DNA of 33,936 bases from Fibrobacterales bacterium. GTDB taxonomy: Bacteria > Fibrobacterota > Fibrobacteria > Fibrobacterales > CADBQJ01. The stretch's first letter is position 1. Every line of letters starts with the position of its first letter. The notes below the pieces were generated by a model. The model had not been told where the DNA came from and ran no database searches. It worked only from the letters and a program-made list of their open reading frames with translations. Shown here one piece after another: positions 1-33,936 of the stretch. The DNA is taken from positions 1 through 33,936 of the forward strand of contig JAGCEZ010000014.1 of the NCBI GenBank assembly GCA_017650365.1, read 5' to 3'. The translations under genes were made by a program, and so were the position numbers.

Positions 1-1
1 C

Positions 2-931
2 GCGCTCGTTCCCGTCGCCGCCGTTCCGGGCGACTCGCTCTCCCCCGCGGCGCCCGACTCCGCGTCCGCGCCCGCCGACTCGGCGGATCCCGCCGAAACG
101 CAGCGCGAGCTCAGCCGTCTCGCGCAGTCCGCGGCCAAGTCCTCCTCCGCCGACACCCTCTACCGGCTCGACTTCCAGGTCGCCGTCGGCGCGCTCTTCC
201 TCGACTTCGGCGTCCGCGACCGCCTCAACTCCCAGCTCTCCGCCTTCCTCGCCGAGGAGAAGAAGGCGGCCGCCACGCGCGCCGACTCCGCCGCCCTCTC
301 CGTCGTCCGGTTCCAGAACGTGGACCTGACCGTCCCGGTCAACCTCGGCGTGCGCTGGAGCCCGCATCCCGCCTTCTCCCTCGCCGCGGGCGGACAGTGG
401 ACCGACCACAGCCAGGACGCCCTCCTCCTCAAGCGCGAAGGCTACTCCAGCTACCGCTACAACGTCCAGATCTGGGCGGCCTACGCCGAAGCGGCGATCG
501 CGATTCCGCTCGACTTCGTCCAGCTCGACAACGGGAACGCCCTGCGCGTCGCCCTCCGGCGCTACTGGCTCCCCGCGAGCTTCCTCTCCACGGAATGGAA
601 GGGGAAGACGCGCCGCCTCTGGGCCGACGCCGACCCGCTCGGCGCGGGCTGGGGACTCCTCCTGGGCTCCGAGTTCGGCCGCACCGGCCCCCTCCGCATG
701 GAGTTCAACCTCCAGTGGCGCTCCATCCGCGCCGAGACCCCGCAGCGCTGGGCGGTCCTCCTCCCCGACGCGGACAAGACCTCCCGCGCCAAGGCGGCGA
801 AATGGGACCTGGGCGGCTTCGGAATCGAATGCGTCTTCTCCTGGGGCACGTTCGCGAAAATCGCCGAAAAGGGCGAAAAAAGCGCAAAAACGACGGAAAA
901 CGCCACGGCCCGGGAGGGCGCGGATTTCTAG
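2..931 (+). CDS. Putative outer-membrane/exported protein, 5' end outside window
   Basis: The frame is open from the left edge and ends at TAG 929-931, giving 309 residues with the start missing. The first ~30 visible residues are Ala/Pro/Ser/Asp-rich and look like a mature N-terminus or linker. From about residue 50 the protein alternates aromatic and polar residues in short strands (for example YRLDFQVAVGALF, VNLGVRWSPHPAFSLAAGGQW, AAYAEAAIAIPLDF), as expected of a small beta-barrel. The C-terminal tail is Lys/Glu/Thr-rich and does not end in the usual aromatic residue of a barrel. I do not recognise a family. The purC gene begins 36 bases downstream. The outer-membrane assignment is inference from strand pattern only. 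Confidence 0.6.
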   Translation, partial: ALVPVAAVPGDSLSPAAPDSASAPADSADPAETQRELSRLAQSAAKSSSADTLYRLDFQVAVGALFLDFGVRDRLNSQLSAFLAEEKKAAATRADSAALSVVRFQNVDLTVPVNLGVRWSPHPAFSLAAGGQWTDHSQDALLLKREGYSSYRYNVQIWAAYAEAAIAIPLDFVQLDNGNALRVALRRYWLPASFLSTEWKGKTRRLWADADPLGAGWGLLLGSEFGRTGPLRMEFNLQWRSIRAETPQRWAVLLPDADKTSRAKAAKWDLGGFGIECVFSWGTFAKIAEKGEKSAKTTENATAREGADF

Positions 932-967
932 ATTTTCCCCACGGTCCGAACACCAACGAAGGTCGAT

Positions 968-1861
968 ATGTCCTACCTCAAATTCCCCACCCAAGTTCCC
1001 ATCGAAGGCGTCCCCCTCTTCTCGCAGGGCAAGGTCCGCGAGATGTACGACCTCGGCGAATACTTCCTGATGGTCGCCTCCGACCGCATCAGCGCGTTCG
1101 ACGTCGTGCTCCCCACCCGTCTGCCGGGCAAGGGCAAGATCCTGAACCAGCTCTCCGTCTTCTGGTTCAAGGAACTGGGCATCCCCAGCCACTTCGTCAC
1201 CGACGTCCCCGAGGAATACCCCGCCGTCCTGCGCCCCTGGGCCGACGAGCTCCGCGGCCGCTCGATGCTGGTGCGCAAGGCCCGCCGCTTCGACGTGGAA
1301 TGCGTGGCGCGCGGCTACCTGGTCGGCTCCGGCTGGAAGGACTACCGGAAGACCGGCGCCGTCTGCGGCCACAAGCTGCCCGAAAACCTCAAGCTCTGCT
1401 GCAAGCTCGACCCGCCGCTCTTCACCCCCGCCGCCAAGAACGACGTCGGCCACGACGAGAACATCGACCTCGAGCGGATGGCCGGCATGGTCGGCAGGCG
1501 GACCGCCGAAGAGCTCCGCGACAAGACCCTCGACATCTACTCGCGCGCCCGGACCTACGCCGGCGAACGCGGCATCATCCTCGCCGACACCAAGTTCGAG
1601 TTCGGCCTGATCGACGGCAAGCTCTGCCTGATCGACGAAGTCCTCACCCCCGACAGCTCGCGCTACTGGCCGGGCGACAAGTACGAGGAAGGGCGCAACC
1701 AGGAGAGCTTCGACAAGCAGTTCCTGCGCGACTGGCTCGAAACCCTCGACTGGAACAAGGAATACCCCGGGCCGGAAGTCCCCGCGGACGTCGCGAAGAA
1801 GACCCTCGACAAGTACGTCGAGATCTACACGCGCCTCGTCGGCCGCGATCCCGAGCTCTAA
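968..1861 (+). CDS. purC: Phosphoribosylaminoimidazole-succinocarboxamide synthase (SAICAR synthetase)
   Basis: It catalyses the ATP-dependent joining of CAIR and aspartate in de novo purine synthesis, in the cytoplasm. The 297-residue length matches the longer (yeast Ade1-like) form rather than the ~240-residue E. coli form. Visible signatures are GKVREMYDLG (21-30) in the nucleotide-binding N-terminal lobe, SDRISAFDVVLP (38-49), ECVARGYLVGSGWKDY (111-126) and an ADTKFEFGLID / LIDEVLTPDSSRYW pair near 210-240. The ATG is preceded by a weak AAGG. The PurH-like gene follows after 15 bases, so the two late purine steps are probably co-transcribed. No purine operator was recognised upstream. Confidence 0.97.
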   Translation: MSYLKFPTQVPIEGVPLFSQGKVREMYDLGEYFLMVASDRISAFDVVLPTRLPGKGKILNQLSVFWFKELGIPSHFVTDVPEEYPAVLRPWADELRGRSMLVRKARRFDVECVARGYLVGSGWKDYRKTGAVCGHKLPENLKLCCKLDPPLFTPAAKNDVGHDENIDLERMAGMVGRRTAEELRDKTLDIYSRARTYAGERGIILADTKFEFGLIDGKLCLIDEVLTPDSSRYWPGDKYEEGRNQESFDKQFLRDWLETLDWNKEYPGPEVPADVAKKTLDKYVEIYTRLVGRDPEL

Positions 1862-1876
1862 AGGGCAGGAGGCAAG

Positions 1877-3331
1877 ATGTCCATCGCTTTCTTCTCCGTC
1901 GCGGACGTCCGCGGCATCGCCGAACCGGCCAAGGCCCTCTCGGCGAACGGCTGGCAGATCCAGGCCGAAGGCGAAGCGCTCAAGGCGCTGGAAAAGGCCC
2001 GCGTGGCCGTCGCCAAGGCGACCCTCGCGCAGGGCTCCAAGGCCGACCTCCTCTTCCTCAACCTCCCGCTGAAGGGGCTGGACGAAAAGGCCGCGGCCCA
2101 GACCGCTCCCCGCGCCGCGCTGATCCGCAAGTCGGCCTGCGCCGCGAAGAAGCGCCCCGTCGTCGCCTGCGCCGACCTCTACGCCGAGGCGGCCGCCTGC
2201 GCGAAGAACGGCCCCGACGCCGAAACGGTCCGCCGCTGGTCCGTTCTCGCGGTGCGCCACCTGGCCGCCTACGACGCCGCGCTCGACGTCGCGCTCTCGC
2301 GCGAAGTGCTCGGCGAAGAGGTCCTCCACCTCGAATACACCGACGGCGCCGTCCTGCGCTACGGCGAAAACGGCCACCAGAAGGCCGTATTCTACAAGGA
2401 GAAGGGCTGGACGGAAAGCTCGCTGGCCAACGCGCGCCAGCTCCACGGCAAGGAGCTGAGCTACAACAACATCGTCGACGCCGACGCGGCGCTCGAGATG
2501 ATGCGCGAATTCTCCGGCCAGCCGGCCGTCGCCATCATCAAGCACCTGAACCCCGCCGGCCTCGCCACGGGCACGACCCTCGAAGAGGCCTTCGAGGCGG
2601 CCTGGAGCGGCGACCCCGTGTCGGCCTTCGGCTCGGTCATCGCCTGCTCGCAGAAGGTGGACCTCGCCACGGCGCTGCGCCTGAAGGGCCGGTTCGTGGA
2701 AATCCTCCTGGCCCCCGGCTTCGACGCCGACGCGCTGGAGTTCCTGCGCGGCAAGAGCAAGGACATCCGCCTGCTCGAGATCGACAACGTGGAGGCCGCC
2801 CGCCCCTGCCCCGTCTACAAGCACGTGATCGGCGGGATGCTCGCGCAGGACCGCGACGTGGAGACGATCAAGGAATGGCGCTGCGTCACCAAGACCCCCT
2901 TCCCCAAGGAGAAGGAGGCGCTCGCCCGGTTCACCTGGGTGGTGACGAAGTACACCAAGTCGAACGCGATCGTGATGGGGATGGAGTACAAGCCCGGCTG
3001 CTTCAAGGTGCTGGGCCTGGGCCCCGGACAGCCCAACCGCATCGACTCCAACCTCCGCCTCTGCCAGCCCCGCGTGCGCGACAACGTCGCCCGCATGGAG
3101 CTGCCCGAGGGGACGACCCTGGCCGAATACACGCACCAGGTCTTCTCCGGGCTGGTGATGGGGTCCGACGCCTTCTTCCCCTTCTCCGACAACGTGGACG
3201 CGGCCGCCGACGCCGGCGTGAAGCTGATCGTGCAGCCCGGCGGCGCCAAGCGCGACGAAGAGGTCATCGCCCGGTGCGACGAGCTCGGCGTGGCGATGAT
3301 CTTCACCGGCATGCGCCACTTCCGCCACTAG
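1877..3331 (+). CDS. purH: PurH-like AICAR transformylase with degenerate IMP cyclohydrolase domain
   Basis: The C-terminal two-thirds is a clear AICAR formyltransferase: RYGENGHQKA (161-170), ELSYNNIVDADAA (193-205), the catalytic-type Lys-His in IIKHLNPAG (220-228), VLGLGPGQPNRIDS, SDAFFPFSD, QPGGAKRDEE and a terminal FTGMRHFRH. The N-terminal domain, normally ~200 residues and responsible for IMP cyclohydrolase, is only ~150 here. The segment that should carry the STGGT and GRVKTLHP..HGG signatures is missing, and the GGPSMVRAAAKNH region is replaced by unrelated residues around 78-92. The second purH activity is therefore doubtful and may be supplied by another protein. The start has a strong SD (CAGGAGGCAAG then ATG). 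It is 484 residues long, against ~510-530 for typical PurH. Confidence 0.9.
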   Translation: MSIAFFSVADVRGIAEPAKALSANGWQIQAEGEALKALEKARVAVAKATLAQGSKADLLFLNLPLKGLDEKAAAQTAPRAALIRKSACAAKKRPVVACADLYAEAAACAKNGPDAETVRRWSVLAVRHLAAYDAALDVALSREVLGEEVLHLEYTDGAVLRYGENGHQKAVFYKEKGWTESSLANARQLHGKELSYNNIVDADAALEMMREFSGQPAVAIIKHLNPAGLATGTTLEEAFEAAWSGDPVSAFGSVIACSQKVDLATALRLKGRFVEILLAPGFDADALEFLRGKSKDIRLLEIDNVEAARPCPVYKHVIGGMLAQDRDVETIKEWRCVTKTPFPKEKEALARFTWVVTKYTKSNAIVMGMEYKPGCFKVLGLGPGQPNRIDSNLRLCQPRVRDNVARMELPEGTTLAEYTHQVFSGLVMGSDAFFPFSDNVDAAADAGVKLIVQPGGAKRDEEVIARCDELGVAMIFTGMRHFRH

Positions 3332-3338
3332 GAAAGCG

Positions 3339-3791
3339 ATGGAACTCTCCCCCGCGCAGCAGCTCCAGCTCTTCCGAAGCAGCCGTCTGCTTCTGGAGTC
3401 GCTCAGTTCGGGCAAGGGCGCGCGCGCCAAGTCGGACGCGTGGAAGTCCTTCTCGTCCGAACTGGCCGAGTCGGGGCTGCCGCGGGGAATGGTCCTCGGG
3501 GCCGTCGCCGCGGTCAAGGCCCGCCTGGGCCGCGCGAAGGAGGGCGGGAAGGTCCCGCCGATCCGCCAGCTCCACCAGATGGAGCGGGAGATCGTCTCGA
3601 CCGAGGCCTGGGGGCTCCTGCTCGAATCGGTGCGCCTCGGCCTCATCGAAGGCCGCCAGACCGACGACATCCTCGAACAGACGGCCCAGCGCAGCGCGCT
3701 CCCCGTGCAGAAGACCGGCCTGGAACAGAGCCTGGCGAAGAACTGGAGCCGGATCCTGAACGCCGAAGCGAACGGGCTTCTCCCGAGCTAG
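3339..3791 (+). CDS. Smg/DUF494-like protein
   Basis: A 150-residue, helical, soluble protein beginning 7 bases after the PurH-like stop, with AGGAAA overlapping that stop codon as ribosome-binding site. The pattern FSSELAESGLPRGMVLGAV (36-54) followed by EREIVSTEAWGLLLESVRLG (about 86-105) resembles the layout of Smg (DUF494): a helix with an L..G motif, then an E-(x)n-RG-LL-helix and a C-terminal helix ending near an Asn/Lys-Trp. The similarity is weak and recognised by eye. Smg function is poorly known, so no role is proposed. Tight spacing to the genes on both sides implies co-translation with purH. Confidence 0.6.
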   Translation: MELSPAQQLQLFRSSRLLLESLSSGKGARAKSDAWKSFSSELAESGLPRGMVLGAVAAVKARLGRAKEGGKVPPIRQLHQMEREIVSTEAWGLLLESVRLGLIEGRQTDDILEQTAQRSALPVQKTGLEQSLAKNWSRILNAEANGLLPS

Positions 3792-3794
3792 GAC

Positions 3795-4322
3795 ATGCGC
3801 ACCTTCCGGACCGCGGTTCTGATCACGGCGCTCTCGCTCCCCGCCTTCGCGGCGACGGAGTTCCTCGAGGAGAGCGGCGAAGGCGTCCCGGTCGTCTCCG
3901 AATCCGCCGAGAACTCCCCCGCCGCGAACGCCTCCCCCGCTTCCGCGGCGTCCGACGTCGCTTCCTCCGCGTCCTCCGCCCCCGCCGCGGATCCCGTCTC
4001 CACGACGGCCTGCGCGACGGCGCCCGGTTCCGAGCCCTCCGCGACGGCGCTCGGCCCCTGCGCGACGGCGCCCGAAACCGCGCCCGCGGCGGCAGCCTCC
4101 GCCACCGCGAACCTGGCCGAAAGCTCCGCCTCCGCGTCCGCCGCGGTCGGCGCCACGACTTCCGCCGATTCCGCCGCCGCGCCCGGAACTCCCTCCGCGA
4201 ACCCCGCGGACGGCTCCTCCGGAACGCAGGTGCCGCTCCGCACCGTCCTCCTCGTCGCGCTTCCCGCGGCGCTCCTGATCGGACTCTTCGGCTACCTCGT
4301 CGGCGCGAACGATCTGCCCTGA
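3795..4322 (+). CDS. Signal-peptide, Ala/Ser/Thr-rich low-complexity protein with C-terminal TM segment
   Basis: The 175-residue protein starts with a Sec-like signal peptide (MRTFRTAVLITALSLPAFA). About 120 residues follow, composed almost wholly of Ala, Ser, Pro, Thr, Gly and acidic residues, with loose repeats such as CATAPGSEPSATALGP and CATAPETAP. A single hydrophobic helix lies near the C-terminus (VLLVALPAALLIGLFGYLVG, about 150-169), followed by a five-residue tail. Topology suggests an anchored, largely extracytoplasmic disordered stalk. No domain is recognised. Start and stop lie between the Smg-like gene (3 bases upstream) and a convergent terminator. Base composition is extremely GC-rich like the neighbours, but the regular amino-acid pattern and the signal peptide support a real gene. 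Confidence 0.6.
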   Translation: MRTFRTAVLITALSLPAFAATEFLEESGEGVPVVSESAENSPAANASPASAASDVASSASSAPAADPVSTTACATAPGSEPSATALGPCATAPETAPAAAASATANLAESSASASAAVGATTSADSAAAPGTPSANPADGSSGTQVPLRTVLLVALPAALLIGLFGYLVGANDLP

Positions 4323-4330
4323 CAGGCGTC

Positions 4331-4367
4331 GGACAAAAGGAAGAAGGCCCGCCGGCGGCGGGCCTTC
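4331..4367 (-). terminator. Intrinsic terminator between convergent genes
   Basis: A perfect 11-bp stem (GAAGGCCCGCC 4343-4353 with GGCGGGCCTTC 4357-4367) closes a 3-base loop. Read on the minus strand it is followed by TTCCTTTTGTCC, so it best terminates the minus-strand gene ending at 4389. It may also act on the plus-strand gene ending at 4322, where the tail is only CGATTCTTC. Confidence 0.75.
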
Positions 4368-4388
4368 CGATTCTTCGGCGAGTCCGGG

Positions 4389-6974
4389 CTAGTTCGCCTT
4401 GGTGCGCATGTAGCCGAACTTCTTGGTGATGACCACGCTGTTCTGGACGACGGCCTTGCGCCAGTGGTAGTTGGCGATGTTGCCGTTGGCCTGCATGGGG
4501 TTGCCGTTGGCGTCGAGGTCGTAGGCGCTCTTCGGCACGCCGTATTCGTCCATGACCTTGCCGGCGCAGGAGAGGAGGACGGGGTCGGACGGGTCCATCG
4601 GGCAGCTGTAGGCGTTGTCGTTGCCGAGCGGCATCACGCTGCCGTCCGCGACGCAGTCCGCGCCGTCCAGCTTGAGCTTCTGGCACATCGTCTTGGCCTC
4701 TTCCTTGAAGAAGCCGCGCATCATGTAGACGCCGGAGGCGATGTGGCGGCCCTTCTGGTCGATCGGGACGAAGTAGACCATCAGGTTGAGGACCAGCGAA
4801 CCGCTCTTCGGATCCTGCGACGCGTAGTTCACGACGTCGGTTTCGGAGAGATAGCCGGAGGCGCTGGTAATGAAGTTGCCGAGGTTGTCGAAGATGTAGA
4901 GTTCGTATTCCACCGGGAAGACGCCGGCCTGCTTGTTGGCCTGGTCCCAGCTCGAGAAGCCTTCGATGCCGCCGAGGTCGACGACCAGCTCCAGGCCGAT
5001 GCCGGCGGTGGTGCTCAGGACGTTGGCGATTTCGCCGGCGTTCGACGGATTGACGAGGCCGCCGTTGACGCCGCGCGTCGAGCCCTTCACCAGGCCCTGT
5101 TCGACGGCGGAGGGGTTGTTCTGGATCAGCTCGTAGCTGTCGTCGGGCAGCTTCGCCATCAGCCACATCGCGTTGGTCTTCATGTATTCGGGCATGTTCG
5201 CGATGGCGGCGACGTTGTCGGGCGTCCCGTTGTTGGCGATGTTGCCGTTGACCTTGATGTCGACGACGGGGCCGTTGACGGCGCCCTTGGAACCGCCGGC
5301 GTAGATGCCGGACTTGTGCTGGATCCCGATGTCGTTCACTTCGACGGTCGCTTCGGAGCGGCCGCGGCAGAAGCCGGAGAACTGCGCGAAGTTTTCTTCG
5401 TCGAAGGTGACGGGGATGTCGCTCAGGTTGCGGTCGTGCGCGACGAACTGGTTGAAGAAGAACATGTTGTCGCCGGAGCTGCTGGCCGGGCAGGAGATCA
5501 TCTGACCGCGAATCGTGCTGTTGCAGCCGGTCGCAACGCCGGTGCTGGAGAGCGTCCCCCAGTTGGTGCCGGTGGCGGGCCAGCCGTTGCGCGCGGCGAG
5601 CACGCCCAGGAAGCCGGCCTGCTTGAAGCGGTCCCAGTTGTCCCCGCTCCAGGTGTACTGCCCGCCCCAGTTGCCGCTGCTGAAGAGCCAGTCGACGAAG
5701 GTGTCCTGCCACTGGAACGGCTGGTTGGGCATCGAACCGTTGCCGATCGGGATGCCGTAGGCGATGAGGGGAAGACCGGACCCCTGGGAGAGCGTGGCGG
5801 CCCACGTGAGCCAGTTGTCCATCTGGCGCTGGTTCCAGAAGAAGGTGCCGGTGCCGGCGCCCGGCATCGGGAAGGAGCTCTGGGCCGTGTAGTGGTTCGA
5901 GTTCTGGACCATGCCGGCGTCGTAGCCGTACTTTTCGATCGCGAAGCCGTGGGGCCAGACGTTGTCGTTCAGACGGGTGCGGGCCTCGTCGTTCCACCCG
6001 AAGAGCTCGCGGTAGAAGCGGACGTTGGCCATGGCGGAAAGCTGGATGTCCTCCGCCTGCCAGTTGACCATGCTCTTGGTGGACTTGAACTCGCGGAGGT
6101 TGTCGTTGGTCAGGTTTTCGGTGGCGCCGGAGCCGGAGCAGCCGTTGGCGTAGACGGCCCAGGTGGAGGCGTGGGCGAAGACGGTCGCGGAGGGAATGGC
6201 GTACCGGACGGCGCGGACCATGGCGCGGGCCAGGCCGGCGACGTTTTCGGGATAGAGGTCGGGATTCGAGTTCACCTCGGAGAGGATCGGCGAGTTGGCG
6301 CTTTGCAGCGCCTGCCGCAGCGGAACGGAGAATTCGAGGACCTGCGCCCAGGTCTTGCCCTGGCAATAGGGCTGGTTGCAGGCTTCGGTCTCGAAGTGGA
6401 AGCGGGCCTGGAGGATGGTGCCCCAGACGTTGGGTTCGAGGATCAGGACGGGATGGGCCGTCTTGGTGATGGCGCCGGCGATCTGGCTGAGCGAGTTGAA
6501 CCAGTTGGCCAGCGTGTTCACGTTGGTCATCTTGTTCAGCATCGCGTCCTTTTCCTGCTTGGCGTCGACTTCGGCGTCTTCCACGCCGATGCCAAGAATC
6601 GACATCACGGCGCCGAGATTGACGATGCGTTCGCTCTCGTGGCCGTCCCAGCCGACGAGGTTGGGAACCGTGGCGCCGAGTTCGTTGTACGCGAGGATTG
6701 CGCTGGCCAGCGAGGCGCAGGAGAAGTCGGAGCAGCCCTGGCCCATCTGCGCGGAGACGAAGCGGTAGGGAATCTGGTTCAGGCCGATGGTGCCGTTGGT
6801 GGTCGGGAGGATGCCGTCGGCCTGGGAGCCCCAGGTGTACCCGAGGGCCATCTGGTTGTTCGGCCAGGTGGAGGGCTTGGTGATGTAGTGGGCGGCCTGC
6901 GCCGAGGCGGAAACGGCGAACAGGGCCATGCCGACGGCGGCGGTGCCCAGGGTCTTGAGAACGCGGTTCGACAT
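4389..6974 (-). CDS. Large secreted protein with TIM-barrel glycosidase-like region and FlgD-like Ig tail
   Basis: I chose ATG 6974 (MSNRVLK...) because an AAAGGGGA ribosome-binding site lies 5 bases upstream and a clean signal peptide follows, ending near residue 27 (ASAQA). The product is 861 residues. Its first ~550 residues align by eye with the adjacent 507-residue paralogue, sharing LILEPNVWGTILQARFHF (177-194), SAMANVRFYRE, EKYGYDAG, FFWNQ, IPIGNGSMPN, DTFVDWLFSSGNW and DNWDRFKQAGFLG. The pattern of strand-end acidic residues, PxGN and xYQDT/QWQDT motifs suggests a (beta/alpha)8 glycosidase-like fold, with Glu180 a candidate acid; this is inference. The remaining ~300 residues are beta-rich, with an Ig/FlgD-like stretch (YELYIFDNLGNFI ... 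DQKGRHIASGVYMMRGFF) and paired cysteines near the end. Likely an extracellular polysaccharide-related protein; substrate unknown. Confidence 0.85.
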   Translation of the reverse strand: MSNRVLKTLGTAAVGMALFAVSASAQAAHYITKPSTWPNNQMALGYTWGSQADGILPTTNGTIGLNQIPYRFVSAQMGQGCSDFSCASLASAILAYNELGATVPNLVGWDGHESERIVNLGAVMSILGIGVEDAEVDAKQEKDAMLNKMTNVNTLANWFNSLSQIAGAITKTAHPVLILEPNVWGTILQARFHFETEACNQPYCQGKTWAQVLEFSVPLRQALQSANSPILSEVNSNPDLYPENVAGLARAMVRAVRYAIPSATVFAHASTWAVYANGCSGSGATENLTNDNLREFKSTKSMVNWQAEDIQLSAMANVRFYRELFGWNDEARTRLNDNVWPHGFAIEKYGYDAGMVQNSNHYTAQSSFPMPGAGTGTFFWNQRQMDNWLTWAATLSQGSGLPLIAYGIPIGNGSMPNQPFQWQDTFVDWLFSSGNWGGQYTWSGDNWDRFKQAGFLGVLAARNGWPATGTNWGTLSSTGVATGCNSTIRGQMISCPASSSGDNMFFFNQFVAHDRNLSDIPVTFDEENFAQFSGFCRGRSEATVEVNDIGIQHKSGIYAGGSKGAVNGPVVDIKVNGNIANNGTPDNVAAIANMPEYMKTNAMWLMAKLPDDSYELIQNNPSAVEQGLVKGSTRGVNGGLVNPSNAGEIANVLSTTAGIGLELVVDLGGIEGFSSWDQANKQAGVFPVEYELYIFDNLGNFITSASGYLSETDVVNYASQDPKSGSLVLNLMVYFVPIDQKGRHIASGVYMMRGFFKEEAKTMCQKLKLDGADCVADGSVMPLGNDNAYSCPMDPSDPVLLSCAGKVMDEYGVPKSAYDLDANGNPMQANGNIANYHWRKAVVQNSVVITKKFGYMRTKAN

Positions 6975-7149
6975 AATAATCCCCTTTGAGGAGATGGTCA
7001 GTCCCTTATTTGCCCTCAAAATAACATTTTGGGCTCTCCGCCAAAGGCCGCGAGATGTAAATCATTCGAGATTTCGTTCTCGTTCCGTTCAAAAAGCGGG
7101 CCGTTTCGGCGCGAAACGCCCGTTTTCCGGACGTTCCCCTCCCGAGGAC

Positions 7150-7177
7150 GAAGAAAAGGGCCGCGCGGGCGGCCCTT
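7150..7177 (-). terminator. Intrinsic terminator for the upstream secreted paralogue
   Basis: A 9-bp perfect stem AAGGGCCGC (7156-7164) and GCGGCCCTT (7169-7177) closes a 4-base loop. On the minus strand it is followed by TTCTTCG after the two T of the stem. It lies 26 bases beyond the stop of the 507-residue gene. The rest of 6975-7202 should hold the promoter of the 861-residue gene; I see AT-rich sequence around 7009-7031 but no convincing hexamer pair. Confidence 0.75.
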
Positions 7178-7202
7178 CGGGTGAGAGGAGGAAAACGGAA
7201 GT

Positions 7203-8726
7203 CTAGAGCTTCATGTCGGAGGTGGGGTTGGCTTCGAATCCCTCGACCTCCTCCTTGAGCTGGCAGAACCCGGTGAAGCGCCCGAAGAGCATTTCGTCGA
7301 ATTCCACCTTGATGTTCTTCTGCGAGCGGTCCTTGCCGGCGAAGGTGCTGACGAACCAGCCCTTGTCGCCGTCGCTCTTGACGGGGGCCTTGGCGAAGAC
7401 GTCGTATTCCATCGGCCCGTAGTGGGTGCCGTAGGCCGGCCAGCCGTCGCGGCCCACCCAGAGCCCGATGAAGCCCGCCGCCTTGAAGCGGTCCCAGTTG
7501 TCGTCGTTCCACTTGTACTTGCCCTTCCAGTTCTTGCTGGAGAAGAGCCAGTCGGCGAACGTGTCCTGGTACTGGTAGCGCTTGTTGGGGAGCGAGCCGT
7601 TGCCCACGGGCATGCGGAGCGCCAGGAGCGGCAGCTGCAGGCCCTGCGAGATCGTCCTGCTCCAGTCGAGCCACTGGTCGAACTGCGACTGGTTCCAGAA
7701 GAAGATGTCCTTGCCCGAGCCCGGCATGTTCTTGCCGTCGGCGGCGCCCGGATAGCCGGCCTTCGCGTAGCCCGCGTCGTAGGAGTACTTGTCCACGGCG
7801 ATCATGTCGGGCCAGTAGGAGGAGGCGAAGAGCGGGACGCCCTGCGAGTAGTCCCAGCCGAAGATCTCGCGGAAGAAGCGGACGTTGGCCATCGCCGAGA
7901 GGCGGACGTCGGACTCGGTCCAGTTGACGAGGTTCCCCTCGCCCTGGAAGTCGAAGCCGCCCTTGAAGATCTGCTCGTTGATGTCCTCGACCGCGGAGCC
8001 GGCGGAGCAGCCGCGCGCGTAGACCGACCAGGAGTTGGCGTGGAGGGCGATCAGCGGGCTGGGCATGAAGCGGCGGATGGTGACCATCACGGCGCGCGCC
8101 CAGTCGCTCACGGTGTTGGAGTACATGTCGAGGTAGTCGAACTCGGGCCCCAGCTTCAGGTCGGCGTTGCGGACGAGCGCGGGGAACTTCAGGATCTCGC
8201 CGTAGGACTTGCCGGAGGCCGACGCGCGGTTGGCGAAGTGGAAGCGCGCCTGCAGGAGCGTGGCCCAGACGCCCGGCTCGACGACGACCACGGTGTTCAT
8301 CGCGTTGGCCTCCCAGAGCGCCTCGCCCATCTTCTTGATGGCGCGGAAGTAGTCGCGGACCAGCGCGGTGTCGTTCATCGAGGCGATCAGCTTGTCGATG
8401 TTGGTCTCGGCCTTGAAGAACTGGAGGATGAAGCCGTTGGAGAGCCCGAGGCGCTGGCCGTCGTCCACGAACTTCCTGATGTCGGCCAGGCGCGCGTCGA
8501 TCGACTCGTAGGCCGTGTTGACGTAGGTGTAGTGGTAGTAGCCCCTCACGCCCTTGGCCGCGGGGAGGAGCAGGCTGGCCTCGTTCTTCGCGTCGTCGGC
8601 CAGGCCGAGGACCACTTCGTTGGGCCAGCCGCTGGGCATGCGGATGCTTCGCTGCGCGCCGACCGTGGCGACGACGCCGAGCACGGCGACGCAGATCGCG
8701 ATTCTGGAAAACAGTTTAGACGCCAT
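7203..8726 (-). CDS. Secreted protein, TIM-barrel glycosidase-like, paralogue of the following gene
   Basis: A 507-residue product with a signal peptide (MASKLFSRIAICVAVLGVVATVGAQ) and a strong ribosome-binding site (GAGGTGA 4 bases before ATG). It shares order and spacing of motifs with the 861-residue protein downstream: VVVVEPGVWATLLQARFHF (145-163), the HANSWSVYARGCS segment, VRLSAMANVRFFREIFGW, VDKYSYDAG, FFWNQSQFDQWLDW, MPVGNGSLPN, YQYQDTFADWLFSSKNW and DNWDRFKAAGFIGLW. It lacks the beta-rich C-terminal extension. The GH-like barrel assignment rests on the strand-helix rhythm and on Glu150 at the end of a hydrophobic strand, so the enzymatic role is inferred, not shown. Its own terminator follows, so the two paralogues are probably separate transcription units. 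Confidence 0.85.
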   Translation of the reverse strand: MASKLFSRIAICVAVLGVVATVGAQRSIRMPSGWPNEVVLGLADDAKNEASLLLPAAKGVRGYYHYTYVNTAYESIDARLADIRKFVDDGQRLGLSNGFILQFFKAETNIDKLIASMNDTALVRDYFRAIKKMGEALWEANAMNTVVVVEPGVWATLLQARFHFANRASASGKSYGEILKFPALVRNADLKLGPEFDYLDMYSNTVSDWARAVMVTIRRFMPSPLIALHANSWSVYARGCSAGSAVEDINEQIFKGGFDFQGEGNLVNWTESDVRLSAMANVRFFREIFGWDYSQGVPLFASSYWPDMIAVDKYSYDAGYAKAGYPGAADGKNMPGSGKDIFFWNQSQFDQWLDWSRTISQGLQLPLLALRMPVGNGSLPNKRYQYQDTFADWLFSSKNWKGKYKWNDDNWDRFKAAGFIGLWVGRDGWPAYGTHYGPMEYDVFAKAPVKSDGDKGWFVSTFAGKDRSQKNIKVEFDEMLFGRFTGFCQLKEEVEGFEANPTSDMKL

Positions 8727-8771
8727 CTTTCACCTCGTTTTCACGGCGGCCGAAAGGGGCCCGCCTACTCC

Positions 8772-8780
8772 TGATATACT
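8772..8780 (+). promoter_or_regulatory. Extended -10 promoter candidate upstream of ffh
   Basis: TGATATACT contains an extended -10 (TG-n-TATACT, hexamer 8775-8780) in the 122-base gap between divergent genes. No good -35 is present 17 bases upstream, as is usual for extended -10 promoters. Transcription would begin near 8787, just before an AAAGGAGA ribosome-binding site that serves a short leader ORF rather than ffh. Confidence 0.5.
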
Positions 8781-8807
8781 CTTTTCAATAAGCTAAAGGA
8801 GAAAAAA

Positions 8808-8888
8808 ATGGGATTTTTCGGATTTTTCCGGATTTCTACCTTTGGGCCATGTTCGAACAGCTCACCGACCGCCTCGAAGGCGTCCTGA
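8808..8888 (+). CDS. Possible 26-codon leader peptide overlapping the ffh start
   Basis: An AAAGGAGA Shine-Dalgarno at 8795-8802 is followed 5 bases later by ATG 8808. The reading frame runs 26 codons to TGA 8886-8888, ending 37 bases inside ffh in another frame. The peptide begins MGFFGFFRIS and is encoded partly by a GGATTTTTC tandem repeat. The ribosome-binding site is much better than anything in front of ffh, which suggests translational coupling or regulation. It could equally be fortuitous. Confidence 0.3.
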   Translation: MGFFGFFRISTFGPCSNSSPTASKAS

Positions 8889-10174
8889 AAAACCTCCGCG
8901 GCGAGGGAAAGCTCACCGAAGAGAACGTCTCCACCGCCCTCCGCGAGGTCAGAAGGGCCTTTTTGGAGGCCGACGTCAGCTTCGACGTCACCCGCGAGTT
9001 CGTGCAGGCGGTCAAGGCGAAGGCCCTCGGGGCCGACGTCCTCCAGTCCGTCTCCCCCGGGCAGATGATCGTCAAGATCATCCACGACGAGCTCGTGCAG
9101 ACGATGGGGGGCGTCCAGCGCGAAATCGACCTCTCGGGCACGCCGCCCTGCGGGATCCTGATGTGCGGCCTCCAGGGCTCCGGCAAGACCACCTTCGCGG
9201 GCAAGCTGGCGCTCTGGCTGCGCTCGAAGAAGAAGCGGAAGGTGCTTCTGGTCGCGGCCGACGTCTACCGGCCCGCCGCCATCGACCAGCTGGTCACGCT
9301 CGGGAAGAGCCTGGGCGTCGAGGTCTGGCAGGAGGGCCAGGGCGACCCCGTGAGGATCTGCGAAAACGCGCTGGACCACGCGCGCAAAAACGGCTTCGAC
9401 ACCGTGATCTACGACACGGCGGGCCGCCTGCAGATCGACGACCAGCTGATGCAGGAGCTGGAGAGGATCCAGGCCGCGGTCAAACCCTCCGAAACGCTCT
9501 TCGTGGCCGACGCGATGATCGGGCAGGAGGCCGTGAACGTCGCGGCCGAGTTCCACCGGCGCCTGGCCTTCACGGGGGTCTGCCTCTCCAAGCTGGACGG
9601 CGACGCCCGCGGCGGCGCCGCCCTCTCCATCCGCAAGGCGACCGGAGCCCCGGTGCTCTTCGTGGGCGTGGGCGAAAAGCTGCACGAACTGGAGCCCTTC
9701 CACCCCGACCGCCTCGCGGGGCGCATCCTGGGGATGGGCGACGTGGTCTCGCTGGTCGAGAAGGCGCAGGAGGTGGTGGACGCGAAGGAGGCGAAGAGCC
9801 TCACGCGCAAGCTCCTCAACAACACCTTCGACCTGGAGGACTTCCTCGGGCAGCTGCGCGCGGTGAAGAAGATGGGCCCGCTGAAGAGCGTGCTCGGCAT
9901 GCTCCCGGGCATGGGCCAGCTCTCCGACATGGTGGACGAGAAGCAGATCAACCGCGTGGAGGCGATCATCTCGTCGATGACGCCGAAGGAACGCCGCGAA
10001 CCCCGGATCCTGAACGGATCGCGCCGCAAGCGCATCGCGCTCGGCTCGGGGACCACCGCGCAGCAGGTCAACCAGGTGCTCGCCCAGTTCGAGCAGATGA
10101 AGAAGATGACCAGGCAGCTGAGCGCCATGGCGACCCGGATGAAGGGCAGGAAGGGCCCGATGTTCCGCCGCTGA
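8849..10174 (+). CDS. ffh: Signal recognition particle protein Ffh (SRP54), GTPase
   Basis: This is the protein core of the bacterial signal recognition particle. It binds 4.5S RNA and nascent signal sequences and docks with FtsY to target membrane proteins. In order: N helical bundle (1-90), P-loop GLQGSGKTT (107-115), DVYRPAA (138-144), DTAGR (189-193), SKLDGDARGG (247-256), GVGEK, and the RILGMGD linker. The Met-rich M domain carries MKKMGPLKSVLGMLPGMGQL and the RNA-binding SGTTAQQVNQVLAQF segment. The length of 441 residues is normal. No other in-frame start exists downstream of the stop at 8789-8791. No Shine-Dalgarno precedes the ATG; instead TACCTT lies 6 bases before it, compatible with a leaderless transcript. 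The lysine aminomutase gene follows after 19 bases. Confidence 0.97.
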   Translation: MFEQLTDRLEGVLKNLRGEGKLTEENVSTALREVRRAFLEADVSFDVTREFVQAVKAKALGADVLQSVSPGQMIVKIIHDELVQTMGGVQREIDLSGTPPCGILMCGLQGSGKTTFAGKLALWLRSKKKRKVLLVAADVYRPAAIDQLVTLGKSLGVEVWQEGQGDPVRICENALDHARKNGFDTVIYDTAGRLQIDDQLMQELERIQAAVKPSETLFVADAMIGQEAVNVAAEFHRRLAFTGVCLSKLDGDARGGAALSIRKATGAPVLFVGVGEKLHELEPFHPDRLAGRILGMGDVVSLVEKAQEVVDAKEAKSLTRKLLNNTFDLEDFLGQLRAVKKMGPLKSVLGMLPGMGQLSDMVDEKQINRVEAIISSMTPKERREPRILNGSRRKRIALGSGTTAQQVNQVLAQFEQMKKMTRQLSAMATRMKGRKGPMFRR

Positions 10175-10193
10175 CGCCGGCGCGGGCTCGTCC

Positions 10194-11420
10194 ATGGGCG
10201 CGAACGGCTTCATCCCGGAGGACCTTGCGGACGCGGAGGACTGGCGCGCCCAGCTCCGGAACTCGATCCGCGACGTGGAGGCGCTGAAGGCGCGCTTCCC
10301 CGGACTCCCCGACCCGGAGGGAATCGCCCGCGCGGCGGCGAGGTTCCCCTTCTCCGTCACGCCCTACTACGCGAGCCTGGTCGAGAAGCCCTCGTTCGAC
10401 GACCCGATCTTCCGGATGTCGGTCCCCTCGCCCGAGGAGCTGGACGACCCGCCCTTCCTGCTCGAGGACCCGATCGGCGAGAACCGCCACATGGTCGCGC
10501 CCGGGCTGGTGCACCGCTACCCCGACCGCGCGATGCTCATTTCGACGTCGTTCTGCGCGGTCTACTGCCGGCACTGCACGCGGAAGCGGATCACGGGCGC
10601 GAAGCGCGGCGCGATCTCCGAAGCCCGCCTGGACGAGGCGGCCGCCTACCTGAAGGCGCATCCCGAGGTGAAGGACGTGCTGGTCTCGGGCGGCGACCCG
10701 CTCCTGCTCCCCACTCCCCTGCTGGAACGGATTGTCCGGAAGATCCGCGAGGTTCCCTCGGTCGAGGTGATCCGGATCTGCACGCGCGCGCCGGTCACGC
10801 TCCCGATGCGCATCGACGACGAACTGCTCGCGATGCTGCGGAGGCACGGCCCGATCTGGATGAACACCCACTTCAACCACCCGCGCGAGCTGACGCCGCG
10901 CGCGGTCGCCGCGGCGGGCGCGGTCGTGGACGCGGGGATCCCGCTCTGCAACCAGAGCGTGCTGCTCCGCGGCGTGAACGACGACCCGCTGGTCATGGAG
11001 GAGCTCGTGCGCGGGCTCCTGCGGGCGCGGATCAAGCCCTACTACCTCTTCCAGTGCGACCTGGTCCGGGGCATCGAGCACTTCCGCACGCCGATTTCGA
11101 AGGGGCTCGAGATCATGGAGCACCTCCGCGGGCGCGTGAGCGGCCTGGCGATTCCCTGCTACGCGTTCGACGTGCCCGGTGGCGAGGGCAAGGTGCCGCT
11201 CCTGCCCGAATACATCGTCTCGAAGAGCGAGACGCACACGGTGCTGCGCACCTGGCGCGGACTCTTCTTCGACCATCCCGAACCGCGGCCCGCCGGCGCC
11301 GCGCCGGAAGCCCCCGCCGGAACCTCGTGGAACGACGACTTCTGCGCCCGGGCGATCACGGACCGTCGCACCTCCGACCGCGACTTCGGGGAGTGGCTGG
11401 AGGAGATTCCGGAAGTCTAG
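10194..11420 (+). CDS. kamA: Lysine 2,3-aminomutase family radical SAM/PLP enzyme
   Basis: The 408-residue protein carries the radical-SAM cluster motif CAVYCRHC (121-128), the SGGDPL motif (165-170) and the PLP lysine in PGGEGK (328-333). Both acidic residues that in clostridial KamA hold the epsilon-amino group of lysine are present, in FQCDL (Asp289) and FDVPGG (Asp326). This favours lysine 2,3-aminomutase (L-lysine to L-beta-lysine) over glutamate aminomutase. It is longer than EpmB-type enzymes, and no epmA or efp gene is adjacent, so an EpmB role is less likely but not excluded. No AblB acetyltransferase or lysine-fermentation gene follows, so the fate of beta-lysine is not visible. It begins 19 bases after ffh without an evident ribosome-binding site and is probably expressed from the ffh transcript. 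Confidence 0.88.
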   Translation: MGANGFIPEDLADAEDWRAQLRNSIRDVEALKARFPGLPDPEGIARAAARFPFSVTPYYASLVEKPSFDDPIFRMSVPSPEELDDPPFLLEDPIGENRHMVAPGLVHRYPDRAMLISTSFCAVYCRHCTRKRITGAKRGAISEARLDEAAAYLKAHPEVKDVLVSGGDPLLLPTPLLERIVRKIREVPSVEVIRICTRAPVTLPMRIDDELLAMLRRHGPIWMNTHFNHPRELTPRAVAAAGAVVDAGIPLCNQSVLLRGVNDDPLVMEELVRGLLRARIKPYYLFQCDLVRGIEHFRTPISKGLEIMEHLRGRVSGLAIPCYAFDVPGGEGKVPLLPEYIVSKSETHTVLRTWRGLFFDHPEPRPAGAAPEAPAGTSWNDDFCARAITDRRTSDRDFGEWLEEIPEV

Positions 11421-11444
11421 GCGCCGCGCGCCGTTTCCGGAACG

Positions 11445-12272
11445 TCAGTAGAGGAATTCGAAATCCTTGACGACGAGACGGGCGCCCTTGGTCCCCTCGA
11501 AATGGTCGCCGCGGCGGCTGGAGGCGAAGACGACGTTGACGTGCGTGACCGGTTCGCCGGCGGCGCCCTGTTCGACCCCGTCGGGCAGCGGGTCGGCCCC
11601 CTTGTGGAGCCGGCCGTAGACGAAATAGAGCTCCACCGTGCGCAGTCCGTTGGAGTCGCGCGCGGAGATGGAGCGCACCCCCTCGCGCGTCATGTCGGAG
11701 TCGTTCGGCGAGCTGTACCAGGCCGTCGCGACGTAGCGCCGCGAGCCGCCGGAGCGGTTTTCCAGCGTGGCCATCACCGTGCAGGAGTCCCCCAGCCCCT
11801 CGTAGGCCATCTTCACGCGGATTCCCTTCGGCCGCGCGGTGAACGGCGTCCCCCAGTCGATCAGCTTCTTGCCGTCGTCGGTGAAGCCCAGCAGCTGCGC
11901 GAGCGAGAGTTCGCGCTGGATGCGCCCGGTGAAGAGGTTGCCGCTGGCGATTACCCCGACCACGCGCCGCGTGACGAGCTCCGCCGCGACGGAACCGTCC
12001 TTGAGGACGACCGGTTTCGTGGGCCAGTTCTTCGACCCCGAAGCCGAGAAGGCGGGATTCCCGTTGTCCCAGACGGTCTGTCCCGAGTCTCCGGCCATGG
12101 CGTCGCACTGCACGTGCCCGAAGGTGGCGAAGCCGCGGACCTGCTCGGAATGCCATCTGGAGAAGTCGGAGCCCGGCAGCTGCGGGCCCAGGTTCGTGAG
12201 GAAGAGCGGCTGCGCCGCGAGCGGAACGGCCAGCGCGAAGAGAAGCAGGGCGGAGAGGACTCCCCTACGCAC
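11445..12272 (-). CDS. Secreted PCMD-domain (putative carbohydrate metabolism) protein
   Basis: A 275-residue protein with a signal peptide (MRRGVLSALLLFALAVPLAAQ). It has the hallmarks of the PCMD family: an early LPGSDFSRWHSE segment, WDNGNPAFSASG, a strand-rich middle and the characteristic ending VVFASSRRGDHFEGTKGARL followed by VVKDFEFLY. PCMD proteins are secreted beta-sandwich proteins found mainly in Bacteroidetes and relatives and are thought to bind or act on carbohydrate; the activity is not established. The start overlaps the end of the glycosyltransferase gene by 8 bases, so the two are translationally linked. I see no C-terminal sorting domain. Confidence 0.85.
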   Translation of the reverse strand: MRRGVLSALLLFALAVPLAAQPLFLTNLGPQLPGSDFSRWHSEQVRGFATFGHVQCDAMAGDSGQTVWDNGNPAFSASGSKNWPTKPVVLKDGSVAAELVTRRVVGVIASGNLFTGRIQRELSLAQLLGFTDDGKKLIDWGTPFTARPKGIRVKMAYEGLGDSCTVMATLENRSGGSRRYVATAWYSSPNDSDMTREGVRSISARDSNGLRTVELYFVYGRLHKGADPLPDGVEQGAAGEPVTHVNVVFASSRRGDHFEGTKGARLVVKDFEFLY

Positions 12273-13383
12273 GGGGCCTCCCGGGCTTCAGCCCGCGGTA
12301 CACCTCGATCATCCGCTCCACCGAACGCGTCACGCGGTACCGTTCGCCCTCCTCGGCGTAGCGCGGAGCCATCGCGGCCCGTTCCTCCGGATGCTCGATC
12401 CACCAGTCGATCTTCGCGGCGAGGTCCGCGGGGTCGCCGTGGCGGAAGAGCGAGCGGTCATCGAGCGCGAACTGCGGCGTGGCGCTCTTGGGCGAATCGG
12501 AGATGACCGGCACGAGGCCGCAGCTGAAGGCCTCCATGCAGGAGATGGCCTCGATCTCGACGTCGGAGGCGTGCACGTAGAGGTCCGTGGAGGCGATCAG
12601 CTTCAGAAGCTCTTCCGTGGAATAGAAGCCGAAGGTGGCGGGGACGGGCAGCGCCTCGGCCATCTTCCTGTATTTCGCGGCGCTGGGGCCCTGCCCGGCG
12701 AAGTGGAGCTCGATTTCGTCCCGGTGCTTCGAGAGGAGCGCGGCGCGGATCACCAGGTCCTGGCGCTTCTCCGGGCTCAGGCGCCCGATCATCAGGATGC
12801 GGAACCGTTCGTGCGGAATCCTCTCCATCGGGCGGAAGATCTCGTCCACGCCGTTGCTGATCACGTGGAGATCGGCCTTGTAGCCGTTCCTGCGCAGTTC
12901 GCCCGCGATGAAGGCGCTCGGGCAGTGGATGTCGGCGAAGCGTCCGAAGAAGTAGCGGCGCAGGAATCCGTAGAAGAAGCGCGCGACGCAATCGAAGCGG
13001 CCCAGCCCGATGTTGTAGGAGATGTTCTCGGCCTGGATGTGGAACGCCGCCAGGCAGGGAATCCCCCTGGCGCGGGCCGCCTTCTCCACGACGCGGGCCA
13101 GCGGAAAAGGCATGTAGAAGTGGACCACGTCCACGCCGTCGAGGAAGGCCTCGATCGTCTTCGCGTCGGGCTTCGCGAAGGTAATGTGCTGCTTGTCGGC
13201 GAAGTAGGTGACCAGCGGGATCCAGGCGCGTTGGAGAACGTACTTGTCGGGGCCGGGCGCGCCGGCGGTCAGCACGCGGACGACGTGTCCCTGCGCGCGG
13301 AGATGCTCCACGAACCGTCTCGCGGAGCAGGTGGTGCCGTTGTTGAGATCGTCGAAGCTGTCGACGACGAATCCGATGACCAT
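12265..13383 (-). CDS. GT4-type glycosyltransferase (GT-B fold)
   Basis: A 372-residue cytoplasmic or membrane-associated sugar transferase. The N-terminal Rossmann half starts IGFVVDSFDDLNNGTTCSAR and includes DVVHFYMPFPLARVV. The C-terminal half has ISNGVDEIFRP, MIGRLSPEKRQDLVIRAAL, LHFAGQGP, ASTDLYVHASDVEIEAISCM and EAFSCGLVPVISDSP, the nucleotide-sugar-binding E-x7-E-like region of GT4 enzymes. It resembles glycolipid- or mannosyl-transferases, but donor and acceptor cannot be told. The gene lies 48 bases after pyrC' and overlaps the PCMD gene by 8 bases. Its ATG has no clear ribosome-binding site; TAGTTT lies 9 bases upstream, so a separate start of transcription is possible. Confidence 0.88.
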   Translation of the reverse strand: MVIGFVVDSFDDLNNGTTCSARRFVEHLRAQGHVVRVLTAGAPGPDKYVLQRAWIPLVTYFADKQHITFAKPDAKTIEAFLDGVDVVHFYMPFPLARVVEKAARARGIPCLAAFHIQAENISYNIGLGRFDCVARFFYGFLRRYFFGRFADIHCPSAFIAGELRRNGYKADLHVISNGVDEIFRPMERIPHERFRILMIGRLSPEKRQDLVIRAALLSKHRDEIELHFAGQGPSAAKYRKMAEALPVPATFGFYSTEELLKLIASTDLYVHASDVEIEAISCMEAFSCGLVPVISDSPKSATPQFALDDRSLFRHGDPADLAAKIDWWIEHPEERAAMAPRYAEEGERYRVTRSVERMIEVYRGLKPGRPRA

Positions 13384-13431
13384 GACGCAGTCAAACTACA
13401 AAACGCACGGTCCGCGAACCACCCCCGGCGC

Positions 13432-14679
13432 CTACGCGCCGAGGAGTTCGCCGCGCAGGACGAGCGCGCGGCAGCGGCCCTTGAGCGTCTGCCCCATGAG
13501 CGGCGAGTTGGAGACCGCGCCGGCGAAGTCGGAGGAGGAGACGATCAGCGTGGCGTCGGGATCCCAGAGCATCCATTCGCCGGCGGCGTCGGCGGGGCCG
13601 AGGCCGAGGACGCGGCGCGGGCCCGCGGAGAAGAGCTCGACCGCGCGGGCCAGCGTCTCTTCCGAGGCCCCGCCGAGGACTTCGAGCAGGAGCGGGAACG
13701 CGGTCTCCAGTCCGACGGAACCGGGCTCCGTGGCGGAGAAGTGGTCGGTCTTGCGCTCGGGGAGCACCGGGATGTGCTGCGCGGCAACGGCGTCCACCGC
13801 GCCCGCGCGGACCAGTTCGGCCATCTTCGCGCGGCGCGCGGCCGAGCGGAGCGGAGGCACGAGGTGCAGCGAGGCGTCGAGCCCGACGAGGTCCTCTTCG
13901 TCGAAGGCGAGGTCCATCAGCGGGACGTCGCAGGTGACGTCCACGCCCTCGGCCTTCGCCTTCGCGATCATCTCGACCGAGGAGGGCAGGGTGACGTGCT
14001 TGACGTGCACCGGGGCGCCGACGGCGCGGGCCACCTCGATGATGCGGAAGACGGAGATGGTCTCGGCGAACTCGGGGCGGCCGGGCAGGCCGTAGAGGTC
14101 GGCGACGTGGCCCGCGGGGACCGAGACCCCGGAGGACCAGGCCCGTTCCGTCGGGAAGAGGTGGACGCGGCAGGGGCACTGCTTCGCGTAGGTGAGCGCC
14201 AGCTCGAGGTAGCGCGTGGTCGGGAGCCCCTTCAGGCCGTTGCTGAAGGCCGTGGCGCCCGCGTGGACCATCTCCACCATCTCGGGCAGGAGCTCGCCCT
14301 TGAGGTCCGCAGAGATCGCCGCGGCGATGCGCATGTCCACGGGGAGGTTCTCGACCTGCCGGCGGACCAGCTCGACCACGGAGGGGTTGTCGATGACCGG
14401 GTGCTCCTCGGGCGTGAGGAGCGCGCAGGAGAAGCCGCCGCGCAGCATCGCCTCGAAGCCGGAGGCGAAGGTGTAGATGTGCTCCAGGCCGGGCTGGCGG
14501 AAGTCGGCGTGGAGCTCGGCCAGCGCGGGCAGGAGGTACTGGCCGGCGGCCTCGACGGGCTCGATCCCCTCGGGCGCGGCGGCGGGGAACTCCGTCCCGT
14601 TTTCGGTCAGGAGGGTCCATTCGCGCGGGACGAACCTGCCGTTTTCCCAGACTTTGGCGTCGTGCAGCAGGGTTTTCAT
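13432..14679 (-). CDS. pyrC': Dihydroorotase-like protein (PyrC'/PyrX), probably catalytically inactive
   Basis: A 415-residue amidohydrolase-fold protein of the class I dihydroorotase family: PALAELHADFRQPG (51-64), AFSNGLKG (144-151), VHVKHVTLPSSVEMI (224-238) and SVGLETAFPLLLE (321-333) align with dihydroorotase landmarks. Metal-site residues are altered. The HxH motif is His57-Ala-Asp59, the AFSDDG aspartate is Asn147, the VTPHH segment is DVPLMDL, and the catalytic ATDHAPH is AAQHIPV (Gln301). This is the pattern of the inactive PyrC' subunits that pack with aspartate transcarbamoylase in Pseudomonas-like organisms. The start overlaps pyrB by four bases (ATGA), consistent with a stoichiometric complex. 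A true dihydroorotase should be encoded elsewhere. Confidence 0.88.
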   Translation of the reverse strand: MKTLLHDAKVWENGRFVPREWTLLTENGTEFPAAAPEGIEPVEAAGQYLLPALAELHADFRQPGLEHIYTFASGFEAMLRGGFSCALLTPEEHPVIDNPSVVELVRRQVENLPVDMRIAAAISADLKGELLPEMVEMVHAGATAFSNGLKGLPTTRYLELALTYAKQCPCRVHLFPTERAWSSGVSVPAGHVADLYGLPGRPEFAETISVFRIIEVARAVGAPVHVKHVTLPSSVEMIAKAKAEGVDVTCDVPLMDLAFDEEDLVGLDASLHLVPPLRSAARRAKMAELVRAGAVDAVAAQHIPVLPERKTDHFSATEPGSVGLETAFPLLLEVLGGASEETLARAVELFSAGPRRVLGLGPADAAGEWMLWDPDATLIVSSSDFAGAVSNSPLMGQTLKGRCRALVLRGELLGA

Positions 14680-15590
14680 TTGCCGATCCCTCCCGCGAGA
14701 AGGTAGAGGGCCGCCATGCGCACGGCCACGCCGTTGGTCACCTGGTCGAGGATCACGCTCTGTTCGGAGTCGGCGACCTCGGAGTCGAGCTCGATGTTGC
14801 GGTTGACCGGGCCGGGGTGCATCACCATGGCCGAGGGGTTCCAGGCGTCGAGCCGTTCGCGCGTGATGCCGTAGCAGGCGCGGTATTCGCGCTCGCTGGC
14901 GAGGTAGCCGTCGTTCTGGCGCTCGCGCTGCACGCGCAGGGCCATCACCACGTCCGCGCCGCGGACCGCCTGCTCGAGGTTCGGGGCGATCTCCACGCCG
15001 AGGTCCGACATGTCGCCGGGCATGAGCGTGGGCGGGCCGCAGAAGACCACGTCGGCGCCGAGGGTCTTCAGCCCCCAGGCGTTGGAGCGGGCCACGCGGC
15101 TGAACCGGATGTCGCCCACGATGGCGACGCGCAGCCCCTTGATCTCGCCGAAGCGCTGGCGCATGGTGAACATGTCGAGGAGCGCCTGCGTGGGGTGCTC
15201 GTGCGCGCCGTCGCCCGCGTTGAGGACGATGGCGTGGGTGTTCTTCGCGAGGAAGGCGGGGACGCCCGCGCCCGAGTGGCGGACCACCACGAGGTCGATC
15301 TTCATCGACTCGATGTTGTGGACCGTGTCGAGCAGCGTCTCGCCCTTGGAGATGGAGCTGCCCGAGGAGGTGAAGTTGATCAGGTCGGCGCTCAGCCGCT
15401 TCTCCGCGAGCTCGAAGGAGATGCGGGTGCGCGTGCTGTTCTCGAAGAAGAGGTTGACGATGGTCGTGCCCCGGAGCGAGGGGACCTTCTTCACGGGGCG
15501 GTCGAGCAGTTCGCGGAACGACTTCGCCGTGTCGAGGATCGCGTAGATCTCCTCTTCGGGAACGCCTTGCAGGCCGAGCAGGTGCTTCAT
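14676..15590 (-). CDS. pyrB: Aspartate carbamoyltransferase catalytic subunit
   Basis: It joins carbamoyl phosphate and aspartate to form carbamoyl aspartate, the committed pyrimidine step. The 304-residue protein has the carbamoyl-phosphate motif FENSTRTRISFE (49-60), the SKGET loop (81-85), the AGDGAHEHPTQALLDM block (125-140) and HPGPVNRNIEL near the C-terminus. I set the start at ATG 15590 because the open frame extends upstream only as non-homologous, Arg/Pro-rich sequence. This start overlaps the pyrR stop by four bases (ATGA), and the stop overlaps the pyrC' start in the same way. No pyrI regulatory subunit is nearby, which fits assembly with a PyrC'-type partner. Confidence 0.97.
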   Translation of the reverse strand: MKHLLGLQGVPEEEIYAILDTAKSFRELLDRPVKKVPSLRGTTIVNLFFENSTRTRISFELAEKRLSADLINFTSSGSSISKGETLLDTVHNIESMKIDLVVVRHSGAGVPAFLAKNTHAIVLNAGDGAHEHPTQALLDMFTMRQRFGEIKGLRVAIVGDIRFSRVARSNAWGLKTLGADVVFCGPPTLMPGDMSDLGVEIAPNLEQAVRGADVVMALRVQRERQNDGYLASEREYRACYGITRERLDAWNPSAMVMHPGPVNRNIELDSEVADSEQSVILDQVTNGVAVRMAALYLLAGGIGK

Positions 15591-16162
15591 TTCGTCTCCT
15601 CCTCGAAGAGGCGGACCACGTCTTCGCCGTCGGTCTCCTCCAGGCTCACGCGGACTTCGCCGGAGATGCGCCCCTGGAGGGTGAGCCCGGAGAGGTCGGG
15701 CACGATCGGCATCTCGCGCCCGGGGCGCGAGACCAGGACCCAGAACTTGACGAACGCCGGGCGCCCGAGGTCGGAGAGGGCGGTCAGCGCGGCGCGGGCG
15801 CTGCGGCCCGTGTGCATCACGTCGTCCACGAGGATCACCCCCGCGCCGTCGAGGTCCTGGAGGGCGGGAAGGCCGTCCGCGGGCATCTTGATCTCGGAGC
15901 GGACGTGGATGTCGTCGCGGTAGAAGGAGGGGTCGAGGGAGCCGGGCTGCGCGGGGACGCCCATTTCGTTCAGCTTCGCGGCCAGCCGTTCGGCCAGGGG
16001 GATGCCCCGGGTCGCCAGGCCGATCACGCGGAGGGGGCGGTCCGATCCGCATGACGCGAAACGAGCCGCGGCCTCGGCCACGGCTTCGGAAATGGCCCGC
16101 TTCCCCATCAGCTGGACGGCTGCGCCCTGTCCGTCGTTCGGAAGTCGGTCGTTGTTGTTCAT
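15587..16162 (-). CDS. pyrR: PyrR: pyrimidine regulator / uracil phosphoribosyltransferase
   Basis: A 191-residue type I phosphoribosyltransferase with IGLATRGIPLAERLA (47-61), LDPSFYRDD (76-84) and the PRPP-binding motif VILVDDVMHTGRS (109-121), then SRPGREMPIVPDL and a VRVSLEETDGEDVV ending typical of PyrR. In Gram-positives PyrR binds the pyr leader RNA and attenuates transcription, and it can also make UMP from uracil. Here it is the first gene of a three-gene operon, joined to pyrB by ATGA. Only 79 bases separate it from the preceding gene, and part of that is the other gene's terminator, so a classical attenuator leader does not fit. TATCTT lies 8 bases before the ATG. Confidence 0.93.
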   Translation of the reverse strand: MNNNDRLPNDGQGAAVQLMGKRAISEAVAEAAARFASCGSDRPLRVIGLATRGIPLAERLAAKLNEMGVPAQPGSLDPSFYRDDIHVRSEIKMPADGLPALQDLDGAGVILVDDVMHTGRSARAALTALSDLGRPAFVKFWVLVSRPGREMPIVPDLSGLTLQGRISGEVRVSLEETDGEDVVRLFEEETK

Positions 16163-16209
16163 CGTTCCAAAAGATAGTCGCTGTTCGCTCTTTGTCCGGG
16201 TTCCGAAAC

Positions 16210-16236
16210 GGAAAAAGGGAGGCCGGAGCCTCCCTT
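16210..16236 (-). terminator. Intrinsic terminator of the membrane-protein gene upstream of pyrR
   Basis: A 9-bp stem AAGGGAGGC (16215-16223) with GCCTCCCTT (16228-16236) and a CGGA loop is followed on the minus strand by TTTTTCC counting the stem end. It lies just after the stop at 16242 and separates that gene from the pyr operon. Confidence 0.8.
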
Positions 16237-16241
16237 CGCCT

Positions 16242-16841
16242 CTACCATTCGAAGTCCTCGGGGTCGCCCACGCGGATGGTCTTGCTCTGGCACTCCTGGG
16301 CGTTCAGCACGGGCAGTCCGTCGGACTGGCGCGGTTCGCAGCACCAGCGCGGCACGATGGGGGCCGCGTCGCCCGAACGCTTGCCGTCGCGGCGGATGCC
16401 CCATTCGTCGAACGGGCAGCACTTCACGGGCGGGGGCTTGGCGCCGGAGAGCGTGAAATAGACCTGCGGGATGGTGCACTCGGAGAGGACCGAGCGGAGC
16501 GACGGGCGGACCACGCCGTCGGTGAAGTGGAGCAGCGGGACGATGCCCAGGCCGAAGACCGCGACGGCGATGCCCAGAAGCCCCAGCTTGGGCAGATTGA
16601 GCTGTTTCCGCGACAGGGAGGAGATCAGGAAGGTGAAGAGGCAGAAGAGGACGAAGATCGCGCTGGCCGCCGTGACCCCGAGAACCAGCCAGCCGTAGAA
16701 GATGGCCACCTGGTCGTGGTATTTCGTCAGGGCGAACCAGGAGCCCCCCGCGAAAATCGCGAGGAATATCAGATAATGGACGACGGTGGCCAGCCTGGAC
16801 TGGGGCTTCTTCTGCTCGTCCCATTGGTTTCTTCGAGACAT
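16242..16841 (-). CDS. Three-TM membrane protein with cysteine-rich C-terminal domain
   Basis: I start it at ATG 16841 (MSRRNQWDEQKK...), preceded by GGGAG six bases upstream. The upstream open frame crosses the divergent promoter region and looks non-coding. The product is 199 residues. Hydrophobic segments lie at about 17-39, 45-76 and 86-110; the second is long. The last ~85 residues contain six cysteines in the order C, CC, CC, C (SECTIPQVYF, VKCCPFDEW, PRWCCEPRQ, NAQECQS), suggesting disulphides or a metal site outside the cytoplasm. I do not recognise a family. It is divergent from the lipoprotein gene, with 83 bases between starts, so the two may share control. Confidence 0.75.
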   Translation of the reverse strand: MSRRNQWDEQKKPQSRLATVVHYLIFLAIFAGGSWFALTKYHDQVAIFYGWLVLGVTAASAIFVLFCLFTFLISSLSRKQLNLPKLGLLGIAVAVFGLGIVPLLHFTDGVVRPSLRSVLSECTIPQVYFTLSGAKPPPVKCCPFDEWGIRRDGKRSGDAAPIVPRWCCEPRQSDGLPVLNAQECQSKTIRVGDPEDFEW

Positions 16842-16924
16842 TTCGGCTCCCGCTTTGTTAGTTTTTCCTCCGCAAAGGATAGTTTTCCGCTGACGCAACA
16901 CCAAGTCCAAGAGGAGTTTTCCCG

Positions 16925-17707
16925 ATGAAAAAGTCCCTGATCGCCCTCGTCTCCCTCTGCGGCCTCGCACTCGTGGGATGCGCCAAGGGCTCCATCGAAG
17001 GCACCGTCGTCGACATCTTCACCGGCAAGCCCGTCGAAGGCGCCAAGGTCCAGCTGAAGGGCACCACGCTCCAGCCGATCACCGTCGACGCCACCGGCGC
17101 GTTCAGCTTCCCCGAGCTGAAGATCCAGAAGTACGACATCGTCGTCGGCAAGCAGGACTGGTCCAAGTCCAACGGCGAAATCGTCCTCACCAAGGAGAAC
17201 GCCGACCAGAAGACCACGATCTACATCTTCAACCGCAAGAACATCGACGGCGGCCTCTTCCTCCCCTCCGACTCCGGCGCGGTCCGCATCCCCAACAGCT
17301 GGGTCGGCTTCGAAGTGGAATGCGGCAACGGCACGCTCGCCTACGCCCCCACGATGAAGATCAAGCGCGGCAAGGAGACCAAGACCAGCGACATGCCCGC
17401 GCCGATGGTCCAGCCCCTGAACAACACCTACTACCTCTACGACCGCAGCGGCTCCAGCGCGATCCCCGAACTGCGCGTGGCCCCCGTCAAGAAGGTCGCC
17501 GCCTCCGAAGTGCCCGCCTGCGCCGCGAAGAACAAGGATTCCAAGGAATTCTACGTGGCCGACATGAACGCCGCCGCGACCAGCGCCACGACCTACAAGA
17601 GCACCGGCCTCTACGAAGCCTCGCCCTCGCTGGTCCCCGGCCTGCAGGTCCTCTACTTCTACCAGAACGGCAAGCCCCTCAAGGGCTACCTGTTCGACGT
17701 GAAGTAG
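16925..17707 (+). CDS. Lipoprotein with carboxypeptidase-regulatory-like domain
   Basis: A 260-residue protein with a lipoprotein signal (MKKSLIALVSLCGLALVGC, lipidated Cys19). From about residue 22 it has a carboxypeptidase-regulatory-like/Ig-like module: GSIEGTVVDIFTGKPVEGAKV, then a TGAFSFPELK turn and KYDIVVGKQDW. The remaining ~180 residues are strand-rich and unlike any family I recognise. Start choice is supported by AAGAGGAG eight bases upstream and the clean signal. Such modules usually decorate outer-membrane or surface proteins in FCB bacteria. It is followed by its own terminator, so it is probably monocistronic. Confidence 0.88.
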   Translation: MKKSLIALVSLCGLALVGCAKGSIEGTVVDIFTGKPVEGAKVQLKGTTLQPITVDATGAFSFPELKIQKYDIVVGKQDWSKSNGEIVLTKENADQKTTIYIFNRKNIDGGLFLPSDSGAVRIPNSWVGFEVECGNGTLAYAPTMKIKRGKETKTSDMPAPMVQPLNNTYYLYDRSGSSAIPELRVAPVKKVAASEVPACAAKNKDSKEFYVADMNAAATSATTYKSTGLYEASPSLVPGLQVLYFYQNGKPLKGYLFDVK

Positions 17708-17727
17708 TCCGGGAACGTCCTTCCGGA

Positions 17728-17764
17728 AAGGGGCTCCGCCGCGGCGGGGCCCTTCTCTTTTTCC
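17728..17764 (+). terminator. Intrinsic terminator of the lipoprotein gene
   Basis: A GC-rich imperfect stem (AAGGGGCTCCGCC 17728-17740 against GGCGGGGCCCTT 17743-17754, one bulge) is followed by a CTCTTTTTCC tract (17755-17764). It lies 21 bases after the stop at 17707. Confidence 0.75.
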
Positions 17765-17779
17765 TCCGTTTCCGGGAAC

Positions 17780-17797
17780 AATGGCTAATTTTCGCCC
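17780..17797 (+). promoter_or_regulatory. Leaderless-type -10 element before the membrane glycosyltransferase
   Basis: TAATTT (17786-17791) ends six bases before ATG 17798, so transcription would start at or next to the start codon. No Shine-Dalgarno is present. The sequence AATGGCTAATTTTCGCC (17780-17796) recurs exactly at 24285-24301, and a close variant (GCTATTTTTCGTCCC then ATG) precedes gtrA at 22365. No -35 is evident. Confidence 0.5.
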
Positions 17798-20332
17798 ATG
17801 GCACCACTCTCCGCGCTCCGCGAAAAGCTCTCCCCCCTCGCCGGCCTCTGGAAACGCGAACGGGCCCTCGTCCTGGGCCTGGCCTGGACGCTCCTCGTCC
17901 TCGTCGTCGCCGCGGTCGTCTTCAAGAAGACCCCGAACGATGTCGCCAAGCGGTTCGACATCGCGCTCGGGTTCCACTGGCTGATCGCCACGGCCCTCCT
18001 CGCGCTGGCCGGATTCGCCCTCAACGCGAAATCGCTCTGGAACGCGGCCCGGAAGCGCCTCCCGCCGCTCGCCCCCTCCCTGGCCGTGGCGGCGGCGACG
18101 GTCTTCGCGGCCGTCGTCTGCCTGGACTGGATCCCGCTCCAGCACCGCGTCCTCTCGGACGAAAGCTCCTGGGAGGGGATGGCGATCCAGATGCGCTACA
18201 ACGGCAGCGGCGGGGTCTGCAACCAGGGCTGGTTCGAGGACGGGAAGCTGGAATGCTTCGACGAGGTGAACAACTTCAAGGGCAAGGCGATGTCGCTCGC
18301 CGAGCTCGCCGCGTTCGCCTTCGGGGAACCCACGCGCGACTCCGCGCTCCGCGTCAACCTCCCCCTCTTCCTCCTCTCGATTCCCCTGCTCTTCCTCGTC
18401 CTGTGCCACTCCACGGGGCGCCCCTGGCTCGCGGCCAGCGCGTGCGCGGTGCTGGCGACCATGCCGACGATGCTCTTCCAGGCACGGGCGGCGAGCACGG
18501 AGGTCCTCTACGTCTTCCTGCTGCTCCTGGTCGTCTGGTTCGCGCAGCTCCTCGCGACCGAGGGGTACAGGGGGAGGCACCTCCTGCTCCTCCTCCCGCT
18601 TCTGGGGATCTTCGCGCAGACGCGCCAGGAGACCGTCTTCGCCTTCCTCGCCTTCGCCTGGTACTGGCTCCCCTGGTTCCGGCAGAAGAGCTGGCACGCC
18701 CCGGCCTGGGCGCTCGGCGCGATCGCGGCCAGCTTCCCGATCCTCGCGGTCATCTGCGGCTACAAGGGCTACAACTTCCAGGGCGGGAACTACGCGCCGC
18801 ACTCGATCGGCAACCTCGCCGTCAACTTCTGGGACAACGTGCGGATCATGCTGGGGCTCGAGCGCGAGCCGAGCGGCCTGCTGAGCGACCCCTTCTTCAC
18901 CGCGCAGACCGTCGCGACCTACCTCGGGCTGGTCGTGGCGACCGTCCTGGCGATCTTCACGACCCGCTGGCGCCGCCAGATGTGGATGGGGCTGCTCTTC
19001 TTCGTCCAGCCGGTCGTCATCATGGTGAACGTGAGCGGCAACTTCAACATCGACATCAACCAGCGCTACGTGCTGACGATGCTCCCCGCCTTCGCGATCC
19101 TCGCCGCGATCGGGATCCACGAGCTGTTCGAGCGCCCGGTCGGGCTCCTGGCCGGGAAGAGGGCCCCCGTCGCGCTCTTCGCCGCCGTCGCCGTCGTCTG
19201 CGCCGCGCTCGTGCTGGGCCACCGCGCCGACTTCGAGCAGAACTCGATGTACCGCAAGAACAAGCTGCTGACCGAGGAGGCCTACCTCCACGAGATGCTG
19301 AAGGACACCGCGCGCTTCCCCGAAAAGTCGCTCTTCGTCTACGCGCGCCCCTGGCAGATGGTCTGCTCGGGCCGCAGCGCCATCAGCGAGTCGCGGGCCA
19401 TGCGCTGGAGCGCGGACGACTTCCGGCAGTGGAACGAGAAGACCGGCGGGAACATCTTCCTGGTCCGCGGCCAGGACGGCTACGGCAAGGTGGACCGCAA
19501 CTCGCGCGTGGTCGGGTTCAAGACCACGGACGACGTCGGGAAGATCCTCGAGAAGTACGAGACGGAGACCGTGGACCGCGCCGTGGAGAACTTCGGCTAT
19601 CCGCTGGTCACCCAGCGCCTCCTGAAGATCCGCGGGGCGCGCGACTGGACCTCGCGCGTGGCCGTGGCGACGGAATCGCAGTGGCTGAAGGCCGGCGACG
19701 CGCCGAAGTTCCGCCTGCGCCGGGGCGCGGACGACACCCTGCGGATCCAGGCGAGCGAACGGATCTCGGGCGAGGTCTTCCTGGACCGCGCGATGGAGCC
19801 CGGAGACAGCCTGCTCGCGCTGCCCGCGCGGACGGCCCCGGGCCCGGTGCTCTACCGCTTCCGCTTCTCCACCTCCGAGGGCGACTCGCTCGTGGTCGAG
19901 CGCGACGTCTGGTTCGCGGGCGGGAACGCGGCGCTCCTGACCTCCTTCCCGCTCCTCGACCAGAAGGTCGGCTGGGGCTCGCTGCAGATCAACCAGTCGG
20001 TCGAGCGCAACGTCCTCCACGCCTCCGACGCCCCGTTCACCTGGGGCTTCGGGGCCCACGCGGACAGCAAGATCTCTGTCCGGCTCGCGCGCAAGCACGC
20101 GCGGCTCCGCTTCGTCGCGGCGCTGGACGACGAATCGCTCTGCGGCGACGGCGCGGTCTTCGCGGTCTCGGGCGACGGCAGGGCGCTCTGGCGCTCGAAG
20201 CCCCTCTACGCCTACGACTGGCAGGTCGGCGACGTGGACGTGTCGGGCGTGGACGTCCTGACGCTGACCACGGAAAGCCGCGACAACACGATGTGCGACC
20301 ACACCGACTGGCTCCATCCCTGGGTGGAATGA
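17798..20332 (+). CDS. Polytopic membrane glycosyltransferase with C-terminal NPCBM domain
   Basis: An 844-residue protein. The first ~460 residues hold about ten to twelve hydrophobic helices with short loops (for example LVLGLAWTLLVLVVAAVVF, LLLLVVWFAQLLA, MWMGLLFFVQPVVIMVNV) and a conserved-looking DESSWEGMAIQ segment after the second or third helix, as in ArnT/GT39/GT83-type lipid-phosphate-sugar transferases with a catalytic Asp-Glu in the first extracytoplasmic loop. A soluble region follows from about residue 480. The last ~130 residues match an NPCBM carbohydrate-binding module: WGSLQINQSVERNVL, FTWGFGAHADSKISVRL, RFVAALDDES, VFAVSGDGRALWRS and VDVSGVDVLTL, ending DHTDWLHPW. The stop overlaps the next glycosyltransferase start (ATGA). 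Likely a surface-glycan or lipid glycosylation enzyme; substrate unknown. Confidence 0.85.
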   Translation: MAPLSALREKLSPLAGLWKRERALVLGLAWTLLVLVVAAVVFKKTPNDVAKRFDIALGFHWLIATALLALAGFALNAKSLWNAARKRLPPLAPSLAVAAATVFAAVVCLDWIPLQHRVLSDESSWEGMAIQMRYNGSGGVCNQGWFEDGKLECFDEVNNFKGKAMSLAELAAFAFGEPTRDSALRVNLPLFLLSIPLLFLVLCHSTGRPWLAASACAVLATMPTMLFQARAASTEVLYVFLLLLVVWFAQLLATEGYRGRHLLLLLPLLGIFAQTRQETVFAFLAFAWYWLPWFRQKSWHAPAWALGAIAASFPILAVICGYKGYNFQGGNYAPHSIGNLAVNFWDNVRIMLGLEREPSGLLSDPFFTAQTVATYLGLVVATVLAIFTTRWRRQMWMGLLFFVQPVVIMVNVSGNFNIDINQRYVLTMLPAFAILAAIGIHELFERPVGLLAGKRAPVALFAAVAVVCAALVLGHRADFEQNSMYRKNKLLTEEAYLHEMLKDTARFPEKSLFVYARPWQMVCSGRSAISESRAMRWSADDFRQWNEKTGGNIFLVRGQDGYGKVDRNSRVVGFKTTDDVGKILEKYETETVDRAVENFGYPLVTQRLLKIRGARDWTSRVAVATESQWLKAGDAPKFRLRRGADDTLRIQASERISGEVFLDRAMEPGDSLLALPARTAPGPVLYRFRFSTSEGDSLVVERDVWFAGGNAALLTSFPLLDQKVGWGSLQINQSVERNVLHASDAPFTWGFGAHADSKISVRLARKHARLRFVAALDDESLCGDGAVFAVSGDGRALWRSKPLYAYDWQVGDVDVSGVDVLTLTTESRDNTMCDHTDWLHPWVE

Positions 20333-21507
20333 CGGTGGAAGGCGGGAACGAGGCGCGCCCCGGCGGGCGGACGGTCCTGCTCTCGCCCCTGGACTGGGGG
20401 CTCGGGCACGCCTCGCGCTGCGTCCCGCTCGTGCGCGCGCTCCGGAAGCGCGGCTGGCGCGTGGTCTGCTGCTCCGACGGCGCCCCGCTGGCGCTGATGC
20501 GGGCGGAGTTCCCCGACCTCGAGTTCCGGCGCGTCGCCTCGACCCCGATCCGCTACCCCAGGTCGGGGCTGGCGATGGTCCCGGCGATGCTCCTCCAGGT
20601 CCCGAAGATTCTCCGCGCCACGCGCGCCCTGCGCCGCCGGACGGAGGAGCTCTGCGCGGAATGCGGGGCATCGCTGACGATTTCGGACAACCGCCCCGGG
20701 TTCCGCGCGGAGGGCGTGGAATCCGTCTACATGACGCACCAGATGCGCCTGAAGGCCCCGCGCGGCCTGGCGTTCCTGGAAGGGCTCGCGGAACGGCTCC
20801 ACGACTTCGCCGCGCGGGGCTTTTCGCGGATCTGGATTCCCGACCTCCCCGGCGAGGAGAGCCTCGCGGGAAGCCTGGGCGGCCGGGACGAAGCGCGGCG
20901 CGTCCGGATCGGGCTCCTCTCGCGCTTCGCCCCGCGCGCGTGCGCTCCGGAGGCCGTCGAGGCTTCCCGCGGGGAGGACGGGGCGCGAACCGCTCTCCGC
21001 GCCGACCGCCCGGTCCTCGCCCTCCTCTCGGGCCCCGAGCCCCAGCGCACGCTTTTCGAGCGGAAGATCGCGGAACAGCTGCGCGCGCTGGGCGCGCCGG
21101 CGACGATCGTCCGGGGACTCGCGCCCTCCGCGGCGGCGGCTCCCCTCCCGCTCGAGGCGTCGAACGTCCGCTGGATCCCCTTCGCCGCCGCGGAGGAGAT
21201 CTCCGCGCTCCTCGCGGAATGCTCCCTCGTCGTCGCGCGCGCGGGCTACAGCACCCTCATGGACCTCGTCCACACGGGGACCCGCGCGCTGCTCGTCCCC
21301 ACGCCCGGGCAGACGGAACAGGAATACCTCGCCGGACGCCTCCTGGAGTCCGGAGCCGCCCTCTGCGTCCGGCAGGACGAACTCGACCTCGCCGCGCAGA
21401 TTCCCGAAGCGCTCCGCTTTCCCGGCCTCGGCGACGGCGACCGCGCGGCGCGCTCCGCCGAGCTTCTCGACCGGGCGATCCGCGACCTGGAGGAGTCCGA
21501 TGGCTGA
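20329..21507 (+). CDS. GT28/MurG-like GT-B glycosyltransferase
   Basis: The start is ATG 20329, overlapping the previous stop by four bases; upstream sequence in this frame is the shadow of the membrane glycosyltransferase. The 392-residue product begins with VLLSPLDWGLGHASRCVPLV (21-40), the glycine-rich loop of GT-B enzymes. It continues with SDNRPGFRAEGVESVYMTHQ and ends with a C-terminal acceptor/donor domain containing VVARAGYSTLMDLVHTGTRA and LLVPTPGQTEQEYLAGRLL, the GT28 C-terminal pattern. It resembles uncharacterised MurG-like transferases rather than MurG itself, because the context is not a cell-wall cluster. It overlaps the trmO start by eight bases. Confidence 0.85.
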   Translation: MTVEGGNEARPGGRTVLLSPLDWGLGHASRCVPLVRALRKRGWRVVCCSDGAPLALMRAEFPDLEFRRVASTPIRYPRSGLAMVPAMLLQVPKILRATRALRRRTEELCAECGASLTISDNRPGFRAEGVESVYMTHQMRLKAPRGLAFLEGLAERLHDFAARGFSRIWIPDLPGEESLAGSLGGRDEARRVRIGLLSRFAPRACAPEAVEASRGEDGARTALRADRPVLALLSGPEPQRTLFERKIAEQLRALGAPATIVRGLAPSAAAAPLPLEASNVRWIPFAAAEEISALLAECSLVVARAGYSTLMDLVHTGTRALLVPTPGQTEQEYLAGRLLESGAALCVRQDELDLAAQIPEALRFPGLGDGDRAARSAELLDRAIRDLEESDG

Positions 21508-22360
21508 CCTCTCCCCCTCCGGCCTCCCCGTCTGGGAGATCTCCCCGATCGGGTTCTTCCGCACGCGAGCCGTGCGCCCCTACGAGGCGCCGCGCCAGGC
21601 CACGCTCGAGGCGGAGACCGGCGTCGTGGAGCTCCTCCCGAAGAGGATGTTCGAGCAGTCGCTCGTCGGGCTGGAGGGGTTCGAGCGAATCTGGCTGATC
21701 TACCGCTTCCACCGCAGCGACACCCACTGGAAGCCGATGGTGCAGCCCCCGCGCACGCGCCGCGGCGAGAAGCAGGGGCTCTTCGCCACGCGCGCCCCCT
21801 ACCGCCCCAACGCCATCGGCATGAGCTGCGTGGAGCTGGACCGGATCGAGGGGCTCCGGATCTTCGTCCGCGGCAGCGACCTGCTCGACGGCACGCCAAT
21901 CCTCGACGTCAAGCCCTACGTCCCCTACGCCGACGCCTTCCCGGACGCGAAGGCCGGCTGGCTCGACGGCATCGAGGAGTTCGCCTGGAAGATCGGCCTC
22001 TCCCCCGCCGTCGAGGAGAAGATCGCCTTCCTCGACCCGCTGCTCGGGCTCAGCGTCCGCGCCTTCCTGGACAAGCATCTCCAGAGCCAGCCCACCGACC
22101 CGCGCCACAAGCGCGTGCGGCGCACCGGGACGCCCGGCCTCTGGGTCCTCAGCCTGCGCACCTGGCGCATCCTCTTCCGCCTGGAGGAGGAGAACCGCCG
22201 CATCGAGGTGCTCGACCTCTTCTCCGGCTACCTCGCGGAGGACCTGCTCCCCGGGGCGGAGGATCCCTTCTCCGACAAGGAGACGCACCGCGCCTTCGTC
22301 GCCCGGTTCCCCGGAAGCGCGCTCCCGCCCGAACTGGCCTGGCACCGCCACCGGCCGTAG
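21500..22360 (+). CDS. trmO: tRNA (adenine-N6)-methyltransferase TrmO (TsaA/YaeB family)
   Basis: Members methylate N6 of the threonylcarbamoyladenosine at position 37 of some tRNAs, using S-adenosylmethionine. Signatures are ISPIGFFRT (14-22), LVGLEGFERIWLIYRFH (55-71), GLFATRAPYRPNAIGMSCVEL (93-113) and GSDLLDGTPILDVKPYVPYAD (125-145). The length of 286 residues exceeds the 235 of E. coli TrmO. The extra part is a ~75-residue C-terminal segment beyond the usual PTDPRHKR / WRILFRLEEE region. It is sandwiched in a surface-glycan gene string by overlap with the upstream gene, which probably reflects genome compaction rather than shared function. Confidence 0.92.
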   Translation: MADLSPSGLPVWEISPIGFFRTRAVRPYEAPRQATLEAETGVVELLPKRMFEQSLVGLEGFERIWLIYRFHRSDTHWKPMVQPPRTRRGEKQGLFATRAPYRPNAIGMSCVELDRIEGLRIFVRGSDLLDGTPILDVKPYVPYADAFPDAKAGWLDGIEEFAWKIGLSPAVEEKIAFLDPLLGLSVRAFLDKHLQSQPTDPRHKRVRRTGTPGLWVLSLRTWRILFRLEEENRRIEVLDLFSGYLAEDLLPGAEDPFSDKETHRAFVARFPGSALPPELAWHRHRP

Positions 22361-22365
22361 CGAGC

Positions 22366-22378
22366 TATTTTTCGTCCC
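22366..22378 (+). promoter_or_regulatory. Leaderless-type -10 element before gtrA
   Basis: TATTTT (22366-22371) is followed by seven bases and ATG 22379. The wider string GCTATTTTTCGTCCC resembles the element before the membrane glycosyltransferase. It sits in an 18-base gap after trmO, where no ribosome-binding site is visible. This would give gtrA its own start of transcription inside the gene string. Confidence 0.4.
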
Positions 22379-22822
22379 ATGATCACGCTCAAGCGCCTCC
22401 TCACCCCCGGAAAGACCTGGAAGGAACAGTTCGTCCGCTACTTCGTCGTCGGCGGCATCGCCACGGTCTTCGACTGGGCGATCTCCTTCACGCTCAACTT
22501 CTTCGGCGTCTGGTCCTCCGCGAACGGGATCTTCTCCGGGCTGGAGGGGATCCTCTGCGGCGCGAGCGGCTTCGCCGTCGGGCTCTGCGTCAACTACGTC
22601 CTGAGCATCACGGTCGTCTTCGACAACCGTTCGATGAAGAACGTCTGGCACGAACGGATCATCTTCGTCGCCATCGCGCTGATCGGGCTGCTGCTCCACA
22701 GCGCCATCATCTGGATCTGCCAGAACCGCGCCGGGATGCCCTTTGAAATGGCGAAGGTGACGGCCACGGCCATCACCCTCGTCTGGAACTTCCTGTCGAA
22801 GAAGCTGACGATCTTCCGCTAG
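22379..22822 (+). CDS. GtrA-like small membrane protein
   Basis: A 147-residue protein with four predicted membrane helices (about 20-42, 52-76, 90-112 and 120-140), starting with the family's FVRYFVVGGIATVFDWAISF pattern. It includes the second-helix GFAVGLCVNYVLSITVVF segment and a short Lys/Arg-rich C-terminus (VWNFLSKKLTIFR). GtrA proteins are thought to move or help present undecaprenyl-phosphate sugars across the inner membrane. This fits the two glycosyltransferases upstream, one of which is membrane-embedded. Its stop codon overlaps the stop of the convergent gene (CTAG at 22819-22822). Confidence 0.9.
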   Translation: MITLKRLLTPGKTWKEQFVRYFVVGGIATVFDWAISFTLNFFGVWSSANGIFSGLEGILCGASGFAVGLCVNYVLSITVVFDNRSMKNVWHERIIFVAIALIGLLLHSAIIWICQNRAGMPFEMAKVTATAITLVWNFLSKKLTIFR

Positions 22823-23301
22823 GACTCCTCTTCCGCCTCGTCCACGACCGGTTCGGCCATGTCGCTGCGGCCGAGCAGACTGTTGACGTCCACGTCGGAG
22901 AGCATGCCCTTGTCGTCGAAGACCAGGACGATGGAGTTCTTCTTCCAGGCGACCTTCCACTGCGTGATCTTCTTGCCGTCGGGCCCCTTCTTGGAGACGT
23001 TCTGGACGAAGCCGCCCACGGTCTCTTCGGGGAGGTTGGCCTTCTGCCAGTTCTTGACGTTCTTGACGACGTCGGCGCTCTGCTTCGGCCCGTCGAGGGT
23101 CTGCAGGGCGAGCTGCCAGAGGAGGGAGTTGACCTTGGCGTCCTCCGTCATGGTCTTTTCCCAGTCGCGGATGGCGGCGGACTTCTTCTCCATGCCTTCG
23201 GCGGCCTGCTTCATGTAGTCGGCGCGCTGCCCGAGGGCGACCCACCAGGCCAGCCAGGCGTCGAGGAGGAGGACTGCGACCAGAAACGCTTTCTTCATCA
23301 T
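22819..23301 (-). CDS. N-terminally anchored small protein, paralogue A
   Basis: A 160-residue protein starting MMKKAFLVAVLLLDAWLAWW, an uncleaved signal anchor or signal peptide. A helical region and a beta-rich C-terminal half follow, containing WKVAWKKNSIVLVFDDKGML and SDVDVNSLLG, then an acidic tail. A strong AGGAGG lies six bases before the first ATG. The end matches the neighbouring 135-residue protein: W..NSIVL.F..G.L..VDV..L.G. The two form a tandem pair ten bases apart, so a gene duplication is likely. No function is recognised. Confidence 0.78.
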   Translation of the reverse strand: MMKKAFLVAVLLLDAWLAWWVALGQRADYMKQAAEGMEKKSAAIRDWEKTMTEDAKVNSLLWQLALQTLDGPKQSADVVKNVKNWQKANLPEETVGGFVQNVSKKGPDGKKITQWKVAWKKNSIVLVFDDKGMLSDVDVNSLLGRSDMAEPVVDEAEEES

Positions 23302-23311
23302 CTTCGGCCTC

Positions 23312-23719
23312 CTAGTTCGCGCCCACGAGCGCGGCGACGTCCACGTTGACGAGCTTTCCGCCCTTGAACTCGAGGACGATGGAGCGGTTTTCCCAGCCCA
23401 CCTTCGTCTTCGCGCCTTCGGGCGCCATCTTCGGGAATCCGGTCTCGTCGGCGACGACGAGCGGCTGCACGGCGGCGACGACGGCGGCGCTGTCGGGGCC
23501 GGCCTTCTTCGCGGCGACGGCCGCTTCCCAGAGGAGGTTTTCCTGCGCGAACTTCTGCTCGACGTCGCGCTTCGTCTGGACGAGCTTCGCGCCTTCGGCC
23601 TTGTTCCAGGCCTGCGCCGCTTCGCGCGCGGAGGGCTTCACCGCCACGAAGAGCACGACGAAAAGCGCCACGGCGGCGACGATGCCGCCCGCGATTCCGA
23701 CTGTTGCGTTGAGTTTCAT
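23312..23719 (-). CDS. N-terminally anchored small protein, paralogue B
   Basis: I use ATG 23719 (MKLNATVG...), preceded by GGAAGG. The longer upstream frame runs through the divergent promoter and into the opposite gene. The 135-residue product has one hydrophobic N-terminal helix (VGIAGGIVAAVALFVVLFVAV), a helical Ala/Lys-rich middle (AWNKAEGAKLVQTKRDVEQ) and a short strand-rich end (VGWENRSIVLEFKGGKLVNV). That end resembles paralogue A. It is first in the minus-strand pair and divergent from the 164-residue gene. Function unknown; an extracytoplasmic sensor or periplasmic domain is possible. Confidence 0.75.
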   Translation of the reverse strand: MKLNATVGIAGGIVAAVALFVVLFVAVKPSAREAAQAWNKAEGAKLVQTKRDVEQKFAQENLLWEAAVAAKKAGPDSAAVVAAVQPLVVADETGFPKMAPEGAKTKVGWENRSIVLEFKGGKLVNVDVAALVGAN

Positions 23720-23758
23720 CTGACCTTCCGAGGTTGAGTGACGGGCCGCGCAATTTCT

Positions 23759-23780
23759 AACTTGACCCAAAGTCAAAGTT
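23759..23780. promoter_or_regulatory. Inverted repeat between divergent genes, possible operator
   Basis: AACTTGAC, a CCAAA spacer and GTCAAAGTT form an inverted repeat with a TTGAC-N5-GTCAA perfect core (23762-23776). A TATACA hexamer (23780-23785) adjoins it on the plus strand. It lies midway in the 79-base region between the start codons at 23719 and 23799. Its position suits a repressor site for both genes; the binding protein is unknown. Confidence 0.4.
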
Positions 23781-23798
23781 ATACAAACGAGGACGGAA

Positions 23799-24293
23799 AT
23801 GGGCGCGATTCCCGAAAATGACCCCGCTTTCCTGCTGAAGGAAAACGTCCGCATCCTGCTCACCACCCTCCACGCGCTCCAGAAGAAGGTGGTCGGCTTC
23901 TCCTGGCGCAAGCTCTTCCCCTTCAACCTCTACTTCCGCGCGGTGGACTTCCCCGCCTACGCCCGGTTCCTGGAGGAGATCTCCGCGAAGATCGCCGAAC
24001 AGCGGAAGATCTGCCTGGAGCACCCGGTCCGCGGGGAATCCGCGCCGCACCGGGAGTTCTTCGACGCGATGGAGGGGTATCTCCGGCCGCTCGGGGATTC
24101 CGCGGACGAGCTCCGCGAGGTGGCGCTTCTCATGCGCGAAAGCGCCCCGCTGAAGGAGATCAACGCCCGGCTGGACCGCTACCAGGAGTGCTGCGCCCGC
24201 TACCACGACAAGGCGCTCGGTCTGGCCCAGTCCTGGACCGCCCTCGTGCAGTCGTTCAAGGGCCCGGAGGGCGGGGATGGGAGAAATGGCTAA
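23799..24293 (+). CDS. Helical hypothetical protein
   Basis: A 164-residue soluble protein, mostly helical by composition: long runs such as FLEEISAKIAEQRKICLE and NARLDRYQECCARYHDK with heptad-like spacing, no signal peptide and no membrane segment. GAGGA lies five bases before the ATG. I recognise no domain. Its TAA stop (24291-24293) falls inside the exact 17-base repeat AATGGCTAATTTTCGCC, and the compositional island begins just after it. It may therefore be the last ordinary chromosomal gene before the insertion. Confidence 0.7.
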   Translation: MGAIPENDPAFLLKENVRILLTTLHALQKKVVGFSWRKLFPFNLYFRAVDFPAYARFLEEISAKIAEQRKICLEHPVRGESAPHREFFDAMEGYLRPLGDSADELREVALLMRESAPLKEINARLDRYQECCARYHDKALGLAQSWTALVQSFKGPEGGDGRNG

Positions 24294-24301
24294 TTTTCGC
24301 C
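24285..24301 (+). repeat. Second copy of the 17-base promoter-like repeat at the island edge
   Basis: AATGGCTAATTTTCGCC matches 17780-17796 exactly. In the first copy it is directly followed by CATG and a gene start. Here it is followed by AAATCC and less GC-rich sequence without a start codon. Either the stop of the preceding gene overlaps an orphan promoter, or the gene it once served was displaced by the island. Confidence 0.5.
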
Positions 24302-24355
24302 AAATCCAGTCCCCAAAGCCAGGAATTTTTACAAAATCCAGAAAATCACGGCATT

Positions 24356-24410
24356 CGTAAACATTGGCAATATGTCATAGATAGCTCATTCTGCCAATAA
24401 CGTGTTTACG
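24356..24410. promoter_or_regulatory. Interrupted inverted repeat upstream of the XRE/ImmA regulator
   Basis: Left part CGTAAACA-TTGGCA (24356-24369) is mirrored by TGCCAA-TAACG-TGTTTACG (24392-24410), so an 8-bp and a 6-bp arm pair with a 5-base offset. It lies 32 bases before the regulator's start codon, with a TATTCT hexamer at 24425-24430 between them. This is the expected position for an autoregulatory operator of the XRE-type protein downstream. Function inferred. Confidence 0.45.
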
Positions 24411-24442
24411 GAAATGCTCCAGGATATTCTAGATTTCCAAGC

Positions 24443-25528
24443 ATGAACCTGACCCCATCGGTTTTCAAGACCCGGCTGAAATGTGCCCGTGTGATGCGAG
24501 GATTCTCCATGGGCGAGCTATGCGACAGAATCGGCAACGCCGTTTCCAAGATGACCATCTCCAAATACGAGAGCGGCGCGATGGTTCCGGGCGAAGAGAC
24601 GTTGAAACTCCTGGCGGAGGCGCTTGAACAACCCCTGGAGTTCTTCTCCCGTCCGCTCTCCGTTCGCATCAACGACTTGAAGTTCCGCAAGCAGTGCCGA
24701 CTCCGCGTCAAGGAGACGAACGCGATCCAGGCGAAAGTCGTCGATCATCTCGAGCGGTATCTCTACATCGAAGAAGTCTGCGGAAATCCCCCTAGCCATC
24801 CTCATGCCAAGCGCAAGACGGTCTCGTCGGCAAACGACGTAATTCAAACTGCGGCAGACCTGCGAAAAGAGTGGAACATCGGCGGCGAAGGCATCCCCAA
24901 CGTCATCGCGCTTCTTGAATCTCGCGGCTTCCGCATCGTCGAGGTGGATGCGCCGCCGACCTTCGACGGAATGAACGCCGTCGCCAATGACGCCATCGAC
25001 GTCATCGTTCTGAACAGGAACTTTCCCGCGGAGCGCAAGCGACTGACTGCACTCCACGAATGCGCCCACGCCTTGCTGCGTTTTGCCGAAGGAATCGATT
25101 CCAAAACGGAAGAATCGTATTGCAACCTCTTCGCGAGCGAAATGCTGATTTCGGAAGAGCAGCTCCGCGATGCGTTGGGCACCTCTAGAAAGCAGATATC
25201 CTGGAGGGAGATGGTCGACCTGCAGCAACGCTACGGCATCTCCTACGACGCGCTGATGTACAAGGCGCACAAATGCGGCATCATCAACGACCAGAACTAC
25301 AAATGGTTCAACATCCACAAAAGCAAAGAGCCCAGCTACAAGGCTTTTGTGGAGCATAGCCGATACCGCGGTTTCGAATCGTCGGGTCGATTCGAAAAAC
25401 TGGTCTACAAAGCCGTGTACTGCGACCTGATCGACTACGAACAGGCAACCGATCTTCTAGGCTATTCGCCCAAGGAGTTTCCCGGCAGCGAACGTTCCAA
25501 CAACAGCAACCAAGGAGGTTGGATGTAG
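24443..25528 (+). CDS. XRE-family HTH / ImmA-IrrE metalloprotease regulator
   Basis: A 361-residue two-domain protein. Residues 8-65 are a helix-turn-helix of the XRE/Cro type (FKTRLKCARVMRGFSMGELC, then SKMTISKYESGAMVPGEETL). Residues 150-245 are an ImmA/IrrE zinc peptidase with HECAHALL (205-212; HExxH ligands His205, Glu206, His209) and EESYCNLFASEMLIS, which supplies the third ligand. About 110 further residues follow. Such fusions (COG2856) control mobile elements and stress or toxin modules: the HTH half represses and the protease half relieves repression by cleavage. It is the first gene of the island, less GC-rich than its neighbours, with inverted repeats upstream and a long structured gap downstream. 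No integrase or excisionase is present. Confidence 0.92.
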   Translation: MNLTPSVFKTRLKCARVMRGFSMGELCDRIGNAVSKMTISKYESGAMVPGEETLKLLAEALEQPLEFFSRPLSVRINDLKFRKQCRLRVKETNAIQAKVVDHLERYLYIEEVCGNPPSHPHAKRKTVSSANDVIQTAADLRKEWNIGGEGIPNVIALLESRGFRIVEVDAPPTFDGMNAVANDAIDVIVLNRNFPAERKRLTALHECAHALLRFAEGIDSKTEESYCNLFASEMLISEEQLRDALGTSRKQISWREMVDLQQRYGISYDALMYKAHKCGIINDQNYKWFNIHKSKEPSYKAFVEHSRYRGFESSGRFEKLVYKAVYCDLIDYEQATDLLGYSPKEFPGSERSNNSNQGGWM

Positions 25529-25561
25529 GCAAGACGAGGATAGACGACATCGGGGAATAAA

Positions 25562-25595
25562 AAGCCCCGGAACTACCGAGAATAGTCCCGAGGCT
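25562..25595 (-). terminator. Possible minus-strand intrinsic terminator inside the island gap
   Basis: The 25563-25595 hairpin (12-base arms, two mismatches, 9-base loop) is followed on the minus strand by a five-T run including the stem end, then ATTCCCC. No minus-strand protein gene upstream is convincing, so what it terminates is unclear; a small RNA from about 25800 is one option. It could also limit antisense read-through into the XRE/ImmA gene. Confidence 0.4.
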
Positions 25596-25758
25596 GCCCG
25601 AGGATCTCTATTGAGACCCTAATGAAGGCCCAATCAAAATAGAATCTTCGGGCTTCCCCTCACATACCTCCGCGCGTTGAAAAGCGAAATCCGATTTTCA
25701 CGCTGTCGGAGAATTGCCCCAAATCGCGTTTCGAACGTATTCCGAGACGCAAATGGAC

Positions 25759-25780
25759 TGAATTTGCGCAAGCAAATTCA
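25759..25780 (+). promoter_or_regulatory. Nine-bp perfect hairpin with GCAA tetraloop before DUF4417 gene
   Basis: TGAATTTGC, GCAA, GCAAATTCA form a perfect 9-bp stem closed by a GNRA-type loop. It ends 33 bases before ATG 25814, and the presumed ribosome-binding site (GAGGGAG) lies between. The regular shape suggests an RNA element or a palindromic protein site rather than a terminator, because no T-run follows. Confidence 0.4.
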
Positions 25781-25813
25781 CAACCGCCTTCGAAAAAGCG
25801 AGGGAGAAGCAGA

Positions 25814-26563
25814 ATGAAAACCATGACCACAGAAACGAGGATGCGGAAGCTCCAGCTTCTGTACCTCAAGTACACCAACAAGGCGGGCTACGCCGGAGCC
25901 TGGGATTTGCCGAAGATGCATTGCAGCACGGACGTCTATCCGGACTACATCGCGCTCTTCGGCCAGCCGTCGGATTACCGGCGAACTTCGAAGACCGCGG
26001 TCGCGTTCTTCCAGTATGACGACGTGTTCGACGGCCAGCACGGGCTCTACAACGCCATCTACTACGGCAACAGGAAAGACCTCCGCACGTTCAAAAAACG
26101 CTTCAAGGGTGTCCGCTTCGCAATCGCGCCGGACTGTTCGCTCTGCGGCGACGTTGACAAAGCGGAGATTCTGATTCGAATCAAGCGTTCCAGGGTCGTG
26201 GCCATCTGGATGACGATTGAACTCGGCATCTGCGTGATTCCGCTGGTCTCGTTTCCCCGTGCCGCCGATCTGGACGACATATTGGCCGGATTGGAAAACT
26301 GCGAAGTCGTCGCGTTCAGCACGAAAGGCTTCGTCAAGGATTCGGAAGAACGCGCAAACCTGATTGAAGGCGTCAAGCGGACCGTAGATCGGCTCAATCT
26401 AAAGGCCATCGTCGTGTACGACGTGTGCAAAACAGACAAGGACGCGCTGGAAATCTTCGATTACGCCGTCAAGAAAGGCATCCAGATCGTCGTCCCGAAC
26501 AACATCCTGAAGGAGCGGAACAGGCAAACGAAAACAATCAACAAAGGAGTGCGACATGCATAA
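25814..26563 (+). CDS. DUF4417-family protein
   Basis: A 249-residue protein starting at ATG 25814 after a GAGGGAG ribosome-binding site. It matches DUF4417 in order: FDGQHGLYNAIYYGNR (72-87), FKGVRFAIAPDCSLCGDVDKA (97-117; the family has a PDFSLYxDMP-type motif), ICVIPLVSF (139-147; family VIPTV), CEVVAFSTKGFVKDSEE and LNLKAIVVYDVCK. The family occurs on phages and other mobile elements and has no established activity. The stop lies eight bases inside the EndoU gene, so the two are translationally coupled. A phosphoesterase or nucleic-acid-related role would be a guess. Confidence 0.8.
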   Translation: MKTMTTETRMRKLQLLYLKYTNKAGYAGAWDLPKMHCSTDVYPDYIALFGQPSDYRRTSKTAVAFFQYDDVFDGQHGLYNAIYYGNRKDLRTFKKRFKGVRFAIAPDCSLCGDVDKAEILIRIKRSRVVAIWMTIELGICVIPLVSFPRAADLDDILAGLENCEVVAFSTKGFVKDSEERANLIEGVKRTVDRLNLKAIVVYDVCKTDKDALEIFDYAVKKGIQIVVPNNILKERNRQTKTINKGVRHA

Positions 26564-27104
26564 ATCGGATGCCGGCCTCGGCCACGGCACCTCGGGATCG
26601 CCGCAAGGCGCGCTCGAAGAGCTAGAATACGAGGCGAAGACAAAACAGATTGAAGAGGAACTCCGGAAGGAGTTTCCGCAACAGGAGTCGAAGGAGGCCG
26701 CGCTGGCGAACCTGCAACGCACGGAACGATTCGCCGACGGGGCCATAAAGCATATATTTAACGGAGAGATCAACCCCAAAGGCAAAGCCGTCGGCTACCA
26801 CTACGAAGGTCTCGCAGGAACCGATGGCCGAGTCGTACCAGGAACAAAATCCGCCGAAGACTCCACGGGAGTCTATCGCGCAAAAGTCGAGGTGAACGGC
26901 ATAAGGAAGAAAATTCCTTCGACGTTCTTTCCAAAAAGCTGGTCACCTCAGCAAATCGTGGACACGATCAACGCCGCATATGACAAACGCGCCCCTTTGC
27001 AAAACGGCCTCTACTCGGCGACCGCCAACGGCATCACGATACAAATGCGGTTGGACCCGAGTGGAAAGATTGTGACCGCCTACCCGCGTATGATGGAGGG
27101 ATAG
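26556..27104 (+). CDS. EndoU-type RNase toxin
   Basis: A 182-residue protein with AAAGGAG before its ATG. The first ~55 residues are charged and helical. From about 60 to the end it matches the bacterial EndoU domain: AIKHIFNGEINPKGKAVGYH (63-82), with His66 and His82 as the likely catalytic pair, then GVYRAKVEVNG, STFFPKSWSPQQIVDTINAA (122-141), and GITIQMRLDPSGKIVTAYP (159-177). Bacterial EndoU domains are RNA-cutting C-terminal toxins of contact-dependent and polymorphic toxins, usually on a large secreted carrier. Here the domain stands alone, without signal peptide or delivery domain. It lies between DUF4417 and a putative immunity gene starting one base after its stop. An intracellular toxin of a mobile element, or an orphan carried for exchange, are the main options. 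Confidence 0.82.
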   Translation: MHKSDAGLGHGTSGSPQGALEELEYEAKTKQIEEELRKEFPQQESKEAALANLQRTERFADGAIKHIFNGEINPKGKAVGYHYEGLAGTDGRVVPGTKSAEDSTGVYRAKVEVNGIRKKIPSTFFPKSWSPQQIVDTINAAYDKRAPLQNGLYSATANGITIQMRLDPSGKIVTAYPRMMEG

Positions 27105-27105
27105 C

Positions 27106-27507
27106 ATGAAGTACGCAGTTAGACCTTTCGTCAACGAAGGCAAAACCGAAGAGATTCTTTTCGACTTCATTCCTCCGAACGAGGTTCTGTCGTGCTTTTT
27201 GGTCGCCGATTTCGGATTTTCCCCCGAAACCTATATAGCCGCCATCAACGCCGTCCTCGACGGAAAATCGGAAAAAGAGGATTTGGACGGAAATGACACG
27301 AATGTCGTCTTCGGGCCAGAAAAGACCACAATTGAGTCTCTGTGGACGGAGGAACAAGGCGCTCCGGCTCCATGCGTCGTGAACACGCGAGAACTTCGCC
27401 AAGTGATGGACGAGTGGCTTTCGTATCACAATCGAATCATGGCCGAACGCACGCACAAGCCGCAAGACGGCGGCCCTGCCGCAGAGGGGAAAGGAGAAAC
27501 ACGATGA
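27106..27507 (+). CDS. Putative EndoU immunity protein
   Basis: A 133-residue acidic soluble protein with GGAGGG ahead of its ATG, beginning one base after the toxin's stop codon. It has no signal peptide. It resembles the 120-residue protein at 27713: INAVLDGKSEKEDLDGND aligns with IDRVLSGKEKEIESFGNE, and VVNTRELRQVMDEWL with AVDTKVLRGLIDEFV. Each of the two follows directly after an EndoU sequence, which points to an immunity role. Immunity-protein families are highly diverse and I cannot name one. The stop overlaps the next start (ATGA). Confidence 0.7.
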   Translation: MKYAVRPFVNEGKTEEILFDFIPPNEVLSCFLVADFGFSPETYIAAINAVLDGKSEKEDLDGNDTNVVFGPEKTTIESLWTEEQGAPAPCVVNTRELRQVMDEWLSYHNRIMAERTHKPQDGGPAAEGKGETR

Positions 27508-27716
27508 AAGAGAACGGATTCAGAACGTTCTTCCCGAAGAACTGGTCGCGGCAGCAGGTGGTCGACGCGATCAACGAGGCCTACGACAGCAAGGTGCGGC
27601 AGCCCGGTTCGAAGAACGTCTTCGTGGGAAGGACCGCAGCCGGGATGCTGATCAAACTCCGCCTCGACGCGAAGGAGATGATCACGACAGCCTTTCCGAT
27701 GACGGAGGAAGCATGA
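27504..27716 (+). CDS. Displaced C-terminal half of an EndoU toxin
   Basis: The start is ATG 27504, with AAGGAGA six bases upstream; earlier in-frame starts lie inside the immunity gene. The 70-residue product, FRTFFPKNWSRQQVVDAINE then GMLIKLRLDAKEMITTAFPM, corresponds to about residues 120-178 of the full toxin at 26556. It lacks the part with both catalytic histidines and should be inactive. Its own start, ribosome-binding site and ATGA overlaps keep it translatable in the string. It is visibly more GC-rich than the full toxin. I interpret it as the stub of an older toxin left when a new toxin/immunity pair was inserted. A structural or decoy role is possible. Confidence 0.72.
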   Translation: MKENGFRTFFPKNWSRQQVVDAINEAYDSKVRQPGSKNVFVGRTAAGMLIKLRLDAKEMITTAFPMTEEA

Positions 27717-28075
27717 ACCACAAGGTCGAAACCATGGACGTCGGCGGCAAGCGGCTGATGTGCTTCGTCTTCGAGGAAGGCAACGGGGTCCTGGACGCGT
27801 TCTTCAACGGCGACGTCCGCGAGTTCCACGACGGAATCGCGGAGCAGATCGACCGCGTCCTCTCCGGAAAGGAGAAGGAGATCGAGTCCTTCGGGAACGA
27901 ATGCGGATGGCTCGTCCGCAGCGACCTGTACACCATCGTGGACAACTACGCGCTCGACGAAAAGAGGAACTGGTTCGCCGTGGACACGAAGGTCCTTCGA
28001 GGCCTGATCGACGAATTCGTCGAAAAGAACGCCGAATTCCGTCGGGCGGAGAAGCCGAGAGACGCGAACGGCTAG
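27713..28075 (+). CDS. Second immunity-like protein (orphan immunity)
   Basis: A 120-residue acidic soluble protein preceded by GGAGG. Its ATG overlaps the stop of the EndoU stub by four bases. It contains GIAEQIDRVLSGKEKEIESF, FGNECGWLVRSDLYTIVDNY and WFAVDTKVLRGLIDEFVEKN, similar in order to the 133-residue protein at 27106. It follows a toxin stub in the same way that its relative follows the full toxin. Its base composition resembles the surrounding chromosome, so it may be the older, resident member. The stop codon overlaps that of the convergent diguanylate cyclase (CTAG). Confidence 0.7.
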   Translation: MNHKVETMDVGGKRLMCFVFEEGNGVLDAFFNGDVREFHDGIAEQIDRVLSGKEKEIESFGNECGWLVRSDLYTIVDNYALDEKRNWFAVDTKVLRGLIDEFVEKNAEFRRAEKPRDANG

Positions 28076-28935
28076 GTCCGCGCCTCGCCGCCGCGCACGG
28101 CGGGGACCACTCGGTTGCGCCCGCCTTCCTTGGCCTTGTAGAGCGCGTCGTCGGCGCGCTGGATGAAGTCGTCGATCGTCTCGGTGTCGACGTCGTAGGA
28201 GGCCACGCCCATCGAGATGGTGTAGTGGATCGTCTGGTAGTCCACCTTGAGCTCGCTCGCCTCGATGCCCGCGCGGATCCGCTCGGCGAACCGGACGGTC
28301 TGGTCGAGCGTGGTCTGCGGCGTGAGGACGACGAACTCCTCCCCGCCCCAGCGCCCGACGGTGTCGTAGGGGCGGCACTCGTGCTCGAGGAAGCGCGAGA
28401 GCTGGCAGATCACCTCGTCGCCGGCCCCGTGGCCGTAGGTGTCGTTGACGCGCTTGAAGTGGTCGATGTCGATGAAGACCAGGCCGGCGGTGCCGTTGCC
28501 GCGCCCGGTGCGGCGCACGCGGTCGAGCTCGCTTTCGAGCGCGCCGATGAAGCTGCGGCGGTTGCAGAGACCCGAGAGCGGGTCGGTCTCGGCCGTGGCC
28601 TCGAGTTCGCGGATCTTCTGGTCGCGCTTGAGGAACTGCCGCCCGAACGTGATGCCCAGCGACCCGAACCAGCTCGTCATCGCCAGCGTGACGGCCGCAA
28701 CGACGAGGAAGAAGACGGGGTGGAGCGCCATCGAGACCAGGTCGCCGAACGTGCTCGGCTCGGCCTTGACCCAGGCGATCAGCGCCAGCACGACCATCGA
28801 GAAGGCGAGCCCGACGAAGAGCCCGAGCAGCGCGAAGAAGTTGCCGAAGAGGTCGAACGACGCGCGCGAGAGGAAGCCGCTCCGCTTGTGCAGGATCGGC
28901 TTCAGGATCTCGTTCACTTCCATTCGTATGGCCAT
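28072..28935 (-). CDS. Membrane-bound diguanylate cyclase (GGDEF)
   Basis: It makes cyclic di-GMP from two GTP at the inner membrane. I start it at ATG 28935 (MAIRMEVNEI), with GGAG five bases upstream; a TTG start eight codons earlier is possible. Of 287 residues, two membrane helices lie at about 33-55 and 71-95. The GGDEF domain runs from DPLSGLCNRRSF (118-129) through FIDIDHFKRVNDTYGHGAGD (154-173) to the active-site GGEEF (197-201). The inhibitory I-site RxxD (Arg188-Asp191) is intact five residues before it, so product inhibition is expected. No sensory domain beyond the short periplasmic loop is seen. It ends against the island by a shared CTAG. Confidence 0.95.
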   Translation of the reverse strand: MAIRMEVNEILKPILHKRSGFLSRASFDLFGNFFALLGLFVGLAFSMVVLALIAWVKAEPSTFGDLVSMALHPVFFLVVAAVTLAMTSWFGSLGITFGRQFLKRDQKIRELEATAETDPLSGLCNRRSFIGALESELDRVRRTGRGNGTAGLVFIDIDHFKRVNDTYGHGAGDEVICQLSRFLEHECRPYDTVGRWGGEEFVVLTPQTTLDQTVRFAERIRAGIEASELKVDYQTIHYTISMGVASYDVDTETIDDFIQRADDALYKAKEGGRNRVVPAVRGGEART

Positions 28936-29002
28936 GGGGGCTCCGGACCTCTTTTTCAATAATATAGGTTATGGAAGGCCCCGGAGGGCGGCGAAAAATC
29001 CC

Positions 29003-30406
29003 TCAGAAGAGGCTCTCCCACGAGAGGTGGAGGACCGCGCCGCCGGCCGAAACGCCTGCGCCGGGCCAGGCGACGGCGAGCCCAATCCGCTGCTCCGCGC
29101 TCCCCCACCGCGCGCCCGCGCCCCAGCTCCAGAGGCGGCGCATGGTCCCGGGCGCGTCGAGCGTCCAGTCGAACGCCGCGTCGATCAGCGGGAAGAAGAG
29201 AAGCGAGGAGGTCGCGCTCCATTCGGGCTGCAGGGAGAAGAGCGCGTAGCTCGCGCTGCGGAGCGCCTGCTCGCGCCAGCCGCGCAGCGAGTTCGCGCCG
29301 CCCCAGTCGTAGGCGCTCTCGGCGCGGAGCCCGGCGCGCCAGGGCCAGCGGCTCGCGACGCGCCACCGCGCGTGGAGGGCGAACGCGTCGCGCGTGATCC
29401 GCGTCAGCCAGTCGCACGAAACGCCCCAGAGCAGCCAGCCCTCCTCCTCTTCGGGGTGCCGCCAGGAGAAGGTCCCGGAGAGGACTCCCCCGCGCCGCGC
29501 GGCGGGCAGCGGACGCCGGAGGTCGAGCGCCGCCCCGAGCGTCCCCCACCAGGAATCGCGTTCCTCGAATCCGTCCGGACCCGTGCGGTCCCCGACCCGT
29601 TCCGCGCCCGCGCCCAGCGAGAGCGAGGCCCAGGCCCCGTCCCATTCGAGCGCGAGCTCGCCGCGGAGCGCGCTCCAGAGCGTGTCTTCGCTGCGGAAGG
29701 AGCCCGTGGCGCGGATCGCGGGGCCGCGGGCGAAGAGGAACGGTTCGCGCCACGAGACCTCCCCGTCCAGCGCGTCGGCCGTGGAGCGGTACCGGGCGGC
29801 GAGGTCGCGGCCCGTCCCGAAGAGGTTCCTCCATTCGAGCGAGAAGACGCCGGAAGGAAGTTCGTTCCCCTCTTCGGAGACCAGTTCGATCTGGATCGAG
29901 CGCGTGGGGGCGTCGCGGAACGAGAATTCCGGGCGCAGGAGATTGCGCCGCGCGACGCGGCTCCAGGCGGAAGGGGCCGTTTGGACGAAGTATCCCGTGC
30001 GGAGCGCGGCGCGTTCCATCCGCTCGAGCGCGTCCGGAGTCCAGAGCGTTCCCCCGCGCCACCGCGCGAACCGGGCGATGCGGGCGTCCGGGCTCCGGCT
30101 GGAGTCGAGGTTGACCGGGGCAGCGACCTGGAAGCGCCCGCCGAGCTCCTCCTCGCACTCGACGATCCGGGATTCCGGAGGAGCTCCGCCCTCCCCGCCG
30201 CGCACGACGACCGTCACGCTCCCGAACGGATGGCCGTCGGGCTGCGCGGCGAGGAGGGCGCGCGCCCTGCGCCGGAGGGCCAGGGTGTCCGACGGATCCG
30301 AGGACGCGGCGTCGAAGGAGGCGCAGGGCGCGGCGGGCGCCCCGGACGCGAGGGCGCAGACGAACGCGAGGAGCGCGGGCGCGCATGTCCGGATCCTAGA
30401 AGACAC
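29003..30406 (-). CDS. Omp85/BamA-like outer-membrane barrel protein
   Basis: A 467-residue protein starting at GTG 30406, with GGAGG six bases upstream and an 11-base overlap with the preceding gene. A signal peptide (LLAFVCALASGAPAAPCA region) is followed by one or two POTRA-like stretches to about 150 (LWTPDALERMERAALRTGYF). A beta-barrel then contains the Omp85 hallmark GGANSLRGWREQAL (369-382; LRGW takes the place of VRGF) and PLIDAAFDW, and ends in Phe. It is shorter than BamA (about 800) and TamA (about 570), so it is probably an accessory or dedicated member. Its position after the large outer-membrane protein suggests it serves that operon, but no function is known. Confidence 0.78.
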   Translation of the reverse strand: MSSRIRTCAPALLAFVCALASGAPAAPCASFDAASSDPSDTLALRRRARALLAAQPDGHPFGSVTVVVRGGEGGAPPESRIVECEEELGGRFQVAAPVNLDSSRSPDARIARFARWRGGTLWTPDALERMERAALRTGYFVQTAPSAWSRVARRNLLRPEFSFRDAPTRSIQIELVSEEGNELPSGVFSLEWRNLFGTGRDLAARYRSTADALDGEVSWREPFLFARGPAIRATGSFRSEDTLWSALRGELALEWDGAWASLSLGAGAERVGDRTGPDGFEERDSWWGTLGAALDLRRPLPAARRGGVLSGTFSWRHPEEEEGWLLWGVSCDWLTRITRDAFALHARWRVASRWPWRAGLRAESAYDWGGANSLRGWREQALRSASYALFSLQPEWSATSSLLFFPLIDAAFDWTLDAPGTMRRLWSWGAGARWGSAEQRIGLAVAWPGAGVSAGGAVLHLSWESLF

Positions 30407-33233
30407 CGCGTCCCTCCAGCGCCAGCTTGTGCCTGAACTCGTCCCCGCGGAACTTCGCGACCCAGCTTCCCTGCAGGGTCAGCGCGTCCGCCAGCTCGAG
30501 CCGGATCCCCAGCTCGGTCCGGTGCGTCAGCCCGCGCCGGTAGCCGTCCGACATCTCCCACGGCACCTCGCGCGGACCGCGCCAGAGCACGTGCGCGCGG
30601 TGTTCGGCGAAGATCCTGCAGTCGCGCGCGGCCTTCCACTCGACGTCCGCGCCCGGCGCGATCCGCGTCGCGCGGATCTCCGCGCCCGAATCGTCGCCCG
30701 AGCTCTCGACGACGGACCAGAGCGGACCGAACCTCCAGGAGCCGACCGCGCGCCGGAACGCCGCGTCCGCGGAGTTCTCCTCCCACTCGATTCCGTCGCG
30801 GCGTTCGCTCCCGCGCGAAACGGCCAGGTCGAGGAACCAGGCCTCGTTCCAGCCCTTGTGCGCGTCGGCGCTCCAGACGTTCGAGCGGTTGTCGCCGCCG
30901 CCGTCGCCCGAGACCCTGCTCGCCGTCGCGTCGAACGAGAGGCCCGCGGAGGCGGAAAGCCGTTCGGAGCTCCAGTTCAGCGACCCGCCGCGGGTCCACC
31001 GCCCTTCCGAGAGCGAGCGGAGCGCGGAGACCGTCGGCTCGGTCCAGGCGCCGCGCCCGGAGGTGTCCGCGCCCTCCCAGTCGGCGTGTGCCCCCAGCGA
31101 GAGGTCGTTCAGGATCCCGCGCCCGGCGAAGGGCAGGAGCGCGAGAGGGAGCGAGAGCCGCGCGCCCCAGGCCGCGACGAAGCGGAGCTGCCGCGCCGCC
31201 GTGGTGTCGCGCGTCCAGCCGTCGAACCGCCAGTCGCCGAGGTCCACCCCCTCCACCCAGCGGCCGGAGGTCGAGTCGTAGACCACGTTTCCGGAGCCGC
31301 GCGGGACCTTTTTGTAGCTGCGGACCAGCGGCAGGGAGAAGGATCGCTTCCACCCCGCGTGCGAGCTCCAGGAGCCGCCCTCGGGCAGCGCCGCGTTCCA
31401 ATGCAGGTCGGCGCCAGTGAACTCGGACCGCTCCCCCGCCGCCACGCCGCGCAGCCACGAACCCGAGGCCCCGAACTCGTGCGCGTCGGACCTCCAGACG
31501 AACTCCTGCGAAAGCGCGCTCTGGCGCAGCGAGTCGCGCCAGGAGCGTTCCGTCGCCTCCTGCCGCAGGCGCGCCTCGCCCGACGCGTTCCAGGTCCAGC
31601 GCCTTCCCTCCATCGTCCAGCCCGCCTCCGCGTCGAGGTGCCGCGCGCGCCTCTCCCCGCCCTCGCGCCACCAGTCGGCGCGCGCGGAGCCGTTCGGGCG
31701 CCAGAAGCCGCGCTTCCAGGCGACCTCGCCGCTCGCGCGCAGCCTGTCGCGCTCTTCTTTCCCGACCTCGTCCCAGCGCCCCCACTCCGCGTAGCTCCGC
31801 TGCTCCGCGAGCGGAGTGGAATGCCGCGCGCCGACGCGCCCCAGCGCGACGTCCAGGTTCTCCGCCTCCGCGTCGGCGCGGCGCTGCAGGAAGTCCCCGC
31901 CCAGTTCCAGCGTCCAGGCCCCGAGCGGCGCCTCCACCGTCTGCCGGTTCAGCCAGTAGTTCCGGAGGGAGTCCTGCTCCACGTCCCAGAGCGTCCGGAA
32001 CGCGTAGGCCTCGTCCAGAGCCCCCCAGGGGCGGAATCCGTCGATCCGGCGTCCTTCCCCGCTCCAGACGAAAAACGCCTTCTCCGGGCTTCTCCAGCGC
32101 CACTGGAGGCCGTCTCCGCAGCCCGTGTCGCAATCCGCGGCCGCGCGGGAATCCAGCTGCGGGAGGGAGCGCGCCCACTCGAACGAAACGAACCCGCCCG
32201 GGCCCAGCGGCGCGGTCGCCCGGGCGTGGAGCATCGCCTCGGGAACGTCCGCGGCCTCGTCCTCCGCGGACGCAGAGTCCGGATCCGCCTCCGGGAGCCG
32301 GCTCCAGGCGAGGCCGCCCTCGATTCCCCACGTCCCGGCGCGCAGCCCGAGCGCGAAGTGCCCCATGTCCGCCGGTTCCAGGTCGTCCACCTCCTGGAAC
32401 TCCACGACCACGCGGTCCAGCGACGAGGGCAGGCGGCTTCCGAGGAAGTCGATCGTCCCGCTCATCCCGTCCACGGAGTATTCGGAGGCGTCCAGAAGCC
32501 GCCCGTTCACGCGCACGGAGACCGTCCCGGGCGCCACCTTCAGGTCCGGGCCCTCCAGCCCCAGGTCGTAGCCCTCGGAGACGCCGTCCGCCATCCGCAG
32601 CTCCACGCGCCGCCACCGCGCCCGCGCCGAGCCCCAGCTGCCTTCGGACCAGACATGCCGCGTCGCGATTCCGAACGCCGCGCCCTGCTGTTCGCGCTCG
32701 AACCGGTGCAGGTCGCCGCGCGCGCCGAACTCCAGACGCCCGTCGCCCAGCAGGAACCAGGAGCTGTCGCGCGAAAGCCGGACCCACATCCAGTCCATCT
32801 CGCGGAGGCTCGCGCTCCGGCCGCCGTCGCCCACGGGCATGTCCTGGTCGAGCAGTTCGCCCTCGATCCTCGTCCCGCCCTCCAGCGTCCCCTTGAGTTC
32901 GAGCCGGAGCCCCTGCTGCATCGAGACGCCGTCGCCGACGCCCACCTCCAGGCTCTTCACGCCGTGGAGCTCGACGTCGTTCCCCCGCGCCTTCTCCCCG
33001 TCCTCCGCTCCGTCTCCGCGGGTTTCGGCGTACCGGGTCCGCGCCTCTCCCGAATCCGCATGCGTGCGGGAGGCGGGCCCGCGGACTTCGGACGAATCGA
33101 GCCAGCGCGCCGTGGCGGACCATTGGGCGCCGTCCGCCGACGCCGGATTCCGCCCCCACGAAAACAGAGGCGCGAGAAGAATGAGGAAAGGAAGGAATCC
33201 CCGGCGGAGCACAGGCGCCCCGGGGCGGGTCAT
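30396..33233 (-). CDS. Giant outer-membrane protein, probable beta-barrel
   Basis: I start at ATG 33233 (MTRPGAPVLRRGFLPFLILL), which overlaps the Roadblock gene stop by ATGA; upstream codons are shadow sequence. The 945-residue product has a signal peptide to about 33, then a conserved N-terminal part: VSMQQGLRLELKGTLEGGTR, then ELLDQDMPVGDGGRSASLRE and MDWMWVRL. A VSVRVNGRLLDASEYSVDG ... GTIDFLGSRLPSSLDRVVVE motif follows, a pattern common to large outer-membrane or surface proteins of FCB bacteria. The rest is ~600 residues of alternating aromatic strands rich in Trp, Arg and Glu. It overlaps the Omp85-like gene by 11 bases. Family-level function unknown. Confidence 0.8.
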   Translation of the reverse strand: MTRPGAPVLRRGFLPFLILLAPLFSWGRNPASADGAQWSATARWLDSSEVRGPASRTHADSGEARTRYAETRGDGAEDGEKARGNDVELHGVKSLEVGVGDGVSMQQGLRLELKGTLEGGTRIEGELLDQDMPVGDGGRSASLREMDWMWVRLSRDSSWFLLGDGRLEFGARGDLHRFEREQQGAAFGIATRHVWSEGSWGSARARWRRVELRMADGVSEGYDLGLEGPDLKVAPGTVSVRVNGRLLDASEYSVDGMSGTIDFLGSRLPSSLDRVVVEFQEVDDLEPADMGHFALGLRAGTWGIEGGLAWSRLPEADPDSASAEDEAADVPEAMLHARATAPLGPGGFVSFEWARSLPQLDSRAAADCDTGCGDGLQWRWRSPEKAFFVWSGEGRRIDGFRPWGALDEAYAFRTLWDVEQDSLRNYWLNRQTVEAPLGAWTLELGGDFLQRRADAEAENLDVALGRVGARHSTPLAEQRSYAEWGRWDEVGKEERDRLRASGEVAWKRGFWRPNGSARADWWREGGERRARHLDAEAGWTMEGRRWTWNASGEARLRQEATERSWRDSLRQSALSQEFVWRSDAHEFGASGSWLRGVAAGERSEFTGADLHWNAALPEGGSWSSHAGWKRSFSLPLVRSYKKVPRGSGNVVYDSTSGRWVEGVDLGDWRFDGWTRDTTAARQLRFVAAWGARLSLPLALLPFAGRGILNDLSLGAHADWEGADTSGRGAWTEPTVSALRSLSEGRWTRGGSLNWSSERLSASAGLSFDATASRVSGDGGGDNRSNVWSADAHKGWNEAWFLDLAVSRGSERRDGIEWEENSADAAFRRAVGSWRFGPLWSVVESSGDDSGAEIRATRIAPGADVEWKAARDCRIFAEHRAHVLWRGPREVPWEMSDGYRRGLTHRTELGIRLELADALTLQGSWVAKFRGDEFRHKLALEGRGVF

Positions 33234-33649
33234 TGCCCGATCTTGGAGGAGGAGCCGAAGCCGCCCATCGCGGCGGCGACCTCGTCGGCCCACTTCCACG
33301 CCAGCATCCGGAATCCCTTGGGGAGGACTTCCGAGGAGAAGACGAAGACGAGCAGCGCGTTGTCGCCCACGGGGACGATGTGGACCACGCGGTTGTGGCC
33401 GATCAGGTTGAGGGAGCGGCAGGAGGGCTCGGTGATGATCTTCGCCATCGAAGTGCCGGACGACCAGGCCGCGGCGCTCAGCGCGCAGAAGACGGAGCTG
33501 TCGCCGTTTTCGAGCGTCCCGGCGTCGGAGATCGGGGTGCCGGAGACATGGCTCAGGAGGAGGTAGGAGGCCGTGGAGAGCTCGTAGACCTGCTGGAGCT
33601 TTTCCTGGAGCTCGTAGGCGGCGTTCGGAGAGATCACCATGTCGCTCAT
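33230..33649 (-). CDS. Roadblock/LC7-domain protein
   Basis: A 139-residue cytoplasmic protein with GGAGG six bases before ATG 33649. The body matches the Roadblock/LC7 fold (MglB-like): helix NAAYELQEKLQQVYELSTAS, strand YLLLSHVSGTPISDAG, the ALSAAAWSSGTSMAKI helix, and strands RVVHIVPVGDNALLVFVFSS. Such proteins are often GAPs or scaffolds for small Ras-like GTPases (MglA). No MglA gene is visible in the window. It overlaps the giant outer-membrane gene by ATGA, so its product and the membrane protein are made from one transcript. Confidence 0.88.
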   Translation of the reverse strand: MSDMVISPNAAYELQEKLQQVYELSTASYLLLSHVSGTPISDAGTLENGDSSVFCALSAAAWSSGTSMAKIITEPSCRSLNLIGHNRVVHIVPVGDNALLVFVFSSEVLPKGFRMLAWKWADEVAAAMGGFGSSSKIGQ

Positions 33650-33651
33650 GC

Positions 33652-33936
33652 TCAGCCTCCCTCTTCGGACGGCGCCTCTTCCTTCTTCTTCGGGATGTAG
33701 GGGCGCAGTTCCACGTTTTCCTCGTCGACGTCGCCGCCCTCGGACGAAGGCTCGTCGTCCCCTCCGAAGAAGAAGGCGTTGCGGTCTTCCAGCGAGCTCT
33801 TGCTCTGCTTCTTGGGCGCGGCGATCGGGCGCGGCGCTGCGGCGAAGGGGTCTTCGTCGGAGGGCGGCGCGAAGCCGCCGAAGCCGGCGGGCGCGGGCTT
33901 GGGCGCGGCGGGAGCCGGGGCGGGCTGCGCGGCGGC
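33652..33936 (-). CDS. Pro/Ala-rich acidic protein, 5' end outside window
   Basis: A frame ending at TGA (33652-33654) is open to the window edge, giving 94 residues. It begins with an Ala/Pro-rich linker (AAAQPAPAPAAPKPAPAG), continues with FGGFAPPSDEDPFAAAPRP and ends with an acidic, Lys-containing tail (VELRPYIPKKKEEAPSEEGG). It reads as a disordered C-terminus of a larger cytoplasmic protein. It lies two bases before the Roadblock gene and is the upstream gene of that operon. An MglA-type or scaffold partner is possible, but the rest is not visible. Confidence 0.7.
   Translation of the reverse strand, partial: AAAQPAPAPAAPKPAPAGFGGFAPPSDEDPFAAAPRPIAAPKKQSKSSLEDRNAFFFGGDDEPSSEGGDVDEENVELRPYIPKKKEEAPSEEGG

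Follow-up and report, generated by a model that had tools for sequence, protein, structure and literature searches.

Do genes that lack a ribosome-binding site, and have a TAnnnT hexamer 6–9 bases before their ATG, produce mRNAs without a leader? The question is raised by five genes in a stretch of 33,936 nucleotides (the window), which is an entire contig of a 2.08 Mb MAG of 67% GC in the order Fibrobacterales. The host MAG belongs to a separate family beside Fibrobacteraceae. Leaderless bacterial genes and the -7 box of Bacteroidota promoters are both already well known. A literature search, thin in its coverage of subscription journals, returned no report of leaderless genes, transcription starts or promoter structure in Fibrobacterota.

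Five close boxes in the window

The features are listed below, with the spacer given as the number of nucleotides between the box hexamer and the start codon.

17786–17791, plus strand: box TAATTT (TAATTTTC); ATG at 17798–17800, spacer 6; predicted transcription start 17798, the A of the ATG, with C before it
17798–20332, plus strand: gene for an NPCBM-domain membrane protein of 844 aa (Pfam), predicted leaderless
8837–8842, plus strand: ffh box TTTC-TACCTT-TG; spacer 6; predicted transcription start 8849
8849–10174, plus strand: ffh (Pfam SRP54), predicted leaderless
22366–22371, plus strand: gtrA box TATTTT; spacer 7; predicted transcription start 22379 or 22378
22379–22822, plus strand: gtrA-like gene (Pfam GtrA), predicted leaderless
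16171–16176, minus strand: pyrR box TATCTT(TT); spacer 8; predicted transcription start 16163 (G), 1-nt leader
15587–16162, minus strand: pyrR-like gene with a phosphoribosyltransferase domain (Pfam Pribosyltran), predicted 1-nt leader
13393–13398, minus strand: GT4 gene box TAGTTTG; spacer 9; predicted transcription start 13386, 3-nt leader
12265–13383, minus strand: GT4-family glycosyltransferase gene (Pfam Glycos_transf_1), predicted 3-nt leader

The five hexamers, at spacers of 6, 6, 7, 8 and 9, are exactly as the sequence-only reading of this DNA had described them. The box is carried by 5 of the 30 usable genes of the window, against about 0.55 expected by chance (TANNNT control rate 0.46% per position, 1.8% over four positions). 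All five also fit TAnnTT, a tighter form than TAnnnT, as does about 90% of the genome-wide set. NPCBM is the only Pfam match of the gene at 17798, which the sequence-only reading had called an NPCBM glycosyltransferase. The pyrR-like gene (with its box, 15587–16176, minus strand) overlaps pyrB. With this overlap and a predicted leader of 1 nt, a PyrR-type attenuator would not fit into the gene's own 5′ leader, and regulation would need to take another form.

Two other regions of the window deserve mention. Positions 26556–28075 contain two tandem pairs of small genes. The first members match EndoU_bacteria (PF14436), the second match being a 70-aa C-terminal fragment, and each is followed by a small gene; the arrangement is reminiscent of a polymorphic-toxin/immunity cassette plus a displaced orphan copy. 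On the minus strand, the adjacent large genes at 4389–6974 and 7203–8726 share a similar N-terminal sequence with no Pfam family match. They look like paralogues of a probably secreted family.

A probable promoter element close to the start codon

Gene-level analysis covered 755 called genes on 974,511 bp (47% of the MAG), and the remainder was covered by pattern counts. The gene caller was trained from codon-position GC and picked starts by coding score alone, so that the starts are model calls. Only SD matches at least 4 nt long were counted as SD sites. A genome-wide count of TAnnnT against distance to ATG had been proposed as the check on the sequence-only reading, with lack of positional enrichment as its refutation; the count gave a sharp peak at spacers 6–9. 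Over all 15,863 ATGs of the 974,511 bp, counted with no gene calling, TANNNT-N(d)-ATG occurs 19, 75, 63, 37, 39 and 14 times at d = 5, 6, 7, 8, 9 and 10, against a background of about 21. For the whole 2.08 Mb the counts at spacers 5, 6 and 7 are 46, 171 and 152. GTG starts give a smaller peak (33 and 27 at spacers 6 and 7, background about 15), and no TANNNT peak was seen before TTG starts in the 974,511 bp. Among the called genes, 118 of 755 (16%) have TANNNT at spacer 6–9, about 14% over background, or roughly one in seven. Their starts, called on coding alone, yield no box at spacer 5 and 39 at spacer 6. Box genes prefer ATG (107/117 vs 501/615 of the others; odds ratio 2.4, p 0.007).

The consensus of the box is tttCTAkwTTTg, from a motif conditioned solely on TA at -12 or -13 and on the lack of SD. 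With TA at -12 and -13, respectively, the TA is followed by k and w, then T (0.86/0.89), T (0.84/0.89), T (0.52/0.68) and G (0.44/0.40); C stands directly before it at 0.50/0.60, and positions further 5′ are T-rich. T makes up 0.84–0.92 at the fifth and sixth box positions. G is found at 0.38–0.40 in the first n and at 0.04–0.08 in the second, so the no-G form TAHHTTTG does not describe the box. No TTG or TTTG peak marks a -35/-33 element 5′ of it. The promoters of F. johnsoniae possess a -7 element TAnnTTTG that runs from a T at -12 to a G at -5, and their -33 element is weak too (PMC6847099). The host pattern, TA-n2-TTT(G), is that of TAnnTTTG with a weak final G.

The sequence-only reading had held that Deinococcus-type leaderless promoters look the same, that is, that an ordinary sigma70 -10 element (TAnnnT or TATAAT) lies beside the ATG. 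The geometry is indeed shared: the first T precedes the start codon by about 12 nt in a genome of high GC, SD is missing, and no -35 is visible. The resemblance does not extend to the box itself. In the TAnnnT of Deinococcus-Thermus and Actinobacteria the centre is nearly uninformative (PMC3160421), whereas here the fifth base, an A in TATAAT, is T in 86–92%, the near-invariant TT is followed by T and G, and C precedes the TA. TANNAT is nearly absent at spacers 6–9 (3, 3, 2 and 1, vs 43, 39, 16 and 9 for TANNTT). Moreover, sigma region 1.1 was found in the Deinobacterium control and is absent from the 41 genomes of the host's order. An ordinary -10 element is thus improbable. By its sequence, the box is a Bacteroidota-like -7 element.

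A U-rich translational signal, that is, a Bacteroidota-like (non-SD, Kozak-like) ribosome-binding site replacing SD, has also to be considered, since AT-rich 5′ signals in the FCB group are centred 12–13 nt before ATG (PMC3155529; PMC9581028) and SD is missing from the box genes. SD sites occur in 6/118 box genes vs 415/637 others (odds ratio 0.029, Fisher p 2e-37), which extends to the genome the earlier observation that the five genes have no ribosome-binding site and others in the window have good SD sites. In total 419 of the 755 genes have SD. Since the contigs examined yielded no recognisable 16S 3′ end, a functional SD was judged from the positional SD peak: GGAG/GGAGG peaks at spacings 5–8, so SD is in use, and the SD absence of Bacteroidota is not found here. 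A translational signal should serve operon-internal genes as well, but the box is found in only 15/309 of these vs 60/184 divergent first genes (p 2.6e-16). Because of this first-gene bias, the close box is to be regarded as a promoter and not as a ribosome-binding site. The rigid TA-n2-TTT with its preceding C also speaks against a translational signal, as does the occurrence of the same box at varying distances 5′ of SD genes, with a gap at leaders of 4–10 nt. This alternative is very unlikely.

The gap emerges from the best box of each divergent first gene (n = 165): the predicted leader is 0–3 nt in 46, 4–10 nt in 2 and at least 11 nt in 96, and 21 have no box, in a tally that includes the half of the spacer 6/7 sites used to train the PWM. 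Held-out divergent genes show the same dip, with 43 boxes for leaders of 0–3, 9 for 4–10 and 64 for 11–30. 5′ of SD-led divergent genes TAnnTTT is found in 46 (mean of mono-nucleotide shuffles, 4.6), nearly all at 24–69 nt, and the leadered set has T at T+6 in 0.81 and G at T+7 in 0.57.

Where transcription may start can be approached from both kinds of genes. In spacer-6 genes a pyrimidine is at -1 in 38/39 vs 168/412 SD genes (p 3.6e-13), which suits a start on the A of ATG. In spacer-8 genes the base before ATG is G in 73%, preceded by C or A, and the favoured start step appears to shift along with the box. At 42 leadered promoter sites the pyrimidine-purine (YR) step is most frequent at T+11/T+12, though at no more than 0.36 (0.14–0.21 elsewhere). 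This peak is independent of the start codon, because the ATG plays no role in leadered promoters, and it agrees with Flavobacterium starts (T at -12; PMC6847099). The data fit a transcription start 12–13 nt after the first T of the box.

Start-codon miscalls or AT-rich intergenic composition are a highly improbable source of the pattern. TANNNT is commoner in intergenic DNA generally (a rise at d > 25), but the jump in counts at spacer 6 (75, after 19 at spacer 5) needs no gene calls, the coding-only starts repeat it, and Ffh protein matches in relatives start at residue 1.

On the preferred explanation, the housekeeping RNA polymerase uses the hexamers as the downstream element of its promoters. 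The element is a Bacteroidota-like -7 box, and the sigma factor that reads it is probably a short one lacking region 1.1. Transcription would start 12–13 nt past the first T of the box, at a pyrimidine-purine step. A box lying 12–15 nt 5′ of the start codon would give an mRNA that begins at the ATG or 1–3 nt before it and has no SD, and such an mRNA would have to be translated leaderless. The same box at least 23 nt 5′ would give a leader of at least 11 nt with SD. With both placements in one genome, two initiation modes would therefore coexist, as had been proposed from the window and as the sequence statistics support. We infer the starts, the sigma factor and leaderless translation from sequence, and consider it very probable that a Bacteroidota-like -7 box makes both leaderless and SD-led mRNAs in this organism.

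Sigma factor and spread among relatives

The host encodes a 280-aa sigma70-family protein that scores 177 bits against an RpoD equivalog cut-off of 555. Its best matches, of similar length and 52–83% identity, turned up in all classes of the phylum that were tested, the incomplete MAG G142 being the exception. Identity is 44% to the single Alistipes match and 44% to a Calditrichaceae match. Region 1.1 (PF03979) was found in 0 of the 41 genomes of the order; in the controls it was found in E. coli, B. subtilis, Deinobacterium and others, and not in Bacteroides. We propose the 280-aa protein as the likely housekeeping sigma factor that reads the box. The host genome contains three short sigma70-family genes with the region 2 sequence FISYAVWWI, and in G080, a genome of the same class, sigma70-family matches number at least a dozen, an apparent expansion.

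The sole fellow member of the genus among the genomes sampled is MAG RUG14205, whose Ffh is 86% identical to that of the window; Fibrobacter Ffh reaches only about 68%. RUG14205 bears the GenBank label Fibrobacter succinogenes, yet it really belongs to the family of the host MAG, and its GC is 64%. TANNNT occurs before its ATGs 17, 113 and 122 times at spacers 5, 6 and 7. The ffh box is conserved there as TATCTA. Of seven ortholog pairs with a box in either genome, three have a leaderless box in both, among only 57 comparable pairs of starts.

In AT-richer genomes TANNNT counts at spacers 5, 6 and 7 are uninformative, because background and codon phase swamp the signal. The stricter TTCTANNTTT was used instead, with spacers 6–9 compared with 14–17; the genomes are related, so p-values from this comparison overstate independence. 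The counts are 41/2 in the host's own genus, 1781/543 in 29 Fibrobacteraceae genomes (excess in 29/29), 73/20 in families f3 and f4 of the class, and 27/23 in the single f5 genome. Forty-two genomes from the other classes of the phylum show no excess (405/376). The strongest signals of the phylum sample are those of G107 and G136 (family f2, genera g8 and g12), at 143/44 and 111/23, which by this count makes their genera candidates for still more leaderless genes.

In most Fibrobacteraceae ffh loci CTAnnTTTG is located at spacer 8–10 amid diverged flanks, and ffh is predicted to be near-leaderless there, with a leader of 2–4 nt. CACT often stands just before the ffh ATG of Fibrobacter (CACTATG); that is, the predicted mRNA 5′ end is conserved. 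The box was not found in most ffh loci of termite Fibrimonadales. On balance we lean towards the view that the whole class Fibrobacteria, cultured Fibrobacter included, combines a Bacteroidota-type -7 box and a short sigma factor with SD-led and leaderless (0–4 nt) translation. This FCB lineage would then have retained SD, which Bacteroidota lost, and acquired leaderless initiation in addition. One study calls the SD signal of Fibrobacteres "less obvious but still detectable" (PMC3155529), and a mixed population of leaderless and SD genes would explain this weakness.

If this is true, gene callers tuned to SD or to the AT-rich sites of the FCB group could misplace up to about one-seventh of the starts in this genome, and in expression tools for rumen cellulose degraders TATAAT would have to give way to a TAnnTTTG box. 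The class would offer a test case for the coexistence and evolution of leaderless and SD initiation next to the SD-less Bacteroidota. The scarcity of 4–10 nt leaders provides a direct testable sign, the leader being either absent or long enough for SD.

Comparison with known systems

Leaderless transcription is predicted for 21.6% of bacterial species, and the combination of leaderless and SD genes is an established GeneMarkS-2 class; for the FCB group the same study gives AT-rich non-SD sites, with Fibrobacterota unmentioned in its text (PMC9581028). Fibrobacterota is also missing from the leaderless groups listed in PMC3160421. The host share of 16% is within the range given there for Acidobacteria (13%) and Actinobacteria (19%).

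The host resembles Deinococcus-Thermus and Actinobacteria in the position of the box at leaderless genes, the missing SD, the SD-led genes alongside and the lack of a visible -35. It differs from them in a TAnnTTTg-like box with C before TA and, likely, in a sigma factor without region 1.1. With the sigma-ABfr promoters of Bacteroidota it shares TA-n2-TTT(G), a T 12 nt 5′ of the inferred start, the absence of -35 and a short sigma factor lacking region 1.1. Unlike the TAHHTTTG of Bacteroidota, the host box allows G at the first n (-10, T+2), its final G is weak (0.40–0.45), and -33 was not detected. Bacteroidota are mostly leadered, with 3.7% of 5′ UTRs below 10 nt in B. thetaiotaomicron and 5.5% leaderless in F. 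psychrophilum; they have no SD, whereas the host keeps it in more than half of its called genes.

What the first reader, a model, noticed from the sequence alone, without database searches (positions are those of the whole stretch)
25529..25813. Highly structured 285-base gap with a minus-facing terminator and competing hairpins
Three inverted repeats and an alternative CGGGG/CCCCG pairing lie between the regulator and the EndoU operon. The first hairpin has a T-run only when read on the minus strand, which would make sense for a minus-strand small RNA ending near 25560. Alternatively it is a switching leader on the plus strand. Neither type is recognised from known families.
Basis: seen in the sequence. 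Interest (0 to 1): 0.62.

Follow-up and report, generated by a model that had tools for sequence, protein, structure and literature searches.

The report
Small RNA beside toxin operons
The gap holds one copy of a previously undescribed small-RNA gene, about 74 bases long and read away from the toxin genes, which recurs with matching structure in front of toxin-and-immunity operons in 19 of 168 Fibrobacterota genomes and probably helps control them.

Summary
A covariance model built from the gap and three relatives, then rebuilt from 18 sequences, finds 25 copies in 19 of 168 Fibrobacterota genomes. Every copy lies divergently in front of an effector operon: 21 with DUF4417-toxin-immunity genes, 4 with HExxH-type genes. 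Rfam has no match.

Shared anatomy on the minus strand is a sigma-70-type promoter (-35 signal peaking at 17-18 nt from an extended -10 TGCTATNTT), a short leader, a small hairpin (usually GNRA-capped) and an intrinsic terminator, giving 67-86 nt. Covariation is strong: 76 double-change cells against 24 in shuffles, 0/500. The terminator has 22 G-U pairs read on the minus strand and 1 on the plus strand, so that hairpin is selected as minus-strand RNA. The CGGGG/CCCCG switch is not conserved.

Best mechanism (inferred): a cis-antisense counter-transcript acting on the operon leader, as plasmid pMV158 RNAII does between copG and repB. Unexplained: the untranscribed promoter region is complementary, locus by locus, to the small-hairpin region. 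The window copy is diverged, with a weak -35 and no GNRA loop. No transcript was observed.

The parts
25557..25630 (-). predicted small RNA, about 74 nt (start near 25629-25630, end in the T-run)
   Evidence: R1 82 bits and R2 50.9 bits; folds to -38.1 kcal/mol as two stacked hairpins; z -6.5 for a 73-nt version; transcript ends inferred from the promoter and terminator
25636..25641 (-). -10 box TATTTT of the small RNA promoter, within CTATTTT
   Evidence: CTANNTT box present in all 18 aligned homologues; columns 28-30 and 33-34 of A8 nearly invariant
25659..25664 (-). expected place of the -35 box (TGTGAG), weak in this copy
   Evidence: homologues carry TTGACN-like hexamers at 17-18 nt spacing; the window matches only 1-3 of 6
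25601..25620 (-). stem-loop 1 (AGGGTCTC-AATA-GAGATCCT); GNRA-capped in most homologues, not in this copy
25563..25595 (-). intrinsic terminator hairpin, 15 pairs
   Evidence: 22 G-U on minus against 1 on plus over 19 loci; 11 of 13 pairs covary
25556..25562 (-). T-run of the terminator (TTTTATT)
25596..25612 (.). dyad arm D, in the transcribed stem-loop 1 region (GCCCGAGGATCTCTATT on plus)
25638..25653 (.). dyad arm U, in the untranscribed promoter region (AATAGAATCTTCGGGC on plus), complementary to arm D
25668..25711 (+). plus-strand leader hairpin (CTCCG...CGGAG)
   Evidence: a leader hairpin at this place is general: mean z -1.7 over 23 loci
25759..25780 (.). palindrome TGAATTTGC-GCAA-GCAAATTCA upstream of DUF4417; conservation not shown
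24443..25528 (+). HTH_3 + Peptidase_M78 regulator, RmrA-like (RosmerTA antitoxin type)
   Evidence: Pfam; PADLOC RmrA 2e-40; spr1629 antitoxin model below cut-off
25814..26563 (+). DUF4417 protein, first gene of the effector operon
   Evidence: Pfam 1.7e-20; relatives 55-61% identical
26556..27104 (+). EndoU_bacteria toxin
   Evidence: Pfam 1.3e-24
27106..27507 (+). putative immunity protein
   Evidence: position after the toxin and homology to the same gene in L034, L036, L037; no Pfam family

Best explanation
The gap carries a minus-strand small RNA gene: its own promoter, about 74 nt of RNA folded as stem-loop 1 plus an intrinsic terminator, ending next to the 3' end of the regulator gene. 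It belongs to a family found in front of effector (mostly DUF4417-toxin-immunity) operons of Fibrobacterota. I propose that it acts as a cis-encoded antisense counter-transcript: any plus-sense mRNA that crosses the gap to reach the toxin operon carries the full complement of the RNA in its leader, close to the first ribosome site, and pairing changes leader folding, translation or stability so that toxin expression stays low. Supported by computation: conserved promoter, terminator, structure, strand and location. Inferred: that the RNA is made, that plus transcripts cross the gap, and the direction of the effect.
For: The element is present before 25 effector operons with different toxins and different regulators. 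TTGACA similarity peaks at exactly 17-18 nt from the -10 box (means 2.8 and 2.6 of 6; other offsets 0.95-2.1) and most -10 boxes are extended (TGC). Structure: 87.1% of cells paired against 69.2% in shuffles, 76 double-change cells against 24, 0/500. Terminator wobble pairs fall 22 to 1 on the minus strand. The predicted RNA folds with mean z -4.9 in 23 of 23 loci. Its 3' end lies within about 4 nt of the upstream regulator's stop codon in several loci. pMV158 RNAII works in this layout: a countertranscript in the copG-repB intergenic region with a 5' tail and terminator hairpin, inhibiting repB translation (PMC4485353). No locus-specific complementarity to the start sites of operon genes was found, so a trans target inside the operon is not favoured.
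Against: No transcript was observed. In L177/L181, L168 and L183 the HTH-M78 gene lies on the same strand as the RNA and 71-226 nt beyond it, so read-through from the regulator is impossible there and another plus promoter would be needed. No plus-strand promoter was identified. Complementarity between promoter region and stem-loop 1 is not predicted by simple antisense action. The window copy has a weak -35 and has lost the GNRA loop, so it may be decaying. The start-site test cannot see a generic seed against ribosome sites, because those sites resemble each other.
Confidence: 0.5

Rival explanations
1. Regulatory DNA: the conserved thing is a divergent promoter with a long dyad (arms at the -10/spacer and around +20 to +40) bound by a protein; the short RNA is a by-product, or its terminator shields the regulator gene from divergent transcription.
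For: Locus-specific complementarity of the two arms: mean score 10.2 against 6.8 +/- 0.4 when arms are re-paired between loci, none of 20000 permutations as high. Mismatches in the dyad show no RNA-strand bias (23 against 33).
Against: Stem-loop 1 keeps a GNRA tetraloop with covarying closing pairs and the terminator has a 22:1 minus-strand wobble bias, both RNA-level signals. Arm sequences do not visibly follow the type of HTH regulator.
Confidence: 0.2
2. A trans-acting or protein-binding small RNA: it binds a protein of the island or a distant mRNA, for example through the C-rich 5' leader (CCU...GCC) or the GNRA hairpin.
For: Conserved leader composition and GNRA loop beyond what a pure cis-antisense RNA needs.
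Against: No locus-specific complementarity to the first three gene starts. DUF4417 is missing next to 4 of 25 elements, so it is not an obligatory partner. Toxins vary and have protein immunity genes.
Confidence: 0.2
3. Single-stranded-DNA promoter or folded recombination site (as Frpo in F plasmids, or integron attC): the dyad works as a folded single strand during transfer of the island.
For: A promoter core sits inside one arm of an imperfect palindrome and mismatches show no RNA-strand bias. The cassettes are clearly horizontally mobile.
Against: No conjugation genes were recognised in the island, the terminator is RNA-selected, and the window copy is chromosomal. The precedent comes from a paper title and abstract only (PMC9849209).
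Confidence: 0.03
4. An ordinary intergenic terminator plus chance hairpins, nothing specific.
For: Intrinsic terminators are common, and terminator-like sites in the surrounding 3.2 kb are no more frequent than in shuffles.
Against: R2 finds 25 hits in 168 genomes, every one before an effector operon, with a conserved promoter and a second hairpin.
Confidence: 0.03

Closest known systems
pMV158 antisense RNAII (copG-repB), PMC4485353
   Same: Small countertranscript encoded in the gap between a repressor gene and the gene it protects against over-expression; leader plus terminator hairpin; complementary to the region just upstream of the translation start
   Different: 48 nt with one hairpin on a rolling-circle plasmid; here 67-86 nt with two hairpins, a promoter/stem-loop dyad, and chromosomal or prophage toxin cassettes; function here untested
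Plasmid copy-control antisense RNAs with attenuation (pT181, pIP501 RNAIII, R1 CopA)
   Same: Structure conserved while sequence varies; the target is a leader of the opposite strand (own knowledge)
   Different: No replication gene, and no attenuator shown in most loci; L188 and L220 have a T-run after the leader hairpin
RosmerTA (RmrA/RmrT) toxin-antitoxin
   Same: The window regulator matches RmrA profiles
   Different: No RmrT partner in the window; related HTH-M78 loci pair with a PIN-like gene; the small RNA is not part of described RosmerTA as far as I know
Type III toxin-antitoxin (ToxIN)
   Same: Structured RNA next to an RNase-type toxin
   Different: RNA is divergent, not upstream on the same strand; no repeats; a protein immunity gene is present; toxin type is variable

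Membership tests
Any Rfam family | score at or above gathering, or E at most 1 | tested here: not met
   no match
Independent intergenic small RNA gene | own promoter | tested here: met
   -35/-10 signal at 17-18 nt over 19 loci; weak -35 in the window copy
Independent intergenic small RNA gene | intrinsic terminator on the RNA strand | tested here: met
Independent intergenic small RNA gene | RNA detected | not testable with these tools
   no expression data available
cis-antisense counter-transcript (pMV158 RNAII type) | encoded opposite the leader of the controlled gene | tested here: inconclusive
   position fits in all 25 loci, but no plus transcript crossing the gap was shown, and three loci lack a same-direction upstream regulator
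cis-antisense counter-transcript (pMV158 RNAII type) | inhibits the target in trans | not testable with these tools
   needs experiment
Type III toxin-antitoxin RNA | tandem RNA repeats upstream of and co-oriented with the toxin gene | tested here: not met
   RNA divergent, no tandem repeats
RosmerTA | RmrA antitoxin gene | tested here: met
   PADLOC 2e-40
RosmerTA | adjacent RmrT toxin gene | tested here: inconclusive
   the operon genes tested next to the regulator match no PADLOC model

The most novel reading that the evidence does not exclude
A new small-RNA family of Fibrobacterota tied to polymorphic-toxin/effector operons whatever the toxin, whose promoter core forms one arm of a covarying palindrome with its own stem-loop 1, meaning either a dual DNA/RNA switch at the operon leader or an RNA that recognises its own promoter region.
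Probability: 0.3. Interest if true: 0.75.

Novelty: new variant of a known kind. Interest (0 to 1): 0.56.

Why it matters
Polymorphic toxin operons are usually discussed in terms of toxin and protein immunity; how their expression is restrained is little known. A small RNA that stays with the operons while toxins and regulators are swapped would be a common control layer, would give a search handle for new effectors (it already points to uncharacterised HExxH-type genes), and would be, as far as I found, an undescribed RNA family in a phylum with little RNA work.

Tried and rejected
CGGGG/CCCCG switch: not conserved. Known RNA families: none at gathering or at E up to 1. Nucleotide search for the gap in 61 near relatives: only the window itself. 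The element as part of the HTH-M78 regulator: most HTH-M78 homologues carry a PIN-like gene and no element. The element as partner of DUF4417 only: 4 of 25 copies have no DUF4417, and many DUF4417 loci have no element. Small peptide: no consistent reading frame in the RNA. Anti-ribosome-site pairing within the operon: no own-versus-permuted signal. Direct plus-strand use of the dyad arm as a second promoter: the matching -10 lacks its last T in nearly all loci (by eye). Spread outside the phylum: 296 Spirochaetota genomes gave one marginal hit, as expected by chance; viral contigs gave one clear copy, the prophage already seen in G018.

Full report
Setting. The window is contig C28 of a 2.08 Mb Fibrobacterota genome; the phylum is inferred from named relatives of the regulator, mostly Fibrobacter MAGs. 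Composition falls from 65-74% G+C to 53-58% between about 24 and 28 kb, where an island holds an HTH_3 + Peptidase_M78 gene, the gap, a DUF4417 gene, an EndoU toxin, a putative immunity gene, and a second truncated EndoU with a second immunity-like gene. The regulator matches RmrA (RosmerTA antitoxin) profiles.

Observation. The gap folds better than all shuffles on both strands. CGGGG/CCCCG is present but not conserved.

Finding relatives. The gap itself is too diverged for nucleotide search. Its DUF4417 neighbour has close relatives in G142, G120, G018 and G013. In the first three the gap before DUF4417 has the same layout although the gene upstream differs: separate HTH and M78 genes in G142 and G120, an unrelated gene in G018. 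Folding the four gaps on the minus strand gives one picture, a small hairpin directly followed by a strong terminator. The plus strand of the same stretches is weaker because G-U pairs become A-C.

Unbiased test. A covariance model from the four sequences (R1) was run over 168 genomes of the phylum with no reference to genes. Its new strong hits (G027, G151, G054, G019; 36-71 bits) all lay next to DUF4417-like genes of other subfamilies with other toxins and immunity genes. Fetching 60 regions, nearly all DUF4417 loci, and rescanning gave more copies. Alignment A8 of 18 copies gave model R2. R2 over the phylum: 25 hits at E up to 0.01 in 19 genomes. Of these, 17 stand directly before DUF4417, 4 before toxin-immunity-DUF4417, and 4 before genes with HEISH/HELSH/HEYKH motifs followed by secreted-protein-like genes, without DUF4417 directly behind the element. 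Toxins behind the element include EndoU and Ntox50. DUF4417 occurs at only about 66 places in these genomes, so this association is not chance.

Anatomy. Anchored on the -10 box, similarity to TTGACA peaks at spacers of 17 and 18 nt and nowhere else; most -10 boxes are preceded by TG. The predicted RNA is 67-86 nt and folds with mean z -4.9, all 23 loci below -1. Stem-loop 1 is usually AUA-GNRA-UAU (GUGA, GAAA, GCAA, GCGA) with covarying closing pairs. Over both helices 87.1% of cells pair against 69.2% in shuffles, and 76 cells have changes on both sides against 24 (0/500); sliding the partner by one to three columns destroys this. Scored with a strand-neutral scheme, terminator stems have 22 G-U pairs read on the minus strand and 1 read on the plus strand. 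The RNA is therefore selected as minus-strand RNA.

Unexplained feature. The region between the -35 and the end of the -10 is complementary to the stem-loop 1 region of the same locus. Own pairs score 10.2 on average, against 6.8 +/- 0.4 after permuting loci (none of 20000 as high). Column counts agree: 24 double-change cells against 10.9, 0/500. The best case is L188, where 17 of 19 aligned columns pair with one bulge. Because the first arm lies upstream of the predicted start, the pairing can exist only in plus-sense RNA or in DNA; mismatch types show no significant strand bias (23 against 33). I do not know its role.

Mechanism. The layout matches pMV158: repressor gene, countertranscript in the gap, controlled gene (PMC4485353). 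Relatives also have a hairpin on the plus strand just before the first ribosome site (mean z -1.7 against -0.43 in controls). The small RNA's 3' end abuts the regulator's stop codon in several loci, with no plus-strand terminator seen between them by eye. I therefore favour cis-antisense control of the operon leader (0.5). Against it, in three loci the regulator is on the RNA's own strand, so read-through from it cannot supply the target there. Rivals are a DNA operator with by-product RNA, and a trans- or protein-binding RNA; the start-site test does not support an operon target in trans but cannot see a generic seed.

The window copy. It scores 50.9 bits with R2. It keeps CTATTTT, the terminator and the dyad (16-17 nt arms at 25596-25612 and 25638-25653), but has a poor -35 and a rebuilt stem-loop 1 without a GNRA loop. 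It may be partly decayed after transfer into a G+C-rich host.

Novelty. No Rfam match. Literature searches found no description, within an open-access library only. In 296 Spirochaetota genomes there was one marginal hit. I file it as a new small-RNA family that probably works like known cis-antisense RNAs; membership of that class is not shown.

Noticed in passing
window 27504-28075: A second, truncated EndoU domain (70 aa) and a second immunity-like gene, paralogous to the first, follow the operon: an orphan toxin-immunity remnant.
   Followed up: partly
window 24000-28100: Island of 53-58% G+C inside a 65-74% G+C region; DUF4417 relatives are about 60% identical in other Fibrobacterales genomes, pointing to horizontal transfer.
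   Followed up: partly
L051 2245-3920: In a viral contig the same cassette as in G018 has a transposase-like gene (438 aa) inserted between the small RNA element and DUF4417; the G018 copy (L201) is uninterrupted.
   Followed up: partly
L201 4036-4722, L222, L224, L225: Uncharacterised HEISH/HELSH/HEYKH-motif proteins followed by secreted-protein-like genes stand directly behind the same small RNA element; no Pfam family for the two tested. Candidate new effector-immunity pairs.
   Followed up: partly
L182, L184, L185, L186, L201: HTH-M78 regulators related to the window's are coupled to a PIN-like gene (about 170 aa) whose stop codon lies close to the small RNA terminator.
   Followed up: partly
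L177 2518-3024: DUF4417 gene carries an in-frame TGA while its small RNA element is intact and identical to that of L181 over the printed stretch.
   Followed up: no
G013 (L154, L167, L172, L178, L179, L186, L189, L197, L035): One genome holds about eleven DUF4417 matches, most without the small RNA element found nearby.
   Followed up: no
window 25759-25780: Near-perfect palindrome TGAATTTGC-GCAA-GCAAATTCA just before the DUF4417 ribosome site; no clear counterpart was established in the relatives.
   Followed up: no
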